From: Polyangium spumosum
GTDB lineage: Bacteria > Myxococcota_A > Polyangia > Polyangiales > Polyangiaceae
Length of the DNA stretch: 64,000 nt
Assembly: GCF_009649845.1 (NCBI RefSeq)
Contig: NZ_WJIE01000004.1
Location: forward strand, 372,001 to 436,000
Direction: 5' to 3'
In this document: positions 1 to 64,000 of the stretch, piece by piece
Layout of the letters: each line of letters starts with the position of its first letter
How positions within the stretch are numbered: position 1 is the stretch's first letter
Translations under genes and position numbers: made by a program
The notes under the pieces: generated by a model
What the model saw: only the letters and a program-made list of their open reading frames with translations
Databases searched by the model: none
Told to the model about the DNA's origin: nothing

Positions 1-349
1 CGCCCGCCCGTTCGTCCGAGCACGAACGATCCCTCACCGCGCGGATCCGGATGCGCAGGCTCGCGCGGAGCAGGGCGTGATAACCGATCATCCAAGCGAT
101 CCAGGCTTCGATCCCGCCGCCCGCGAGGGCCGAGCGGATCGCCTCGAGGCGCGCGTCGACGACGTCGAGCGGCAACGTGTCGAGCTCGCAGAGCGCGCCC
201 GGGAACCGCTCGGCGAGGGCCTTGAACACGGCCTTCTCGGGGATCGGCTCGCCGCGATCACGCGCGCGCCGGAGCTCCGCGATCTCCGCGTATTTTCCTT
301 CGAGGGCGACGAGCGCCTCGTGGCTCGGTCGCTCCGCCTTCACAACCAC
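1..349 (-). CDS. N-terminal part of an unrecognised protein, cut by the left window edge
   Basis: An open frame begins at GTG 349 (in-frame alternative GTG 343) and runs leftwards off the window, about 116 visible codons with mostly G or C in third position, as in the real genes nearby. The start overlaps the last 10 bases of the epmA-like gene, which suggests translational coupling and a shared transcript. The visible peptide is charged and probably helical, with an amphipathic stretch around WIAWMIGYHALLRASL. I see no motif that names a family and assign no function. The C-terminus is outside the window. Confidence 0.6.
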   Translation of the reverse strand, partial: MVVKAERPSHEALVALEGKYAEIAELRRARDRGEPIPEKAVFKALAERFPGALCELDTLPLDVVDARLEAIRSALAGGGIEAWIAWMIGYHALLRASLRIRIRAVRDRSCSDERAG

Positions 350-1662
350 GTGTAGGGGAAGGCGGTGACGTCGCCGATCGCGCGCGCGCCGATGCCGAGC
401 GCGACCAGCCGATCGACGCCGAGCGCGTTGCCGGCCGCGGGCGGCAACCCCTCCGCGAGCGCCGCGACGAACCGCTCGTCGATCGGATAGACGCTCTTGC
501 CCTCGGCGCGCCGCTGGGCCTGATCTCGCTCGAAACGCGCGCGCTGCTCGACCGGATCCGTCAGCTCGCCGAAGCCGTTGCACACCTCCACGCTGCCCAC
601 GTAGAGCTCGAAGCGCTCCGCGACACGTGGATCGTCCGGGCAGAGCCGCGCGAGCGAGGCGAACGGGGCGGGGAACCTCTCGACGAACACAGGCCGGCCG
701 AGGCGCGCGAGCTTCGGCTCGACCTCCTCGACGAGCAGCCGGAAGAACCGATCCGCGTCCTCGCTCGCCATGGTGATCGCCTCGTCGTGGCTCGTGCCCG
801 CGTACCGCGCGAACGCCTCGCCGACCTCGATCCGCTCGAACGGCGCCGCGAGATCCACGCGGGTCCCCTCGACCTCGATCACGCTCGACCCCGCGAGCTT
901 CGTGACGACCGAACGCACGAGCTCCTCCGTGTCGCGAACGACCGCATCCATCGGGGCGAAGGCGCGGTACCACTCGAGCATGGTGAACTCGGGGTTGTGG
1001 CGGCTGCCGATCTCGCCGCGGCGATAACAACGCGCGAGCTGGAAACAACGGGGAACGCCGCCCACGAGCAGGCGCTTCATCTGGTACTCGGGCGACGTGA
1101 TGAGCCAGAGCGGGCGACCCTGAGGCGCTCCAGTCGACGCTCGGGGCTTCGGAGCGCCTTCGGCGTCCTGCGCCCCGAACCCCTCGATGCCAAACGCATC
1201 GAGGTGCAAATCGAGCCCGGGGCAGGGGACCATCGAGGGCGTCTCGACCTCGAGAAAACCCTGGCGCACGAAGAACGATCGCACCTCGGCGAGCGCCTCC
1301 GCCCGCGCCCGCAGCGCGCGCCCCACGCCACGAAGGACGAGCCGCTCGGTCTCGGTCTCGGGCTCCTCACTCGCCGCGCCTCGCGAGACGTTTGGCGTCT
1401 TCGGCCCGTGCCGCTCGATCACGCGGCCGCCTTCGAGCTTGCCTGCGGAGAACGACGCCTCGACGACCACGAGATCCGCGGGCGCGACCGTGCCCTCGGT
1501 GAGCGTGATCGTCACGCGCGCGAACGCGTCGGCGAGGATGACCTCGTCCCCCACGACCTCGAGGACCCGGCCCGCCACGCGGATCGACCCGGGCGCGCCC
1601 GCGAGCGTGTCGAGATCACTCGGAGCGAACGGCAACACCAGGGCTTCGTTCAACGTCGCCAC
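340..1662 (-). CDS. epmA: EF-P lysyl-ligase-like class II synthetase (EpmA/GenX family) with extra N-terminal domain
   Basis: The protein is a stand-alone class II lysyl-tRNA-synthetase core, the family that attaches beta-lysine (or lysine) to elongation factor P. Motif 2 is visible near residues 210-225 (RCYRRGEIGSRHNPEFTM), and motif 3 near 405-435 (GNALGVDRLVALGIGARAIG). At about 440 residues it is longer than a typical EpmA of roughly 325. The excess is an N-terminal OB-like region of about 90 residues (IRVAGRVLEVVGDEVIL) plus a short acidic linker. GTG 1662 is chosen because the upstream lipoprotein gene ends at 1674; a longer reading would run through that gene. A partner aminomutase (EpmB) and efp are not in the window. 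A true LysRS is less likely because motif 3 and the truncated N-terminus fit EpmA better. Confidence 0.8.
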   Translation of the reverse strand: MATLNEALVLPFAPSDLDTLAGAPGSIRVAGRVLEVVGDEVILADAFARVTITLTEGTVAPADLVVVEASFSAGKLEGGRVIERHGPKTPNVSRGAASEEPETETERLVLRGVGRALRARAEALAEVRSFFVRQGFLEVETPSMVPCPGLDLHLDAFGIEGFGAQDAEGAPKPRASTGAPQGRPLWLITSPEYQMKRLLVGGVPRCFQLARCYRRGEIGSRHNPEFTMLEWYRAFAPMDAVVRDTEELVRSVVTKLAGSSVIEVEGTRVDLAAPFERIEVGEAFARYAGTSHDEAITMASEDADRFFRLLVEEVEPKLARLGRPVFVERFPAPFASLARLCPDDPRVAERFELYVGSVEVCNGFGELTDPVEQRARFERDQAQRRAEGKSVYPIDERFVAALAEGLPPAAGNALGVDRLVALGIGARAIGDVTAFPYTWL

Positions 1663-1673
1663 GCGCGTGAGGC

Positions 1674-2021
1674 TCAGCCCCCGCCCGCGCCGCCCGCGCC
1701 ACCCGCGCCACCTTGTCCACCCGCGCCGCCTTGTCCACCCGCGCCACCTGCGCCGCCCGCGCCGCCACCACCACCGACGCCGCCCGTGAGCGCCCCGGGC
1801 GTGCACGCCGGATCGTCACTGCCCGTCGGCGGGCAGCAGATGTCCGAGTTGCCGAGCAGCTCGGTCTTCGACACGCACACGAGGCCGTCCTCGCAGTCCG
1901 TGCTGTTGTTGTCGATGCTGCAGGCCTGACCCACGCCCTGGTTCGAGCACGCGGCGAAGGCGAGGCCCGCGGCGAGCGCGACCAGGACGAACCCCGGGAA
2001 GAAGATACGGCGGGAAATCAC
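1674..2021 (-). CDS. small lipoprotein with Cys-containing core and Gly-Ala repeat tail
   Basis: The 115-residue protein has a type II signal peptide: MISRR start, hydrophobic helix and lipobox LAFAAC, so the mature protein is probably lipid-anchored. The core holds several cysteines (ACSIDNNSTDCEDGLVC, later ICCPPTG). The last third is nearly pure Gly/Ala/Gln repeats of the type GGAGGQGG, encoded by a 9-bp-periodic GC tract. It sits 13 bp downstream of pgsA and 11 bp upstream of epmA in the same leftward run. No enzyme motif is visible. Similar Gly-rich lipoproteins at 5556 and 50676 suggest a surface-protein style typical of this genome. Confidence 0.75.
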   Translation of the reverse strand: MISRRIFFPGFVLVALAAGLAFAACSNQGVGQACSIDNNSTDCEDGLVCVSKTELLGNSDICCPPTGSDDPACTPGALTGGVGGGGGAGGAGGAGGQGGAGGQGGAGGAGGAGGG

Positions 2022-2034
2022 GCCGCCTCTCTTA

Positions 2035-2727
2035 TCATTTTTCCCGCGAAGGCTCCGGTCCCTCGTACGCGGCCTTGTTCTTCGCGTCGATGGCGTCCAC
2101 GAAGAGGCTCATGTACCGGCCCGCGCTCCAGAGCGAGAAGACGAGCGACGTGTAGATCAACATCCTCCCCACGTGCACGAGATCGACGACGCCGAAGTCG
2201 AAGACGCCGATCGTGAACCAGTACGGGTAGCCGAGGATCAGGCACACGATCCCGATCATCTGCAGCGCCGTCTTCGTCTTCCCGCCCTCGCCCGCGGCGA
2301 TGATGATGCCCTCCGACGAGGCGATCGAGCGCAGCGCCGTGATCGTGATCTCGCGCGAGATCAAGAGCACGACCGCCCAGGCCGAGATCCGCCCCATCGG
2401 CACCAGCCAGACGAGCGTGCCCGTGACGATGAGTTTGTCCGCGAGCGGATCGAGGAACTTGCCGAGCACGCTCACGAGGCCCTGCCGGCGCGCCAGCCAC
2501 CCGTCGAGCATGTCCGTGATCGCCGCGAGCGCGTAGACCGCCGCGGCCCAGAAGCAGTCGTGGGGGCTGCCGCGCCCGAGCAGCATCAAGACGATCGGGA
2601 TCATGACGATCCGCGCGAACGTCAGGAGGTTCGGGACGTTCTTCGCGTCCTCCCAGAGCGTCTTCCGCCGCGCGGCCTTGATCTGCCGCAGCGACGCTTT
2701 GTCCACCTTCGAGCCGCTAGCGACCAT
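2035..2727 (-). CDS. pgsA: CDP-diacylglycerol--glycerol-3-phosphate 3-phosphatidyltransferase
   Basis: This inner-membrane enzyme makes phosphatidylglycerol phosphate from CDP-diacylglycerol and glycerol 3-phosphate. The CDP-alcohol phosphotransferase signature is complete: DMLDGWLARRQG, then GKFLDPLADK, giving the DG..AR...G...D...D pattern. Hydrophobic segments before and after it fit the family's membrane topology. The length of 230 residues is a little above the usual 180-200, because of a basic N-terminal extension before NVPNLLTFARI, the usual family start. ATG 2727 (MVASGSKVDK) lies 11 bp inside the 3' end of the upstream TPR-AIM24 gene, so translational coupling is likely. Confidence 0.9.
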   Translation of the reverse strand: MVASGSKVDKASLRQIKAARRKTLWEDAKNVPNLLTFARIVMIPIVLMLLGRGSPHDCFWAAAVYALAAITDMLDGWLARRQGLVSVLGKFLDPLADKLIVTGTLVWLVPMGRISAWAVVLLISREITITALRSIASSEGIIIAAGEGGKTKTALQMIGIVCLILGYPYWFTIGVFDFGVVDLVHVGRMLIYTSLVFSLWSAGRYMSLFVDAIDAKNKAAYEGPEPSREK

Positions 2728-4036
2728 GGAGCAGCACCGTGCCCTCGCCGGAGAAAACGACAAAACTCCGGGCGCCGCCGAGGGCCTCGCTCGGGGGCAG
2801 CGCCCGCGGGATCACGCGGCCCATCCATCCGAGCACGCTCGGCGCGTGCAGCGCGGAGCTCTTGCCCTCGCGGACGTCGAGCGCGAGCAGCGGCGCTCGC
2901 AAGCGCGCGACCAGCGTGCCCGGGCCGCGGAGCTGCACCATCCCGACCGCTTCGCCCTCCCCCGCGGGCATGCGGCCGTTCTCGTAGCTCATCGCCCCCT
3001 CGAACCCGCCGAGCAGATCCTCGCGCAGGTAAAGCGGCTCCTCCTCCAGGCTGATCGACACGAGCTCGTGGTCCGCGGGCGGCGCGAGCACGAGATCGCC
3101 GCGCCCCTCGAGCTCGACGAGCGCGTCACCCTCGCCGCCGAGCGGCTCCTCGAGCGACTTGCCGCGCATCCTGCGCATCATCGGCTTGTGCTTGAGCCCG
3201 CCCGCGTACGCCATCGAGCGCACGAGCGAAGGCCGAACCGCGAAACCACTCGTCGCCGCCACGAGCAACACGCCGCCCGGGTGCAGGGCGATCTTCCCCT
3301 CGGCCGGGAACGTGAGCGTGTGTCGTCGCCCGAGATCGGTCGGCGACAGCGGCCCACGCGGCGGCGTGTCCGAGTGCGCCTTCGTGTTCGTCGTGTTCGT
3401 CGCGGCTTGCGCCGCGCGCGCGGGCGTGGCCTCCGCGGCGGCGAGCAGCGCGTCCCAGCCGGCCGAGAGCGACTGCGGCAGGGCGCTCGAAGGCGTGAGG
3501 TCGGCCGAGCGATCGATCTCGTGGAACGAAGGCCTGCGCTCCGTGGTCGGCGTGCCGCCGCTCGCGTCCATCACCCGCCGCGCCATCGCGTCGTGGCCGC
3601 CCCGCGTGAACGCGTGCAGCGCGCGATCCGCGTCGCCGAGCGCCTGGTGCGCGAGGCCGAGGTAGCCCCACGCGCGTTTGTGCCCCGCGTGCGCGGAGAC
3701 CACCTTCTCGAGCTCCTGCCGCGCCCGCGCGGGTTGCCCGGTCTTGAGCAAGCAGAGCGCGAAGTTCACGCGGGGCTCGTGCGCCTCGGGGTGATCGTGC
3801 ACGAGCTTCTCGAAGACGCCGATCGCGCGTGGATAGAGGCCGAGCCGGAAGTAGACCACGCCGACCAGATCCTGGGCCTTCGCGTCCGCGGGCGAGAGCA
3901 CGAGCGCCTGTTCGAGCTCCGCGCGCGCCTCCTCGAGGCGACCATCCTGCAAGAGCTCGCCGCCGCGATAGAGGTGGAACAAAAAGTCCTCTGCCGGATC
4001 ACGCGTCGGGTGCGGCGGGGATGCTCGATCGGCCAC
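2717..4036 (-). CDS. TPR protein with AIM24-like beta domain
   Basis: The protein has 439 residues from GTG 4036 (VADRASPPHP). That start is chosen because longer readings run into hisA. The N-terminal 150 residues contain about four TPR-like helix pairs (AEDFLFHLYRGGELLQDGRL and following repeats ending near WGYLGLAHQALGDADRAL). A low-complexity Ser/Thr/Ala linker follows. The C-terminal 200 residues resemble the AIM24/TIGR00266 beta-sandwich family: short strands rich in Gly, with VLLVAATSGFAVR and VVFSGEGTVLLHGR. AIM24 relatives are poorly understood, and no catalytic residue is apparent. It lies between hisA (73 bp upstream) and pgsA (overlap) and is probably cytoplasmic. Confidence 0.7.
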   Translation of the reverse strand: MADRASPPHPTRDPAEDFLFHLYRGGELLQDGRLEEARAELEQALVLSPADAKAQDLVGVVYFRLGLYPRAIGVFEKLVHDHPEAHEPRVNFALCLLKTGQPARARQELEKVVSAHAGHKRAWGYLGLAHQALGDADRALHAFTRGGHDAMARRVMDASGGTPTTERRPSFHEIDRSADLTPSSALPQSLSAGWDALLAAAEATPARAAQAATNTTNTKAHSDTPPRGPLSPTDLGRRHTLTFPAEGKIALHPGGVLLVAATSGFAVRPSLVRSMAYAGGLKHKPMMRRMRGKSLEEPLGGEGDALVELEGRGDLVLAPPADHELVSISLEEEPLYLREDLLGGFEGAMSYENGRMPAGEGEAVGMVQLRGPGTLVARLRAPLLALDVREGKSSALHAPSVLGWMGRVIPRALPPSEALGGARSFVVFSGEGTVLLHGR

Positions 4037-4109
4037 GGCGCGAAGGGTACACGATGATCGCCTCGGGAAAAGGGCGCGCCGGGCGTTTTGCCCGCGCGCG
4101 GCCGGCGCG

Positions 4110-4832
4110 TCACGCAGCGGGGGCCGCCGCCGCGATGGCCTCTTCCAGCGTGAAGACGCGCTCGTAAAGCGCGCGACCGACGATCGCGGCGGCCACGCCC
4201 GGGACACGCGCGAGCGCGCGGAGGTGCTCGAGGGTCCCCACGCCGCCCGAGGCGATCACGGGAAAACCTCCCTTCTCGGCGAGCGCCGCGGTCGCCGTGA
4301 CGTTCGGCCCGGCCTGCGTCCCGTCCCGCGCGACGTCCGTGTAGAGCAGCGCCGCCACGGGCGCGCCGGCGAGATCCCGCGCCACGTCGAGCGCCGTGCG
4401 TGTCGACGTCTCGACCCACCCCTCCACCGCGACGAACCCGTCCTTGGCGTCGAGCGCGACCACCACGCGCCCCGGGTGCGCGCTCGCGAGCGCCCGGACC
4501 ATCACGACGTCGCGGATCGCCGCCGTCCCGAGCACGACCCGCTCGGCCCCGAGCGCGAGGTACTGCTCCGCGGTCTCGGCCGCGCGCACCCCGCCGCCGA
4601 CCTCGACGCCCGGCCCGAACGCCTGCACGACCGCGCGGACGAGCTCCTTCTGCACGGGCCGGCCCTCCCGCGCGCCCTCGAGGTCCACCACGTGTAGCGC
4701 CTCGACCTTCCCGCGTAGCCGCGCCGCGAGGCCCACGGGATCCGCGTCGTAGACCGTCACGGCGTCGTAGCGCCCTTGATGCAGCCGGACGGCCTTGCCC
4801 TCGAAGAGATCGATCGCGGGGAGGATCTGCAT
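4110..4832 (-). CDS. hisA: phosphoribosylformimino-5-aminoimidazole carboxamide ribotide isomerase
   Basis: HisA catalyses the fourth step of histidine synthesis, an Amadori isomerisation of ProFAR to PRFAR, in the cytosol. The 240-residue product has the usual family length and TIM-barrel landmarks: MQILPAIDLFEGKAVRL with the catalytic Asp at the end of strand 1, VVDLEGAREGRP, EVGGGVR and VIASGGVGTLEHL. No strong Shine-Dalgarno sequence precedes ATG 4832. It heads the leftward run that continues with the TPR-AIM24 gene. Its usual partners hisH and hisB are on the same strand but more than 6 kb away at 11221-12464; hisF is not in the window. Confidence 0.95.
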   Translation of the reverse strand: MQILPAIDLFEGKAVRLHQGRYDAVTVYDADPVGLAARLRGKVEALHVVDLEGAREGRPVQKELVRAVVQAFGPGVEVGGGVRAAETAEQYLALGAERVVLGTAAIRDVVMVRALASAHPGRVVVALDAKDGFVAVEGWVETSTRTALDVARDLAGAPVAALLYTDVARDGTQAGPNVTATAALAEKGGFPVIASGGVGTLEHLRALARVPGVAAAIVGRALYERVFTLEEAIAAAAPAA

Positions 4833-4888
4833 GACGAACGGAGGCCTACGATGGAACCGGGCCGAGGAAAAGCTAGGCTCCCGCCATC

Positions 4889-5185
4889 ATGCGCGAACGT
4901 ATCGCCGAGACCCTCGGGGACGTCCACTGGAGCGACCTGCGCGCGCACCTCGCGCGGGACGCCGTCATCATCGTCGACGACGCGCTCGATCTGCTCGACG
5001 TGGGCGTGGCCCTCGCGAAGAACGACGTCGCGTCCGTCGACGCCTGGATCCGCGCGGGCAAGCTCCAGAAGCCCACGACCGAAGATCTCACGCGCTGGTC
5101 GCTCGACACGAGCGCGCGGTTCCTCTCGGCGATCGTGCAGCCCTTCGTGCTGATCCGCAGGCCTCCCGCGAAGGCGCTCTCCTAG
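4889..5185 (+). CDS. DUF2288 family small protein
   Basis: The 98-residue soluble protein matches my memory of the DUF2288 family: an N-terminal helix with VHWSDLRAHLARDAVIIVD, the central LDVGVALAKNDVASVDAWI and the C-terminal FLSAIVQPFVLI. The family's function is unknown. It is divergent from hisA with a 56-bp gap. Its sequence at 5100-5118 is identical to the flank at which the downstream 21-bp tandem array begins (5187-5205), so the array may have been seeded from this gene. There is no signal peptide. Confidence 0.8.
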   Translation: MRERIAETLGDVHWSDLRAHLARDAVIIVDDALDLLDVGVALAKNDVASVDAWIRAGKLQKPTTEDLTRWSLDTSARFLSAIVQPFVLIRRPPAKALS

Positions 5186-5193
5186 GCGCTCGA

Positions 5194-5540
5194 CACGAGC
5201 GCGCGTCTCCAGGTCACGAGCGCGCGTCTCCAGGTCACGAGCGCGCGTCTCCAGGTCTCGTCCACGCGTCTCCAGGCCACGACCGCGCGTGTTTCAGGTC
5301 ACGACCGCGCGTCTTCCGGTCTCGCGCGCGCGTCTCCAGGTCTCGTGCACGATACCTCAGGGTCTCGTCCACACGTCTCGAGGTCTCGTGCACACGTGTC
5401 CCAGGTCACGAGCGCACGTCTCGAGGTCTCGTGCACACGTGTTCCTTGTCACGAACGCGCGTCTCCAGGTCTCGCGCGCGCGTCTCCAGGTCTCGTGCAC
5501 GATACCTCAGGGTCTCGTCCACGCGCCTTCAGGTCTCGTG
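5194..5540. repeat. 21/22-bp tandem repeat array, 16 full units plus a partial
   Basis: Between the convergent DUF2288 and CX4CH-lipoprotein genes lie 16 head-to-tail units of 21 or 22 bp plus a decaying 17th. The first three units (5194-5256) are identical: CACGAGCGCGCG followed by TCTCCAGGT. Later units fall into two classes, starting CACGA or CTCGT, which are complementary at their ends, so neighbouring units could pair as hairpins. Units 7-8 plus 9 bases of unit 9 recur as units 14-16 with a 150-bp offset (5321-5372 and 5471-5522). There are no CRISPR-like unique spacers. No other feature is seen in the gene-free stretch 5186-5555. Confidence 0.9.
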
Positions 5541-5555
5541 TTCGTGGGGCCTACC

Positions 5556-6071
5556 TTACATCCCGCCGGCGCCGCCCATGCCACCGGCGCCGCCCATGCC
5601 ACCGGCGCCGCCCATCCCGCCGCCGCCGCCCGAGCCGGGGCCCGCCTGCGGATCGAGCCCTTCGATCCACAACTTCACGCACTCCACCTCGCGATCGGTC
5701 ATCGACCCGCCGAGCGGCATCTTCAGCCCGCAGGGCGGCGGATCCACGAGCTTCGCGTAGATCAGGCTGCCCGTCGGATCGACCGGGTTCGCCAGGATCG
5801 CGCTGCCGCACGACTCCGTCCCGGCCACGCTCACGAGCCGCGACGCCACGTTCGGCGAGGCCAGATCCACCGACGCCGATCCCGGGCCGTGGCAGTTCGC
5901 CGAGCCGCACTTCTCCGCGAGCATCGCGGGCACGTCCGGGCAGGCCCCGCCGCCCTGGAAGATCGCCTTCTCCTCCTCGGTCAACGTGCCGGGACAACCT
6001 GCCGCGAGCAGGGCGACGAAGGGGGCTCCGAGTGCTGCGACGAAGAGCCGGAAGAAACGCGTGTTGTTCAT
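5556..6071 (-). CDS. lipoprotein with CX4CH cytochrome-c-like motif and Gly-Met repeat tail
   Basis: The 171-residue product begins at ATG 6071 (MNNTRFFRLF), has a hydrophobic helix and lipobox LLAAGC, and so is probably a periplasm-facing or surface lipoprotein. The core resembles myxobacterial cytochrome-c-like proteins: CPDVPAMLAEKCGSANCHGP. The heme-type motif reads CGSANCH, spacing CX4CH rather than the canonical CX2CH. A later GLKMPLGG could supply an axial Met, but heme binding is unproven. The tail is GGAGGM repeats. It starts 7 bp after the stop of the upstream outer-membrane gene, so the two form an operon, which lies next to the DUF1592 gene. Confidence 0.75.
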   Translation of the reverse strand: MNNTRFFRLFVAALGAPFVALLAAGCPGTLTEEEKAIFQGGGACPDVPAMLAEKCGSANCHGPGSASVDLASPNVASRLVSVAGTESCGSAILANPVDPTGSLIYAKLVDPPPCGLKMPLGGSMTDREVECVKLWIEGLDPQAGPGSGGGGGMGGAGGMGGAGGMGGAGGM

Positions 6072-6078
6072 CGTCTCC

Positions 6079-7464
6079 TCAATCCATGTAGGCCAGGCCG
6101 AGCCGGACCCCGAAGAATTGATCGAGCGCTCCGCCTGCCACGTACGCATCGCCGAGCACGGGATCGAAGCCCGAGAAGAACCGAAGGTACTCGCCCGACA
6201 GGCGGACTTGCAGCCCCGACTCGAAGCGCACCGCGAGCCCCGCCGTCGCCGAGATGCCGTGCACCGACGGCCCCGAGAATCGCTCGTACACCTCACCCGT
6301 CGCGAGCGGCTCGATCCACTCGAACCCCACCATCGCCGCCACCGGCCCGATCGGGAACCAGCCGTCGACGCCCGCGCGGATCGCGAGGTAGTCGACGTTC
6401 GGCACCTGCGTGCGCAGCGCAGTCGGCGCGTCGATCTCGAACGTCTGCCACCGGACGCCGCCGAGCACGCCGATGACCGGCCCCGTCGGCCGCGAGATCG
6501 GGATCCGGTACTTCAGCGCCGCCGTGATCCGCTGGTAGACCGTGCCCACCGGATCCCCGTCCTCCGTCGCCGATTGCAAGCCAAACGCGCGCGCGTACCC
6601 CGCCGTGATCCCGAGATCCCGGAGCACCGGGATCGTCGTCATCGCCGCCGGGAACACCTCGATCGCCGCGGCCGCCATGGGCGCGCCGTAGACGTCGTAC
6701 CGCCGCAGGTTCCCCGAGATCCCGTCCGAGTACGTGAACACGCGCCCGCCCATCTCGAAGCCGACCTCGGCCGTGATGATCGACGATCCCGCCTGGTGCC
6801 GCACCCGCTCGGGCGACTCCTCCTCCTTGGGTTTCTCCTCGCTCGGCGGCGGCGCCGCCTCCTCCGTCGGCTCGGGCGGCGGCGGCGGCGCGAATTGCTC
6901 CACCGCGCTCGTGATCGCCGCGGCGATCCCCTTCCTCCGTTCGTCCTCGGATCCCTTGAGCGACACCGCCTCGTCGACGGGCGTCGCGGCGTCGTCGGCG
7001 TTCACCCAGACGAGGTGCACCTTCTTCTCGCCGCGCACCTTCTGCACGACCCCGACGAGCACCGCGTCGGCCCCGAGGCTCGACGCCGCCTTCTGCACCT
7101 TCGGCACGAGCTTGCCGCGTTGCTTCGGGTTCGTCATCGCCGCGCCGAGCGGTTTGCCCTGGCCCGCTTTTTTCAGCGCCGCCGAGAACTCCTTCGCCGT
7201 GGCGACGGTGATCCGATCCGGCAGCGAGGCCTCGATGTCGGCGCGCACCGAGGCCGCGTCCGGGCCCTCCACGTGCACGGCCAGCACCTTCGTCGCCGCG
7301 GGCTCCGCGGCCGAAACCGAGGCCGGCGCGCTCGCCGCCGCGAAGGCCACGAAGCCGAGGAGGGGCGCCACGAGGCGCGTCACGAGCGCGACGGCGAAGA
7401 CCGCCGTGCGCCTGGATTTCGAGCGAATCGCCGCCCGTCGCGGCACCGCGTTCGTCGCAAGCAC
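6079..7464 (-). CDS. secreted protein with C-terminal outer-membrane beta-barrel
   Basis: The 461-residue product starts at GTG 7464 and has a basic then hydrophobic signal region ending near VSAAEP. Residues about 50-190 are a soluble alpha/beta domain (KVLAVHVEGPDAASVRADI) similar in style to myxobacterial proteins that compute a protein score before a barrel. A Pro/Glu linker (PPPPPEPTEEAAPPP) follows. The last 230 residues have alternating hydrophobic and aromatic strands typical of an outer-membrane barrel, ending in FGVRLGLAYMD. It is divergent from the DUF1592 gene and forms a two-gene unit with the CX4CH lipoprotein. The function is unknown. Confidence 0.65.
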   Translation of the reverse strand: MLATNAVPRRAAIRSKSRRTAVFAVALVTRLVAPLLGFVAFAAASAPASVSAAEPAATKVLAVHVEGPDAASVRADIEASLPDRITVATAKEFSAALKKAGQGKPLGAAMTNPKQRGKLVPKVQKAASSLGADAVLVGVVQKVRGEKKVHLVWVNADDAATPVDEAVSLKGSEDERRKGIAAAITSAVEQFAPPPPPEPTEEAAPPPSEEKPKEEESPERVRHQAGSSIITAEVGFEMGGRVFTYSDGISGNLRRYDVYGAPMAAAAIEVFPAAMTTIPVLRDLGITAGYARAFGLQSATEDGDPVGTVYQRITAALKYRIPISRPTGPVIGVLGGVRWQTFEIDAPTALRTQVPNVDYLAIRAGVDGWFPIGPVAAMVGFEWIEPLATGEVYERFSGPSVHGISATAGLAVRFESGLQVRLSGEYLRFFSGFDPVLGDAYVAGGALDQFFGVRLGLAYMD

Positions 7465-7665
7465 GGCGTGAGCCTACAGGGGCCTTGGCCCGGGGGTAAA
7501 GCCCTACGCAATCACAGCCGTGACAGCAAAATCCCATACCATTGCGATGGAAAGATTCGTCCCAATGCGATCGACGGATTCGCGGGTCATTGGGCTGCTC
7601 CGTCGTTGACGCGCGTGGAGAGTCGGCATACCACCGAATTCGCCAAAGCCCTGGAGGTGGCCGGC

Positions 7666-9342
7666 ATGGAGACTCATAGCGCCCCTTCCTCCGTCATGCG
7701 CCGCATTCCGACGCTGCTTCGCGCCGGAGCGCTCGTCCTCGCTTGTCTCTTGCCCTCGTGTGTCGGGACGATCGGCGGTGCACCGGACGAACAACAAGCC
7801 GTCGAATCGATCCCCGAGCGGAGCGCCTTCCCGCGCTTGACCCACACGCAGTGGGAAAACTCGGTCCGTGACGTTTTGCGCCTCGAGCAGCGTCCGGGCC
7901 TCTCGACGTCGTTCACCGGGGACCCGCTCGGCGGCGTCTTCGACAACAACGAGGCGGTCCTCGCGGTCACGCCGAACCTGTGGGCCGATTATCAGCGCGC
8001 CGCCGAGGAGCTCGCGGCGATGATCGTCGCCGATCCCGCGAAGGTCGCCCTGCTCGTGCCCGCCGACGAGGGGCAAGGCGACGAGGCCCGCGCCCGCGCG
8101 TTCATCGAGGCCGTCGGCAAGCGCGCGTATCGCAGGCCGCTCACGGCCGCGGAGATCGACGAGCACGTCGCGCTCTTCAACCTGGCCCCGACGGTCATCG
8201 ACGGGGATGCCTTCCTCGCCGGCGTCGCGCACGTCCTCTCGGCGTTTTTCCAGTCGCCGCATTTCGTCTACCGCGTCGAGGGCACGCGCGAGCCCCGGGA
8301 AGACGGCTTGATCCCGCTCGGCTCGTACGAGCTCGCGTCGAGGCTCTCGTACCTCCTCTGGAACACGATGCCCGACGACGTGCTCTTCGACGCCGCCGCC
8401 GCGGGCGAGCTCGACACGAAGGAGGGCCTGCGCGCCCACGCCGAGCGAATGCTCGCCGATCCGAAGGCGCGGGAGGTCATCCTCTCGTTCCACAGCCAGC
8501 TCTTCGACTGGAGGAAGTTCGAGGACCTCTACAAGGACCCGGCCGTCTTCCCCGAGTTCGTCCCCGAGATGGGCCAGGACCTCGTCCGCGAGGCCGAGCT
8601 CTTCGTCGAGGACGTGGTCTTCGCGCAGGAGGGAGGCCTGCACGAGCTGCTCACTTCGCGCACGGCGTTCGTGAACGAGAGGCTCGCGGCCGTCTACGAG
8701 GTCGACGCGCCGAGCGGCGCCGAGTTCGGCAAGGTCGAGCTCGACCCCGAGAAACGCAGCGGCATCCTCACGCGCGCCGGCTTCCTCGCGGCGAACGGCA
8801 CGGCGCGCGCCTCGGACCCGATTCATCGAGGCGTCTTCGTGAACCTGCGAATCCTCTGCGCGCGCCTCCCGCCGCCGCCGAACAACGTCCCGCCGTTGCC
8901 GCCGGCCGAAGGCAAGACGACGCGTGAGCTCGTCGCCGCGCACACCGGCAAGGGCACGTGCGGCGCCTCGTGCCACGGCACGCTCATCAACCCGGCTGGC
9001 TTCGCGTTCGAGAACTACGACGCGATCGGCCGTTATCGCACCGAGGACAACGGCTTCCCCGTCGACGCCGCGGACGCGTATCCGCTCGGCGGCGGGATGG
9101 CGAGCTTCGACGACGCCATCACGTGGAGCCAGATGCTCGCCGAGAGCCGCGAGGCGAACGAGTGCTTCGCGCGCAACTGGCTCGAGTTCGCTTATGGCCG
9201 GGACGCCGAGGTCGAGGACGCCGTGCTCATCGAGAAGCTCGGCGAGGCCTCGCGCACGGGCATGTCCGTCAAGGAGCTCCTGCTCGAGCTCGTCGGCTCC
9301 GAAGCCTTCTCGACCCGCCGCCCCGTGGAGGTCGCGCCATGA
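7666..9342 (+). CDS. DUF1592/DUF1588/DUF1585 cytochrome-c-like secreted protein
   Basis: The 558-residue product begins at ATG 7666, supported by GGAGGT at 7653-7658 with a 7-nt spacer; ATG 7696 is the alternative. The hydrophobic leader ends in LLPSC, a possible lipobox. The order fits the planctomycete/myxobacterial family: FPRLTHTQWENSVRDVL near the N-terminus, AYRRPLTAAEIDEHVALF, the long DUF1592 core with FQSPHFVYRVEG, DUF1588 with RILCARLPPPPNNVPP and CGASCHGTLINPAGFAFE near residue 431, then DUF1585 at the end. The CX3CH spacing is atypical for heme c. The stop overlaps the start of the DUF1552 gene by 4 nt. The pair is probably a periplasmic or surface complex of unknown reaction. Confidence 0.85.
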   Translation: METHSAPSSVMRRIPTLLRAGALVLACLLPSCVGTIGGAPDEQQAVESIPERSAFPRLTHTQWENSVRDVLRLEQRPGLSTSFTGDPLGGVFDNNEAVLAVTPNLWADYQRAAEELAAMIVADPAKVALLVPADEGQGDEARARAFIEAVGKRAYRRPLTAAEIDEHVALFNLAPTVIDGDAFLAGVAHVLSAFFQSPHFVYRVEGTREPREDGLIPLGSYELASRLSYLLWNTMPDDVLFDAAAAGELDTKEGLRAHAERMLADPKAREVILSFHSQLFDWRKFEDLYKDPAVFPEFVPEMGQDLVREAELFVEDVVFAQEGGLHELLTSRTAFVNERLAAVYEVDAPSGAEFGKVELDPEKRSGILTRAGFLAANGTARASDPIHRGVFVNLRILCARLPPPPNNVPPLPPAEGKTTRELVAAHTGKGTCGASCHGTLINPAGFAFENYDAIGRYRTEDNGFPVDAADAYPLGGGMASFDDAITWSQMLAESREANECFARNWLEFAYGRDAEVEDAVLIEKLGEASRTGMSVKELLLELVGSEAFSTRRPVEVAP

Positions 9343-10715
9343 ATCGCCGTCATTTTCTTCGAGGACTCTTCGGCGTCTCGCTCGCGCTCCCGTTCATCGA
9401 GAGCTTCTCGCCGCGCAAGGCCGAGGCCGGCCCGGGTGACGTGCCGCCCTTCGCCATCTTCATGCGCCAGGCGAACGGCGTCGTGCAGCAGACGAACGAC
9501 GAACCCGAGATGTTCTGGCCGAGCCAGACTGGCGCCCTCACGACCGAGTCGATGAACGCGGAGGGTGATCGCGCGGTCAGCGAGCTCAGCGCGTATGCCT
9601 CGCGCCTCATCCTGGTGAAGGGCATCAATTTCGCGTTCCCAGGCAACGGCTGCGGCCACTCCGGCGGCGGCAACCAGTGCCTGACGGCGCAGAAGGTCTC
9701 GCAGGATCCGAGCGGCAACGAGTCGCTCGCGATGGGCGAGTCGATCGACAACCGCATCGCGCGCGAGCTCAACCCCGCGGGCGTCGAGCCCCTCACGCTG
9801 TATGCCGGCAAGAAGGCCGGCTACATCAACGAGGTGCTCTCGTACCGCGAGGCGAAGGTGATCCGCGCCGCCGAGCACAACCCGATCAACGCCTACAAGG
9901 CGCTCTTCGGCCTCTCGAACCTCGACCCCGAGGTCCTGAAGAAGCTCGCCGCGCAGCGCAAGAGCGTGAACGACCTCGTGCGCGAGCAGATGCAATCGCT
10001 CATGACGCGCAGCGACCTCGGCAAGGCCGATCGGGATCGATTGGACCTGCATTTCCAGTCGATCCGCGACCTCGAGGTCGGGCTGCAGTGCGCGCTCACG
10101 GCCGAGGAGGTCGCGGCGATGGAGGCGATGAGCCCGGACGCACGCGCGAACGACAACCTGGAGAAGGTCGCGCGGATGCAGATGGACATCATCGCGCTCG
10201 CGATGGCCTGCGGGACGACACGCGCCGCGACGATCCAGATCGGCGACGGCAACGACAGCACGCAGTACACGATCAACGGCGTCAAGCAGAAGAGCTTCCA
10301 CAAGATCTCGCACCGCATCGACAGCGACGGCTCCGAGGGCCCGCCGATCGAGGGCGCGCACCTCTTGCACCACGAGATCGACCGCATCCACGCGCGGATG
10401 TTCAAGTACCTTCTCGACAAACTCGCGTCCTACGATCTCGGCTCGGGATCGCTGCTCGATTTCGGCGTCGCGGTCTGGCTGAACGACCTCGGCAACAAGT
10501 ACCACTCGTACACCGACGTCCCGTACGTCCTCTGCGGCGGCGCGAATGGTTACCTGAAGACGGGCCAGTACGTCGACGTGAACGGCGTGCACAACGGCCG
10601 GCTGCTCGGCACGATCGGCGCCGCGCTCGGCTGCAAGAACGGCGCGGGAGGCCCGCTCGACGATTTTGGTGATCCCGAGCTGCCGAAGGGCATGCTCACC
10701 GAGATCATCGCCTGA
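9339..10715 (+). CDS. DUF1552 family Tat-exported protein
   Basis: The 458-residue product starts at ATG 9339, overlapping the DUF1592 stop as ATGA. The N-terminus MNRRHFLRGLFGVSLALPF carries an RR-x-FL twin-arginine-type signal, so the protein is probably exported folded. The body matches the DUF1552 family: FAIFMRQANGVVQ, LILVKGINFAFPGNGCGHSG, SIDNRIARELNP, and the C-terminal VAVWLNDLGNKYHSYTDVPY. The family is fixed next to DUF1592 proteins in many genomes and is distantly sulfatase/phosphatase-like in style, but no reaction is established. A palindromic element follows 2 bp after the stop. Confidence 0.85.
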   Translation: MNRRHFLRGLFGVSLALPFIESFSPRKAEAGPGDVPPFAIFMRQANGVVQQTNDEPEMFWPSQTGALTTESMNAEGDRAVSELSAYASRLILVKGINFAFPGNGCGHSGGGNQCLTAQKVSQDPSGNESLAMGESIDNRIARELNPAGVEPLTLYAGKKAGYINEVLSYREAKVIRAAEHNPINAYKALFGLSNLDPEVLKKLAAQRKSVNDLVREQMQSLMTRSDLGKADRDRLDLHFQSIRDLEVGLQCALTAEEVAAMEAMSPDARANDNLEKVARMQMDIIALAMACGTTRAATIQIGDGNDSTQYTINGVKQKSFHKISHRIDSDGSEGPPIEGAHLLHHEIDRIHARMFKYLLDKLASYDLGSGSLLDFGVAVWLNDLGNKYHSYTDVPYVLCGGANGYLKTGQYVDVNGVHNGRLLGTIGAALGCKNGAGGPLDDFGDPELPKGMLTEIIA

Positions 10716-10717
10716 CG

Positions 10718-10762
10718 TTGGGGGCTCCGCTCGGCGAGCCGAGCTCTGCCCCCAAACCCCCG
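10718..10762. repeat. dispersed palindromic element, intergenic copy
   Basis: Just after the DUF1552 stop, TTGGGGGC (10718-10725) pairs perfectly with GCCCCCAA (10748-10755). Inside it, GCTCGGC (10729-10735) pairs with GCCGAGC (10738-10744) around a GA loop. An ACCCCC tail follows. The same 45-bp element with few changes occurs inside a kinase gene at 53681-53726, so it is a repeated element rather than only a terminator. There is no T-run, so Rho-independent termination here would be weak. Confidence 0.75.
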
Positions 10763-10791
10763 CCTGCGTCGTAAGTGCTATATCGGGCAGC

Positions 10792-11217
10792 ATGCCCACG
10801 CTGCCCGAGCGTCTCCTCACCCTCTTCGCGACCTACCACATTCGCCGCGAGAAGGTCCTGCCGGATCTCGACGCGATCTACGCGCCCGACGTCCGCTTCG
10901 TCGACCCGTTCAACGACGTCACGGGCAAGGATCGATTCCTCCGCATCAACGAGAACCTCTTCAGGCGCCTGAAAGAGATGCGCTTCGACGACCTCGCGCT
11001 CGTCGGGCAAGAGCCCCATTTCATGCTCTCGTGGACCGCGACGATCGAGACCCGGCTCGGCCTCACGATCACGGCCCCGGGCGTGAGCGAGTTCCGCACG
11101 GAGAGTGGCCTCGTCGTGTATCACCGCGACCACTGGGACGTGCTCTCGTCCATGGCCGGCAGCGTCCCCGGCATCCGCAGGCTCTATCCGCGGATCACGG
11201 GGATGTTGTTCGGCTGA
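10792..11217 (+). CDS. NTF2-like (SnoaL/DUF2358-type) protein
   Basis: The 141-residue soluble protein starts at ATG 10792 (MPTLPERLLTLFATYH). The pattern is that of small cone-shaped NTF2-like domains: an N-terminal helix, then IYAPDVRFVDPFNDVTGKDRFLRI, which is the classic polyketide-cyclase-like helper sequence, then strands LSWTATIETRLGLTITAPG and VVYHRDHWDVL. No catalytic residues can be assigned. It follows the palindromic element and is convergent with hisH, only 3 bp between stops. The function may be binding or isomerisation of a small hydrophobic substrate, which is inference from fold alone. Confidence 0.7.
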   Translation: MPTLPERLLTLFATYHIRREKVLPDLDAIYAPDVRFVDPFNDVTGKDRFLRINENLFRRLKEMRFDDLALVGQEPHFMLSWTATIETRLGLTITAPGVSEFRTESGLVVYHRDHWDVLSSMAGSVPGIRRLYPRITGMLFG

Positions 11218-11220
11218 GCG

Positions 11221-11865
11221 TCACCCCGCGACGAACGCCCCGAGCAGCATGAGGCCCGCGGCCTGGCTCTTCTCCGGGTGAAACTGCACCGCCGTCACGT
11301 TCTCCCGCGCGACCGCCGCCGTGATCACGTTCGGCCCGTGCGTCACCGTCGCCACCACGATCGACGGATCCTCCGGCACCGCGTGATAGCTGTGCACGAA
11401 GTACACGTGCGGCGCCTCCCTTCCCCAGGCGCCGAGCGCCCCTGCCGCCTCGCGCTTCCATTCGAGCCGATTCCACCCGATGTGCGGGATCTTTACCGCC
11501 TCCGCGCCGGATCCGGGATCGAGCCGTCGCACCTCGCCGCGGAAGATGCCGAGCCCCGCGGCCCCCGGCGCCTCCTCGCTCCGCTCGAACAACGCCTGCA
11601 GCCCCAGGCAAATGCCGAGATAGGGTTTGCCCTGGCGAACGACCTCCCGCAGCGCCTCCCCGAGCTCGCCCGCGAGCGCCGCCGCGCAATCGCGGAACGC
11701 GCCTTGCCCCGGCATCACGATCTTGTCCGCGCCGAGCACGTCCGAGACGCGCCCGCTCCGGACGACCTCGCACGACGCGCCTCGATCCGCGGCGGCCTGC
11801 GTGATCGCGCGCTCCACGCTGCGCAGGTTGCCCATCCCGAGATCCACGACCACGACCCGCGTCAT
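11221..11865 (-). CDS. hisH: imidazole glycerol phosphate synthase glutaminase subunit
   Basis: HisH hydrolyses glutamine and passes ammonia to HisF in the fifth histidine step. The 214-residue product has the triad-type class I glutaminase pattern: nucleophile Cys in GICLGLQALFE, and His/Glu in VQFHPEKS. The N-terminus RVVVVDLGMGNLRSVERAI is characteristic. ATG 11865 lies 2 bp after the hisB stop, so hisB-hisH are cotranscribed leftwards. HisF is not in the window, and hisA is about 6.4 kb away on the same strand. Confidence 0.95.
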   Translation of the reverse strand: MTRVVVVDLGMGNLRSVERAITQAAADRGASCEVVRSGRVSDVLGADKIVMPGQGAFRDCAAALAGELGEALREVVRQGKPYLGICLGLQALFERSEEAPGAAGLGIFRGEVRRLDPGSGAEAVKIPHIGWNRLEWKREAAGALGAWGREAPHVYFVHSYHAVPEDPSIVVATVTHGPNVITAAVARENVTAVQFHPEKSQAAGLMLLGAFVAG

Positions 11866-11867
11866 GG

Positions 11868-12464
11868 CTAGAGGCTCCCCTTGGTCGACGGCACGCCCGT
11901 CACGCGTGGATCGATCCGCGTCGCCCGCATCAGCGCCTTGGCGAAGGCCTTGAAGCTGATCTCGATGATGTGGTGCAGGTTCTCGCCCTCGTGCATCCGC
12001 AGGTGCAGGTTGCACGGCGTCGAGCGGGCGACGGCCTCGAAAAACACCGGCACGAGCTCCACGTCGAACGTCCCGACCTTGGCCTTGGGCAAGGGCACGC
12101 GAAACACGAAATACGGGCGACCCGAGAGATCGAGCGCGCACGTCACGAGCGCCTCGTCCATGGGCAACGTCGCCTCGCCGTAACGCGTGATCCCGGCCTT
12201 GTCCCCGAGCGCCTGCGCGACGGCCGAGCCGAGCACGATCCCGAGATCCTCGGTCGTGTGGTGCCCGTCGATCTCCACGTCGCCTTGCGCCTCGACGGTC
12301 AGATCGAACAGGCCGTGCCTGGCGATCTGATCGAGCATGTGCGAGAGGAACGGGAGCGGCGTCGAGATGCGGCTTTTTCCCGTCCCGTCCAGATCGATCT
12401 CGACGGCGATGCGGGTCTCGTGGGTGACTCGTTCGACCCGAGCAACTCGCGGCATGGCGGGCAT
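11868..12464 (-). CDS. hisB: imidazoleglycerol-phosphate dehydratase
   Basis: The enzyme dehydrates IGP in histidine synthesis using a Mn-binding 24-mer. The 198-residue monofunctional form is shown by FLSHMLDQIARHGLFDL, DGHHTTEDLGIVLG and the C-terminal HIIEISFKAFAKAL. Start ATG 12464 (MPAMPRVARV) is preferred over ATG 12455 because AAAGGAG sits 5 nt upstream of it. It is divergent from the 12486 lipoprotein with only 21 bp between the starts, so the two share a compact control region. It couples closely to hisH. Confidence 0.95.
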   Translation of the reverse strand: MPAMPRVARVERVTHETRIAVEIDLDGTGKSRISTPLPFLSHMLDQIARHGLFDLTVEAQGDVEIDGHHTTEDLGIVLGSAVAQALGDKAGITRYGEATLPMDEALVTCALDLSGRPYFVFRVPLPKAKVGTFDVELVPVFFEAVARSTPCNLHLRMHEGENLHHIIEISFKAFAKALMRATRIDPRVTGVPSTKGSL

Positions 12465-12485
12465 CCTAGCTCCTTTCGCCCGTAG

Positions 12486-13268
12486 ATGTGTTATGCCCGC
12501 CTCGTGAAGCTCTCCGCCGCGCTCGTCGCCTTCGCGCTCCTCGGCGCCGCCTGCAGCCCGAGCACCCTCGTCCAGCAAGGGCCCAGCGACACGCTCCGCG
12601 CCTACGCCCGCGCGCTCGAAGAGGGCCGCGTCGACGACGCCTACCGCTTGCTCTCCGACGACGCCAAGCGCTCGATGTCGCTCGAGGCGTTCCGCCGCGC
12701 CGTGAAGGAGAGCCCCGACGAGGTCCTCGAGATCGCCCGCGCGGTCTCGCGCCCGTCGAGTGATCCGCTCGTCACGGCCACCGTGAGCTTGCCGAACGGC
12801 GACGAGCTGCTCCTCGTCTACGAGGACGCCAAGTGGCGCATCGACGCCGCTGCGATCGACCTCTACAGCCAGGCCACGCCGCGCCAGGCGCTCGCTGGCT
12901 TCTTGCGAGCCTTCGAGCGCAAGCGTTACGACGTCATCCTCCGCTACGTCCCCGACGCCGAAAAAGAGGGCATCACCCTCGGCGAAGAGCCCGCGCCCGC
13001 CGCCCCGCCCGACGGCGCTCCGCCCGCAGGAAAGACCGACGCGCCTGCGACCAAGACGAACGGCACCGAGCTCACGGCGGACAAGCTCCGCGCGGCCTGG
13101 GAGGGCCCGCAGAAGGACCAGATCAACCGCATCGTCCAGGCCATTCGCACGGCGCTGCCGACCGCGGTCATCGAAGAGACCGGCGACAGCGCGTCGATGT
13201 CCTACGGCGCCGGCGGTACGGTCGCGCTGGTGCGCGAGCACGGGCTCTGGAAAATTCGCGACTTCTGA
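12486..13268 (+). CDS. lipoprotein with two repeated DUF-like helper regions
   Basis: The 260-residue product has a signal peptide and lipobox LLGAAC, so it is probably lipid-anchored. After the Cys comes a SnoaL-like segment (DTLRAYARALEEGRVDDAYRLLS), a strand region ending LLVYEDAKWRID, a second similar helix (QALAGFLRAFERKRYDVILRY), a Pro/Ala/Lys linker and a final strand region ending LVREHGLWKIRDF. The repeated helix-strand arrangement suggests two NTF2-like domains. GTG 12504 is an alternative start that gives a tidier signal peptide. The function is unknown. It precedes lon by 55 bp but has no overlap with it. Confidence 0.65.
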   Translation: MCYARLVKLSAALVAFALLGAACSPSTLVQQGPSDTLRAYARALEEGRVDDAYRLLSDDAKRSMSLEAFRRAVKESPDEVLEIARAVSRPSSDPLVTATVSLPNGDELLLVYEDAKWRIDAAAIDLYSQATPRQALAGFLRAFERKRYDVILRYVPDAEKEGITLGEEPAPAAPPDGAPPAGKTDAPATKTNGTELTADKLRAAWEGPQKDQINRIVQAIRTALPTAVIEETGDSASMSYGAGGTVALVREHGLWKIRDF

Positions 13269-13323
13269 CCGGCGCTGCGTCGAGCCTGCGCCTCACGAGC
13301 AGGTCCGCAAAAAATGTACTAGG

Positions 13324-15728
<2,405 letters not shown>

Positions 15729-15732
<4 letters not shown>

Positions 15733-18059
15733 GCGTGAACCTCCGTCAACTGGCGAGCGCGCGGCCGTCCTCGATCGGAATCGGGGCGGTCGTGCTGCTC
15801 GTGGGCGCGATCGGCTTCTTGCCGCTCTTCGACGGGCCCGGCTACGAGAGCGCGCTCGCCGCGGGCCTCGTCGTGCCGAGCGCCGCGGCGATCACGACGG
15901 CGCTCGAGACCAGCAAGTCGCGCCCCGCGCCCTTCGACGCGTTCGCCGAGGGCCTCGCGCGCGGGGCGAAACTCGCGGCCGTCGCGTGGCTCGTCACGAT
16001 GCTCCACGGCCTGCGGGCGGGCTTCTGTGACCCGCTCGCGGGCTCGGTCCTGTTCGCGCTCGGCCCCGGGGCCGGCGCGCTGCTCGCGGGCGCCTGGGGC
16101 GCCGTGGCGGGCGAGATCGCGGGGCGCGTGGCGCGCCGCCGGCTCGTGGCCGTCCTCGTCGCGCTCGCGGCGCCGCTCGGCTCCGTCGTCGTGTCGCTCG
16201 TCCGCTTCTACACGAGCCCGATGGTCTTCGCGTACGACCCGTTCGTCGGTTACTTCAGCGGCAGCCTCTACGACACGGTCATCGACGCCTCGGGCCTCCA
16301 CGCCTACCGCGTGGGATCGGCTGCGACCTTGCTCGCGGGCGCCGTGCTCGCGTCGCACCTCGCGCGCACCGACGAAGGCAAGCTCTCGCTCCGCGTGATC
16401 CGCCGCCCGAGCGCGGTCGTGCTCGGCGCGCTCGCGGCCGCGGCGAGCCTCGGGGCGACCTTCTTCGGCCACCACCTCGGCCACTGGCACACGCCCGCGA
16501 CCATCGCCGCGACGCTCGGCGGCAGGGTCGAGAGCGAGCGTTGCGACGTCGTCTACCCGCGCGGCATGCCTCGCGAGGACGCGCTCCGCTTCGCGGAGGA
16601 TTGCTCGGCGCACGTCCTCGCGCAGGAGGCGTGGCTCGAGACGAAAGGCCCGCCGAAGATCACGGCCTACCTCTTCGCCGATCCCGCGCAGAAGGGCGCG
16701 CTCATGGGCGCGGCCGACACCTACATCGCCAAACCCTGGCGCAACGAGGTCTACGTCCAGCAGAACGGCTACCCGCACCCCGTGCTCGGCCACGAGATCG
16801 CGCACGTGATGGCCGGCTCCTTCGGTCGTGGGCCTTTCCGCATCGCTGGCAGCTTCGGCGGGCTCTTGCCGAACCCCGGCCTCATCGAGGGCATCGCCGT
16901 CGCGACCTCGCCGCACGAGGGCGCGCTCTCGGCCCGCGAGTGGGCCAAGGCCATGAAGGACCTCGGCAAGCTGCCCCGGCTCTCGCGCCTCTTCGCGCTC
17001 GGGTTCCTCGGGGAAAACTCCAGCGTCGCGTACACGGCGAGCGGCGCGTTCGTGGGGTTCGTCAAGGAACGTTACGGCGCGGCCGCGGTGCGCGCCTGGT
17101 ACGGCGGCGGGGAGCTCTCCGCGATCACGGGCGCGAGCTGGGACGAGCTCGAGCGTGCCTTCCACGAGGACCTCGATCGTGTCGTGCTGCCCGAGGCCGC
17201 GGCGGCCCAGGCGCGCGCGCGCTTCGAGCGGCCCGGCATCTTCGGCCGCAGGTGCCCGCACGTCGTCGACGCCTGCCGCAAGCGCGCCGAGGAGCAGCGG
17301 GCCCGCGGCGACGACGAGGGCGTGATCGAGGCGCTGCGCGAGGCCCTCACGCTCGACCCGGGCGAGAGCGGCGCGCGCGTCGCCATCGCGCGCGCGCTCG
17401 TTCGGATGGGCAAGCCCGACGCGGGCAAGGCCGAGCTCCAGGCGATCGCCGACGAGCCGCGTTTCCCGCGCCACGTGCGCGACCGCGCCCTCGAGGAGCT
17501 CGGCGACCTCGCGCTCGCGGAGGGCGATCACGAGCGCGCGATCGTGCATTATCGCGAGGTCATGTCTCGCACCGTCGAAGAGGATCAGCTCCGCACCCTC
17601 GACGTGAAGCTCGGCGCCGCGGAGGACACGCGCGGCAAGGACGCGATCGTCGCCCTGCTCGTGGGCACGAAGGGCCGCGGGCCCGACAAGGTGCGCGCCG
17701 CCGAGGAGCTCGGCGCGTGGGCCACGAGCGCGCCGGACGACGGCCTGCCCGACTACCTCCTCGCCCGTCAATACATGGGCAGCGGCGATTTCGCCGAGGC
17801 CGCCCGGCGGCTGGATCGCTCGCTCGCGCGCCGCCTCGGGATCCCACGTGTCGCGGCCGAGGCCGAGCGCCTGCGCCTCGTCGCGGCGTGCGCGCTCGAA
17901 GACCCCGAGACCGCCAAGCGGATGGCGACCGCCTACGTCACGCGCGCGGACGTGCCACGCGCGCGTCGCGAGGCGGCCGCGAGCCTGTATGCTCGTTGCA
18001 CGGGCGCACCTGCGCCGGCCGTCCCCGGGGCCACGCCGACGGGGGACGCGCTTCCATGA
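15729..18059 (+). CDS. membrane protein with zincin (HExxH) domain and C-terminal TPRs
   Basis: The 776-residue protein has several N-terminal membrane segments (for example VVLLVGAIGFLPLF and LVAVLVALAAPLGSVVVSLV). A metallopeptidase-like region carries HEIAH at residues 355-359 and a downstream Glu in GLIEGIAVA at about 387, which fits a gluzincin of the peptidase MA-like type. The C-terminal third is TPR-like (DDEGVIEALREALTLDPGES). The start GTG 15729 overlaps the lon stop by 4 nt and its stop overlaps the histidine kinase start by 4 nt. The placement suggests membrane proteolysis tied to Lon and signalling, but no substrate is known. Confidence 0.7.
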
Positions 18060-20518
18060 GGGGAGGATCGGTGCCGGATCCGGACAAGCTCGTCGTCCTC
18101 AACGCCGTGTTGCGTGTCGCCGCGCGGCACCCGAGCCTGCTCGCGCCTGTGGCGTTCGAGGAGCTCCGGCGCGCGCTCGCGGCGCACATCCCGTTCGCCT
18201 CCCTCGTCGTGCTCCTCCCGGACGACGACGCCCATCAGCGCTTCTACACCGACACGGACAACCCCAAGCTCCCCCGCGACATCCGCTTCGGCGGCCGCAT
18301 CCCCTCGGATCCTGCCTTCTGCCAGCGCGTGTACGTCGAGGTCCGCCCCTTCGTCTGTGACGACGCGAGCCTCGGCAACGCCATGGATCGCGCGGGGTTC
18401 GAGGCCGGCTACCGCTCCTACGTCGGCGTGCCCGTGCGCTCGTCCGGCGACGCGCGTGTGTTCGCCGCGCTCGTCATGTCCTTCCCGCAGCCCGGCGAGG
18501 CGGGGCGCGCGCCGATCGATCTGCTCGAGGAGATCGCGGACATCATCGGCGTCGGCGTCGAGCGCTCGCTCCGGTCGGCGCGTGAGCGCAGGCTCGCGAT
18601 GATCCTCGACACCTCGTGTGACGCGATGCTCGCCTGGGATCGGAGCGGCCGCGTGACCGACGCGAACCGCGCCGCGCTCACGCTCACGGGCCTCTCGCGC
18701 GAGGAGCTCATCGGCCGGCGGATCGGCACGCTCCTCGATCCCGAGCCCGATCCGGCCGTGGGTTTGCCGCAGCCCGACGCGCGCCTCGTGCTCGTCGCGC
18801 GTTTGCCCGACGGCGAGGCGCGCCGCTTGCCCGTGGCTGCGACGGTCACGGCCGTGGAGGACGATCCGCTCGTCGCTTGTCACGCGCTCTTGCGGGACCT
18901 CTCGGCGTGGGAGGCGAACGAGCGTGAGGTCGTCGCGCACCTCGCGCGGATCCGCGAGCTCGAAGAGCAACACCGCACCCTGCTCGACAACGCGCCGCTC
19001 GTCATTTTCCGCCTCGATCCGCGGTCCCTCGAGCTCGTCTACCTGAACCACTGCGCCGAGCGCCTGCTCGGGGTCCCGCTCGACGAGGCGCTGGTCACGC
19101 CGGGCTTCTTGTGCGGCTTGCACGTCGATCCCGAGGGCACCGCCGCGTACGAGGAGGCCGTCCTGCGAGCTCGCGCGGGCATGCGCTCCTCGCCGTACGA
19201 GGCCCGCCTCGCGCGTCGCGGCGCGCACGCGATCACCGCGCGTGGCACGATCTACCCGCTCGTCGGCAAGGGAGGCGAGGTCGTCGCGATCGAGGGCCTC
19301 TTCATGGACGTGAGCGTCGAGCACGCCGCGCGCACGCGCCTCATCCAGGCCGATCGCCTCTCCACGCTGGGCACCCTCGCGGCCGGCGTCGCGCACGAGA
19401 TCAACAACCCCGCCGCGTTCATCCTGCTCGGCCTCGACATGATGGCCCGCATGCTCGACGGCCCCGGCGTGGACCTCGGCCCCACCGTCTCCGAGCAGGT
19501 GCGCAGCATGCTCGGCGAGCTGCGCGACTCCACGCGGCGTATCGTCGACATCGTCCGCGACCTTCGTATGTTCGCCCGTGCTCCTGGTGGCCCGCGTCGC
19601 ATCGCGGTCGACGTGAACCGCACCGTCGAGAGCGCGCTCTCGCTCACGCGGGGTCAGATCATCGAGCGCGCGCGCATCGTCCGCGACCTCGGCGACGTGC
19701 CGCCGGTCCTCATCGACGAGGGCCGCCTCGGGCAGGTGCTCGTGAACCTGCTCGTCAACGCGGCGCAGGCGATCCCGCGCAACGCGCCTGGTGAGCCGGC
19801 GGTCACGGTCACGACGCGCAGCGAAGATCCGCGCACCGTGGAGATCGAGGTGCGCGACACGGGCCTCGGCATCGCGCAGGAGATCCGTGATCGCATCTGG
19901 GATCCCTTCTTCACGACGAAGGAGCCTGGCGCGGGCACGGGGCTCGGGCTCTCGATCAGCCGTGAGATCATCGAGCGCAGCGGCGGGCGCATCTACGTCG
20001 AGAGCCCGATCGAGGGCGAGGAGCTGCCGCACGGCGGAGCGCGCTTCGTGATCGTCTTGCCTGCCGCGGGCCGTGGTGACTCGTCGATCCCGCCGATGCC
20101 CTCGACCCCGCCGCGCTCGATCCGCAGCGGCGTGCGTGTGCTCGTCGTGGAGGACGAGGCGCCGCTCGCGCGTGCGCTCGCCGAGGAGATCGGCCGGGTG
20201 CACGAGGTCACGCTCGCGAGTGGGGCGCAAGGGGCGCTCTCGGCGCTCGGGTCGCAGCGGTTCGACGTGATCCTCTGTGACCTGCGGATGCCTGGCATGA
20301 GCGGCGAGGCGTTTTACGAGAAGGTCGCGGCCGACAGACCCGACGTGGCGAAGCGCTTCGTGTTCATGACGGGCGTGGGTTTCGGCGCCGACGTGGAGCG
20401 GTTCCTGGCGGAGTCGGGGCGTCCGGTGCTCGAGAAGCCGTTCTCGGCGGAGGACGCGCTCTCGGTGATCCAGAAGGTCGTGACGAGGCTCGGGCGGGCG
20501 GCGAATCCGGGGCGGTGA
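18056..20518 (+). CDS. hybrid sensor histidine kinase (GAF-PAS-PAS-HisKA-HATPase-REC)
   Basis: The 820-residue cytosolic kinase reads an unknown signal. Order: GAF-like region (about 20-175, with YVGVPVRSSGDARVFAALV), PAS 1 (about 185-290, LDTSCDAMLAWDRSGRVTDA), PAS 2 (about 310-430, LLDNAPLVIFRLDPRS), HisKA with phospho-acceptor His about 447 in GVAHEINNP, HATPase with VNLLVNAAQA, DTGLGIA and GTGLGLS, then a receiver with phospho-acceptor Asp about 742 in DVILCDLRMPG. All key residues are present. It starts ATGA-overlapped with the zincin gene, so it is the third gene of the lon unit. There is no membrane segment. Confidence 0.92.
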   Translation: MRGGSVPDPDKLVVLNAVLRVAARHPSLLAPVAFEELRRALAAHIPFASLVVLLPDDDAHQRFYTDTDNPKLPRDIRFGGRIPSDPAFCQRVYVEVRPFVCDDASLGNAMDRAGFEAGYRSYVGVPVRSSGDARVFAALVMSFPQPGEAGRAPIDLLEEIADIIGVGVERSLRSARERRLAMILDTSCDAMLAWDRSGRVTDANRAALTLTGLSREELIGRRIGTLLDPEPDPAVGLPQPDARLVLVARLPDGEARRLPVAATVTAVEDDPLVACHALLRDLSAWEANEREVVAHLARIRELEEQHRTLLDNAPLVIFRLDPRSLELVYLNHCAERLLGVPLDEALVTPGFLCGLHVDPEGTAAYEEAVLRARAGMRSSPYEARLARRGAHAITARGTIYPLVGKGGEVVAIEGLFMDVSVEHAARTRLIQADRLSTLGTLAAGVAHEINNPAAFILLGLDMMARMLDGPGVDLGPTVSEQVRSMLGELRDSTRRIVDIVRDLRMFARAPGGPRRIAVDVNRTVESALSLTRGQIIERARIVRDLGDVPPVLIDEGRLGQVLVNLLVNAAQAIPRNAPGEPAVTVTTRSEDPRTVEIEVRDTGLGIAQEIRDRIWDPFFTTKEPGAGTGLGLSISREIIERSGGRIYVESPIEGEELPHGGARFVIVLPAAGRGDSSIPPMPSTPPRSIRSGVRVLVVEDEAPLARALAEEIGRVHEVTLASGAQGALSALGSQRFDVILCDLRMPGMSGEAFYEKVAADRPDVAKRFVFMTGVGFGADVERFLAESGRPVLEKPFSAEDALSVIQKVVTRLGRAANPGR

Positions 20519-20527
20519 GGGGGGCGG

Positions 20528-21241
20528 TCAGCCGCCGGTGGGGCTGCCGGGCGGGGGGGAGGTCTTGCCGTCCTTTTGCATTGCCTCGAGGGTGTCGAGG
20601 TAACCGAACACCTTGGCCTCGAGGTCCCTGGGCAGCGCCGGGTTTTTCTTGATTTCGCGGACCAGATCGTCGCGCAGTCGCCCGAGCACGCCGACGGCGC
20701 TCGATCGGAGCTGAGCGGCCTGCTTCCGGGCGGCTTTGGGCACGTCGGCGCGGTCGCTGAGGGCGTAATGGATTTGCTCGCCGGCATCGAGGAAACCTTT
20801 TGCGGCGTCGAGCAGCGTGCCGCCATTGGCGAGGGGGAAGTGCTCGAGGTCCTTTTTCATGGAGACGAGCAGGGGTTTCCGCTCGATGGCGCGGTCGGCC
20901 TGGACGGCGTAGGACGCGCTGAGCTCGACCATTTGAGGGATGAACGCGGCGCGGATCCGCTGCGCGGCCTCGACGGTCGAGGGGATCGCGCTGGGCAATC
21001 GCAGATAGACCTCGGTCGTGAGATAAATGGCGGCGCCGAATCCATCGTGCGTGTCGTTGAGGGTATCGAGCGTCGCGGCGAGGGGCGCGCCGGTGAGGGC
21101 GGGCGGGAGGGCCTCGATGGCGGCGAGCTGCTCTTCGAGGTCGGTTTCGTAATACGCGCCGGCCTTGGACAGGAGGAGGTCGGGCCGGCGCTTGTCGAGC
21201 AGGTCCCGGAGGACGAGCTTGACGGAGGTGAGGGTCAACAT
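20528..21241 (-). CDS. unrecognised all-helical protein
   Basis: The 237-residue product starts at ATG 21241 (MLTLTSVKLVLRDLLDKRRP). It has no signal peptide and looks all-helical, with repeated hydrophobic heptads and a stretch EAAQRIRAAFIPQMVELSAS. It ends in a Pro/Gly/Ser-rich tail (TSPPPGSPTGG). I do not recognise a family. It is convergent with the hybrid kinase, 9 bp apart, and its upstream region contains the 43-bp tandem array, which may influence its expression. Confidence 0.65.
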   Translation of the reverse strand: MLTLTSVKLVLRDLLDKRRPDLLLSKAGAYYETDLEEQLAAIEALPPALTGAPLAATLDTLNDTHDGFGAAIYLTTEVYLRLPSAIPSTVEAAQRIRAAFIPQMVELSASYAVQADRAIERKPLLVSMKKDLEHFPLANGGTLLDAAKGFLDAGEQIHYALSDRADVPKAARKQAAQLRSSAVGVLGRLRDDLVREIKKNPALPRDLEAKVFGYLDTLEAMQKDGKTSPPPGSPTGG

Positions 21242-21306
21242 GGGGGCGGAGTGTACGGAGAATGTGTGGGACGGACAGCAAAAGATGGCGTCGACGGCGT
21301 GCTCAG

Positions 21307-21532
21307 GCGAGTCGGGGTGGCTCGGGGGTGCGGTCGACGGCACGGGCAGGCGAGTCGGGGTCGCTCAGGTGTGCGGTCGCTCGCACAAGTGAGCGAGTCG
21401 GGGCAGGGGGATGGGGCGGTCGACGGTAGGGGCGGGCGAGTCGGGGTAGGGTGGCGGGGCGGTCGACGGCATGAGCGGGCGAGTTGGGGCAGGGTGGGGA
21501 GGCGGTCGACGGTAGGGGCGGGCGAGGTGGGG
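21307..21532. repeat. 43-bp tandem repeat array, five units plus partial ends
   Basis: Five consecutive 43-bp units (21307-21521) plus an 11-bp partial begin with GCGAGTCGGGG (or one-base variants) and, except for unit 2, contain GCGGTCGACGG about two thirds along. Another half-unit with GTCGACGGCG precedes them around 21290-21306. Units 3-5 are the most alike. The unit length is not a multiple of three, so the array is not a coding repeat. It fills most of the gene-free stretch 21242-21547 between two leftward genes; I see nothing else there. Confidence 0.85.
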
Positions 21533-21547
21533 TGATTGCAGGGCGCC

Positions 21548-22816
21548 TCAGCCCCCGCCGCCCATCTCCTCCCAAAGCGCCTCATCCCCCAACCCCGCCG
21601 CCCGCTCCGCGTCCGCCCGCGCCTCGTCCACCCGCCCCATCCGCAACAAAGCCCGCCCCCGCCACACGAATGCCGTCGCGTCCTCCGGATCGGCCGCAAT
21701 CGCCCGCTCCGCGTCCGCGATACACGCTGCGTCGTCCCCCTGATCGAAATGCGCCTCCGCCCGATTCGACAGCACACGCGCCACCTCGGGCGACAGCTCC
21801 AGCGAGCTCGTGTAATCGGCGATCGCCCCCTCCACGTCGCCCACGAGGTGCCGCGCGATTCCACGCGTATCGAATGCGTCCGCCTCCGGCTCCAGGTAAA
21901 TCGCCCACGACGCGTCCGTGATCGCTCGATCGAATTCGCCCGCTTCCAGCCACGCCGTCGCGCTCGCTCGGTACGCCGCCGCGATCGCCCCCGCGTCGCG
22001 CACGCCCCACGTCCACGCGCGCGCTTGTCGCGTGTCCTCGAGCGCGTCCGCGATCCGCTCCTCCTCCAGCGCTTGCAGCGCCGAGTCCGTGTGCACGACC
22101 ATCTGCTCGATCCGCGTCGCCTCCGGCTCCGCGAGCACCGTCGATTCGAGCCGGTCCATGAAACGTGGCCCCGAGGCTCCCTCGTCGAACTCGTAAAACA
22201 CCGGCTCGTCCTCGACCGTGAACACGGGCATGTCGTGCGCGACCGCGAAGGCCAGAGCGACGAGGCCAAAGGCGTGCGCGTCGGACGGGACCGAGAGGTA
22301 ACGGCCGAGCGGCGTGTCCGGGTCGAGGTCGAAGAGACGCGCGAGCAGATCCTCCGTGCCGAGCTCACGCAACGACGCCAGCGAGAGCGGCTCCTGCTCC
22401 GGCAGCGCCGCGTGGATCGCCGCGAGAAGCGCGTCCCACTCGTCCTTGCGTAGCTCCCACACGAAGGGAAGCGACCAGCGCACGCGCGCGCCCTCGTGGC
22501 CCTTCTCCAGCAGCGATCGGATGTGCCCGTCCGCGCGCCGAAGCGTGGACAGGAGGTGGCCGAGCACGAGGTCGAGGTCCGCCGTCGAGGGCAACGTGAC
22601 GAGGTCCTCGCCGTACGGCAAAAAGAGCCGCGGCGCCGCCTCGCCGAGCGACGAGAAGAACGCGTCGTCGTCCTCGAGCGGCGCTCCCTCGGCGTCCACG
22701 AGCTCGAAGCGCGGCGCGCAGAACATCCGCCCGACCCCGAGGACGTGCTCCAGGAGCGGAAAGGTTGCGAAGCTGCGGAACTCGAAATCCGCGTCACCGA
22801 GGAGGGAATGGCCCAT
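21548..22816 (-). CDS. TPR protein with unrecognised N-terminal domain
   Basis: The 422-residue product starts at ATG 22816 (MGHSLLGDADFEFRSFATF). The N-terminal 210 residues are acidic and alpha/beta with no motif I know (VGRMFCAPRFELVDAEG). The C-terminal 180 residues are TPR-like: AYRASATAWLEAGEFDRAI, TRGIARHLVGDVEGAIADY and RAEAHFDQGDDAACIADAE. There is no signal peptide. It is divergent from the large kinase at 22998 and may share its control region of 181 bp. A scaffolding role is possible but unproven. Confidence 0.7.
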   Translation of the reverse strand: MGHSLLGDADFEFRSFATFPLLEHVLGVGRMFCAPRFELVDAEGAPLEDDDAFFSSLGEAAPRLFLPYGEDLVTLPSTADLDLVLGHLLSTLRRADGHIRSLLEKGHEGARVRWSLPFVWELRKDEWDALLAAIHAALPEQEPLSLASLRELGTEDLLARLFDLDPDTPLGRYLSVPSDAHAFGLVALAFAVAHDMPVFTVEDEPVFYEFDEGASGPRFMDRLESTVLAEPEATRIEQMVVHTDSALQALEEERIADALEDTRQARAWTWGVRDAGAIAAAYRASATAWLEAGEFDRAITDASWAIYLEPEADAFDTRGIARHLVGDVEGAIADYTSSLELSPEVARVLSNRAEAHFDQGDDAACIADAERAIAADPEDATAFVWRGRALLRMGRVDEARADAERAAGLGDEALWEEMGGGG

Positions 22817-22997
22817 GCGACGCGCGCATCATGGCCCCGCACAAGGTGCGCGAGCAAGGGGGGGAGCCGTGCTCCGCCGGAGCTTTCGCCATGGTGTCGG
22901 TTCTGACCACGAGCCGCCCAGAACGATCCTCGGACGCGCCCAGGGCCCCGAAATGACTTGGATGATTGCGCATCGGCCCGGATAGAATTCCTCCGCG

Positions 22998-25900
22998 ATG
23001 TTGAAGCCAGGGATGCGAGTCGCCGCGCGCTTCGAGCTCGAAGACCACACGATTTCGGGCGGGATGGCCACGATCTACCGCGCGCGGGACCTCGAGACGG
23101 GCGCCGTGGTCGCGGTCAAGGTCCTCGGCGGACGGAACGTGCGCGAGATGGAGCGCTTCTCCGCCGAGGCCGTCTTGCTCGCCGAGCTGAGGCATCCGGG
23201 CATCGTCCGGTACGTCTCCCACGGCTCCTTGCCCGAAGGAGAGCTCTTCCTCGTCATGGAGTGGCTCGAAGGCGAGGACCTCTCCGACAGGCTCGCGCGC
23301 GGACGCTTGCCCCTCGACGAGGCCGTCCGGCTCGCGAGGCGCGTCGCAGACGCGCTCGGCGCAGCACACGCGCGCGGGATCGTCCACCGCGACGTCAAGC
23401 CGAGCAACGTGTTCCTGCCGCGCGGCGACGTGGACGAGGCGAAGCTGCTCGACTTCGGCATCGCGCGCCTCGGTTACGGAAGGACGCTCGCGACACGCAC
23501 GGGCACGCTGCTCGGCACGCCCGGGTACATGGCCCCCGAGCAGGCGCAGGGGCGCAAGGACGTCGACGCGCGCGCCGACGTGTTCTCGCTCGGCGCGATG
23601 CTCTTCGAGTGCTTGACCGGGCGGCCCGCGTTCGCCTCGGAGCAGCTCATGGCGACGCTCTCGCGCATCCTGTTCGAGGAGCCGCCGCGCGTGCGCACGA
23701 TCCGCAGCGAGACGCCGGCCGCGCTCGACATGCTCGTCACGTCGATGCTCTGCAAGGATCCCGCAGGGCGGATGCGCGACGGCGCCATGGTCGTCGCCGC
23801 GATCGACGCGCTCGATCCGCTTCCCGGAGGCCCGCCGTCGAGCGAGCTCGTGCACTCCTCCGTGATGAGCAGGCCCGCGATCACCGTGCGCGAGCAGCAG
23901 CTCCTCTGCGTCGTGCTCGCGACGAGCACGTACTCGAAGACGATCGCCGACGGAGACTCCACCGCGACGGACGTGACGCTGACGCCGGGCATGATGGCCG
24001 AGGCCATCATGCGCAGGAGCCTGCCGAGCCTGCCCGGCGACGCGGTGAGCGCCACCGCGGGCACGCTCGACGATCTGAACGGCGTCGCGGCGGCGTACGG
24101 CGGCAAGCTCGAGCGGCTCGTCGACGGCTCGCTGCTCGCGGTGTTCTCGGGCGCGGCGGCCGCGATCGATCTGGCCGCGCGCGCGGCGCGGGCCGCGATC
24201 GCGCTCCGTGAGCTCCTGCCGAGCGTGCCGATCGCCGTGGCGACGGGGCGCGGGCTCGTGGCCCAGCAGCTCCCGATCGGCGAGGCCGCGGAGTCGGCCG
24301 CGCGCACGCTCTCGGGGGCGCGCCGCGAGGGCGCGCGCATGGAGGGGCGCGTGTTCGTCGACGAGGTGACGGCGGGCCTGCTCGACGCGCGCTTCGACGT
24401 GCGCGAGGAGGGGCAGACGCGGGTGCTCGAGGCCGTGCGGGATCGCGCCGACGCGGCGCGCACGCTGCTCGGCAAGCCGAGCCCGTGCGTGGGGCGCGAG
24501 CGCGAGATCGGCACGCTCGTCGCGATCATGGAGGAGAGCATCGCGGAGCCGATCGCGCGTGTCGCGCTGGTGACGGGGCCCGCGGGCGTCGGCAAGTCGC
24601 GCGTCGCGACCGAGGTGCTGCGCAGGCTCGACGCGGCGGGGCACGACCTCGAGGTGTGGGTCGCGCGTGGTGATCCCATGTCCGCGGGCTCGACGTTCGG
24701 CATGCTCGCGCAGATCATCCGCACCGCCGCGAACATCGAGGTCGGCGCGCTCGCGGCCGTGCAAGAGGAGCGGTTGCTCGCGCGTGTCTCCTCGTGCGCG
24801 CCGCCCGAGGACGTCGTGCGCGTGACCGTGTTCCTCGGCGAGATCCTCGGCCTGCGTCTGCCGGCGGAGCGCAGCCACCTGCTCGCCGCGGCCCGCGCGG
24901 ACGCGATGCTGATGGGTGATCAGATGCGCCGCGCGTTCGAGGACTGGCTCTTCGCCGAGTGCACCAAGAAGCCCGTGCTGCTCATGCTCGACGATCTGCA
25001 TTTCGGCGATCTGCCGACGGTGCGGCTCATCGACGCGGCGCTGCGCCACGCGCGGGAGAAGCCGCTCAGCGTGCTCGCGCTCGCGCGCCCCGAGATCTCG
25101 CGCGTCTTCCCGCGCCTCTGGGAGGAGCGGGGCATGCAGGAGGTGCGGCTCGGCGAGCTCGGGCGGCGGGCGAGCGAGCAGCTCTGCAAGGTCTGGCTCG
25201 GCAACACCGTCTCGTCGGAGCTCATGGCGCGTATCATCGAGCGCGCCGCGGGTAACCCGTTTTACCTCGAGGAGATCGTGCGCGCGGTGGCCTCGGGCCG
25301 CGGCGACGCGCTGCCGGGCACGGTGCTCGCGATGGTGCAGGCGCGCCTCGAGGACATCGAGTCCGTCGAGCGCCGCATCCTGCGCGCCGCGAGCGTGTTT
25401 GGTGATCTCTTCTGGCCCGCGGGCGTGGCCGCGCTGGTCGGCGGCGAGAAAAAAGAGGGCTCGGTGCGCGAGGCGCTCGCGAGCCTCGTCGAGCGCGAGC
25501 TCGTCGTGCGCCGGACCTCGCGCCGCTTCCTCGAGCAAGAGGACCACGCCTTCCGCAACGCGCTCGTCCGCGAGGCGGCGTACGCGACGCTGACGGACGC
25601 CGACCGCATGCTCGGCCATCGCCTCGCGGCGGCGTGGCTCGAGTCGACCGGCGAGACCGAGGCGATGGTGCTCGCGCAGCACCACGAGCTCGGCGGCGAT
25701 CTGCTACGCGCGGCCTCGTGGTACGGGCGCGCCGCGGAGACGGCGCTCGGCGGCAGCGACTTCGAGGCGGTGATCGAGCGGAGCGAGCGCGCCATCCAGT
25801 GCGGCGCGCACGGCGAGGAGCTCGGCCGCCTGCGGCTGCGCCAGGCCGAGGCCTACCGCTGGCAAGGCAAGTTCCAGGAGGCCGAGGAGCGTGGCCTCGA

Positions 25901-26984
25901 GGCGATCCAGATCCTGCCCGCGGGCAGCGATCCGTGGCTCTTCGCGGTCGGCGAGATGGCGAGCGTGTTCGGCAAGCTCGGCAGCGTCGAGCGCGTGGAG
26001 GTCCTCGGCGACGCGCTTCTCACGGTGGCGTGTATGCAGGAGGCGCCCGCGAGCGACGGGCACATCGCGGCGCTCTCGCGCACCTCGACGGCGGCGCTCC
26101 TGCTCGGCAAGAACGAGCTCGCGGAGGCGCTCTACAAGGAGCTCGAGCGCCTCGGCGGCGGCTCCGACAAGCCGCTGTCGATCGGCTGGATCGAGCGCGC
26201 GCGGGCGTTCCGTGCGCCGTTCGTGGGCGAGACGGGCGCGTCGGCGCGTTACTTCGCGCTCTCGGCCGAGGGCTTCGAGAAGGCGGGCGACGTGCGCAAC
26301 GCGTGCCTGCAGCGCGCGAACTACGGCGCGTCGTGCCTCGAGGTCGGCGACTGGGGCGGCGCGGAGAAGGCGCTCGTGCCGGCGATCGTCGACGCGGAGC
26401 GCATGGGCGCGAAGCACATCGTCTCGTCGGCGCAACGCGACCTCGGCTACGCGCTCGCGCGGATGGGCCGGCTCGAGGAGGCGAAGACGCTCGTGGAGCA
26501 GGCCGTCGCAGAGTTCGCGGCGCACGGCGATCGGCGCCTCGAAGGCGTGGGCCGCGACGAGCTCGCGACGATCCACCTGATGATGGGTGATGTCGCGGAG
26601 GCGGAGGCGGAGGCGAGGCGCGCGGTGGATCGGCTCTCGGTCGCGCCGCCGTACCTCTGCCACGGGCAGGCGACGCTCGCGCGGGTGCTGCTCGCCGTGG
26701 GCCACGTGGAGGAGGCGCTCGCGAACGCGCGCGCGTCGCGCAAGCTGCTGACGGAGGTCGGCGCGCTCGAGGAAGGCGAGGGGCTCGTGCGGCTGATCCT
26801 GGCGCGCGCGCTCGACGCGTCGGGCCAGGTGGAGGAGGCGCGCGCCGTGCTCGAAGAGGCCGTGCAGGAGATCGAGCGGCGCACGACGACGATCGCGGAC
26901 GCCGAGGCGCGGCGCACGTTCGTCGTGATCCCCGAGCACGTGGAGACACGCGAGCTCGCGAAGGCCTGGGGGATCACGGGCTGA
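22998..26984 (+). CDS. Ser/Thr protein kinase fused to cyclase-like, AAA ATPase and TPR domains
   Basis: The 1328-residue protein has a Hanks-type kinase at 1-275: Gly loop ISGGMATIYRA, VAVKVLG, HRDVKPSN near 131, DFGIARLG and GTPGYMAPEQ. A region around 295-490 resembles a class III nucleotide-cyclase fold (LLCVVLATSTYSK, RLVDGSLLAVFSG) but lacks the metal-binding Asp pair, so it is probably non-catalytic. An AAA/STAND-like ATPase follows, with Walker A GPAGVGKSR near 527 and LLMLDDLHFGDLP. The last 550 residues are TPR repeats. The layout is that of PknK/LuxR-adaptor style myxobacterial kinases. It is likely cytosolic, responding through oligomerisation. Confidence 0.9.
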   Translation: MLKPGMRVAARFELEDHTISGGMATIYRARDLETGAVVAVKVLGGRNVREMERFSAEAVLLAELRHPGIVRYVSHGSLPEGELFLVMEWLEGEDLSDRLARGRLPLDEAVRLARRVADALGAAHARGIVHRDVKPSNVFLPRGDVDEAKLLDFGIARLGYGRTLATRTGTLLGTPGYMAPEQAQGRKDVDARADVFSLGAMLFECLTGRPAFASEQLMATLSRILFEEPPRVRTIRSETPAALDMLVTSMLCKDPAGRMRDGAMVVAAIDALDPLPGGPPSSELVHSSVMSRPAITVREQQLLCVVLATSTYSKTIADGDSTATDVTLTPGMMAEAIMRRSLPSLPGDAVSATAGTLDDLNGVAAAYGGKLERLVDGSLLAVFSGAAAAIDLAARAARAAIALRELLPSVPIAVATGRGLVAQQLPIGEAAESAARTLSGARREGARMEGRVFVDEVTAGLLDARFDVREEGQTRVLEAVRDRADAARTLLGKPSPCVGREREIGTLVAIMEESIAEPIARVALVTGPAGVGKSRVATEVLRRLDAAGHDLEVWVARGDPMSAGSTFGMLAQIIRTAANIEVGALAAVQEERLLARVSSCAPPEDVVRVTVFLGEILGLRLPAERSHLLAAARADAMLMGDQMRRAFEDWLFAECTKKPVLLMLDDLHFGDLPTVRLIDAALRHAREKPLSVLALARPEISRVFPRLWEERGMQEVRLGELGRRASEQLCKVWLGNTVSSELMARIIERAAGNPFYLEEIVRAVASGRGDALPGTVLAMVQARLEDIESVERRILRAASVFGDLFWPAGVAALVGGEKKEGSVREALASLVERELVVRRTSRRFLEQEDHAFRNALVREAAYATLTDADRMLGHRLAAAWLESTGETEAMVLAQHHELGGDLLRAASWYGRAAETALGGSDFEAVIERSERAIQCGAHGEELGRLRLRQAEAYRWQGKFQEAEERGLEAIQILPAGSDPWLFAVGEMASVFGKLGSVERVEVLGDALLTVACMQEAPASDGHIAALSRTSTAALLLGKNELAEALYKELERLGGGSDKPLSIGWIERARAFRAPFVGETGASARYFALSAEGFEKAGDVRNACLQRANYGASCLEVGDWGGAEKALVPAIVDAERMGAKHIVSSAQRDLGYALARMGRLEEAKTLVEQAVAEFAAHGDRRLEGVGRDELATIHLMMGDVAEAEAEARRAVDRLSVAPPYLCHGQATLARVLLAVGHVEEALANARASRKLLTEVGALEEGEGLVRLILARALDASGQVEEARAVLEEAVQEIERRTTTIADAEARRTFVVIPEHVETRELAKAWGITG

Positions 26985-26996
26985 TCACTCGAGTGA
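26985..26996. promoter_or_regulatory. 12-bp perfect palindrome after the kinase stop
   Basis: TCACTCGAGTGA directly follows the stop of the large kinase gene and is a perfect palindrome. It is not followed by a T-run. A protein-binding site or the core of a weak terminator are both possible. Confidence 0.3.
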
Positions 26997-27022
26997 CCAC
27001 GTTTGCGCGCGGCGGGCGCGTC

Positions 27023-27052
27023 TTGCGGAGCTCGTACGAGGTCGGATAAAAC
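27023..27052 (+). promoter_or_regulatory. candidate promoter with operator-like palindrome for the PAS-STAS gene
   Basis: TTGCGG (27023-27028) and TAAAAC (27047-27052) are separated by 18 bp. The spacer contains the perfect 10-bp palindrome CTCGTACGAG (27031-27040), a position where a bound dimer would block polymerase. The inverted pair GCCGGGC/GCCCGGC lies at 27062-27082 in the leader. Confidence 0.35.
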
Positions 27053-27118
27053 GGATGTTTGGCCGGGCGAACTCCGCCCGGCGTTCGTCCCGGTACGGGC
27101 ATGGCAGGAGGTCCTCGC

Positions 27119-27988
27119 GTGGCGTTCCTTCTTCCCAGCATCGAACGGACCGACTGGAAGACGTTCCTCCTCCTGCAGCTCGTCCTCGACGCCATCGCCG
27201 ATCCGATCTTCGTCAAGGACACCGCGCACCGCTGGATCGCCTGCAACCAGGGGTTTTGCAGGCTGATCGGGCAGCCCTACGAGGCCGTGATCGGCGCGAG
27301 TGATCCGGACTTCTGGCCGAAGGAGCAAGCCGAGGTCTTCTGGCGCCACGACGACGTGGTGTTCCGGAGCGGATCGCCGAACGAAAATGAGGAGGTCGCG
27401 ACGGGCTCGGACGGCGTGACGCGCACCATCTGGACGCGGAAGTTCCCGATGCGGAACGCGCACGGCGATGTGGTGGGGCTCTGCGGGATCATCACCGACA
27501 TCACGACGATGAAGGCGCGGCTGCAGCGCGCCGAGCGGATCGAGGCGGAGAACCGCGAGCAACGCGCGGTGATCGAGGCGCAGACGGCGATGCTCGATCG
27601 GATGTCCATGCCGGTGCTGCAGGTCGGGCGAGGCGTGCTGCTCTTGCCGCTGGTCGGCGAGCTCAGCGATCGGCGCGCCGAGCGCGCGCTCGAGGTCTTG
27701 CTCCGCGCGATCCACGATCGTGGCGCCGAGATCGTGATCCTCGACGTGACGGGCGTGCCGAGCATCGACGCGACGGTGTCGGCGCACCTCGTGCAGGCGG
27801 TGCGAGCGGCCGAGCTGCTCGGCTGTGAATGTGTGCTCGTGGGCCTGAGCCCGGCCATCGCGCGGACGCTGGTGGAGTTCCAGGTGGATATCGGGCGCGT
27901 CGCCACCCGCGCGACCCTCGCGGACGGGCTCTCGTTCGCCATGAAGATGCGCAAGCGGCGCCCGGGACCAACACGCGGGAACGCTTGA
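27119..27988 (+). CDS. PAS-STAS sensory/anti-sigma-antagonist-like protein
   Basis: The 289-residue product starts at GTG 27119; AGGAGGT at 27106-27112 with a 6-nt spacer decides this over ATG 27101. Residues about 15-135 are a PAS domain (LVLDAIADPIFVKDTAHRW, FPMRNAHGDVVGLCGIITDIT). A short coiled coil (RAERIEAENREQRAVIEAQ) leads into a C-terminal STAS domain (MPVLQVGRGVLLLPLVGEL, IVILDVTGVPSIDATVSAHL). The STAS Ser/Thr site region reads GVPSIDATV, so phosphorylation control of the RsbR type is possible. It follows the kinase gene on the same strand. Confidence 0.85.
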   Translation: MAFLLPSIERTDWKTFLLLQLVLDAIADPIFVKDTAHRWIACNQGFCRLIGQPYEAVIGASDPDFWPKEQAEVFWRHDDVVFRSGSPNENEEVATGSDGVTRTIWTRKFPMRNAHGDVVGLCGIITDITTMKARLQRAERIEAENREQRAVIEAQTAMLDRMSMPVLQVGRGVLLLPLVGELSDRRAERALEVLLRAIHDRGAEIVILDVTGVPSIDATVSAHLVQAVRAAELLGCECVLVGLSPAIARTLVEFQVDIGRVATRATLADGLSFAMKMRKRRPGPTRGNA

Positions 27989-28010
27989 GGCGGCCCGGGG
28001 AACACCCTCC

Positions 28011-28838
28011 TCAGGGGTTCGGCATGAGGAACGGCGGCTTTCGCGTATTTGCGTCGTTCTTCGCGACCTTCGTGGGCGCGGGTCGCGCGGCGCGGAGGAG
28101 CTTCTCGAGCTCGCCCGTGACGCCGTCGGCCCATTTCGTGGCGGCCTCGATGCCGGCCGGGAAAAAACCGTAATGCCAGCCGTCGCCGCCGTCGGGGTAG
28201 GCCGAGAGCTTGCGGCTGTCGATGAGGTGGCAGGCGGGTGAGCCTGCGGGCCAGGTCGGGTCGTCCTCGACGGCCTTGATGCCGGCGCGCAGCATGGCGT
28301 AGACCTTGTCGCCGAAGCCGGACGACCATTTTCGCATCGAGGGCGGGCCGATCCAGACGCAGACCGTGTCCGGCCGGGAGCGAATGCGCCGGATGGTCTG
28401 CTCGACGTTCTTGACCTGCAATGCGGGCTCGCCGGGCATGTTGCTGCCGAGCCCGACGAGGACGACCTGTTTTTCGTACGTGCCGGGCGGGGCGAGCAAT
28501 TCGTCGACCGAAGGGGCGCGTTGCTTGCGCTCCGGGACCCGGATCCGCGGGAGGATCGGGGTCTTGTCGCAGCTATGGTAATGGTAGCCGCGGAGCGACA
28601 CCTTCGCGGCGACGAGCCACTCCGTCGACGCGCCGCCGAGCGTGTAGCTCTCGAGCTCGGCGTCCTTTTGCGCGAGGATCCAGCCGTCGATCCGCTCGCC
28701 GAACGCCGTGAGGCCGTGCGAATCGTAGACCGTCACGAATCGGACCCGCCCGCAGGGCGCCGCGTGCGCCTCCTCGCTCGAGAGGAGCAGCGCGGCGAGC
28801 GCGATCCCGGCCGTCAGGATGCGACCCAAAGCAAGCAC
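28011..28838 (-). CDS. secreted SGNH/GDSL-type hydrolase-like protein
   Basis: The 275-residue product starts at GTG 28838 and has a signal peptide ending near EEAHAAPCG. SGNH-like blocks are visible: block I VTVYDSHGL (Ser as nucleophile candidate), block III VVLVGLGSNMPG, and a C-terminal DGGDGWHYGF with Asp and His. The serine-hydrolase reading is reasonable though the family match is weak. A phosphoesterase or acyltransferase acting on envelope glycans is possible. It is the last gene of the leftward hisS unit and is convergent with the PAS-STAS gene. Confidence 0.65.
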   Translation of the reverse strand: MLALGRILTAGIALAALLLSSEEAHAAPCGRVRFVTVYDSHGLTAFGERIDGWILAQKDAELESYTLGGASTEWLVAAKVSLRGYHYHSCDKTPILPRIRVPERKQRAPSVDELLAPPGTYEKQVVLVGLGSNMPGEPALQVKNVEQTIRRIRSRPDTVCVWIGPPSMRKWSSGFGDKVYAMLRAGIKAVEDDPTWPAGSPACHLIDSRKLSAYPDGGDGWHYGFFPAGIEAATKWADGVTGELEKLLRAARPAPTKVAKNDANTRKPPFLMPNP

Positions 28839-28891
28839 GAGCCGAGGCTACCACGCCGAAAGGCGCGCGGAAAGGGGCCCGCGCAGCCGGC

Positions 28892-30589
28892 CTATTTGCT
28901 GAGCGTGATCGGGATGTACGCGAGGCGCATCTTGGAGTTGGTGCCGTCGCGTGTATACCCCGCCAAACCGTAGAGCACGTTCCACCAGTGGCCGGTGGGC
29001 GATTGGCCGTACGAGAAGAACGGGAAGAAGTGGAACTCCCACTCCGAGCCGTTCGCGACCCTCTTCTCTCGATAAAACGTGTTCAGCGCGAGCTGCGAGA
29101 CGCCGTCCTGATCGGCGAAGCGGAAGAAGCCGGGGAGCACGACGGTGGCGCGGGAGGTCGGCGAGGCGAAATCCCACACGAACGGCGCGAGCACGAGGTG
29201 CGACGAGTTGTACGTGCGCCCCATGTGGAAGAGGGGGAAGAGGTTCGCCGCCCAGCCCGTCGTGTCCTTGCGATAACGGAAGAGTGGCGTGATCCAGGTC
29301 TCGTCGCTGAGGCCGTGTCGCTGGAAGCGGCCATAAAACGGGAAGACCGCGAGGTCCTTGCCGCGCGGCGATTCGCCCTTGTAGAAGAACGGGAAGAGCA
29401 GCTTCCGATCGAGCCCGATGTCCGGATCACTGTAATGCCAGTAGAAGGGCGTGATCATCTCGAGCTCGGTGCGACCCTGGTAATGGGCGTACCCCCAGGT
29501 CACGAACGTCTTCTCGCCCTTCTCGCCCCGATCCCACCAGAAGAGAGGCGTCACGAGCCGCGAGGCGTTGCCCTCGTACCCGTAATGAAAGAACGGGAAG
29601 ACCGTGAGGTGTTCCTTGTTCTTGCCCCACTTGTGCCAGTAGAAAGGCACGATGTGGCGGCTGTCGCTCTCGCTGTCGTGGCTGCGGACGTACGGGCCCC
29701 AGACGTTGAGCCAGCTCTCGCCGATCTCGTTGTAACGATAATAATGCAGGAGCGGCGGGATGACCTCGTATTCGGTCGTCTCGTTCCGGCCGTAGAAATA
29801 GAGCGGCGCGACGCCGAGGTCGATGTCGTCCGCGGTGCGCGTGTCACACGCCGGGCCGCCCTTCCATTTGCAGAACATCGGGCCGACGATGTCTAGGCCG
29901 TCGTGATCCGTGTGCTGCGTGAAGGTGAGCAGCGGCGGGATGTGCAGGTAGCTCTTCTTCCCCGTGTTCCCCTCGAAGAACAGCGGGGGCAGGAGGTTCA
30001 TGTGGCCCGCCGGCCGCTTCGCCGTCGCCTCGCGCTCCTGATGCACGAAGGGGCCCACGACCGTCGTGCGGGTCTGGCCGTCACGCATTCGCCAGAAGAG
30101 CGGGAAGAGGACGTCGGCGTCGACCTTCGGGCTGCGCCGGTTGTAATAAAAGAGGCCGAAGAGGCTCGCGCGGTCCTTCTGCTGCGGCTTCTTCCACTCG
30201 GCCCAGAGGGGAAAGAGCGTACGAAACTCGTATTTCGGGCTCTTCTCCGAATACCAGAGCCCATAAAAACGACGATCCGCCGGCTCCATGGGCGCGACGG
30301 CCTCCGGATCGACGCTCGTCCCGATCTGCTTCGCCACGGCCGGCGGGACCTGGAGCGGCTCCTGCGGCAGCGCGGGCTCCTGCGTCTGGAGCGGCGAGGC
30401 CTCCTCCGCGCCGGACGCGGCGTGCGTCTGCGGCTCCGTCGGCGGCGGCGGCTTCGAGCGCCCCTGCGGCGGAGGCGCCATGCCCGGGCCACCCGGGCCC
30501 ACCTGCGCGAGCGTCGCCCCAGGGACCACGACGAGCGCCGCGATCACGAGGGAGGCCAGCGCCACGCCGCGCCTTCGGAAGACGCTCAC
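28892..30589 (-). CDS. secreted protein of repeated aromatic PLF/PFF beta motifs
   Basis: The 565-residue product has a signal peptide (GVALASLVIAALVVVPGATL), a Pro/Gln-rich linker, then about ten copies of a 30-50-residue unit whose signature is a strand ending in PLF, PFF or PFY (TLFPLWAEWK, VLFPLFWRMRDG, LTVFPFFHYGYE, LLFPFFYKGES, AVFPFYGRF, NLFPLFHMGR). Trp, Tyr and His are abundant. The repeats suggest a closed beta structure, perhaps a propeller or outer-membrane barrel. I know no function. The start overlaps the hisS stop as ATGA, so it is expressed with hisS. Confidence 0.65.
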   Translation of the reverse strand: MSVFRRRGVALASLVIAALVVVPGATLAQVGPGGPGMAPPPQGRSKPPPPTEPQTHAASGAEEASPLQTQEPALPQEPLQVPPAVAKQIGTSVDPEAVAPMEPADRRFYGLWYSEKSPKYEFRTLFPLWAEWKKPQQKDRASLFGLFYYNRRSPKVDADVLFPLFWRMRDGQTRTTVVGPFVHQEREATAKRPAGHMNLLPPLFFEGNTGKKSYLHIPPLLTFTQHTDHDGLDIVGPMFCKWKGGPACDTRTADDIDLGVAPLYFYGRNETTEYEVIPPLLHYYRYNEIGESWLNVWGPYVRSHDSESDSRHIVPFYWHKWGKNKEHLTVFPFFHYGYEGNASRLVTPLFWWDRGEKGEKTFVTWGYAHYQGRTELEMITPFYWHYSDPDIGLDRKLLFPFFYKGESPRGKDLAVFPFYGRFQRHGLSDETWITPLFRYRKDTTGWAANLFPLFHMGRTYNSSHLVLAPFVWDFASPTSRATVVLPGFFRFADQDGVSQLALNTFYREKRVANGSEWEFHFFPFFSYGQSPTGHWWNVLYGLAGYTRDGTNSKMRLAYIPITLSK

Positions 30590-31875
30590 CGCGCCTCGCC
30601 CGGCGGAGGCCCTGCCTCGGCCCTCGCCCGCGCCACGAGGACGTCCGCCGCGTCCGCGAGCGGCACCTCGTCCTGCTTGTGTTCCGCGAGAGCCTTCACC
30701 GACACGACGCCACGCTCGAGCTCGCCGTCGCCGAGGATCACGCAGAGCTTCGCGCCGAGCGCGTCCGCGCGGCGGAGCATGGCCTTCAAGCGTCCGCCGC
30801 GGCCGTCGACCTCGACACGCACGCCACGCGCCCGCAAGTCACGGCCGAGCACGAGCGCCCGGCCCGTGCACGCGTCCGAGAGCGGCGCGACGTAGATCGC
30901 AGGGCGCTCGCGCGACGCCTCGCCAGGCATCAGCGTGAGCAGACGCTCGATGCCCATCGCGAAGCCGATCGCCGGCACGCTCGGGCCGCCGAGCCCCTCG
31001 ACCATGTTGTCGTACCGTCCGCCGCCGACGACCGTGCTCTGCGCCCCGAGATCCCCGGTCGTCGTGACGAACTCGAAGAGCGTGCGCGTGTAGTAGTCGA
31101 GCCCGCGCACGAGCGTCGGATCGACGACGTACCGCACGTCGAGCGCGTCGAGGTGGCGACGAACGCCCGCGAAGTGCGCGGCGTCGGCCTCGTCGAGCAG
31201 CTCGAGGATCGAGGGCGCGCCCTTCGAGGCCTCGCGATCACGCGGGTCCTTCGAGTCGAGGATCCGGAGCGGGTTCTTCTCGAGCCTGCGCTGCGAGTCC
31301 TCGGAGAGCTTGTCCTTGATCGGCGTGAAGTGCGCGACGAGCGCGTCGCGGTAACGCCCGCGTGTGCCCGAGGCGCCGAGCGAGTTCAGCCGGATCTCGA
31401 TGTGGCCGATGCCGAGCCCCGCCGTGAGCAGGGAGTAGATCATCTCGATCATCTCGGCGTCGGCGACCGGCCCCGCGTCGCCGAAGAGCTCGCAGCCTGC
31501 CTGGTAGAACTGCCGGTAGCGGCCCTTCGCCGGCCGTTCGCCGCGGAACATCGGGCCGAGGTAGCACCAGCGCGAGACGGGCTCCTTCGTGTGGACTTTG
31601 TGCTCGACATACGCGCGCGCGGCGCCTGCCGTGCCTTCGGGACGCACCGTGAGCTCGTCGCCGTGACGCGCGAACGAGTACATCTCCTTCTCCACGACGT
31701 CGGTCGTCTCGCCGATCTGCCGCGAGAAGAGCGCGGTGTGTTCGAGGATCGGCGTGCGCACCTCGTCGTATCCGTACCGAGCGACGTGCTCGCGGAACGC
31801 CTGCTCGAGGCGCTGCCAGCGCGCCGCCTCGTCCGGCAGGATGTCGTTCATCCCCTTGACCGCGCGAAGTTCCAT
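30586..31875 (-). CDS. hisS: histidyl-tRNA synthetase
   Basis: The class IIa synthetase charges tRNA-His. The 429-residue length is typical. Motif 1 region AVKGMNDILPDE, motif 2 YLGPMFRGERPAKGRYRQFY, and the HisS signatures LVRGLDYYTRTLFEF and GGGRYDNMVEGLGG are all present, followed by the alpha/beta anticodon domain. The start MELRAVKGMND matches the family. The promoter at 31887-31915 places the -10 box 11 bp before the ATG, so the mRNA would be nearly leaderless. A tRNA-His gene lies at 62517-62589 in the unusual array. Confidence 0.97.
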   Translation of the reverse strand: MELRAVKGMNDILPDEAARWQRLEQAFREHVARYGYDEVRTPILEHTALFSRQIGETTDVVEKEMYSFARHGDELTVRPEGTAGAARAYVEHKVHTKEPVSRWCYLGPMFRGERPAKGRYRQFYQAGCELFGDAGPVADAEMIEMIYSLLTAGLGIGHIEIRLNSLGASGTRGRYRDALVAHFTPIKDKLSEDSQRRLEKNPLRILDSKDPRDREASKGAPSILELLDEADAAHFAGVRRHLDALDVRYVVDPTLVRGLDYYTRTLFEFVTTTGDLGAQSTVVGGGRYDNMVEGLGGPSVPAIGFAMGIERLLTLMPGEASRERPAIYVAPLSDACTGRALVLGRDLRARGVRVEVDGRGGRLKAMLRRADALGAKLCVILGDGELERGVVSVKALAEHKQDEVPLADAADVLVARARAEAGPPPGEAR

Positions 31876-31886
31876 GTCCGCCGCGG

Positions 31887-31915
31887 CTTATGGTCGGAGA
31901 GCCGAGAAGGGTCAA
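31887..31915 (-). promoter_or_regulatory. sigma-70-type promoter for hisS
   Basis: On the leftward strand TTGACC (31910-31915) and CATAAG (31887-31892) are separated by exactly 17 bp. Transcription would begin about 5 nt before the hisS ATG at 31875, leaving almost no leader. Confidence 0.55.
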
Positions 31916-31967
31916 GCGCTCCTGACCTCTTGACGTACGACGGGGTCTGTCCTCCCTTGTCTCCCGT

Positions 31968-32468
31968 ATGGCAGAGCGTCCCGAGCGTCCCCGAATCTGC
32001 GCCCTCGACCTGGGCAAGGCCCGGGTGGGCGTCGCGATCGCCGACGAGCTCGGCCTGCTCGCGCACCCCCGCCCCCCGCTCGACGGTCGCGACAAAAAGG
32101 CGCTGATTCGCGCCCTCGGCGAGCTGGCCCGCGAGGAAGGGGTGGGCCTCTTCCTGGTCGGCCTGCCGCTCGACATGTCCGGCGAGCACGGCCTGATGGC
32201 CTCGCGCGCGGAGGCCCTCGCGCAGGAGATCGGCCAGGGGACGGGCATACCCGTGGAGCTCTTCGACGAGCGCTGGACGACGGTGGAGGCGGCCCGGAAG
32301 CTGCGCGAGGGCGGCACCTCGGGCCGGAAGCAAAAAGGCGTCATCGACGGCATGGCCGCGGCCGTGATGCTCCAGGCCTACCTGGACCGGGCCCAGGGGC
32401 TCGGCAGCGTCGATTCGCTCGCCATGCCGCCGCCCCCTCCGCCGCGCGGGCGGGGCGGTCGGCGTTAG
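31968..32468 (+). CDS. ruvX: YqgF/RuvX-type pre-16S rRNA nuclease (putative Holliday junction resolvase)
   Basis: The 166-residue product is an RNase H-fold nuclease of the YqgF family that trims the 16S rRNA 5' end; a resolvase role has also been proposed. Family marks are ICALDLGKARVGVAIAD with the first catalytic Asp, VGLPLDMSGEHGLM, FDERWTTVEA with the conserved Glu region, and KGVIDGMAAAVML with the last Asp. A Pro/Gly/Arg-rich tail follows. It is divergent from hisS and convergent with the zinc-ribbon kinase gene, 6 bp apart. Confidence 0.93.
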   Translation: MAERPERPRICALDLGKARVGVAIADELGLLAHPRPPLDGRDKKALIRALGELAREEGVGLFLVGLPLDMSGEHGLMASRAEALAQEIGQGTGIPVELFDERWTTVEAARKLREGGTSGRKQKGVIDGMAAAVMLQAYLDRAQGLGSVDSLAMPPPPPPRGRGGRR

Positions 32469-32474
32469 CAGGCG

Positions 32475-34133
32475 TCAGGCCACCTTCTTGTCGCCGTCGA
32501 GCATCACGTGCGCCGTGACCGACGCGACGAGCGCGATCACGAGCAGGAGCACGTCCCAGACCGGCCACGCGACGCCGACCGCGCGCCGGAGCAGCACGGA
32601 CTCGATCAGCCGCACGAGCATCGAGCCGAACCCGTAGGCGCACAGGCCCACGACCACGGGGCGACGGAGCCGCCCGAGCAGCTCGATCGCCTTCACCGTG
32701 TTGGCCCAGACCGTCTTCCGCATGTGGCGGATGAACAGGATGATCGGGGTGGCGAGCGCGACGGGGATGAGGAGCAGGAGGAGGACGGACTCGGACACCG
32801 TGAGGTTCGCCGTCGCGCTGCCGCCGCGGGTGATGCGGAAGATCGACGCCGCGGTCGTGATGAGGCCGCCGAGCGCGAAGAAGATGCCGAGGGCCGTCAT
32901 CAAGACGAGCATCGGCCGCGCCATCGTGGCCTCTTGCTGCTGCTTCATGAAGAGGGCCGAGGGCCGCGCCGCGGTCCCGGTGGCGGTCTGATCGACGGGG
33001 ATCATCGCCCCGCTGGACGGCTCGTCCGTGTCCCACGGCGCGAGATCCGCGTCGAGCTCGGCCATGCTCTGGTACCGATCGTTCGGCTCTTTGGCCATCG
33101 ACCGCTGGACGACCATCTCCAGCGTTTCGGGGATGCTCGGCTCGAGCGAGCGCGGCCGCGGCGGATCCTCGGAGAGCACCGCCATGAGCGTCGCGGCCGG
33201 ATCCCCGAGATCGAAGGGGCGCTTGCCCGTGAGGGCGCAGTAGAGCATCGCGCCCACGGCGTAGATGTCGGCGCGATGGTCGACGCGTTGACCACGCGCT
33301 TGCTCGGGCGCCATGTACGAGGGCGTGCCCATGATCATGCCCGTGCGCGTGAGGGCCTTGCCCGTGGCGTTGTCCTCGATCTTCGAGATGCCGAAGTCGA
33401 TCACCTTCGCCGTCGGGCGCGCGAGGTCGCCCGTGAGGAAGACGTTCTCCGGCTTCATGTCGCGGTGCACGACGCCCTTCGCGTGCGCCGCGGCGAGCGC
33501 CTTGCAGACCTGACGGACGATCCGCACCGCCTGCGGCACGCCCATCTTGCCCATCTGCGTGAGCAGGTCGGCGAACTCCTTGCCGTCGAGCAGCTCGCCG
33601 ACGATGAACGGACGTCCATCGGCCGTGCGATCGACGTCGTACACATCGACGACGTACGGGCTCTTGATCTGCGCGGCCGCCTCGGCCTCGCGCTGGAACC
33701 GGGAGAGCACGTCGGGCTGACGCGCGTACTCCGGGTGGAGCATCTTGATGGCGAAGCGCTTCGACTCTATCCGCGTGTGACGCGCCTCGTAGACGCGGCC
33801 CATGCCGCCTTCGCCGATCACGCGGACGATGGTGTACGACTCGCGCAGCGTCTGGCCGACGAGCTCGTCTTGCACCTCGTCGACGAGCTGACTGCCGTCC
33901 TTGGGGCAGACCTTGTATTCCCCGGGGTAGCGGCTGTTGCAGGTCGGGCAGACGCGCTCGGCGGCGGCGATGCCTGCGACGAACGAGTCGGCCGATCCGT
34001 ACCCGGTGGCCGCGGAGCCGATCCCGGTGAGGTTCGTCGTCGCGGGTCCCACGACGATCGAGGGCTGCGACGCGGTGGACGCAGCCATGAGCGGAGGTGC
34101 CCCCGGATCGGGGGACCGAGCGTTGCCGGCCAT
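32475..34133 (-). CDS. Ser/Thr protein kinase with N-terminal zinc-ribbon-like segment and C-terminal membrane segments
   Basis: The product is about 552 residues from ATG 34133; ATG 34088 (MAASTASQPS) is a plausible alternative. After a low-complexity N-terminus comes CPTCNSRYPGEYKVCPKDG, a zinc-ribbon-like pattern often placed before myxobacterial kinase domains. The kinase has IGEGGMGRVYEARH, FAIKMLHPEYA, HRDMKPENVFL, DFGISKIED and GTPSYMAPEQ, all key residues intact. The C-terminal 140 residues hold about four hydrophobic helices (MLVLMTALGIFFALGGLI, VLLLLLIPVALATPIILFI), so this kinase is membrane-anchored at its C-terminal end. The stimulus is unknown. Confidence 0.9.
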   Translation of the reverse strand: MAGNARSPDPGAPPLMAASTASQPSIVVGPATTNLTGIGSAATGYGSADSFVAGIAAAERVCPTCNSRYPGEYKVCPKDGSQLVDEVQDELVGQTLRESYTIVRVIGEGGMGRVYEARHTRIESKRFAIKMLHPEYARQPDVLSRFQREAEAAAQIKSPYVVDVYDVDRTADGRPFIVGELLDGKEFADLLTQMGKMGVPQAVRIVRQVCKALAAAHAKGVVHRDMKPENVFLTGDLARPTAKVIDFGISKIEDNATGKALTRTGMIMGTPSYMAPEQARGQRVDHRADIYAVGAMLYCALTGKRPFDLGDPAATLMAVLSEDPPRPRSLEPSIPETLEMVVQRSMAKEPNDRYQSMAELDADLAPWDTDEPSSGAMIPVDQTATGTAARPSALFMKQQQEATMARPMLVLMTALGIFFALGGLITTAASIFRITRGGSATANLTVSESVLLLLLIPVALATPIILFIRHMRKTVWANTVKAIELLGRLRRPVVVGLCAYGFGSMLVRLIESVLLRRAVGVAWPVWDVLLLVIALVASVTAHVMLDGDKKVA

Positions 34134-34220
34134 CGTGACGCAGGTTAGCGGAAGTCGGCGCGTCCGGGGTGACAATCCCGCGGCGCCCCTCGCCCGCTCG
34201 TCATCGGGCGGCGCCGTCCG

Positions 34221-34248
34221 TTGACCGGACGGTCGAGATGCGTATACT
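34221..34248 (+). promoter_or_regulatory. strong sigma-70-type promoter for rpsO
   Basis: TTGACC (34221-34226) and TATACT (34243-34248) are separated by 16 bp, the best consensus promoter I see in the window. The leader from about 34255 to 34374 contains the GCGCGCC/GGGCGCGC inverted pair around 34290-34315. In many bacteria S15 represses its own mRNA through such a leader; that role here is inference. GGAG at 34361-34364 precedes ATG 34375 by 10 nt. Confidence 0.7.
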
Positions 34249-34374
34249 CCGCCTCCGTTTTCGTTCGGCCCGATCACGTGGGCACGCGCCGCTTCGGGCG
34301 CGCGCTCGCCGTCGGGCGTCGCTTGGCCGATCCGGCGCTCGGTAGCGCTGAAGAGGCCGAGGAGCGGTAGACCG

Positions 34375-34641
34375 ATGCTTCATCCGATCCACAAGTCCAC
34401 GATCATCGACAAGTTCCGCACCCACGAGGGCGACACCGGCTCGCCCGAGGTGCAGATCGCGCTCCTCAGCGAGCGGATCACGCAGCTCACGGAGCACTTC
34501 AAGACGCACAAGAAGGACCACCACTCGCGCCGTGGCCTCCTCAAGCTCGTGAGCCAGCGCCGCCGCCAGCTCGACTACATCAAGCGCATCGACATCGAGC
34601 GCTACCGCACGCTCATCCAGCGGCTCAACATCCGCAAGTGA
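34375..34641 (+). CDS. rpsO: 30S ribosomal protein S15
   Basis: S15 binds 16S rRNA early in small-subunit assembly and often represses its own translation. The 88-residue product has the exact family length and sequence landmarks: [38 protein letters not shown] and [16 protein letters not shown]. It has its own strong promoter (34221-34248) and terminator (34685-34738), and precedes pnp in the arrangement common across bacteria. Confidence 0.98.
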
Positions 34642-34684
34642 GCGAGCGCCAGGCCGCCGCGAGGCGAGCCGGCGAACACGACGA

Positions 34685-34738
34685 GAGGGTTCGCTCCCGC
34701 GCCGCGTGTCGGCAGGGGGCGAGCCCTCTTTTCGTTTT
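34685..34738 (+). terminator. intrinsic terminator of rpsO
   Basis: GAGGGTTCGCTCCC (34685-34698) pairs with GGGGGCGAGCCCTC (34715-34728) through 14 positions including two G-U pairs, followed by TTTTCGTTTT. It separates rpsO from pnp, so pnp must depend on read-through or its own promoter. Confidence 0.8.
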
Positions 34739-35038
34739 GTCCTGCCCTTTTATCGAAGTGTTTCACGAAGAACGGGGCGTTTGTCCGCCGAAAAAAGTGG
34801 CGGGCGTGGGCGGGAAGTTCTACACAGAGAGCCGAAATACGTCGGTTTGGACAACAGAACGGGGCGCGGGGGCGTTCCCCGAGGCCGTGAGCGCTACGGA
34901 GCGTCTTCGTCTTCGCTTCGTGCCCAGCAGCGTCGTTGCTCCTGGGCAGGAATCGAGGAAGAAGATCCGCCTTGCGCTCGGGATTTCCTGGTCTTCGGGA
35001 GCGCGCTCGCGCGCCGCGAGAGAGAGCGCAAGACACAT
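34739..35038 (+). promoter_or_regulatory. pnp 5' region with hairpin
   Basis: This 300-bp gene-free stretch precedes pnp. It contains a strong hairpin, GCCCAGCAGC (34922-34931) with GCTCCTGGGC (34938-34947), nine of ten pairs and a 6-nt loop. In enterobacteria a pnp leader hairpin is cut by RNase III and used for autoregulation; the position here is compatible, but the analogy is inference. I see no confident promoter. Confidence 0.4.
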
Positions 35039-37312
35039 ATGTACGTTCGTGAATCCGTCATGGTCGGCGGCCGAGCCCTCACGCTCGAGACCGGCCGTCT
35101 GGCCAAGCAGGCGCATGGCTCCGTCCTCGTGACCTACGGCGAGACCATGGTCCTCGTGACCGCGGTCTCGCAAGAGGAGCGGCCCGGCCTCGACTTCTTC
35201 CCCCTGACCTGCGAGTTCGTCGAGAAGACGTACGCCGCGGGCAAGATCCCCGGCGGCTTCTTCAAGCGCGAGGCGCGCCAGCGCGACGAGGAGATCCTCG
35301 CCTGCCGCATCATGGACCGCCCGCTCCGCCCGCTCTTCCCCGAGGGCTTCAAGAAGGACACGCAGATCATCGCGACCGTCCTCTCGAGCGACAAGCAGAA
35401 CAAGGCCGACGTCCTCGCGCTCACGGGCGCGAGCGCGGCGCTGCACATCTCGGACATCCCGTGGAACGGCCCCATCGTCGGCGTGCGCGTCGGGCGCAAG
35501 GCGGGCGAGTTCGTGGCGTACCCGACGGCGGCCGAGATCGAGGAGTGCGACATCGACCTCGTCGTCGCCTGCTCGCGCGACGCGATCGTGATGGTCGAGG
35601 GCGGCGCCGCCGAGGCGACCGAGAGCGACCTCATCGACGCGCTCATGTTCGCGCACGAGACGGCGCAGCCGGTGCTCGACCTCATCGAGCGCGTGCGGCA
35701 GGCCGTGGGCAAGCCGAAGAAGTCGTTCACGGCGCCGCAGCTCGAGGACGCGATCAAGGCGCGTGTCGCCGAGCTCGTCGACAACGACCTGAAGTCGGCG
35801 ACCCGCGTGACCGACAAGAAGGCGCGCTACGAGGGCTACTCGGCGCTCAAGAAGAAGCTCGGCGAGGCGCTGCTCGCGGAGCTCGGCGCGGAGAAGTACC
35901 TCGCGAACGAGAAGCTCATCAAGGCCGAGTTCGAGGAGCGCAAGGCGCACGTCGTGCGGACCTACGTGCTCGACGAGGGCAAGCGCATCGACGGCCGCGA
36001 CACGCGGACGATCCGGCCGATCATGTGCGAGGCGGGGCTGCTCCCGCGCGTGCACGGCAGCGCGCTCTTCCAGCGCGGCGAGACGCAGGCGATCGTGACG
36101 ACGACGCTCGGCACCTCGACGGACGAGCAGAAGATCGACGGCCTGATGGGGGAGAGCTGGAAGCGCTTCTACCTCCACTACAACTTCCCGCCCTTCTCGA
36201 CGGGCGAGACGAAGCCGATGCGCGGCCCCGGCCGGCGCGAGATCGGGCACGGCGCCCTCGCCGAGCGCGCGCTCTCCCGCATGATCCCCGCGCAGGAGCA
36301 GTTCCCCTACACGATCCGCATCGTGAGCGAGACGCTCGAGTCGAACGGCTCGTCGTCGATGGCGGCCGTCTGCGGTGGTTGCCTCTCGCTCATGGACGCG
36401 GGCGTGCCGATCAAGTCGGCCGTCGCGGGCATCGCGATGGGCCTCATCGCCGAGGACAACAAGTACGCGATCCTGAGCGACATCCTCGGCGACGAGGACC
36501 ACCTCGGCGACATGGACTTCAAGGTCTGCGGCACGGCGCGTGGCGTGACGGCGATCCAGATGGACATCAAGATCGCCGGCCTGTCGCGGGCGATCCTGGC
36601 GCAGGCGCTCGATCAGGCGCGCGAGGGTCGGCTGCACATCCTCGGCAAGATGCTGGAGGCGCTGCCGGCGCCGCGGCCGGAGCTCAGCCAGTACGCGCCG
36701 CGTATCACGACGATCAAGGTCAAGCCCGACCAGATCCGCCTGATCATCGGCCCCGGCGGCAAGACCATCAAGGGCATCGTCGATCAGACGGGCGTGGCGA
36801 TCGACGTGGAGGACGACGGCACGGTGAACGTGGCGTCGTCGGACTCGGAGGCCGTGAAGAGGGCGCTCGACATCATCAAGGGCCTCACGGCGGAGCCCGA
36901 GGTCGGCGCGGTCTACAAGGGCACGGTCAAGCGCATCACGGACTTCGGCGCGTTCGTCGAGATCCTCCCCGGCACCGACGGCCTCGTGCACATCTCGGAG
37001 CTCGCGCACACGCGCGTCGAGCGTGTCGAGGACGTGGTGAAGGAGGGCGACACGGTCGAGGTGAAGGTCGTGAGCGTCGACCGCGAGGGCAAAATCCGCC
37101 TGAGCCGCCGCGAGGTGCTGCCGCTGCCCGAGGGGCAGGCCGGCGTGGAGGCGAAGGCGCGTATGGATCAAGCGCGCGAAGGGGGAGGAGGCCCCCCGCG
37201 CCGCAGCGAGCCGGGACGCGACGGCCCCCGCGGCGATCGTCCGCCGCGTGGTGACCGTGGTGATCGTCCCCCGCGTGATCGCGGCGACCGTCCGCCGCGC
37301 GAGCGTCGCTAG
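35039..37312 (+). CDS. pnp: polyribonucleotide nucleotidyltransferase (PNPase)
   Basis: PNPase is a trimeric phosphorolytic 3'-5' exoribonuclease of the RNA degradosome. The 757-residue product shows RNase PH domain 1 ([20 protein letters not shown]), the helical linker, RNase PH domain 2 with active-site region RRSIG-like [14 protein letters not shown] and [16 protein letters not shown], then KH ([15 protein letters not shown]) and S1 ([18 protein letters not shown]). The C-terminal tail of about 45 residues is Arg/Pro/Gly/Asp-rich ([15 protein letters not shown]), a likely RNA or protein contact extension. ATG 35039 gives [11 protein letters not shown]. In other bacteria PNPase works with Ro60; the Ro60 homologue here is at 62727. 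Confidence 0.98.
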
Positions 37313-37324
37313 TCGAGGTGGATC

Positions 37325-37357
37325 GGGTTGATCAACGTCGAGCACGTTGATCAACCC
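37325..37357. promoter_or_regulatory. 14-bp perfect inverted repeat with twin GTTGATCAAC palindromes
   Basis: GGGTTGATCAACGT (37325-37338) is perfectly repeated in reverse at 37344-37357 with a 5-nt loop. Each arm contains the palindrome GTTGATCAAC, 19 bp apart. It lies 12 bp after the pnp stop and before the terminator. It can act as an RNA stabiliser hairpin or a double protein-binding site. Confidence 0.6.
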
Positions 37358-37371
37358 TTCGACCCCGAAAC

Positions 37372-37408
37372 AAAGGGGCGGGCCTTCCGGGCTCGCCCCT
37401 TTCGTTTT
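37372..37408. terminator. bidirectional intrinsic terminator between pnp and lysA
   Basis: AAAGGGGCGGGCC pairs with GGCTCGCCCCTTT (13 positions, one G-U) around 37372-37401 and is followed by CGTTTTTG. The complementary strand offers CCTTTG at its end, so it can serve both the rightward pnp and the leftward lysA. Confidence 0.8.
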
Positions 37409-37415
37409 TGTCGAG

Positions 37416-38702
37416 TCAGCCGAAGAGGCGGGACGCGGCCCAGGCCGCGGCGTCGCGTGATTCGTGGATCGCGGCCACGCGGCCTCCCGCGAGGAAGATC
37501 TCCGTCGGCAGGCCGCGCCCGTTGTACTCGCTCGCCATCACGAAGCCGTACGCGCCCGCATCGCGGATGACCACCGCGCGCGGCAAGAGTTCCGCGAAGG
37601 GGTGCTCGCCGAAGTCGTCGGAGCTCTCGCAGACGGGCCCGACGACACGATAACCCGGCGCCTCGCCGGCCGCGGGCGGAGGCCTGTCGATCGGCTCGAT
37701 GCGGTGCTTGGCGCCGTAAAGAGCAGGGCGGACGAGATCGTTCATGCCCGCGTCGATCATGAGCCACCGGCGCGAGGGTTCGCCGCGGGATCGCTTCGCC
37801 ATCACCACGCTCGCGCAGAGCACGCCGTAGGGCGCGACGAGCGCGCGGCCCGGCTCGACGACGATCCGCGTGCCACCAAAACCTCGCTCGGCGGCGAGGC
37901 GCGTGGCCGCGCGCGCGAAATCTGCCGGCGTGACGGGGCAACCCGCGCCGTAGTCGACGCCGTAGCCGCCGCCGAAATCGAGGTAGGCGAGGGGTTTGCC
38001 CGTCGCGCGGCGCTCGGCCGCGAGGTCGAGCACCACACGCGCGCCTTCGAGGTACTCGTCCGTGCGCGTGAGCTGCGAGCCGATGTGGCAGCCGATGCCC
38101 ATGAGCTCGAGTGCGTCTCCCGCTCTGTCGATCGCTTCGTACGCCGCCGGAAGATCGGCGAGCGCGATGCCGAACTTCGCCTCGTCGTGCCCCGTCGCCA
38201 CGTGCGCGTGCGTGTCGGCCTCGACGCTCGGGTTCACGCGGAAGGACACGCGCGCCTTGCGGCCGAGCGCCCGCGCGCGGGCCGCGACGCGCGTGATCTC
38301 CTCGACGCTCTCCATCTGCAGGGCGAGGATCCCGCGGTCGCCGACGCCGATCGCCTGATCGATCTCGCGGCTCGTCTTGGCGACGCCGCTGAACAGGATC
38401 ACGTCCGCGGGGAAACCCGCGCCGAGCGCCACGGCGAGCTCGCCGCCGGAGACGACCTCCGCCCCGCAGCCCGCCGCGCCGAGCGCGCGCACGATGGGGC
38501 CCGCCGTGTTCGCTTTGACGGCGTAGGCGATGAGGTGCGGGGCGCCTTCGAAGCCGCCGGCGAGGTCCCGGGCGGCCTGCACGATCGCGTCCACGTCGTA
38601 CACGTAGGCGGGCGTGCGCGGGGCGTCGGCCCCGAGGTCGAGCAGGTCCTCGAGGCGGAGACCACCCATCGTGGCGGCTCCGTGCGCGTCGCGTTCGAGC
38701 AT
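37416..38702 (-). CDS. lysA: diaminopimelate decarboxylase
   Basis: LysA is a PLP enzyme that converts meso-diaminopimelate to lysine. The 428-residue product starts at ATG 38702 (MLERDAHGAATMGG). The PLP lysine lies in IAYAVKANTAG; other fold-type III marks are GIGCHIGSQ, LDFGGGYGVDY, VEPGRALVA and the substrate-binding GPVCESSDDF. The length is normal for the family. It is monocistronic as far as visible, divergent from pyk with a 172-bp gap and convergent with pnp. No lysine riboswitch is apparent upstream. Confidence 0.95.
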   Translation of the reverse strand: MLERDAHGAATMGGLRLEDLLDLGADAPRTPAYVYDVDAIVQAARDLAGGFEGAPHLIAYAVKANTAGPIVRALGAAGCGAEVVSGGELAVALGAGFPADVILFSGVAKTSREIDQAIGVGDRGILALQMESVEEITRVAARARALGRKARVSFRVNPSVEADTHAHVATGHDEAKFGIALADLPAAYEAIDRAGDALELMGIGCHIGSQLTRTDEYLEGARVVLDLAAERRATGKPLAYLDFGGGYGVDYGAGCPVTPADFARAATRLAAERGFGGTRIVVEPGRALVAPYGVLCASVVMAKRSRGEPSRRWLMIDAGMNDLVRPALYGAKHRIEPIDRPPPAAGEAPGYRVVGPVCESSDDFGEHPFAELLPRAVVIRDAGAYGFVMASEYNGRGLPTEIFLAGGRVAAIHESRDAAAWAASRLFG

Positions 38703-38874
38703 GGGCCCTCGGGTAGCGCGGGGCTGGCACCGGGTAAAGACGCCATGGCGCGAGGCGTCGAGCGGGCTCGTCCCCACGACCCGGGAGGAGGGGCCATTCC
38801 AGGTCGGACGGCTCACGGACCTTCCCGGCGGAAGGCCCCTGTCAACGGCGCGGACGTCGTGCCATGCTCCGCCC

Positions 38875-40296
38875 GTGGTCGTACGTCGCGCGAAGATCGT
38901 CTGCACGATAGGCCCTGCGTCCGAGCCCCAGCTCGAGCAGCTCATCCGCGCCGGGATGGATGTGGCGCGGCTGAATTTTTCCCACGGCACGCACGACGAG
39001 CACGCGCGCAGGTTCCAGGCCGTGCGCGCCGCCGCCGAGGCCTGCGACAAACCCGTGGCGATCCTGCAGGACCTTTGTGGTCCCAAGATCCGCGCCGGCA
39101 AGTTCGAGGGTGGCACGATGGACGTGCCCACGGACGCGCACGTCGTGCTCGTCGAGGTCACGAAGGAGCAGCCGTTCGCCGCCCCGGGCGAGATGCCGAT
39201 CCTCTACGAGGGCCTCGCCGAGGACCTGCAGCCGGGCGACATCGTGCTCGTCGACGACGGCCGCATGGTCCTCACGGTGATCAAGGTGGACGGCCGGCGC
39301 GTGCACACCGCGGCCACGCAGGGCGGGCAGCTCCGCGATCGGGTGGGCGTGAGCTTGCCGGCGCGGCGCGTGCGGCTCGCGGCGCTCACGGAGAAGGACA
39401 AGGCCGATCTCTCGTTCGGCCTCTCGCTCGGCATCGACTACGTGGCGCTCTCCTTCGTGCGCACGGCCGAAGACATCCGGCTCGTGCGTGACATCTGCGA
39501 GGCGTGGGGCCGGCCGACGCCGATCGTCGCGAAGATCGAGACGCCCACGGCCGTGGAGCACCTCGAGTCGATCATCCAGGCGACGGACGCGGTCATGGTC
39601 GCGCGTGGTGATCTCGGCGTGGAGTTCAACCCCGAGCGGGTCCCCGTGATCCAGCGCGAGATCCTCGGCCTCGCGCGCGTGCACCAGAAGCCGGTCATCG
39701 TCGCGACGGAGATGCTCCAGTCGATGGTCACGAACTCGCGCCCTACCCGCGCGGAGGCGAGCGACGTGGCGACGGCGGTCTTCGAAGGGACCGACGCGGT
39801 GATGCTCTCGCAGGAGACGGCGACGGGCGCGCACCCGCCGCTCGTCGCCCGCGTGATGAGCCGCATCATCATGGAGGCCGAGCAGAGCAAGTTCTTCCGC
39901 CCGCTCTCCAGCGAGGTGCCCGGCGTGCGCTCGAACGTGCCCGAGTCCGTGGCGCGCAACGGCTGCGACATCGCGCGCGACATCGGCGCGCGGGTCATCG
40001 TGGCCTTCACGGAGAGCGGATCGTCGGCGCTTTATGCCTCGAAACATCGGCCCGTCGTGCCCATCATCGCGTTCTCGCCGAACGCGGCGACGCGCCGCAG
40101 GCTCGCGCTCCTCTGGGGCGTCGTTCCCTGGCCGATCGACAAGGTCACGAGCGCGGACGAGATGGTCGATCGGGCGAGCATGCTCCTGCTCGCGAACGGC
40201 TTCGTCTCGCCGGGGGACAAGTTCGTCGCGATCTTCGGCGCGCCCATCGGCGTGCGGGGCTCGACGAACTCGATCCGCGTGAAGGTCGTGGAATGA
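38875..40296 (+). CDS. pyk: pyruvate kinase
   Basis: Pyruvate kinase makes ATP and pyruvate from phosphoenolpyruvate in glycolysis. The 473-residue product has RRAKIVCTIGPASEP, ARLNFSHGTHDEHARR, LQDLCGPKIRAG, VAKIETPTAVEHL, VMVARGDLGVE and ATEMLQSMVTNSRPTRAE, all of the catalytic core. The start is GTG 38875 (VVVRRAKIV), since the only nearby ATG is out of frame. The last 4 nt overlap the following kinase gene (ATGA), so pyk and that Ser/Thr kinase are translationally coupled. Confidence 0.96.
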   Translation: MVVRRAKIVCTIGPASEPQLEQLIRAGMDVARLNFSHGTHDEHARRFQAVRAAAEACDKPVAILQDLCGPKIRAGKFEGGTMDVPTDAHVVLVEVTKEQPFAAPGEMPILYEGLAEDLQPGDIVLVDDGRMVLTVIKVDGRRVHTAATQGGQLRDRVGVSLPARRVRLAALTEKDKADLSFGLSLGIDYVALSFVRTAEDIRLVRDICEAWGRPTPIVAKIETPTAVEHLESIIQATDAVMVARGDLGVEFNPERVPVIQREILGLARVHQKPVIVATEMLQSMVTNSRPTRAEASDVATAVFEGTDAVMLSQETATGAHPPLVARVMSRIIMEAEQSKFFRPLSSEVPGVRSNVPESVARNGCDIARDIGARVIVAFTESGSSALYASKHRPVVPIIAFSPNAATRRRLALLWGVVPWPIDKVTSADEMVDRASMLLLANGFVSPGDKFVAIFGAPIGVRGSTNSIRVKVVE

Positions 40297-42257
40297 CGGA
40301 ACCCTCCGCCCTGCCGGGGCTCCCCAGGCTCGCGAAGTACGAGCTCGTCGAGGAGATCGGGCACGGTGGGATGGCGACGGTCTATCGCGCCCGGGACAAA
40401 CGCCTCGGGCGCGAGGTCGCCATCAAGCTCATCCACAAGCACCTGCGCGAGAACACCGAGGTCGGCGCGCGGTTCGTCGCCGAGGCGCGCGCGGCGGCGA
40501 AGCTCCGGCACCCGGGGATCGTCGAGGTCTTCGACGTCTCCAGCGAGGAGGACGGCGAGCGTTACCTCGTCGTCGAGCTCTGCCGCGGCACCACGCTGCG
40601 CAAGATCCTCCTCGCCCACCGCGACATGCCCGCCGAGATCGGCGCGTCGATCGTCCTCGTGCTCTGCGAGGCGCTCGAGCACGCGCACGCCTCGGGCATC
40701 GTGCACCGCGACGTGAAGCCCGAGAACGTGCTCGTCGAGCTGCCCGCCGATCGCGCGAACGAGGCGCGCTCGCGCGGCGACAAGGCCGACGAGACGCCCG
40801 TCCCCGAGGCGCCGAGCTCGTCGCCGCGGCCGGTCACGTCGCGGGCCGGCAGCCTCGGCGTGATCATCAAGCTCACCGACTTCGGCATCGCCAAGATCCT
40901 CGACGCGCAGGGCGTGACCTCGACGGGGCAGGTGCTCGGATCCCCCGCGCACATGGCGCCCGAGCAGATCGAAGCGGGCGAGGTCGACGGGCGCACGGAC
41001 GTCTTCGCGCTCGGCGTGCTCATGTACGAGTGCCTCGTCGGGCACCTGCCGTTCGAAGGGAAAAACCCGGCGCAGGTCCTGCGTCGTGTGCTCGAGGGCG
41101 ACTATCCGCCGGCGGACCATGAGCGGCCCACGGTCGGCGGTCGCTTCGCGCGGATCATCGACGGCGCGCTCGCGCACGCCGCGGCCGATCGGGTCGCGGG
41201 CCCCGGCAAGCTCGGCGAGCTCATCCGCGCCGAGCTCGAGGCCCTCGGCATCACCGATCCGCGACGCGAGATCGAGGCCTACTTCGCGGATCCGGCCGGC
41301 TACGTCGAGGCCCTCACGGCGAGGCTCGTGCCTTGCCTCGTCGTTCGCGGCGAGGCCGCGCGCAAGGCCGGTGATCGGACGGGCGCCGCTGCCGACTTCA
41401 ACCGGGCCCACGCGCTCGCGCCGCACGACCTGTCGATCCTCAAGCGCGTCACGAGCCTCTCGGCGAGCGCGGAGCGGCAGAAGCTCGTGCGCAGGGGGGC
41501 CGGCATCGTCGCGGTCGCCGTCGCGCTTGGCCTCGTGGCCTTCGGCGTCGCGCGCTTGCGCAAGCCAGCGGCCGCGATCGAGCCCGACGCGGGTCCGAAG
41601 ACCGAAGGACCGAAGGCCCTCGCGCAGATCCCCCAGAACCCGGCCGTCCTGCCCGACGTGTCCGCGGAGCCCGCGCATCCGCTCACGGCTCCGCCGACCC
41701 AGAGCTCCGCCGATGTGCCGCGTAGCATCCGCATCAAGCTCCCGATCGGCCCGAGCACGGCCTCGGCCTCGGCCATCACGGCGCCTCCGACGGCGACGCC
41801 GGAGAAGCGCAAGGTCGTCTTCCTCGTGAGCCCCCCGGGCGCGACGCTCGTCCTCGACGGCAAGGAGGAGAAGCATTTTTCCCGGACGTTCAAGCTCGAT
41901 CCCGGCCCGCACGCCGTCTCCGCCCGGGTGAAGGATTCGAAGTGTTGCAACACCTTCGAGGGCACCTTCGTGGTCGAGCCGCCGCCCGAGAGCGACCCCG
42001 AGGACGTGCAGCGCTTCCGCGTCCGGCTCACGCCGCAGCCCGCCACCGTCTCGCTCGGCCCCTCACCGGCCAACGCGCAGGTGGTGTGCTCGGACATCAA
42101 GTTGACGCTTTTTCCAGGTGCCAACCAGAAGGTGCAGCTCAACGAGGCCACCTACGACGGCAAGTGCCAGTTCACGGCGCCGGGCGAGGAGCCGTTCCGG
42201 CGCAACGTCAGTCTGCGCGCCGGTGAGCACAACGTCGTACCCTGGGCGGCGCGGTGA
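40293..42257 (+). CDS. Ser/Thr protein kinase with insertion and C-terminal periplasmic PEGA-like region
   Basis: The 654-residue kinase has IGHGGMATVYRARD, REVAIKLIHKH, HRDVKPENVLVEL near residue 139, then an unusual charged insertion of about 45 residues before IKLTDFGIAKIL, and GSPAHMAPEQIE. All catalytic residues are present. A helical linker follows, then one membrane helix near 408-425 (IVAVAVALGLVAFGVARL). A Pro-rich stretch leads to beta-rich repeats (RKVVFLVSPPGATLVLDGKE) typical of PEGA-type domains. The start overlaps the pyk stop by 4 nt. The kinase is probably membrane-spanning with the PEGA side outside. Confidence 0.9.
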   Translation: MTEPSALPGLPRLAKYELVEEIGHGGMATVYRARDKRLGREVAIKLIHKHLRENTEVGARFVAEARAAAKLRHPGIVEVFDVSSEEDGERYLVVELCRGTTLRKILLAHRDMPAEIGASIVLVLCEALEHAHASGIVHRDVKPENVLVELPADRANEARSRGDKADETPVPEAPSSSPRPVTSRAGSLGVIIKLTDFGIAKILDAQGVTSTGQVLGSPAHMAPEQIEAGEVDGRTDVFALGVLMYECLVGHLPFEGKNPAQVLRRVLEGDYPPADHERPTVGGRFARIIDGALAHAAADRVAGPGKLGELIRAELEALGITDPRREIEAYFADPAGYVEALTARLVPCLVVRGEAARKAGDRTGAAADFNRAHALAPHDLSILKRVTSLSASAERQKLVRRGAGIVAVAVALGLVAFGVARLRKPAAAIEPDAGPKTEGPKALAQIPQNPAVLPDVSAEPAHPLTAPPTQSSADVPRSIRIKLPIGPSTASASAITAPPTATPEKRKVVFLVSPPGATLVLDGKEEKHFSRTFKLDPGPHAVSARVKDSKCCNTFEGTFVVEPPPESDPEDVQRFRVRLTPQPATVSLGPSPANAQVVCSDIKLTLFPGANQKVQLNEATYDGKCQFTAPGEEPFRRNVSLRAGEHNVVPWAAR

Positions 42258-42344
42258 CGCGCGTGGAGGCGGGAGCTCGCGGATAGCGTCCCACGGCGCG
42301 CCAAATTCCGGTAGAAGGGTGCCTCGGTTACTCGGTTACGAGGA

Positions 42345-43391
42345 ATGACGGCGCGACCTCGTCTGCAGCGGGCTCTGCCCGGCGGGCTCCGGTTCGGGCG
42401 GGACCGCCGCGGCCCCAGGGCCTCCGGGCGCGCGTCGTTCGTGCCGCGGGCGATCGCGCCTGCGATCGTCCTCGTGTTGCTCTCCGTGTGTCGCTCGGCC
42501 CGCGCGGACGACATGCAGCAGTTCGAGCTCGGCAAGACGCGCTTCGACGCGGCGGAGTACGACGAGGCGGCCTCCCGCTTCGCGGCCATGCTCGACCCGG
42601 CGCAGGAGCCTTGTGAGCCCGAAGCGACGAGCGGCGCCGCGCCTTGCCGCCTCACGGACGCGGACCTCATCCAGCGCGCGCGCACGCTGCTCGCGGCCTC
42701 GCTCGTGGCGCTCAAGCGGTACGACGAGGCCGAGGCGGAGATCGCCACGATCCTCCGGCAGAACCCGACCTACGCGCCCGATCCTGCGGTCTTGCCGCAG
42801 GAGGTCGTTGATCGTTTCACCCTCGTGCGCGCGCGGCTGCGGGAGGAGCTCGACGCCGCGGCGCAGAAGCGCGCCGAGGAGGATCGGCAGCGGCGCATCG
42901 CCGAGCAGAAGGCGAAGGAAGAGGAAAAACGCTGGGTCGAGTCGCTCGTGAAGGCGGCCTCCGAGCGGCAGGTCATCGTGCAGAACTCGCGCCTCGTCGC
43001 GGCGATGCCGTTCGGCATCGGCCAGTTCCAGAACGGGAACAAGAAGCTCGGCTGGACCTTCGCGATCACGCAGGCGTTCACGGGCGCGTCGTCGATCGCC
43101 GCGTCGCAGGTGTTCAACTACTACGCGAGCTTCGACCAGACGATCGCGACGGGCGCCGAGCGCGCGGAGCTCGTGCGGCGCCAGCAGATCACGCTCGTCA
43201 TCAACCAGGTCGCGTTTGGCCTCTGGGCCGGGCTCACGGTGGCGGGCATCGTGCAGGCGCAGATCGCGTTCGTGCCGCAGAAGGTGACGATCGAGAAGCG
43301 CCCGCTCCCGCCGCGCCCCGCGCTGCGCGTCGTGCCGACGGTCGCGGTGACGCCGGACGGGTTTTCCGTGGGCGCGATCGGCGCGTTCTAA
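42345..43391 (+). CDS. exported TPR-containing protein
   Basis: The 348-residue frame starts at ATG 42345. An alternative GTG 42441 would give a neater signal peptide (VPRAIAPAIVLVLLSVCRS). The mature part has a TPR-like helical region (QQFELGKTRFDAAEYDEAAS, RYDEAEAEIATILRQNPTY), then a Lys/Glu-rich coiled coil (EEDRQRRIAEQKAKEEEKRW) and a Gly/hydrophobic C-terminal half (QNGNKKLGWTFAITQAF, VAFGLWAGLTVAGIVQAQI), suggesting one or two membrane segments. It follows the pyk-kinase unit by 87 bp. The function is unknown. Confidence 0.65.
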   Translation: MTARPRLQRALPGGLRFGRDRRGPRASGRASFVPRAIAPAIVLVLLSVCRSARADDMQQFELGKTRFDAAEYDEAASRFAAMLDPAQEPCEPEATSGAAPCRLTDADLIQRARTLLAASLVALKRYDEAEAEIATILRQNPTYAPDPAVLPQEVVDRFTLVRARLREELDAAAQKRAEEDRQRRIAEQKAKEEEKRWVESLVKAASERQVIVQNSRLVAAMPFGIGQFQNGNKKLGWTFAITQAFTGASSIAASQVFNYYASFDQTIATGAERAELVRRQQITLVINQVAFGLWAGLTVAGIVQAQIAFVPQKVTIEKRPLPPRPALRVVPTVAVTPDGFSVGAIGAF

Positions 43392-43401
43392 CCTTTCCGG
43401 A

Positions 43402-44037
43402 TCACGTGATGCGGCTGCTCGTCGGCCTCACGCCCGCGGGGCCCTCGTTGTGCTCGCGGCAGCCGGTGCGCGACATCATCTTCGCGCGGAACGAGACGCG
43501 GCCGCACGTGTCGCAGACGCAGAGGTTCTGATCGTACAGGTTGCGGTTCGAGAGGATGTCCGCGGCGAAGAGGCTGAGGACGACGTCGCTCAGCGAGTCT
43601 TCCTTCTGCGGCCGCGCGATCCACGACACCTTGGTGCCGATCCCGAGCGGCTGCACGCGTCCGCTCTTCGTGGCGGTCTCGAGGAAGCCGTCCTCGGGCG
43701 GATCGGTGATGAGGCCGCGGAGCGTGAAGACGACGCGCGAGCGCGCGCGGCCGAGGATCCGATCGAGCAGCGCCTTCGTGGCCGAAGGCGGCGCGCCCAC
43801 GGTGTTCAGCGTGTCGAGCAAGAGCGTGCCGGCCATGGGCTCGGTGACCTGGACGGGCCGCTGCATGCGTCCGGCGCGCACGAGGTACTCCTCGATCCAG
43901 GTCTTGAGCTCCCGCGCCCCCATGGCCCCGATCCCCACACCCTCGACGAACGCGAGCGCGCCGATGAGGGCGCCGCGGTCGTTGTCCGCGCCGGTGAGGA
44001 GGGTCGGGATCGAGCTCGTGGACGACGAAGGAGGCAT
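43402..44037 (-). CDS. unrecognised protein with C-terminal Cys/His cluster
   Basis: The 211-residue protein starts at ATG 44037, supported by AAAGGA 6 nt upstream. The N-terminal two thirds are alpha/beta with a Gly-rich start (GALIGALAFVEGVGIGAMG) and no motif I know. The C-terminal part carries LCVCDTCGRV and RTGCREHNEG, four Cys and a His that could bind zinc. It is convergent with the TPR gene (10 bp between stops). A regulatory or RNA-binding role is possible, but nothing in the sequence proves it. Confidence 0.65.
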   Translation of the reverse strand: MPPSSSTSSIPTLLTGADNDRGALIGALAFVEGVGIGAMGARELKTWIEEYLVRAGRMQRPVQVTEPMAGTLLLDTLNTVGAPPSATKALLDRILGRARSRVVFTLRGLITDPPEDGFLETATKSGRVQPLGIGTKVSWIARPQKEDSLSDVVLSLFAADILSNRNLYDQNLCVCDTCGRVSFRAKMMSRTGCREHNEGPAGVRPTSSRIT

Positions 44038-44182
44038 TGCGGGTCCTTTCAACGACGACGGGCGCTCGGAGGGGGCCCTGCAACGTGCAGTATCGCTCTA
44101 GCTCGCGGTGGGGCCAACATCGCCGCCGGGGGGCGGGGACCTCGGGACCCGATGCGCGAAACCTTCCAAGACACGACACGAA

Positions 44183-44211
44183 AAAATATCAGTGATTTCC
44201 GACCGAAACAA
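44183..44211 (-). promoter_or_regulatory. promoter candidate for the 43402 gene
   Basis: On the leftward strand TTGTTT (44206-44211) and TATTTT (44183-44188) are separated by 17 bp, in one of the few AT-rich tracts of the region. The leader to ATG 44037 would be about 140 nt. Confidence 0.4.
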
Positions 44212-44288
44212 CAACGACGAGGGACCACCGTCACGAAGGGTCGCCCGGGGCGGGACAGGGGCGGTGCGCTGACGTAGGTCCTTGGCTT

Positions 44289-45050
44289 TCAGAGCTTCTC
44301 GAGCGCGACGATCCAGAAGCCGCCGAGGTGGCGGAGCGGCGAGTCGCAGAGCGCGCGCTCGGCGCGGACGAGGGCGCCGCGGACGAGGGGCACGCGCATC
44401 ACGGCGGCCGCGGGCGTGACGATGCGGACGCCACGCGAGGCGCGGACGCGGACGCCGGCAGGGTAGAGGCGGCTCGCGTTCCAGGGGCTCACGAAGCGGG
44501 TGTAGACGGCGTCTTCCTTCGTGCGCGTGCTGATCGCGCCGGCCGGGAGGAAGCGCTTCACGAGGCCACGCAGGCTGACGGGGTTGTAGAGCTCGGCGAG
44601 GACGGTGCCGCCCGGACGAACCACGCGGACCATCTCGGCGATCGCGCGCTCCATCTCGCGGACGTGCGGCAGCACCTTGAAGGCGCAGGCGACGTCGAAG
44701 CTCGCGTCGGGGAAGGGGAGGTCGGTCGCGCTGCCGACGGTGACGTCGAGGCCACGCGCGCGCGCCTTTTCGAGCATGCCGGGCGAGAGGTCGACGCCAC
44801 GCGCCGTCTTCGCGAACTGCGCGATGCGCCGGAGCAAGAGCCCCGTGCCGCAGCCGACCTCGAGCACGTCGCGGCCCTCGGCGAAGCGGCGCAGGAAGGT
44901 GATCTCGAGGTCGTCGACGAGGTCGTGGTAGCCGGAGGTGTCGCGGCCGTCGCGCTTGTCCTCGTACCGCTCGGCGAACTCGTCGTAGTACGCGCGCGTC
45001 GCTTGGAGGTGGTCACCTTCGGGGAGCGTTTCTTGAGGCGCGCCGTTCAT
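44289..45050 (-). CDS. class I SAM-dependent methyltransferase
   Basis: The 253-residue enzyme starts at ATG 45050 (MNGAPQETLPEG). SAM-binding motif I is VLEVGCGTGLLL, motif II-like region ARGVDLSPGMLEKARARG, motif III CAFKVLPHVREMERAI and VVRPGGTVLAELYNP. This is the Methyltransf_11/UbiE-like group. The substrate cannot be read from sequence. It is divergent from the DUF1285 gene and sits between unrelated genes, so context does not help. It is probably cytosolic. Confidence 0.85.
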   Translation of the reverse strand: MNGAPQETLPEGDHLQATRAYYDEFAERYEDKRDGRDTSGYHDLVDDLEITFLRRFAEGRDVLEVGCGTGLLLRRIAQFAKTARGVDLSPGMLEKARARGLDVTVGSATDLPFPDASFDVACAFKVLPHVREMERAIAEMVRVVRPGGTVLAELYNPVSLRGLVKRFLPAGAISTRTKEDAVYTRFVSPWNASRLYPAGVRVRASRGVRIVTPAAAVMRVPLVRGALVRAERALCDSPLRHLGGFWIVALEKL

Positions 45051-45177
45051 CGGGGCGGGTTGTAGCCCAAGGCGAGGGTGATGGCAGCCCCTGCGCGCTC
45101 GGCAGGGCGTGACGTCGCAGCTCGCCGGCCCTATGAATCGGTTGCTGCCCGAGCGGGCGGCCGGACAGGAGGCGACC

Positions 45178-45678
45178 ATGAAGCCCGGCGATCATCCCGA
45201 CTTCTTCAAGCTCGCGCCCCCGCCGGGCACGTCGCGCGAGAGCACGATCGTGCTCGATCGCGAGGGTCGCTTCTGGCACGACGGCGCGCGCGTGGATCAC
45301 CCCGCGCTCGAAGAGGCGCTGCACCGTTGGATCACGCGGCACCCCGAGGACGGGCGGCTCATCCTGACGAACGGCTACGACTGGTGTTATTTCCGCGCCG
45401 AGGTGACGCCGTTCGTCGTGCGCGGCGTTCGTGTCGAGGACGAGGGGCAGAGGGCGTCGCTCGTGCTCTCGGACGGCACGGAGGAGCTGCTCGATCCACG
45501 CGTGCTCTCAGTGTCGAGCGAGGGCGTGGTGTTCGCGCGGGTGAAGGCGGGCGCGGAGGACGCGGTGTTCACGCGGCACGCGCAGGCCGGCCTCGCGCCG
45601 CTGCTCGTCTCGGGGGAGCCTCCCGTGGTGCGCGTGGGCGACGTCGCGGCGGAGCTGAAGGAGCGCGCGGCTCAGTAG
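45178..45678 (+). CDS. DUF1285 family protein
   Basis: The 166-residue soluble protein starts at ATG 45178; AGGAGG at 45167-45172 with a 5-nt spacer decides this over an earlier in-frame ATG at 45133. The sequence follows DUF1285: STIVLDREGRFWHDGARVDH, LEEALHRWITRHPEDGRLIL, YDWCYFRAEVTPFVVRGV and a beta-rich end. The family fold is known but not its function. The gene ends inside the last bases of the tamB-like gene: the two convergent reading frames overlap by 7 nt. Confidence 0.8.
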   Translation: MKPGDHPDFFKLAPPPGTSRESTIVLDREGRFWHDGARVDHPALEEALHRWITRHPEDGRLILTNGYDWCYFRAEVTPFVVRGVRVEDEGQRASLVLSDGTEELLDPRVLSVSSEGVVFARVKAGAEDAVFTRHAQAGLAPLLVSGEPPVVRVGDVAAELKERAAQ

Positions 45679-48600
45679 CGGTATTGCCAGAACAGATCGA
45701 GGCCCGAGCTCGGCTGCTGGTTGATCCCTCCGAACCCGAACGATCCGCGCAGCATCCAGTTGCGCCGGAAGCGCCAGTCGAGGTTCAGCTCCGTGCGGTT
45801 CTCCGTGCCCTCCGCCGCGCCTGCCGGGGTCTGGATGCCCTGGAGGCGGCTCGAGGGGGAACCTTCGTAACTCGCCTGCGCGGTCACGGTGTCGCCGAGC
45901 TCGTAGATCACGGTCGTGCGTAGCCTCCCGGCCTCGGTCGTCCCGACACGCGTGGACAGGCCACGGAGCGGCGCGATCTGCGAGAGGATCGCGTTGATCT
46001 GCTGCGAGGCGATCTCGCCGCCGACGACGCCGGCCGCCCTCTCCGCCGCGCCCGGCGAGCCCTCCGTCGAGGCCGTCTGCGACTGCGTGTCGGACTGGGA
46101 CTCGGGCGTCTCGCCCATGAGGATCATCGACAGGATCGACTGCTGCGACATCGGCGGGCTCGACCGGAAGCGCAGCTTCTGCTCGGTGATCGGCTTCAGA
46201 TCGCCCACGTAGTCGACGAAGACGCGCGTGCCGTTGGGCGCGTCCCAGCGCGCGGTCACGTTCACGTAGGGGTTGCCCGCTTCCTCGGGCCGCAGGCGCA
46301 GGAGGCCTCGCTCGATCTCGAACTTTTTGCCCACGATCTCGAACGTGCCGCGGTTGATCTCGACGTCGCCCGAGAGCCGCGTCTCGTCGGTGAGCGCGAC
46401 GCGCGGTGGAGGGCTCCCGCCCGTGAGCTCCAGATCCGCGCCCATGCCCTCGATCTCGATGTCGCCGAGCTCGAACGTGACCACGTACGAGAGGGCGTCC
46501 TTGGGGCGCTCCTCCTTCGGCGGGCCGAGCGGGTGCGAGACGTCGACGTCGGCGTGTGGATCGAGCGACTGCACCGCGCGCGAGCTCGAAGCGGGCAGGG
46601 CGAGGTGGAGCTCCGGCACGCGCACCGTGAGCGACACCTCGCGCCCTTCCTTCGCCGCGGCGAGCTCGATCCGCCCGTGCGCTTGCCCGAGCGGCACGCC
46701 TTCGAACGTGACCGGAAGCTCCTCGTCGTCGTCGATGCGCAGCTCGCCGCGCGCCGTCTGGAAGGCGAGCCCCTGCATCTGCACGACGGCAGAACCCTCC
46801 ACCGCGCCGGAGATGCCCTCGGCGCGGATGTCGTCGAAGCGCAGCTCGCCGCTCTCGGTCGTGCGGATCGAGACGCGCGCGTTCTTGAACTCCTGGCCGA
46901 TCTGCGGGACGTGGAAGACGCCGCCCCGCACCTCCATGTTCGCGTCGATGCGCCCCTCGTCCTCGCCGAAGCGGTGCAGGCCGAGGCGCAGGTCGCCGTC
47001 GAGCGTGCCGTCGAGCCGCGAGAGGGTGCCGGAGACGAGCGGGGTCAAACTCGCGAGGCGGAACCTGGTCGCCTTCACGAGCAGGTCCGCAGGTCGCGTG
47101 TCGTCGATCTGCGGGAGGAACCCTTGCCAGTCGATGCCCGCGTACCCCGTCGCGTCGATGCGCCCTCCGCCCCGACCGACGAGCGCGAGCTGCGCGACGC
47201 CACGCGCCGGCTTCCCCGGGCCGCCGGGGCTCCCGATCGAGAGCTCGAGCGCGGCGCGATCGAAGGACGATTGGCTGCCGAGCGCGAGGCCCGACACCTC
47301 GATCCGCGCCGCGGCTTCGGGCTCGTCGCCGCGCTGATCGAAGCGCATCACGCCGCTCACGCGGCCGGCGACGTCCCGGTCCGCGAAGAACGGGATGAGC
47401 TCGAGCGGCAGCTCCCGCAGCGTCGCGCGCACGTTGCCGCGCGGCGGGATGGATCGACCCTCGCGCAGCGCGTTCAGATCCGCGTCGGCCTGCCCCTCGA
47501 CCAGCGCGAGCTCGCGCGTGCCCTTGCGGACGGCCGCGCGTAGCCTCGCCTTGCCCGCGTCGTACGTCGCGGTCGCGTCCACGTCGACCGGCAGCGCCCA
47601 CGGGCTCGGCTCGACCGTCGACGCGTCGTGCCTGAGCCGGTAGCCACGCGCATGCACGCGCAGCGCCGGATCACCGAGGCTGCCGCTCGCCGTGGCCGAG
47701 AGCGCGACCTCGCCGGCGAGCGGCGGGAGCACGTCCCGCAGGGCCGAGGGCAAGGTCCGGAACGAGCGCACGGTTCGCCGCGGGATCGCGAACTCCGCCG
47801 TCCCCCGTGACGCGAGCAGCGAGGCGCGTCGCTTCTTCGGCTCGTCGACGAGCGTCGGCAGATCGAGGTTCACGTGCACGCCGAGCTCCGCGATGGTCGA
47901 TCGGTCGAGCAGCGAGAGCGTGACGTCCGTCGCGCCCGTCGCGCCGTTCAGCGAGCCCGAGAGCGCGACGTCCATCCGGCGGGACTCCCACGCCGGTTTG
48001 TCCTCGCCGAACGCGACCGGCCCCGCGACCACGAGGTCGCGCGTGCGCACGTCGAGGTCGCGTACCGAGACGAACCGTTGCCCGTCGGGCCGCTCGATCG
48101 AGAAGCTCGTGCCGAGGCGGCCCGAGACCTCGCCGAGGACGAGCGCGACGGGCAGGCGGGCCGCGATGCACCGCAGATCCCAGTCGGGCGCGTCCACGCG
48201 CGCCGAGCCCGTGAGCCGCGTCCACGTCGTCGGATCCAGGAGCGGCCCGCGCAGATCACCCTCGGCGCCGGAGATCCGCACCTCGGCGATCGATCCGTTG
48301 CACGCATCCTCCGCGCCCGTGTCGTCGCGATCGACCAGCCGGAGCGTGCCATCCATCGCCGCGCGCGCGCCGTCGAACGTCGCCACGATCGAGCCGGACG
48401 CCCCCGTGACGGGCAGACCTCCCGCCGAGAACGTCCCGTCCTCGACCATCACGTGTACGTGCCCCTTGCGCCCGTCCCTCGTGCGCGCGAGCGCGATGTC
48501 CACGTCCGCGAGGCCCTTCAAACGTCGATCGAGATCGAGCAACCGGCCGATCCGCGCGAGGTCCACGTCTCTCCCTGCGAGGTTGCCCGTGAGCTCGCGA

Positions 48601-50561
48601 CCGTCGACCGCGAGGGTCCCGCCGAGCGATCCGAGCCCCGACCCCTCGGCCCGGAGCCCCTCGATCGCGAGCCCTCCGCCTCGCACCACGATGCGCTTCG
48701 CCTTGCCCTCGATCCGCTCGCCCTCGCGCGTCAGCCGCAGCGCCACCTCGCGCGCGCTCTTCTCCTTCGGCTCGATTTGCGCCGACGCTTCGAGCTCCCC
48801 CACGTCGCCGCCTTCGAGCCGCGCTTGCACCTTCGGCGCCGTCACGGGCCCGCTCACGCGCGCCGTCACCCGGTCCGCGCCGCGCCCTGCCGCGACGAGC
48901 CCTTCCCCTTCGAGCGAGGCCTCGACGTCCAGCCGATCGAACGGCCCGCGGATGCGACCCTCCACGCGGCCTCGCTCGAGCGAGACGCCGCCCTTCGCTT
49001 CGAGGTCGTGCACCGAGCCGAAGGCACGCGCGTCGATCGTCCCCTCGCTGATCGCGCCTCGCACGTGCACGCGCGCGCTGCCCGTCGCCGGACCTCGGAG
49101 CCGCGGCGCCGACGCGAGCGACGCGACGTACGTCTCCGCCTCGAAACGCACGGCGCCGCCCGGGCTCACCACGAACGAACCGGAGACCGGCGCGCCCGGC
49201 TCGTGCAAGGTCACGCGACCCTCGAGCTCGCCGTGATCGAAGACCAGGTGCACGTCGGCCGCCGGCACCGCTTGCGCCTCCACGACCATCGGCTCGGTCC
49301 GCGCGTCGGCCACGATCCGCAGCGCCGGGTTCGTGTCGAGCAGGAGCCGCGCGCCGAGGTCCACGTTCGCCGCGGGCAAACCCTCCACGAACATGCGTGG
49401 ATCGAGATCGTCCGCGGTCACGTCGAGCGCGAGCCGTGCGCCCTGCGTCACGTCGAGCTCACCTTCGAGCTCGAGCGAGCCCGGCGCGCCTTCCTTCGGC
49501 GAGACCTCGAGCCGCCCCTCCACCTCGAACGACGGGATGTCTCCTTCGAGCGAGAGCCTCGCGGAGACGCGCTCGCGCACGGGCAAACCCGGCACGAGCT
49601 TGCGGAGATCCTCGGGCTCGGCGCGCGGCAGCTCGATCGCCGCCGTGACCCGCGTATCGTCGAGCTTCGCGCGCGCGAGCACCTCGACGGGCCCCGCGCT
49701 CCCCGCGAAGCTGCTCCACATCCGCGCCACGCTCGGCGGGGCCTTCGCCTCGGGCGCCGCGCTCGTCGGGTCCGTGGCGGGCGGCGTCTCGACGTGCAGG
49801 TGATACTCGAGCAAACCCGCGAGCTGCACGTGGGCGAGCCCGCGCTCGCGGATGCCCGTCGGCTCCACGTCCACGGACACGCCCCGCGGGCCGACGTGCA
49901 CCGCGCCGATCAAGCGCGTCACGTCCGCGTCGATCACGCGCGGCGGCGCGACCTGCCCGCGCACGCGCGCGTGACCGATCTCGATGCGATCGAGCGAGAT
50001 GCTCGTCGGCCGCTCGGCCGCGACCTTTGCTCCGGGTTTTCTGGGTTTCTTCGGCTTCTTCGGCTTCGGCTTCGGCTGGAAGGCCGTGGTGATCCCGAGC
50101 CGCTGATCGGGCCCGCGGTCGAGCACGATCTCGGCCTCCTCGATGCGGATGTGCGGGAAGGCGAGCTTGCGCTCGCCTTTGCCGAAGAGCGACGCGCGGG
50201 CGAACGGGACGAGGTCGAAGCTGCCGCGAATGCCCTTCGCGTGGATGACCTCCCGGCCGTGGGGATCGAGCGTGACGGCGGAGCGGATCTCCACCTCGTC
50301 GAGCGCGAGGTGATCGATCTCGGAGATGACGATCTTGCCTTCGAAGAGCGAGCCGAGCGCCTGGTTGGCGACGTCGCGCGCGAGGCGGCGGAAGGGCGCG
50401 GTGTCGAGGTGCAGGCCCACGGCGAGGACCGCGGATCCCGTGAACACCGTGCAGAGCCCGATCGTGGCCGCCGCCGCCCTGAGCGCGCGGCGCGCCCGTC
50501 CCGGTCGCCGCGGCGCGGCTTTCTCCGGGGAATCGCGATCGGCTGGCGCGCTCGGGGCCAC
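45672..50561 (-). CDS. tamB: TamB-like translocation and assembly module protein
   Basis: The 1629-residue protein has a single N-terminal membrane helix (AAATIGLCTVFTGSAVLAV), then a long stretch of short beta strands rich in Gly/Glu/Arg, as expected of the periplasmic beta-taco bridge that moves phospholipids or assists outer-membrane protein assembly. The C-terminal 350 residues carry the conserved TamB/DUF490 region (GVFHVPQIGQEFKNARVSI, FEIVGKKFEIERGLLRLRP) and end in aromatic DLFWQYRY. The length is in the AsmA/TamB range. A partner TamA/BamA gene is not in the window. It is divergent from nothing close and convergent with DUF1285. Confidence 0.85.
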   Translation of the reverse strand: MAPSAPADRDSPEKAAPRRPGRARRALRAAAATIGLCTVFTGSAVLAVGLHLDTAPFRRLARDVANQALGSLFEGKIVISEIDHLALDEVEIRSAVTLDPHGREVIHAKGIRGSFDLVPFARASLFGKGERKLAFPHIRIEEAEIVLDRGPDQRLGITTAFQPKPKPKKPKKPRKPGAKVAAERPTSISLDRIEIGHARVRGQVAPPRVIDADVTRLIGAVHVGPRGVSVDVEPTGIRERGLAHVQLAGLLEYHLHVETPPATDPTSAAPEAKAPPSVARMWSSFAGSAGPVEVLARAKLDDTRVTAAIELPRAEPEDLRKLVPGLPVRERVSARLSLEGDIPSFEVEGRLEVSPKEGAPGSLELEGELDVTQGARLALDVTADDLDPRMFVEGLPAANVDLGARLLLDTNPALRIVADARTEPMVVEAQAVPAADVHLVFDHGELEGRVTLHEPGAPVSGSFVVSPGGAVRFEAETYVASLASAPRLRGPATGSARVHVRGAISEGTIDARAFGSVHDLEAKGGVSLERGRVEGRIRGPFDRLDVEASLEGEGLVAAGRGADRVTARVSGPVTAPKVQARLEGGDVGELEASAQIEPKEKSAREVALRLTREGERIEGKAKRIVVRGGGLAIEGLRAEGSGLGSLGGTLAVDGRELTGNLAGRDVDLARIGRLLDLDRRLKGLADVDIALARTRDGRKGHVHVMVEDGTFSAGGLPVTGASGSIVATFDGARAAMDGTLRLVDRDDTGAEDACNGSIAEVRISGAEGDLRGPLLDPTTWTRLTGSARVDAPDWDLRCIAARLPVALVLGEVSGRLGTSFSIERPDGQRFVSVRDLDVRTRDLVVAGPVAFGEDKPAWESRRMDVALSGSLNGATGATDVTLSLLDRSTIAELGVHVNLDLPTLVDEPKKRRASLLASRGTAEFAIPRRTVRSFRTLPSALRDVLPPLAGEVALSATASGSLGDPALRVHARGYRLRHDASTVEPSPWALPVDVDATATYDAGKARLRAAVRKGTRELALVEGQADADLNALREGRSIPPRGNVRATLRELPLELIPFFADRDVAGRVSGVMRFDQRGDEPEAAARIEVSGLALGSQSSFDRAALELSIGSPGGPGKPARGVAQLALVGRGGGRIDATGYAGIDWQGFLPQIDDTRPADLLVKATRFRLASLTPLVSGTLSRLDGTLDGDLRLGLHRFGEDEGRIDANMEVRGGVFHVPQIGQEFKNARVSIRTTESGELRFDDIRAEGISGAVEGSAVVQMQGLAFQTARGELRIDDDEELPVTFEGVPLGQAHGRIELAAAKEGREVSLTVRVPELHLALPASSSRAVQSLDPHADVDVSHPLGPPKEERPKDALSYVVTFELGDIEIEGMGADLELTGGSPPPRVALTDETRLSGDVEINRGTFEIVGKKFEIERGLLRLRPEEAGNPYVNVTARWDAPNGTRVFVDYVGDLKPITEQKLRFRSSPPMSQQSILSMILMGETPESQSDTQSQTASTEGSPGAAERAAGVVGGEIASQQINAILSQIAPLRGLSTRVGTTEAGRLRTTVIYELGDTVTAQASYEGSPSSRLQGIQTPAGAAEGTENRTELNLDWRFRRNWMLRGSFGFGGINQQPSSGLDLFWQYRY

Positions 50562-50675
50562 GCCTGCAGCATAACAAATCGCCGCCGCATGGCCCGGGCT
50601 CCGCGCCCCATCGTTTCGTGCTTTCTTTCGAGGAGGGGCGGAAGTTCCCGGAGAATCACGCTCCGCCCGCGTCGT

Positions 50676-51812
50676 TCATTCGCAGAGGCTCGGCAGGGCT
50701 TCGGCCTCGGCGAGCAGCTCCGTGTAGCTCTCGATCCGGCGACCGCCGTGCGCCGCATCGGTGAACTCGATGAACACGCGCCGCTCGGCGGGCTCGACCA
50801 TCGCGCTGAAATACGCCGCGGCGTCCGTGTCCGTATTGCCGAAGGCGTAGGCGGGGACCATCCCTTTTTGCGCGAGCATCGAGAGCTCCCCCGTCTTGTA
50901 CGTCGAAGCTTCGCTCCCGAGCGCGCCCGACTTCGTCAGCGTCGTGTGCACGATCCCGTGCGGAAAGCCGTTTTGATCCAGGAACGCCCGCGTCCGCGCC
51001 CCCAGCCATTCAGGCCGCGCGGTCATGTAAAACGGGTGATACCCCTTCGAGACGAGCACATCGAAGAGCTTCGCCGCGTCCTTTCGCACCTCGGGCAGCT
51101 CCCCTTGCGCGAGCGCGACGAACTCCTCCGTCTCGTACGTCGTGAGCGTCCCGTCGATGTCGCTCACGAACACGGGCGTCCCTTCCGGCACCACCTCGAG
51201 GAAGAGGTCCGTCGTCGAGAGGTCGCCCTTGACAACCAGATGAACCCTGTGCCTGCCGAGCCCCAGCGCCTTGTCCGGCGGGATCTGGAAGTAGATGCGC
51301 CCTCCCGTGTCCTCCACGCCCTCGATCGTCGCGTGCTCGCCGTCCTCGGTCGTCGTCGCCGTCCCGAGGTGCTCCCACGTGCCTCCGCAGTCGCGGTTCA
51401 CGTAGACGTCGACGAACTCGCCCTTGATGTCGTCGTCGAGCGTCCCGTACGAGAACTTCGCCAGGATCCACTGCGGATCGCCCGGGTTCAGGAAGAGATC
51501 GCGGCCGCGGTGGTTCGGGTCGCCGATCGGCGGGAGGATCGAGTTCCAGTCGATCGCGATCCCCGGCGGCGGAGGAGGCGCGTCGCAAGCCGGGATCGGC
51601 GTGCACCACGCCCCCGGCACCTGGGCCGATCCTCCGCCGCCCGCCTCGCCTCCGCCCGCGCCCGCGCCCGCGCCGCCCGCGCCCCCGGACGCGCCGGCGC
51701 CCGTCGTCGCGCCCGGCGTCACCGACGTGTCGGCGCCGCTGCCCGAGCCACATGCGGCCATGCCCACGATCCCCGCCACAAAGAAAGCGAACGTTCCACG
51801 CATGGCGCTCAT
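50676..51812 (-). CDS. lipoprotein with HAD-like LNS2 (lipin-type) phosphatase domain
   Basis: The 378-residue product has a signal peptide and lipobox MAAC, then a Gly/Ala-rich linker (GAGGGEAGGGGSAQVPG). A middle beta-rich region follows (DGEHATIEGVEDTGGRIYF). The last 170 residues match the LNS2/lipin C-terminal HAD domain: VFVSDIDGTLTTYETEEFV with the catalytic DxDGT near residue 217, GYHPFYMTARPEWLGARTRA and AYAFGNTDTDAAAYF with later Asp residues. Lipins are Mg-dependent phosphatidate phosphatases; activity here on a lipid or phosphoprotein at the envelope is inference. Eukaryote-like domains of this kind are unusual in bacteria. Confidence 0.8.
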   Translation of the reverse strand: MSAMRGTFAFFVAGIVGMAACGSGSGADTSVTPGATTGAGASGGAGGAGAGAGGGEAGGGGSAQVPGAWCTPIPACDAPPPPPGIAIDWNSILPPIGDPNHRGRDLFLNPGDPQWILAKFSYGTLDDDIKGEFVDVYVNRDCGGTWEHLGTATTTEDGEHATIEGVEDTGGRIYFQIPPDKALGLGRHRVHLVVKGDLSTTDLFLEVVPEGTPVFVSDIDGTLTTYETEEFVALAQGELPEVRKDAAKLFDVLVSKGYHPFYMTARPEWLGARTRAFLDQNGFPHGIVHTTLTKSGALGSEASTYKTGELSMLAQKGMVPAYAFGNTDTDAAAYFSAMVEPAERRVFIEFTDAAHGGRRIESYTELLAEAEALPSLCE

Positions 51813-51940
51813 TGTGGCCCCGATCGAGCCGCAGAAACAGCGCTTCGACGCGCTGCGTCCTTCGCCTCCGCGCGGGCTACACGGGCGTTTACGCCCCTTG
51901 CGCGAGAGAGCGCACCTCTGCGAAGGTTCTAGCCCCCCGT

Positions 51941-52600
51941 ATGCCCAAGCCTGATCCCCGCGTCCTCGCTCGCACCGCTGGCAACTACCTCAAAGAGCAC
52001 CCCGAGGAGATCGTCCGCGCTCTGCGCAGCGCCCTCGGCCTGCGCGCCTCCATCCCCATGGATGCCTTGCGTTACCTCGCGCGCGAGTTCGTTCCGGACA
52101 CCAAAAAAGCGCCGAAGGACATCGTCATCGAGGCGGCGCCGCCCGGCGTCCGCGTCGCCGCGACCGTCGACGCGATGGGCACGCCGCTGCGCGCCTCGCT
52201 CGTCCTTCACATCGAGGAGATCAACATCTCCCTCGACGAGATACGCGTCGGGGTCCGCATCGAGGGCCTCACCTTGACCGTGCTCGGCGAGTCGAGCTCG
52301 CCCCTCGCCGGACTCCTGAAGTCCGGCGCGCTCGATCTCTCGAAGCCCGGCAACCTCGTCGCCTTCATGCCCAAGCGCCCGCCCATGCTGGTCGAGGCCA
52401 AGGACGATCGCCTCACGCTCGATCTCATGAAGGTGCCCAAGATCGCGGAAAACCCGAAGGTTCGTCGTTACCTGCCGATCGTCCTGCCCGTCGCCTCCGT
52501 TCGCGCGATCCGTACCAAGGACGATCACCTCGACGTGCACCTCAAGGCGAGCCTCGGCGGTATCCCGCAAGCGATCGCTGCAGCGCGGCAACCGGTTTGA
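51941..52600 (+). CDS. unrecognised protein preceding a kinase
   Basis: The 219-residue product begins at ATG 51941 (MPKPDPRVLARTAGNYLKEH). It is predicted soluble, with an N-terminal helix and a C-terminal alternating strand region (VVLHIEEINISLDEIRVGV-like pattern, EGLTLTVLGESSSPLAGLL). I know no family. It is 15 bp upstream of the kinase gene at 52616 and on the same strand, so the two are probably one transcript, and the protein may be a partner or substrate of that kinase. This is inference from position. Confidence 0.65.
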   Translation: MPKPDPRVLARTAGNYLKEHPEEIVRALRSALGLRASIPMDALRYLAREFVPDTKKAPKDIVIEAAPPGVRVAATVDAMGTPLRASLVLHIEEINISLDEIRVGVRIEGLTLTVLGESSSPLAGLLKSGALDLSKPGNLVAFMPKRPPMLVEAKDDRLTLDLMKVPKIAENPKVRRYLPIVLPVASVRAIRTKDDHLDVHLKASLGGIPQAIAAARQPV

Positions 52601-52615
52601 TACACTGACCCGCGA

Positions 52616-54985
52616 ATGCCGCCGCCTCCTGGGCAAGACCCGTCCGCGCTCTCCTTCCTGGTGCTCGCGGAGATCGCGGCCGGGGAGTCGGCGCGGGTCG
52701 ATCTCTGCCGCGTGACCCACGGCCCCGCCGAGGGCCGCCTCGTCGCCGTCAAGCGCCTCCACCCGCACCTCGCCAGCGACCCCGCGTTCGTCGCGCAGTT
52801 CCGCGACGAGATGTGGATGACCGCGGCGCTCCGGCACGCGAACGTGGTCGAGGTCGTGGGCTGGGGCAGCGACGATCAGGGTCTCTACCTCGCCGTCGAG
52901 CTCGTGCAGGGCGTCTCGCTCGCGCGGCTCATGAAGACCATCTTCGACACGAAAGAGGCCTTCACCGAGCGGATGGTCGTCTTCCTCGCGCGGCAGATCT
53001 GCCGCGGCCTCGGGACCGCGCACGCCCTGCGCGCGCCGAGCGGCGAGCACATGAGCCTCGTCCACCGCGATCTCACGCCCGGCAACGTGCTCTGCTCGTT
53101 CCAGGGCGACGTGAAGATCACCGACTTCGGCCTCGCGAAGGCCAAGCAGCGGCTCACGCGCACGCTGACCGGCATGGTCAAGGGCCAGCTCGAGTACATC
53201 TCCCCGGAGCAGGCCACGGGCAACAACATCGACGCGCGCGCCGACATCTTCTCGCTCGGCGTGATGCTCTTCGAGCTCTTCGCGGGCCGCAGGCCCTGGG
53301 TCGCGCCGAACGACATGGAGCTCGCGCGCATGCTCATGACGGCGCCCCCGGCCGACCTCTTCAAGCTCCGGCCGAGGATCGATCGCGAGCTCGTAAGCAT
53401 CGTGAGCAAGTGCCTCGAGAAGGACCCGAAGGCGCGCTTCCAGTCCGTCGCCGAGATCCTCGCGCGGCTCGACGAGTGGCTGAGCGCGCACGGGTACATG
53501 GAGGACAACGAGGAGGCCCTCGGCCGCTTCGTCCGCCGGAACGCGATGCGCCAGATGGCCTGGTTCGAGCGCGTGATCGCGAGCCAGACGCCCGAGATCA
53601 AGAAGGAAAAACCTCGCCCGCCCACGTTCACCGGCGGCTCGGTCGTGGCCCCGCTCCCGAGAGATCCGCCTCCCGAGGTCGGGGGCTACGCTCGGCAAGC
53701 CGAGCTGCGCCCCCAGACCCCCAGGCGCATCGACTCGCCCCCGCCGACGGAGCGCCCGGGCACGAAACGATCGGCAGGGGCCGGCTCGACGAGCCCGATC
53801 GCGGCCTCGAACGAGCTCGCCGAGGACACGACCGCCGAAGTCGTGAAGACCCCCTCGCGGCGGGCCGCGACGCTCGGGAGCGCGCCGCGCATCAGCGGGC
53901 GCGGCACGGGCGAAGGCGAGGTCGACTGGGGCGAAGAGGTCCCGACGCTCGTCAAGGGCACGCCGGAGCAGCTCGCCATGCTGCGCCAGCAGTTCAAGGG
54001 GGGCAAACCCTTCGATCCGAAGCTCGTCGCCGCCGACGTCGCCGCGTCGCGCCCCGCGCCCCCGCCCGAGGCCCCCGAGGACAAACGCGCCTCGCTCCCG
54101 AGTTACGCCACCGTCGTCGAGGGCAAACCCTCGGTCGAGGGCGCGGGCCGCTACGAAGGTCCCGACAGCGAAGAGCTCGACGATCCCACGGCGCCCATCG
54201 GCGACATGCTCCGCAAGGTCCGCGCCGCGACGGCCGCGCGTGCGGCGCCTCCCGCGCCGCCCGGTCAGATCGTCGCCGCGGACCCCTCCGTGCCGCTGCC
54301 GCCCGTCACCACCCGCAGCGCCGGCTCTGCCCCGCCTCCGCCTCCGGTGCCGCCCGAGCCGAGCGGCGAGGAGCGCCTGCTCCGCGAGGCCGAGCGGCTC
54401 TCCATCGAGGCCATGCGCCTCGCCGAGGAGGCGAAGGCCGCGTACACCCGCGCCGAGCGGAAGGCCGCGCTCGCCAAGGCCACGAGTGACGCCGCCGCCA
54501 TCGCCGCGGAGGCGCTGCGGATCGGCAAGGCCCAGGGCGTGACCGACGGCCTCCGCCGGCTCGAGGTCGCGCTCGCGATGGAGCGATCGGCCCGCGCGAC
54601 CGAGGGCGCGGCGGCCGCGTCGACCGTGAGCGCGCCGCCTCCGGGCTTCGCGGCCATGGCCCCGCCGCCGATGCCGCCGGCCGCGCCGATCCCGGGCCTC
54701 TCGCCCATGCCGTCTCCGTCGGCGCCTCCGCTCGCGGGCTCCTCCCTTTCTGTTCCTGCGCCGCCGCTGATCCCGCCGGCGCCTCCCGTGCCGGGTCGCT
54801 CGGTGCCGCCGGGCGCCACGCGCCTGCCCGATCGCCACGCCTTGCCTGCGCCCGACCTCGACGCGGACGCCTTCACCACGCGCCTCCGTCCGCGCGTGCT
54901 CGGCCTGCAACCGCCGGTGATCGTGGCCATCGGCGTCGGCGTGGTCGTCGTCCTCTTGCTCGTGCTCTGGATCGGCTTTTCGTGA
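52616..54985 (+). CDS. Ser/Thr protein kinase with unusual HRDLTPGN loop and single C-terminal membrane helix
   Basis: The 789-residue kinase has a degenerate Gly loop (IAAGESARVDLCRV), VAVKRLHPHLA, catalytic loop HRDLTPGNVL with Thr where Lys is common, DFGLAKAKQ and QLEYISPEQATG. A Pro/Ala/Gly-rich linker of about 400 residues follows and contains the dispersed palindromic element at 53681-53726 (translated GGYARQAELRPQTPR). A coiled Ala/Glu/Arg segment near 590-650 is EERLLREAERLSIEAMRLAE. One membrane helix ends the protein (VIVAIGVGVVVVLLLVLWI). It is probably active, but Thr and the weak loop make this uncertain. Confidence 0.88.
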   Translation: MPPPPGQDPSALSFLVLAEIAAGESARVDLCRVTHGPAEGRLVAVKRLHPHLASDPAFVAQFRDEMWMTAALRHANVVEVVGWGSDDQGLYLAVELVQGVSLARLMKTIFDTKEAFTERMVVFLARQICRGLGTAHALRAPSGEHMSLVHRDLTPGNVLCSFQGDVKITDFGLAKAKQRLTRTLTGMVKGQLEYISPEQATGNNIDARADIFSLGVMLFELFAGRRPWVAPNDMELARMLMTAPPADLFKLRPRIDRELVSIVSKCLEKDPKARFQSVAEILARLDEWLSAHGYMEDNEEALGRFVRRNAMRQMAWFERVIASQTPEIKKEKPRPPTFTGGSVVAPLPRDPPPEVGGYARQAELRPQTPRRIDSPPPTERPGTKRSAGAGSTSPIAASNELAEDTTAEVVKTPSRRAATLGSAPRISGRGTGEGEVDWGEEVPTLVKGTPEQLAMLRQQFKGGKPFDPKLVAADVAASRPAPPPEAPEDKRASLPSYATVVEGKPSVEGAGRYEGPDSEELDDPTAPIGDMLRKVRAATAARAAPPAPPGQIVAADPSVPLPPVTTRSAGSAPPPPPVPPEPSGEERLLREAERLSIEAMRLAEEAKAAYTRAERKAALAKATSDAAAIAAEALRIGKAQGVTDGLRRLEVALAMERSARATEGAAAASTVSAPPPGFAAMAPPPMPPAAPIPGLSPMPSPSAPPLAGSSLSVPAPPLIPPAPPVPGRSVPPGATRLPDRHALPAPDLDADAFTTRLRPRVLGLQPPVIVAIGVGVVVVLLLVLWIGFS
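53681..53726. repeat. dispersed palindromic element, copy inside a kinase gene
   Basis: GGGGGC, GCTCGGC/GCCGAGC and GCCCCCAGACCCCC repeat the intergenic element at 10718-10762 with few changes, in frame within the kinase linker. Both copies keep the inner palindrome, differing at its loop (GA there, AA here) and at a few outer bases. A third, degraded resemblance is at 57141-57166 (GGGGGCGCGGCTCGGG and GCCGAGG). Confidence 0.7.
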
Positions 54986-55048
54986 CGCGCTGTGCCCAGG
55001 CCTTCCGCGCTTGATCTCGGAAGCGGCCTTTCGCTACCGTGATCCGCG

Positions 55049-56575
55049 ATGAGCAAAGACGTTGAATGGGTCATGATCGGCCTCGACCCCAAGATGTCCC
55101 GCCGCCAGGGGATGCCGCCGCAGCTCCCCATTCCCAAGAGCGAGTTCGAGGGTCTGGCCGACAAGGGCCTGTCCATCGACAACGCCCGCAAGTGGATCAA
55201 GTCGTTCCTCAACGACTCGCCCGCGGGCAAGGATGGCAACTGGCGCAAGAAGAACAGCCAGCTCGTCTCGGCGCTGGAGGTCTTCCTCGACAAGGCGCCG
55301 CTGCTCGATCGCGCCCAGAACGGCTTCGCCGAGAACGACTTCGAAAAGGCGCTCTCCGCGCTCAAGCGTATCGCCTCGATGGATCCCGACGATCACGCGG
55401 CGCGCCTGAACCTCGCCGCCGCGCAGACGGCGCTGCGTGATTACCCGGCCGCGCTGAAGACGTACCAGTCGATCCGCAAGACCTTCGAGGGGGACGCGGA
55501 TTATCACGTGGGCCTCGGCCAGGTCCACGCGACGATGGGCAACAAGGACGCGGCGATCGACGAGTTCGTCCTCGCGCTCGAGGCCCAGCCCGACTGCCAG
55601 CCCGCGCTCGACGCGCTCGCCAAGCTCGGCGTCCTCGTGCCCGTCTACGAGAACCCGCGTGACGCCACCTCGCTCACCTACGTGCGCAGCGACAAGGTCG
55701 ACGAGTACCTCACCTCGGTGTGGGACGCCGAGGCGCGCGACGCCGCGTATTACCTCGAGCAGCTCGCGTATCACGAGCGCGAGAGCCGCCCCCTCGTGGT
55801 GCTCGCGATCGCCGATCGTATCGTCAAGCTCGGCGACGCGGCGTCCGTCGAGCGCGGCGAGCTCGCGCGTATCGCGGCGCTGCGTGACCTCGGCCGTCGT
55901 GACGAGGCCCTCGCGGCGGCGAAGGCGTACGTCGAGAAGGCGCCGAAGTCGGCGGGCGCGCACGTCGAGCTCGGGCGCTGCCTCGCGGCGCTCGGGAACG
56001 TGGACGAGGCGCGCGCGGCGCTCGACAAGGCGCTCGAGGCCGATCCGGGGGATCTGCTCGCGCTCCAGTACCGGTTCTGGCCCGCGGACGCGGCCACGAA
56101 CATCCAGGGCGTTTCGAACGCGATCCCCGCGCTCACGGCCTTCGCCGAGGCGCACCCGAACGCCGTGGGCGCGTGGCGCTCGCTCGCGCGGGCGAAGATC
56201 GCGACGGGCGCGAAGGACGAGGGCATCGACCTCCTCAAGAAGGCCGTCGCGCTGCGCGCCGACGACGACGACCTGCGCGCCGAGCTCTGGACGCAGCTCG
56301 GCAACGAGAAGCGTTACCAGGAGATCGTCGACGACGCGGGCAAGCTCGAGAACCTGGCCAAGCGCGACTGGAAGCTGCGCTGGAACGAGGCGGAGGCCTA
56401 CCTCGGCCTCGAGAAGAAGATCGAGGCGCGCGGCGCGTTCTCGGCCATCAATTTCGACGACTCGTTGCACGTCGACATCCGCAAGCGCGCCAAGCGCGCG
56501 GTGAAATCGATCGACGAGGGCCTCACCCTCGGCGGCGTCATGTCCAATCCGGAGACGCCCCCCGCCGCGACCTGA
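55049..56575 (+). CDS. TPR protein
   Basis: The 508-residue soluble product begins at ATG 55049. After an N-terminal basic region it is made of TPR-like helix pairs: AQNGFAENDFEKALSALKRI, AALKTYQSIRKTFEGDADY, GRCLAALGNVDEARAALDKA and LARAKIATGAKDEGIDLLKK. The C-terminus is short and loosely structured. It is 63 bp downstream of the kinase gene on the same strand and may serve as its scaffold, which is inference from position. It ends at the terminator 56599-56637. Confidence 0.75.
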   Translation: MSKDVEWVMIGLDPKMSRRQGMPPQLPIPKSEFEGLADKGLSIDNARKWIKSFLNDSPAGKDGNWRKKNSQLVSALEVFLDKAPLLDRAQNGFAENDFEKALSALKRIASMDPDDHAARLNLAAAQTALRDYPAALKTYQSIRKTFEGDADYHVGLGQVHATMGNKDAAIDEFVLALEAQPDCQPALDALAKLGVLVPVYENPRDATSLTYVRSDKVDEYLTSVWDAEARDAAYYLEQLAYHERESRPLVVLAIADRIVKLGDAASVERGELARIAALRDLGRRDEALAAAKAYVEKAPKSAGAHVELGRCLAALGNVDEARAALDKALEADPGDLLALQYRFWPADAATNIQGVSNAIPALTAFAEAHPNAVGAWRSLARAKIATGAKDEGIDLLKKAVALRADDDDLRAELWTQLGNEKRYQEIVDDAGKLENLAKRDWKLRWNEAEAYLGLEKKIEARGAFSAINFDDSLHVDIRKRAKRAVKSIDEGLTLGGVMSNPETPPAAT

Positions 56576-56598
56576 TCGTCCGGACGAACGACACGAAT

Positions 56599-56637
56599 AA
56601 GGCGCGAGCCCGAGGCATGGGGCTCGCGCCTTTTTTT
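56599..56637 (+). terminator. intrinsic terminator after the TPR gene
   Basis: AAGGCGCGAGCCC (56599-56611) pairs with GGGCTCGCGCCTT (56620-56632) through 13 bp, followed by TTTTTTT. It is close to the end of the leftward gene at 56641 and may also serve it. Confidence 0.9.
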
Positions 56638-56640
56638 GTT

Positions 56641-57117
56641 TCACTTCATCGGCAGCGGCTCTTCCGTCGTCACCGTGCCGTAGATGCCACCCACGATCGC
56701 GCCGAACGCGAGGTGCGCGGCCACGAACGCGAGGATCCCGAGCCCGCCGTACTTCGACATGAAGAAGCCCGGCGCCGCCACGAGCTCGGGCACGAGCGGG
56801 TGCATCAGGCCGACGAGGCCCACGAAGATGCCCGCGAGCGCGAGGTGCACGAGCGAGACCTTGAGGCCCGCCGCGACGCCGGCGCTCCGCGTCACCGTCT
56901 CGAACACGGCGCCGTAGGCGATACCGATGAGCCCCGAGAGCATGATGGTCACGAAAAAACCGACGAGCCACGTCATGCTGGTCGGCGCATTTCCGGGCAA
57001 CGTGCCGAGGAGCTGCGCGACGTCCGCCGACGCGCCGGCCGCGCGCGCGGCCGTCAGGATCAGCGTCATTGCGGCGCCGCCGACGATCCCTGCGAAGAAT
57101 GCTTTTCCGACGTTCAT
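56641..57117 (-). CDS. four-helix membrane protein
   Basis: The 158-residue product starts at ATG 57117 with GGAGGG upstream. It has about four hydrophobic segments: AFFAGIVGGAAMTLILTAA, TWLVGFFVTIMLSGLIGIA, SLVHLALAGIFVGLVGLMH and LGILAFVAAHLAFGAIVGG. Small Gly/Ala-rich helices resemble uncharacterised inner-membrane proteins. I see no transporter motif. An inverted repeat lies about 130 bp upstream (57246-57271). Convergent with the TPR gene. Confidence 0.75.
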   Translation of the reverse strand: MNVGKAFFAGIVGGAAMTLILTAARAAGASADVAQLLGTLPGNAPTSMTWLVGFFVTIMLSGLIGIAYGAVFETVTRSAGVAAGLKVSLVHLALAGIFVGLVGLMHPLVPELVAAPGFFMSKYGGLGILAFVAAHLAFGAIVGGIYGTVTTEEPLPMK

Positions 57118-57245
57118 GCCTGCCCTCCTTTTCCCGCTCGGGGGGCGCGGCTCGGGCGAGCCGAGGCCGAACGGGCGTCCCCGAGCGTTCCCAGGGCAAA
57201 CGGGGTGCCAGGCGGGCTCTACGGTGTGTTATCGATGTTTCGTGG

Positions 57246-57271
57246 ATTTCCAGGGATCGTTTCCTGGAAAT
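57246..57271. promoter_or_regulatory. 9-bp perfect inverted repeat
   Basis: ATTTCCAGG (57246-57254) and CCTGGAAAT (57263-57271) form a perfect inverted repeat with an 8-nt centre, about 130 bp upstream of the leftward membrane gene. There is no T-run. Operator or weak hairpin are both possible. Confidence 0.3.
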
Positions 57272-57359
57272 GGGGCGAAGACCGGTTCTGATGAGCGTGG
57301 ACGCTCGTGCCGGTTACGCCGGTGGGCAATCCCTGCTCGAGCCGGCTTGGCGCGCGTGA

Positions 57360-58280
57360 TCAAAAGTCATTCGAGCACGCAGAGAGCTGGCTGCTGCACG
57401 TGGTGTCGATGCAGTTGATGCAGTCGGTGGATCCGTCTCCACCCGCGCAGAAATTCGCGCTGCACACCGCCGCGCAGGTCCCGCAAGCACACGTGTTGAA
57501 CGCGTTCCAGAGCGACTGCGACTCCGGGCAGAGCGTCGCGCTCGACCCGGGGTAGTACTCGGCGCAGCGCACGCAGGCGCCGCCGCCGCCGCAGTCCACG
57601 GAGTCGGAGCCCTCGGGGCAGAGGCCCGAGCCTTCCGGCTCGTCGCAGTAGCCGTCGGACGTGTAGGCGCAGTAGCAATCGGTCGGATCGGTCCCGGCCG
57701 CGCAGGTCCCCGTCCCGCCGGGCTCGTCGCAGACGCCGTTGTTCTCGGTGGGGCACGACAGGCCGCAATCGAGCGGATCGGAGCCCTCCGCGCAGAGCCC
57801 CGTCCCCTCCGGCTCGTCGCAGATCCCGTCGCCGGCCGAGGGGCACGTCGGCACGGAGCAATCCATCGTATCGGATCCTGCCACGCAGAGGCCATCACCC
57901 TTGGGCGGAGGCTCATTGCAGACGCCGTTGTTCACCAGGTTGCAGGCCGGCGGCGGGTTCAGGCACGAATTGAGGTCGCTCTCCTCGGCGAAGCACATCG
58001 ACTCGTCGTAATCGCCGTCGGCGCAGGCGGCGTCGTTGGTCAGGCAGCGCAGGAGGGTCGAGTATTCCTCGCCGCAGTCGGACTCGGACTCGTCCTTCAG
58101 GTTGATCTTGTCGTCGACGCAGGTCGCGCGCTCGCTGTCCGTGCACCCATTGCAATCGCAACGTTGATTGCAGTACTTTTGCTCGGTGGTCAGGGGGTCC
58201 TCGCCGCCACACGCGGCGAAGCTCGTCGCGGCCGCGAAGAAGAGCAGGGTCAAGCCTTTGGCCAAACGCTTGTGGGTCAT
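57360..58280 (-). CDS. Cys-rich lipoprotein with four DGxCDEPxG...C...DC repeats
   Basis: The 306-residue product begins at ATG 58280, preceded by GGGAG with a 5-nt spacer. It has a signal peptide and lipobox SFAAC. The body has more than 30 Cys. Four consecutive repeats of about 30 residues share NNGVC or DGICDEPEGTGLC, followed by GSDPLDC (positions about 117-235). They look like small disulfide- or metal-bound units. A further Cys-rich C-terminus follows. This type of surface lipoprotein is common in myxobacteria but has no known function. Confidence 0.8.
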   Translation of the reverse strand: MTHKRLAKGLTLLFFAAATSFAACGGEDPLTTEQKYCNQRCDCNGCTDSERATCVDDKINLKDESESDCGEEYSTLLRCLTNDAACADGDYDESMCFAEESDLNSCLNPPPACNLVNNGVCNEPPPKGDGLCVAGSDTMDCSVPTCPSAGDGICDEPEGTGLCAEGSDPLDCGLSCPTENNGVCDEPGGTGTCAAGTDPTDCYCAYTSDGYCDEPEGSGLCPEGSDSVDCGGGGACVRCAEYYPGSSATLCPESQSLWNAFNTCACGTCAAVCSANFCAGGDGSTDCINCIDTTCSSQLSACSNDF

Positions 58281-58445
58281 CGGTGCTCCCGCAAATGGGT
58301 TGGGGGCGCCGCGCGCGGGCGCCTCGAAAAGAAAGGAGCGGCCTACGCGTGCTGGCGGAGACCATTTGTAAACGTTATCACGGACGCAGGCGCGCGTCCA
58401 GGGCGGCAGGGAACGGGGCGTCCCCGCGGAGAATCCGGGGCGGCG

Positions 58446-59720
58446 TCAGCGCCTCGAGGCCGGCTCGGGCAGGACCACCTTCGAGGGAGGAGCCCCCGTG
58501 ATGAGCCGCGCCGCGCGCTCGTATGTCAGGTAAGAAAAAGCCCATTCGAACAGCACGAGGAACCGATTCCGGAACCCGATCAAGAAAAACACGTGAATCA
58601 GGATCCACGCGACCCACGCGACGAAGCCCGAGAGCTCGACCCGGCCGAGATCCGCCACCGCCGCGTTACGCCCGATCGTGGCGAGCGAGCCCTTGTCCAC
58701 GTAGCGGAACGGGCGCCGCGGCTCGCCCTTCATCGTCCGCAGGATGTTCCGCGCCGTGTGGCGCGCCTCCTGGATCGCCGCGGGCGCGAGGCCCGGGACG
58801 GGCCGGCCGTCCTGCTCGAGGAAGGCGAGATCCCCGATCACGAAGACCTCCGGGTGGCCGGGCACGGAGAGGTCCGGCGTGACCTTCACCCGCCCCGCGC
58901 GATCGAGCGGCGCCCCCAGCCATTGGCCGAGCGGCGAGGCCCGTACGCCCGCGGCCCAGAGCACCGTCTTCGCGGCGAGGCGCTCCTCGCCGATCGACAC
59001 CCCTTCCGGGTCGATGCCCGTCACCTTCGCGTTCGTGCGCACCTCCACCCCGAGCCGCTCGAGCTGCCGCTTCGCGCGCGCCGAGAGCAGCTCCGAATAC
59101 GTCGGCAGCACGCGATCGATCCCCTCGAGCAGCACGATTCGCGCGGCCGTGGGATCGATCACCCGGAAGTCGTTGGCGACGGTATGGTGAGCGACCTCGG
59201 CCAGCGTCCCGGCCAGCTCCACGCCCGTCGGTCCTCCGCCCACGATCACGAACGTCAGCCACGCGGCGCGCTCCTCCGGCGTGGGCGCGCAGCATTCGGC
59301 TTTTTCGAATGCGAGCAGCACGCGGCGCCGGATCTCCAGGGCGTCCTCGAGGCTCTTCAGCCCCGGGGCCAGGGCTTCCCAGTCGTCGTGCCCGAAATAC
59401 GAGTGGCTCGCGCCCGTCGCGAGGATGAGAAAATCGTATCCGAACGTGCCGGCCGTCGAGGAGATCGTGCGCTCGTCCGGATCGATGCCCGTCACCTCGG
59501 CCAGCAGGACCTGCACGTTTCGCTGATCGCGCAGCACGCGCCGGATGGGCGCGGCGATCTCGGCCGGGTTCAGCCCTGCGGTCGCGACCTGGTAGAGCAG
59601 GGGCTGGAAGAGGTGGTGGTTCTTGCGGTCGAGCAGGGTGATACGTACGGGCGCGTTTCGGAGCGCCTTGGCGGCGTAGAGCCCTCCGAAGCCGCCGCCC
59701 ACGATGACCACGTGGGGCAC
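58446..59720 (-). CDS. ndh: type II NADH dehydrogenase (NDH-2)
   Basis: The non-proton-pumping flavoenzyme passes electrons from NADH to quinone at the inner membrane. The 424-residue product starts at GTG 59720 (VPHVVIVGGGFGG), chosen because AAGGAG lies 9 nt upstream; GTG 59726 is also possible. Two Rossmann motifs are visible, VIVGGGFGGLYAAKAL and FVIVGGGPTGVELAGTL, as well as HLFQPLLYQVATAGL and the VFVIGDLAFL flavin loop. The C-terminus carries the hydrophobic amphipathic membrane helix typical of the family (AWILIHVFFLIGFRNRFLV). Confidence 0.92.
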   Translation of the reverse strand: MPHVVIVGGGFGGLYAAKALRNAPVRITLLDRKNHHLFQPLLYQVATAGLNPAEIAAPIRRVLRDQRNVQVLLAEVTGIDPDERTISSTAGTFGYDFLILATGASHSYFGHDDWEALAPGLKSLEDALEIRRRVLLAFEKAECCAPTPEERAAWLTFVIVGGGPTGVELAGTLAEVAHHTVANDFRVIDPTAARIVLLEGIDRVLPTYSELLSARAKRQLERLGVEVRTNAKVTGIDPEGVSIGEERLAAKTVLWAAGVRASPLGQWLGAPLDRAGRVKVTPDLSVPGHPEVFVIGDLAFLEQDGRPVPGLAPAAIQEARHTARNILRTMKGEPRRPFRYVDKGSLATIGRNAAVADLGRVELSGFVAWVAWILIHVFFLIGFRNRFLVLFEWAFSYLTYERAARLITGAPPSKVVLPEPASRR

Positions 59721-59933
59721 GTGCACCGGCTCCTTGCGTGATTTCGGGGAACGGCCCGGCTCACCGAACGTGATGGGGCTGCCGTGCTCGTCCGCGCGGC
59801 GCTGTGCGAAACGCGCCCTGCGCGGCGCATGCTTCGGCCTCCCCGTTCGCCCCGACGCACCTTTCATGCCCGGGGCGATGCAATCAGCGGTCCAGGTGAG
59901 GCGGTGGGGCGCTTCGGACGGGCGTCCTGGTCC

Positions 59934-60434
59934 TCAAGAATGGGTCTTGACCCAGTCGTTCATGAAGACGGCGCTGTCGTTCCAGCCGTCGCGGAGCTGC
60001 TTCTCGGCGGAGCTCTCGATGAGGCCTCCGATGCCGAACACCTTCGCCTCGATGATGATCTCGGCGATGCGGCGGACCTTCTTGTCGCCGACGGGCTCGA
60101 CGCGCATCGTGCCTTCGTTGCGCAGCTTGTCGGCCATGTTGCCGGGGATCATCTTCCACGACCAGAGGTTGGTGGCCTTGTTGAGCCGGCCTTCCTCCGT
60201 GTAGCCGAAGTTCGAGCCGAGCACCTTGGCGACGGGCCCGGGCACGTTCATCTTGGGCGTCCCTGCGACCTTGCGGACGACCTCGGTGTCGCTGTCGCGC
60301 TGGTCGAGGATGCGGAAGTCGGGGAAGCCGAGGTGTCCCTTGTAGAGCTTCTCGTTGAATTCTTTGTCGAGGAACACCTTCCAGAAGGTCTCCACGTCGC
60401 AGTTGATCTCGTGTGTGACGGTGAACTTGGCCAT
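59934..60434 (-). CDS. DUF2505 (SRPBCC superfamily) protein
   Basis: The 166-residue soluble protein starts at ATG 60434 with AGGAG 5 nt upstream. The sequence fits DUF2505: FTVTHEINCDVETFWKVFLD at the N-terminus, then strands ending FGIGGLIESSAEKQLRDGW. SRPBCC proteins bind lipids or other hydrophobic ligands in a helix-grip pocket. No ligand can be named. It is the last protein gene before the unusual RNA region, transcribed away from it. Confidence 0.8.
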   Translation of the reverse strand: MAKFTVTHEINCDVETFWKVFLDKEFNEKLYKGHLGFPDFRILDQRDSDTEVVRKVAGTPKMNVPGPVAKVLGSNFGYTEEGRLNKATNLWSWKMIPGNMADKLRNEGTMRVEPVGDKKVRRIAEIIIEAKVFGIGGLIESSAEKQLRDGWNDSAVFMNDWVKTHS

Positions 60435-60574
60435 GACGTCTCCTGGTTCTGCCCGGGGGGCCGACGCTCGCGCCATCGGGGGCTTCGTGGCCTTCGGGGC
60501 TCTCGAGGGCGGCGACTCTACCAGCGAGGGCCGTCCTTCCATAGCCTCCCTGCGACGGCACTTTGCGCTCTGCC

Positions 60575-60693
60575 CGGGGCGGTCAGCCGCCCCTGGCATC
60601 CGCGATGCACGGCGTCATGGGCCTCGGCTCCGGTGCGCATCGCGTTCCCGGTAGGGGGGTCGAAAAGAAAAAGAGATAACCGGGAACTTTTTT
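60575..60693 (+). ncRNA. candidate structured RNA: three hairpins and intrinsic terminator
   Basis: Three hairpins follow one another: GGGGCGG/CCGCCCC around 60575-60592; CGCGATGC (60601-60608) with GCATCGCG (60637-60644); GTTCCCGGT (60644-60652) with ACCGGGAAC (60679-60687). The last is followed by T6 (60688-60693), so it is an intrinsic terminator for a rightward transcript, although no rightward protein gene precedes it. The loop of the last hairpin is 26 nt of mostly A and G. The total of about 120 nt is like a Y RNA or other sRNA. No convincing promoter is visible; the 5' end is a guess. It lies about 2 kb upstream of the Ro60 gene. Confidence 0.5.
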
Positions 60694-60694
60694 G

Positions 60695-60723
60695 TTGCAA
60701 AGTCGATCCGAGACGAGTATCTC
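60695..60723 (+). promoter_or_regulatory. weak promoter candidate for the second orphan RNA
   Basis: TTGCAA (60695-60700) and TATCTC (60718-60723) are separated by 17 bp, right after the first terminator. Matches to the consensus are moderate. Confidence 0.3.
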
Positions 60724-60741
60724 TCGCCGGAGAGTTTCCAC

Positions 60742-60933
60742 ATGTTGATCCGCCCCACGACTGATCGGAACCACGAACGAGCCGCGCTGCTGGCAGCGGG
60801 ACTCGTGTGCGTGGCGTTCGATCGGGCGCGGAGTGCGGGACACATGGGGCCCAAGGTCGGCAAAGTCGAGTCTTTCTGCGGATATACGCTTCGTGATTCG
60901 CGGCAGCTCGGCAACCCGGCGGAGGGCACGTAG
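60742..60933 (+). CDS. possible 63-residue small protein
   Basis: The frame starts at ATG 60742 with GGAGAG at 60729-60734, 7 nt upstream, and follows the promoter candidate. It ends 31 bp before the terminator 60965-61006. Third positions are G or C in about three quarters of codons, lower than in the surrounding genes, so coding is doubtful. The sequence has no family I know. It may equally be an untranslated part of an RNA. Confidence 0.25.
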   Translation: MLIRPTTDRNHERAALLAAGLVCVAFDRARSAGHMGPKVGKVESFCGYTLRDSRQLGNPAEGT

Positions 60934-60935
60934 GC

Positions 60936-60970
60936 GGTAGAGCAAGCGTCATTGTGACGACTGCGAAGGC
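60936..60970 (+). pseudogene. tRNA-His-like fragment fused to a terminator
   Basis: GGTAGAGC (60936-60943), a D-arm-like motif, is followed by TTGTGACGACTGCGAAGGC (60952-60970). That differs only by two bases/one indel from TTGTGACCCTGCGAAGGC in the tRNA-His gene (62549-62566), including the GTG anticodon loop. No full tRNA can be folded: there is no T arm, and the 3' part runs into the terminator stem. Confidence 0.4.
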
Positions 60971-61006
60971 CGCCTCGGGAGATCCCAGGCGGCCTTCGGC
61001 GTTTTT
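60965..61006 (+). terminator. intrinsic terminator with tRNA-like upstream arm
   Basis: GAAGGCCGCCT (60965-60975) pairs perfectly with AGGCGGCCTTC (60987-60997), with GGGA/TCCC nested inside, followed by GTTTTT at 61001-61006. No conventional rightward gene precedes it. Confidence 0.85.
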
Positions 61007-61343
61007 GGCCTTCTCTTTGGCGCTCTTTCTTGGGGCGCTGCGGGGCAGGTGGAAGGGGAGAGTTTCGTCCTCGAATGGGGGGCTCGTGTATTGAGCCCTG
61101 GCGGGGAGACGTGTATCGAGCGGGGCAGTATCGGGGAATTTCGCGTCTCGCGGAGCGGGGCGCGGCGACGTCCCTGGGCTCCGTTCTGAGAGACGAACAC
61201 GAGGGCGCGTGATGCGCTCCTGGGCACGCGTGTATCGATTGCATTCGCATCGACGGCGCGCGCGTGCATGGGCCGTCGTGTGTCCTCGGCTCGGGATCGC
61301 ATTGACGACGTGCGATGAGGCCCGAGGTGTATCCAGAGAATGC
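61007..61343. other. gene-free stretch with short repeats
   Basis: No coding frame or tRNA fold is convincing here. CGTGTATYGA occurs three times (61085-61094, 61110-61119, 61229-61238), and GGGCTC/GAGCCC forms a small hairpin around 61081-61098. TTGACG at 61302-61307 could be a -35 box for the tRNA array, but no good -10 is placed correctly. Confidence 0.4.
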
Positions 61344-61417
61344 GGATCCGTAGTCTCAATCGGTAGAGCAGCCGCCTTTTAAGCGGAAGTGTGGAGGTTC
61401 GAGCCCTCCCGGATCCA
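61344..61417 (+). tRNA. tRNA-Lys (TTT)-like, irregular
   Basis: Acceptor GGATCCG/CGGATCC, T arm GGAGG-TTCGAGC-CCTCC and anticodon loop CTTTTAA (anticodon TTT) fold well. The D stem carries one extra T (GTCTC instead of GCTC), and the outermost anticodon-stem pair is a G-A mismatch. CCA is not encoded (discriminator A, then CTC). It may be a poorly working tRNA, a tRNA mimic or a decaying gene. Confidence 0.75.
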
Positions 61418-61618
61418 CTCCTTATATAGAGAGATAGGCATGGCGCTCGATTTCGATGCGAGCGTGTGGAGAGAGGAAAAAATCAAAATCGACGAGCCCA
61501 TCAAAACATTTCCTTGCCTCGAACGTCGAAATGGATGTACAACGAAACGCGAGGGGACGGGGATAGGGCAGGGGAGAGGGCCGCCCGCGTGCATGCGCGA
61601 GGCTCGGGCCTCTGGTTC

Positions 61619-61691
61619 GGATCCGTAGCTCAATGGGCAGAGCGTCCGCCTTTGAAGCGGAAGCGTGGAGGTTCGAGGCCTCCCGGGTCCT
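61619..61691 (+). tRNA. tRNA with TTG anticodon (Gln) on a Lys-like body
   Basis: All stems fold: GGATCCG/CGGGTCC (one G-U), D arm GCTC/GAGC, anticodon stem TCCGC/GCGGA with loop CTTTGAA (anticodon TTG) and T arm GGAGG/CCTCC. The whole differs from the irregular Lys tRNA 275 bp upstream by nine substitutions and one indel, including anticodon position 36 (T to G). It does not look like a usual tRNA-Gln body. CCA is not encoded. Confidence 0.8.
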
Positions 61692-61815
61692 CCATCTGCT
61701 GATTTCGATTTCAATGATCGACGACAGACGACAAAAATAAAATCGACGGGGCAGCGAATAAAATGGTTGACCCGAACGTCGAAATGAGAGAGGATAGGCG
61801 GACGAGGGAATGGCG

Positions 61816-61971
61816 ATGGGCGAGCATCTGTATGACGAGGACGTGAAGGGGAGCGCCGGCGAGCTGCTGGGCGAGAGCCTCTCCGATCTTCTGCGGAGCC
61901 CTTCGCGCAACGCGGCGAACGAGTCGAGCCCGGTGTGTGGTCTCGAGCCTCTCGATACGGGTGGATCCTAG
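61816..61971 (+). CDS. possible 51-residue acidic small protein
   Basis: The frame begins at ATG 61816 (MGEHLYDEDVKGSAGELL), with GAGGGA 5 nt upstream; ATG 61810 would add two residues. It ends at TAG 61969 and is followed 27 bp later by a terminator. About 78 percent of third positions are G or C. The peptide is acidic and partly helical. The last codons resemble the 3' part of the Lys tRNA (GTGTGG, TCGAGCC, GGATCC), so this may instead be tRNA debris. Confidence 0.35.
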   Translation: MGEHLYDEDVKGSAGELLGESLSDLLRSPSRNAANESSPVCGLEPLDTGGS

Positions 61972-61998
61972 GATCGTCACGACGTGACGTGTCCGAGG

Positions 61999-62033
61999 AG
62001 GCCGCCCGGGAAACCTGGCGGCCTTCTTCGTTT
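61999..62033 (+). terminator. intrinsic terminator between tRNA units
   Basis: AGGCCGCC (61999-62006) pairs with GGCGGCCT (62017-62024), plus GG/CC near the loop GAAA with one mismatch, followed by TCTTCGTTT. The stem sequence echoes the terminator at 60965. It separates the first two tRNA units from the Tyr-to-His part. Confidence 0.65.
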
Positions 62034-62053
62034 GGGGCCGCTCATGAATATTC

Positions 62054-62132
62054 GTGGACGCTGGGCATGGGTGAGCCCCGACGGCTGTAAACCGTCCGCG
62101 TTTGCTTGGAGGTTCGAGTCCTCCCGTCCACA
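62054..62132 (+). tRNA. tRNA-Tyr (GTA), atypical
   Basis: Acceptor GTGGACG/CGTCCAC, D stem GGGC/GCCC, anticodon stem GACGG/CCGTC with loop CTGTAAA (anticodon GTA) and T arm GGAGG/CCTCC are all perfect. The variable region is only 11 nt, shorter than the class II arm normal for bacterial tRNA-Tyr, and position 8 is C where U is nearly universal. CCA is not encoded. Confidence 0.8.
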
Positions 62133-62192
62133 CCGGCGCGTGAGAAATCACGCGCGACAGGCGACGTGTGCGTGCAAGGCGCCGCCTGTTTC

Positions 62193-62263
62193 GGATTCGT
62201 AGCTCAAGGGTAGAGCAGCCGCCTCTTAAGCGGCAGGCGAGGGTTCGATCCCCTCCGGATCCG
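62193..62263 (+). tRNA. tRNA-Lys (CTT)
   Basis: Acceptor GGATTCG/CGGATCC (one G-U), D stem GCTC/GAGC, anticodon stem GCCGC/GCGGC with loop CTCTTAA (anticodon CTT) and T arm GAGGG/CCCTC. The body is related to the two upstream Lys-like genes but regular. CCA is not encoded (G then CGA). Confidence 0.9.
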
Positions 62264-62359
62264 CGACGTATCCCTCCTCTCCGGAGGCGGGACTCGTTCT
62301 ATGACAATCGATTCCGATACACAACGCGATGTCGCAGGGGCACGTTTGCCCCTGCGCGT

Positions 62360-62435
62360 TTCAACGTAGCTCAACCGGTAGAGCACTCGCCTGTTAAGCG
62401 AGGAGATGGGGGTTCGAAGCCCTCCGTTGGAGCCA
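62360..62435 (+). tRNA. tRNA-Asn (GTT)
   Basis: Acceptor TTCAACG/CGTTGGA (one U-G), D stem GCTC/GAGC, anticodon stem CTCGC/GCGAG with loop CTGTTAA (anticodon GTT), T arm GGGGG/CCCTC with one G-U, discriminator G and an encoded CCA (62433-62435). Confidence 0.92.
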
Positions 62436-62436
62436 C

Positions 62437-62512
62437 GCCCCGTTCGTCTAGCGGTCAGGATACCGGCCTTTCAATCCGGTTGCCGGGGGTTCGACTCCCC
62501 CACGGGGCGCCA
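62437..62512 (+). tRNA. tRNA-Glu (TTC)
   Basis: Acceptor GCCCCGT/ACGGGGC, anticodon stem CCGGC/TCCGG region with loop CTTTCAA (anticodon TTC), T arm GGGGG/CCCCC, discriminator G and an encoded CCA (62510-62512). It begins 1 bp after the Asn gene's CCA, so the two are processed from one transcript. Confidence 0.93.
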
Positions 62513-62516
62513 TTGT

Positions 62517-62589
62517 GTGGGCGTTACTCATCTGGTGAAGAGGGCAGGTTGTGACCCTGCGAAGGCGGGTTCGATTCCCGTACGCTCAC
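62517..62589 (+). tRNA. tRNA-His (GTG)
   Basis: G-1 (62517) opposite C73 is present, the hallmark of tRNA-His. Acceptor TGGGCGT/ACGCTCA (one G-U), anticodon stem GCAGG/CCTGC with loop TTGTGAC (anticodon GTG), T arm GCGGG/CCCGT. The D stem has only three pairs (CTC/GAG plus an A-A mismatch). After C73 comes CCG, so CCA is not fully encoded. Confidence 0.9.
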
Positions 62590-62612
62590 CCGAGAGGCGG
62601 GTCGGAAGGTCT

Positions 62613-62628
62613 CGGTTATCCAATTGCA
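62613..62628 (+). promoter_or_regulatory. sigma-54-like -24/-12 element upstream of the Ro60 gene
   Basis: CGGTTATCCAATTGCA has GG (62614-62615) and GC (62626-62627) exactly 12 bp apart and the TTGCA block of the -12 box. The CAC part of the -24 box is not matched. It lies 98-113 bp before ATG 62727. Sigma-54 control with an RtcR-type activator is known for RNA-repair operons that include Ro60; its use here is inference. Confidence 0.35.
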
Positions 62629-62700
62629 ACCTGGTGAAACATCCGAGATCACCCAGCTCATCCGTCCCTCATTCCCTTTCTTGATCCTTCTCTTTCACTC

Positions 62701-62721
62701 GCCCGCAGCGCGGGCCGGAGG
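62701..62721 (+). promoter_or_regulatory. hairpin touching the Ro60 ribosome-binding site
   Basis: GCCCGC (62701-62706) pairs with GCGGGC (62710-62715) around an AGC loop, immediately before GGAGG (62717-62721), which is 5 nt from ATG 62727. A pyrimidine-rich tract (62657-62700) precedes it. The hairpin could modulate translation start. Confidence 0.35.
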
Positions 62722-62726
62722 TTCCC

Positions 62727-64000
62727 ATGGCCAACTACATCCAGCACTTCGCCGCGCTGTTCACCCGACAAAAGGAGAAGGCGCGGCCCGAGCAGGTCGA
62801 AAACTACGCAGGCGGCTTCGTCTTCCAGCTCGACGACTGGGCCCGCCTCGACCGGTGGCTCGTCCTCGGCGCCGACGGCGGCACCTACTACGCCACCGAG
62901 CGCGCCCTGACGCAGGACAACGCGCGCGCCGTCCTTCGTTGCCTCGACGCGGACGGCGAGCGGGCCGTGCGGCGGATCGTCGAGATCAGCCGCTCGGGCC
63001 GCGCGCCCAAGAACGAGCCCGCGATCTTCGCCCTGGCGATGGCCGCGGGGCACGCCCGCCCCGAGGTCCGCAAGTCCGCACTCGCGGCCTTGCCGGAGGT
63101 TTGTCGCACCGGTACGGATCTCTTCCACTTCGCGCGAGCGGTGGAGGGCTTCCGGCGCTGGGGCCGCGGCCTCCGGAGCGCGATCGGCGCCTGGTACCAG
63201 GGCAAGAGCCCGGATGAATTGGCCTACCAGGCCGTGAAATACCGGCAGCGGGACGGCTGGAGCCACAAGGACCTCTTGCGACTCTCGCACCCGACGCCCG
63301 TCACGGACGAGCACGGCGCGATGTACCGCTGGATCGTCGGTGGTATGGACGCCGTGACGAACGAGGCGGCCCGCGGCGGGGCTCTCGACCCCGAGAAGCT
63401 GCCTGCCGTCGTCCGGGCGTTCGAGGAGGCCAAGGGCGCGCCGCGCGAGCGGCTCGTCACGCTCGTGCGCGAGAATCGCCTCACGCACGAGATGGTGCCC
63501 ACGGAGTGGAAGAACGACCCTGCCGTGTGGGAAGCGCTGCTCCCCCACATGCCGCAGACGGCGCTGCTCCGGAACCTCGGCAAGATGACCAGCGTCGGAT
63601 TGCTCGCGCCCATGAGCGCGGCCGCGAGGCTCGTGGCCAGCCGTCTCACGGACGCCGAGCGCCTCCGGCGCGCCCGGATTCACCCGGTGAGCGTTCTCTC
63701 CGCATTGCGCGTGTATGCGCAAGGGCGGGGCGAGCGCGCCCAGAAGCGCGAAAATGCGCTCACCTGGGAGCCGGTGCGCGAGATCGTGAACGCCCTCGAC
63801 GAGGCGTTTTACCTCGCATTCCGGTCGATCGAGCCGACGGGCAAGAAGCACCTGCTCGCCCTCGACGTATCGGCCTCCATGGATGGGGGCGCGATCGCGG
63901 GGATCCCGGGCCTCACGCCCCGGGTCGCGAGCGCGGCCATGGCGATGGCGACGGCGCGCATCGAGCCGTCGTTTTCGACCCTGGCCTTCGCCTCCGCGGG
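62727..64000 (+). CDS. rsr: Ro60/TROVE domain RNA-binding protein (Rsr-like), cut by the right window edge
   Basis: The visible 424 residues start at ATG 62727 with GGAGG 5 nt upstream. The N-terminus MANYIQHFAALFTRQKEKAR and repeated helices through residue about 365 fit the TROVE ring of HEAT-like repeats (FVFQLDDWARLDRWLVLGAD, IFALAMAAGHARPEVRKSAL). A von Willebrand A-like domain then begins, with a MIDAS motif DVSASM at 380-385 (LLALDVSASMDGG). Bacterial Ro60 (Rsr) binds Y RNAs and misfolded RNA in quality control and works with exoribonucleases such as PNPase. It lies directly downstream of seven tRNA genes. The stop codon and following genes are outside the window. Confidence 0.93.
   Translation, partial: MANYIQHFAALFTRQKEKARPEQVENYAGGFVFQLDDWARLDRWLVLGADGGTYYATERALTQDNARAVLRCLDADGERAVRRIVEISRSGRAPKNEPAIFALAMAAGHARPEVRKSALAALPEVCRTGTDLFHFARAVEGFRRWGRGLRSAIGAWYQGKSPDELAYQAVKYRQRDGWSHKDLLRLSHPTPVTDEHGAMYRWIVGGMDAVTNEAARGGALDPEKLPAVVRAFEEAKGAPRERLVTLVRENRLTHEMVPTEWKNDPAVWEALLPHMPQTALLRNLGKMTSVGLLAPMSAAARLVASRLTDAERLRRARIHPVSVLSALRVYAQGRGERAQKRENALTWEPVREIVNALDEAFYLAFRSIEPTGKKHLLALDVSASMDGGAIAGIPGLTPRVASAAMAMATARIEPSFSTLAFASA

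What the first reader, a model, noticed from the sequence alone, without database searches (positions are those of the whole stretch)
60575..64000. Candidate RNA-damage response locus: Ro60 gene behind a tRNA array and orphan structured RNAs
The sequence shows a Ro60/TROVE gene, seven tRNA genes, a tRNA-like fragment, and at least one compact structured RNA candidate with its own terminator in 3.4 kb without any unrelated protein gene. Known biology: bacterial Ro60 binds Y RNAs, some of which (YrlA) mimic tRNA, and Ro60 genes occur in RNA-repair operons. Inference: the tRNAs are spares, decoys or Ro60 ligands used when cellular tRNAs are cut, rather than part of the normal translation set. I know of no description of this exact combination.
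Basis: partly seen in the sequence, partly recalled or inferred. Interest (0 to 1): 0.95.

Follow-up and report, generated by a model that had tools for sequence, protein, structure and literature searches.

The report
Ro60 gene, Y RNAs, spare tRNAs
A soil bacterium (Polyangium) carries a Ro60 gene inside a row of about twenty surplus tRNA genes together with Y-type RNAs, one of which is a whole tRNA whose decoding arm has been swapped for a Ro60-type stem, and the same arrangement recurs beside Ro60 genes in other bacterial phyla, which points to an RNA quality-control and tRNA-reserve system that can now be tested.

Summary
Ro60 (from window 62727 past the edge) sits inside a 5.5-kb, one-strand tRNA array: 7 tRNAs before it, 13 after it, beside a near-complete housekeeping set elsewhere. 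Real structured RNAs lie nearby: a Y-type RNA just upstream of Ro60 (62594-62667) and, beyond the window, a 123-nt RNA with a complete tRNA body whose anticodon arm is replaced by a Y/Ro60-type stem. A covariance model of it finds 72 such RNAs (9 of them seeds) in 56 chosen loci of several phyla, with strong covariation. Unlike YrlA it is not circularly permuted. Of 80 related Ro60 loci 38 have at least 5 tRNAs within 4 kb; all 597 nearby tRNAs are on the Ro60 strand. RtcB is absent here but in 15 of 80 related loci. TROVE-tRNA cluster linkage is already in print for archaea. Best reading: reserve tRNAs plus a Ro60-Y RNA particle for tRNA damage; binding and induction are untested.

The parts
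61344..61418 (+). tRNA-Lys(ttt), first tRNA of the array
   Evidence: ARAGORN; Rfam 57.2 bits
61619..61694 (+). tRNA-Gln(ttg)
   Evidence: ARAGORN; Rfam 64.2 bits
62054..62134 (+). tRNA-Tyr(gta)
   Evidence: ARAGORN; RF00005 41.7 bits; not listed at gathering
62193..62264 (+). tRNA-Lys(ctt)
   Evidence: ARAGORN; Rfam 68.5 bits
62360..62435 (+). tRNA-Asn(gtt)
   Evidence: ARAGORN; Rfam 60.9 bits
62437..62512 (+). tRNA-Glu(ttc)
   Evidence: ARAGORN; Rfam 57.8 bits
62518..62591 (+). tRNA-His(gtg)
   Evidence: ARAGORN; Rfam 44.3 bits
62594..62667 (+). Y-type RNA between tRNA-His and Ro60: two helices with the motif GGGUCG...CUCGGUUAUC
   Evidence: motif; 15-sequence alignment A7: 98.3% of pair cells kept, 17 cells changed on both sides against 6.5 in shuffles (0 of 500); RNAalifold finds the same two helices
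62727..64000 (+). Ro60/TROVE gene (553 aa), which continues 388 bases beyond the window. Further parts lie wholly outside the window and cannot be listed here; in L006 coordinates (window = L006 + 58000): Asp-to-Ser tRNAs 6446-8891, stand-alone Y hairpin 6521-6603, tRNA-bodied Y RNA 6609-6731, HNH endonuclease ORF 7663-8178
   Evidence: Ro60: Pfam, PDB homologues 9nen, 1yvp, 2nvo. Outside parts: (tRNAs); motif here and in 5 of 5 congeners and z-score -3.48 (hairpin, no covariation test of its own); 124.4 bits to R1, of which it is a seed, and covariation (tRNA-bodied RNA); HNH_5 1.7e-14 and (HNH)
60742..60933 (+). 63-aa ORF upstream of the array, gap-free in five congeners; translation unproven
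   Evidence: fold, genus alignment
61810..61971 (+). 53-aa ORF inside the array; two related copies in each of five congeners (best copy 74-87%, second copy 48-62% identical); translation unproven
61996..62034 (+). second terminator-like hairpin plus T run, after the 53-aa ORF
   Evidence: read by eye from the sequence

Best explanation
A Ro60 ribonucleoprotein locus fused to a reserve tRNA array. Shown: Ro60, three Y-type RNAs and 20 ARAGORN tRNAs lie on one strand within 5.5 kb; one Y-type RNA has a complete tRNA body with the Ro60-type stem in place of the anticodon arm; the arrangement is conserved. Inferred: the array is a stand-by set of working tRNAs expressed when tRNAs are damaged or translation is blocked. 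Ro60 is held and gated by the Y RNAs. The tRNA-bodied Y RNA is processed like a tRNA and presents a tRNA face to tRNA-handling enzymes or to PNPase, so that damaged or misfolded tRNAs are captured, repaired or degraded while the reserve set keeps translation going. In some lineages RtcB supplies the ligation step at the same locus.
For: Ro60 identity and conserved MIDAS residues. Covariation of the tRNA-bodied Y RNA in 9 and 72 sequences and of the upstream Y RNA. In a search of 183 genomes, 39 of the 42 listed hits of 115 nt or more (30 of 33 without the nine seeds) lie in the same fetched locus as a Ro60 gene of one of two divergent types. In 80 loci 597 of 597 tRNAs within 4 kb and 207 of 208 Y motifs within 2 kb lie on the Ro60 strand. 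Array tRNAs of this genome keep U33 (19 of 20), R37, TTC and A58 (20 of 20) and a fully paired acceptor (18 of 20) and are surplus. RtcB in 15 of 80 related loci. Functional precedents, passages seen: a silent 26-tRNA operon of Anabaena that is induced by translational stress and shares a repressor with rtcB (PMC10272220); an rsr-Y RNA-rtcBA operon induced by tRNA fragments (PMC7790460; PMC8394870).
Against: No expression or binding data. No RtcB near this copy. 22 of 80 related Ro60 loci show no tRNA within 4 kb (some are short contigs), so Ro60 and tRNA-bodied Y RNAs also occur without an array. Discriminator bases or anticodon-loop positions differ from the housekeeping isoacceptor in several array tRNAs. 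In arrays of more divergent Ro60 genes the conserved positions are kept less well: TTC in 23 of 32 (L097), 27 of 35 (L094), 9 of 13 (L092). So some array tRNAs may not be charged or used normally.
Confidence: 0.5

Rival explanations
1. The array tRNAs are themselves Ro60 ligands or decoys for anticodon nucleases rather than working tRNAs, and Ro60 stores or sacrifices them.
For: Some array anticodon loops differ from housekeeping ones, e.g. A37 for G37 in Leu(cag) and Leu(tag), and C33 in Pro(ggg) in 6 of 6 genus genomes. Array tRNAs are 55-78% identical to their housekeeping isoacceptor.
Against: U33, R37, TTC, A58 and paired acceptors are kept in nearly all tRNAs of this genome and its congeners, which a decoy would not need; the Ro60-type motif found by pattern sits in separate RNAs, not in the tRNAs.
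Confidence: 0.2
2. An old phage- or plasmid-derived tRNA cassette: a counter-defence island in which Ro60 and tRNAs travel together and persist as cargo.
For: 348 of 50,697 phage records carry a relative of this Ro60; Streptomyces phage Battuta has 16 annotated tRNAs in the 13.6 kb around it, Bacillus phage G has 10 tRNAs and a tmRNA in the 13.5 kb around a second-type TROVE gene; HNH gene in the array.
Against: The array is shared by 5 of 5 congeners, with the upstream flank in 5 of 5 and the RpoC-like ORF in 4 of 5 plus a partial match; its tRNAs keep their functional positions. No integrase or phage structural domain was seen in the four neighbouring proteins tested.
Confidence: 0.2
3. The tRNA-bodied Y RNA is only a tRNA gene broken by an insertion, or a tRNA with an intron.
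For: Rfam calls it tRNA with a long insertion. A short stub helix (3 pairs, 83.8% of cells paired) stands where the anticodon stem would start.
Against: No anticodon loop is left, and the insert carries a covarying helix in 72 copies (helix 4: 7 of 7 pairs with changes on both sides) with the same motif as the stand-alone Y RNAs.
Confidence: 0.04

Closest known systems
YrlA-type bacterial Y RNA (Rfam RF02553; Salmonella YrlA, PDB 6CU1)
   Same: A Y/Ro60-type stem joined to tRNA-like D, T and acceptor arms; encoded beside Ro60; the stem takes the place of the anticodon arm.
   Different: YrlA is circularly permuted relative to tRNA with its ends in the Ro stem (RF02553 alignment; PMC11472068 passages). 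The RNA here keeps tRNA order with its ends at the acceptor stem, so RNase P/Z and CCA addition could apply. RF02553 gives no match at this copy up to E 1.
rsr-yrlBA-rtcBA RNA-repair operon of Salmonella
   Same: Ro60 plus Y RNAs; RtcB linked in 15 of 80 related loci.
   Different: No RtcB at this copy; a 20-tRNA array instead; RtcA and RtcR were not searched.
tRNA gene clusters with a TROVE gene in archaea (PMC6333295)
   Same: tRNA cluster with a TROVE gene: 20 of 29 clusters (passage); HNH genes are noted there too.
   Different: The one passage seen mentions no Y RNA; here the link is shown in bacteria, with Y-type RNAs and a tRNA-bodied Y RNA.
Anabaena trn operon (26 surplus tRNAs, TrcR-repressed; PMC10272220)
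   Same: A surplus tRNA array beside a housekeeping set.
   Different: The words Ro60 and TROVE do not occur in that paper's main text; expression here is unknown.
Phage Ro-like protein loci (Mycobacterium, Streptomyces, Gordonia phages; phage G)
   Same: Ro-like gene near tRNA genes in Battuta, Sparky and phage G.
   Different: 39-52% protein identity in the rows seen of the main search. Of five phage loci only Cashline gave a strong long hit to R1 (52.0 bits, 142 nt), with weaker ones in Battuta (31.6, 122 nt), Sparky (28.4, 108 nt) and Jedediah (23.5, 149 nt); Cashline, Sparky and Jedediah score as YrlA-like below the cut-off (42.2, 36.6, 36.1 bits).

Membership tests
Ro60 / Rsr (TROVE protein) | TROVE domain and Ro60-type vWA domain in one protein | tested here: met
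   Pfam PF05731 and PF25045 over cut-off; hmmsearch to human, Xenopus and Deinococcus structures E 3e-179 to 8e-169, (species of the chains partly recalled)
Ro60 / Rsr (TROVE protein) | MIDAS DxSxS...T...D | tested here: met
   D380 S382 S384 T462 D486 in 9 of 9 aligned proteins; motif as quoted in PMC11277228
Ro60 / Rsr (TROVE protein) | residue equivalent to H187, whose change to S loses Y RNA binding | tested here: met
   H188, aligned with it by my count on the alignment, is present here and in 8 of 9 aligned proteins in all; passage; binding itself untested
Y RNA | paired Ro60-type stem with conserved motif, encoded beside Ro60 | tested here: met
   the likeness of the motif to human Y1 is recalled
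Y RNA | bound by Ro60 | not testable with these tools
   needs pull-down
YrlA (RF02553) | circularly permuted order, ends in the Ro stem | tested here: not met
   order is acceptor, D, Y stem, T, acceptor: model R1 and alignment A6
YrlA (RF02553) | score over the Rfam gathering cut-off of 69 bits | tested here: not met
   0 of 22 genomes reach it; best in this genome 39.2 bits, spanning two tRNA-Pro genes, not the tRNA-bodied RNA
tRNA (decoding) | anticodon arm in the tRNA-bodied Y RNA | tested here: not met
   replaced by the Y stem
tRNA array unit | high tRNA number and density | tested here: met
   20 ARAGORN tRNAs in 5.5 kb
rtcBA RNA-repair operon | RtcB at the locus | tested here: not met
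   no hit in L006 or L008 and only a 41-residue stretch at E 0.13 in the window

The most novel reading that the evidence does not exclude
A distinct, widespread class of Y RNA: an unpermuted, tRNA-ended molecule whose anticodon arm has become the Ro60-docking stem, so that Ro60 is mounted on a processed (perhaps CCA-tailed, perhaps even charged) tRNA body. Together with the reserve tRNA array it would make a self-contained tRNA surveillance and replacement system, found in Myxococcota, Chloroflexi, Gemmatimonadetes, a Brocadia MAG, Actinobacteria and Cyanobacteria (record labels), and partly shared with phages.
Probability: 0.55. Interest if true: 0.88.

Novelty: new variant of a known kind. 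Interest (0 to 1): 0.8.

Why it matters
The job of bacterial Ro60 and Y RNAs is still open. A Ro60-type RNA with a complete tRNA body at so many Ro60 loci would tie the protein directly to tRNA metabolism. It also offers a simple evolutionary path between tRNA and Y RNA: one body, different cut points. The arrays turn 'what are surplus tRNA clusters for?' into a question with a named partner protein. Picosynechococcus sp. PCC 7002 (a laboratory strain, as I recall) carries a TROVE gene on plasmid pAQ7 with one good and two weaker hits to this RNA directly upstream, so binding, processing and charging can be tested soon.

Tried and rejected
Rejected: (1) the 60870-61010 stretch as an orphan structured RNA: no Y motif, a conserved ORF plus terminator. 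(2) The YrlA hits in this genome's array (36.5 bits, 39.2): they span the T half of tRNA-Pro(ggg) and the D half of tRNA-Pro(cgg); that order mimics the permuted YrlA model, so I do not count them. (3) The first MAFFT alignments A1 and A2: the Y helix was off by one in several rows. I dropped G116, G107, G096, G115, G108 and G000-C5 (6 of 15 rows) before building the seed A4 of 9 rows; all six were found again by the model. In A4 some rows (G130m, b, d) are still off by one in the small apical helix (helix 5, 84.4% paired). (4) Alignment A3 was replaced by trimmed A7, which leaves out G030 and G012 (2 of 13 rows) as too divergent to align, and adds four rows.

Against or limiting my reading: one search lists 183 of 183 genomes with a match because ordinary tRNAs match R1 (up to about 67 bits at 74-77 nt), so I kept only hits of 115 nt or more; its listing was cut, so weaker long hits are unseen. 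Of the 42 long hits listed, G130:C1:7743090 and G157:C337:115 had no TROVE gene in the fetched stretch (17 kb and 10 kb), and G000:C5:850206 lies near a contig end; that its neighbour is the Ro60-2 contig C6 is inferred from the complete relative G096 (RNAs and Ro60-2 about 5 kb apart). The 56 sources were chosen because they had long hits, so 72 in 56 is not a prevalence; 55 of them hold a TROVE gene in the stretch, L147 (G000 C5) does not; one of the 72 is 205 nt (L185). In one search, 76 of 80 named loci were searched: L149, L150, L152 and L167 were left out as duplicates of genomes already searched. The 80 loci are the best of 381 relatives, so the counts describe the closest Ro60 clade only. 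In one search, 8 of the 10 tRNA-free loci searched had a long R1 hit; L253 and L262 had none. G030 and G012 (56% Ro60, no tRNAs near) have no strong long R1 hit (30.0 and 24.8 bits). Phage and plasmid loci: one strong long hit in five phage loci and none in phage G; of four plasmid loci Bosea and Rhizobium gave none, Nonomuraea one of 50.3 bits at 166 nt, pAQ7 one of 61.2 and two weaker. RtcB loci were counted by hand (phmmer E 1e-5 on ORFs of 120 aa or more); no chance rate was computed. The divergent arrays keep tRNA consensus positions less well. A37 for G37 was noted, not tested further. No protein structure prediction was run.

Literature: the key Y RNA papers (Chen 2014 PMC4201824; Sim and Wolin PMC6047535; Wang 2018 PMC6281776) are not held. 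What I hold of Chen 2014 (Y RNAs beside Ro60 in many species, at least one per species tRNA-like) is recalled, and an unpermuted form may be described there. PMC5062991 was a guessed id.

Full report
What is there. Two genomes of the same genus have contigs with the same lengths as Polyangium sp. 15x6 and 6x1, so I take the host to be a Polyangium (Myxococcota). ARAGORN finds seven tRNAs in the whole window, all at 61344-62591 and all on +. The Ro60 ORF starts at 62727 and ends 388 bases beyond the window. Beyond it the array goes on: L006 (C4:430001-449000) holds 20 ARAGORN tRNAs, the last at 8714-8799, plus two matches to the tRNA-Sec model below its cut-off, up to 8891, which I read as Ser tRNAs. 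An HNH gene lies among them. From 61344 to 66891 (window coordinates) all recognised RNA genes, Ro60 and the HNH gene are on one strand.

The tRNAs are surplus. Of the 68 RF00005 matches of the genome 50 lie outside the array; I fetched them in 40 stretches. ARAGORN reads 47 tRNAs with 42 anticodons there. Of the 20 array tRNAs only Ala(tgc) has an anticodon that is not among them; that one and Ile(gat) are usually in rRNA operons (recalled), which draft assemblies lose. One of the 47 (L077) is a weak tRNA. The array tRNAs look functional: 18 of 20 have seven acceptor pairs, 19 of 20 have U33, and 20 of 20 have R37, TTC and A58. They are 55-78% identical to the housekeeping isoacceptor, and several differ in the discriminator or at loop positions 32, 33, 37 or 38. 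In arrays of more divergent Ro60 genes these positions are kept less well, e.g. TTC in 23 of 32 tRNAs of L097.

Ro60 is a true Ro60. Pfam finds both domains over their cut-offs. A profile of nine homologues matches solved RO60, 60-kDa SS-A/Ro and Rsr chains at E 3e-179 to 8e-169. The MIDAS residues are invariant in 9 of 9, and the histidine aligned with human H187 is present in 8 of 9. A second, divergent TROVE protein lies at C6:2723-4354; TROVE is matched but the Ro60 vWA model is not.

Y-type RNAs. A search pattern for the motif (in short GGNCCG...GGUUAUC) occurs three times in the G000 array and three times in the array of each of five congeners, twelve times in G130, twice each in G133 and G143, and five times in G108. 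In the 64-kb window it occurs once in the array and twice elsewhere. The copy at 62594-62667, between tRNA-His and Ro60, folds into two helices. In 15 sequences from Polyangium, Sorangium, Minicystis and relatives 98.3% of the cells pair and 17 cells have changes on both sides, against 6.5 in shuffles (0 of 500); the count of pairs with such a change, 4, is less telling (8 of 500). RNAalifold predicts the same helices on its own. The motif resembles the Ro-binding strand of animal Y RNAs (recalled) and a strand of the RF02553 consensus.

The tRNA-bodied Y RNA. At L006 6609-6731 lies an RNA with acceptor, D and T arms of a tRNA but with about 73 nt between D and T arms that hold the same Y stem, closed by a small loop, in place of the anticodon arm. 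In a 9-sequence MAFFT alignment the structure keeps 93.7% of cells paired with 14 of 32 pairs changed on both sides (shuffle mean 4.0, 0 of 500). The model R1 built from it was run over 183 genomes of the order. Ordinary tRNAs match R1 too, up to about 67 bits at 74-77 nt; 42 listed hits are 115 nt or longer, and the listing was cut. For 39 of these 42 the fetched locus also holds a Ro60 gene: 25 beside the type of this window and 14 beside the second, divergent type. Nine of the 25 are the seeds, so 30 of 33 new hits lie beside Ro60; none of the seeds came from the second type. Aligned to R1, 72 copies from 56 loci (55 with a TROVE gene in the stretch) keep 95.2% of 2,269 cells paired, with 467 cells changed on both sides against 122.3 in shuffles, and 28 of 32 pairs changed on both sides. 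That alignment is fitted to the model, so the counts lean towards it; the slid controls fall to 35-47% paired.

How far it reaches. A search of named genomes with the Ro60 alignment gave 80 loci (the best of 381) labelled Myxococcales or Deltaproteobacteria, Chloroflexi, Verrucomicrobia, Armatimonadota, Gemmatimonadetes, Actinobacteria, a Brocadia MAG, a cyanobacterial MAG and others. In these 80 loci 38 have at least 5 tRNAs within 4 kb of Ro60, 26 have at least 10, and 22 have none; all 597 tRNAs are on the Ro60 strand; the Y motif is on that strand within 2 kb in 64 of 80 loci, 207 copies against 1 on the other strand. Long R1 hits occur in many of the 76 loci searched, for example Oscillochloris (97.4 bits), a Gemmatimonad (three copies over 70 bits), Brocadia (73.6) and a cyanobacterial MAG (70.8). 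In a sample of the phylum I searched 10 Ro60 loci without any tRNA in the held stretch: 8 (L245, L249, L251, L252, L256, L259, L261, L264) carry a long R1 hit, L253 and L262 do not. So the tRNA-bodied Y RNA goes with Ro60 with or without an array. More divergent Ro60 proteins of the order (25-31% identity) also sit in arrays, and there companions score as YrlA-like below the Rfam cut-off, e.g. 65.9 bits in G121 and 58.4 in G135.

RNA repair genes. RtcB is not near this copy: none in L006 or L008 and only a 41-residue stretch at E 0.13 in the window. RtcB is in 15 of the 80 named loci (L167, L171, L173, L175, L179, L183, L193, L195, L198, L207, L208, L219, L222, L223, L224). In G000 itself one of the RtcB genes (C5:845580-846710) lies about 3.5 kb from the second tRNA-bodied RNA (C5:850206).

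Phages and plasmids. 348 of 50,697 phage records encode a relative of this Ro60. In Battuta 16 tRNAs are annotated in the 13.6 kb around it, in Sparky 4, in Jedediah 2 within 12 kb, in Cashline and Atu_ph07 none in the stretch seen. Bacillus phage G has 10 tRNAs and a tmRNA in the 13.5 kb around its TROVE gene. 52 of 72,556 plasmid records match. Plasmid pAQ7 of Picosynechococcus PCC 7002 has one good (61.2 bits) and two weaker R1 hits in tandem just upstream of its TROVE gene; the Bosea and Rhizobium plasmids have none.

How it most likely works. Y RNAs hold and gate Ro60 (recalled); in Deinococcus Rsr is tethered by Y RNA to PNPase for structured RNA decay (PMC7790460 passage; PMC8394870 passage). 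In Salmonella the operon of rsr, Y RNAs and rtcBA is activated by tRNA fragments after DNA damage (PMC8394870 passage; PMC7790460 passages). Anabaena keeps 26 silent spare tRNAs and turns them on under translational stress, under a repressor that also controls rtcB (PMC10272220 passages). The locus here has parts of both: Ro60 and Y RNAs, and spare tRNAs. I infer one programme: when tRNAs are cut or misfolded, the reserve set is expressed and the Ro60 particle clears or sorts the damaged ones, with the tRNA-bodied Y RNA as the face shown to tRNA enzymes. Expression, binding and processing are not shown.

What is known and what is new. tRNA-like Y RNAs are known, but the known structure is circularly permuted (PMC11472068 passages). 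A TROVE gene in 20 of 29 archaeal tRNA clusters is in print (PMC6333295 passage), and jumbo phages with TROVE proteins and tRNAs are in print (PMC7824862 passages). Two papers on mycobacterial arrays do not use the words Ro60, Ro-like or TROVE in their main text (PMC5966550, PMC12803027). My searches of the held library listed no paper on an unpermuted tRNA-bodied Y RNA as far as titles and abstract starts show, but the main Y RNA papers are not held, so it may be in print. I file it as a new variant of a known kind.

Noticed in passing
L006 8902-9924 (-), 2.9-3.9 kb right of the window edge: A 341-aa ORF with an RNA polymerase Rpb1 domain 1 match (E 2e-11) lies at the end of the array; it is conserved (about 70%) in four congeners and partial in a fifth.
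   Followed up: partly
window 61810-61971 and 60742-60933: Two small ORFs (53 and 63 aa), each followed by a terminator; the first has two related copies among the tRNA genes of each congener, and the last ten residues GLEPLDTGGS of its best copy are invariant in six genomes.
   Followed up: partly
L006 7208-7307: Two neighbouring tRNA-Pro genes read across their junction match the permuted YrlA model at 36.5 bits: tandem tRNAs could give a permuted Y RNA by a shift of transcript ends.
   Followed up: no
L006 and L079-L083: Array tRNA-Leu(cag, gag, tag), His, Arg(ccg) and Gln(ctg) mostly have A37 where the housekeeping tRNA of G000 has G37; Pro(ggg) has C33 in 6 of 6 genomes.
   Followed up: no
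L096 9655, L171 7463, L193 6622: Arrays hold tRNAs that ARAGORN calls Pyl(cta), Stop(tta) and SeC(tca), i.e. stop-reading anticodons.
   Followed up: no
L131 (G130:C1:7743090-7743220): A 113.6-bit tRNA-bodied Y RNA without a TROVE gene in the 17 kb fetched around it.
   Followed up: partly
L084 5550-5570 and 6012-6032 (-): Y-type hairpins that seem to enclose tRNA-like D/T or T arms while their own ends lie in the Y stem: perhaps a third topology; not tested by covariation.
   Followed up: no
L100 (G015:C94:28943-29074): A YrlA-like RNA (62.4 bits) with an RtcB relative in the same 3-kb locus, on another contig than the array Ro60 of that genome.
   Followed up: no
G000:C1:74405-75547: RtcB matched in two adjacent pieces, each listed with a 458-aa open frame; not examined.
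   Followed up: no
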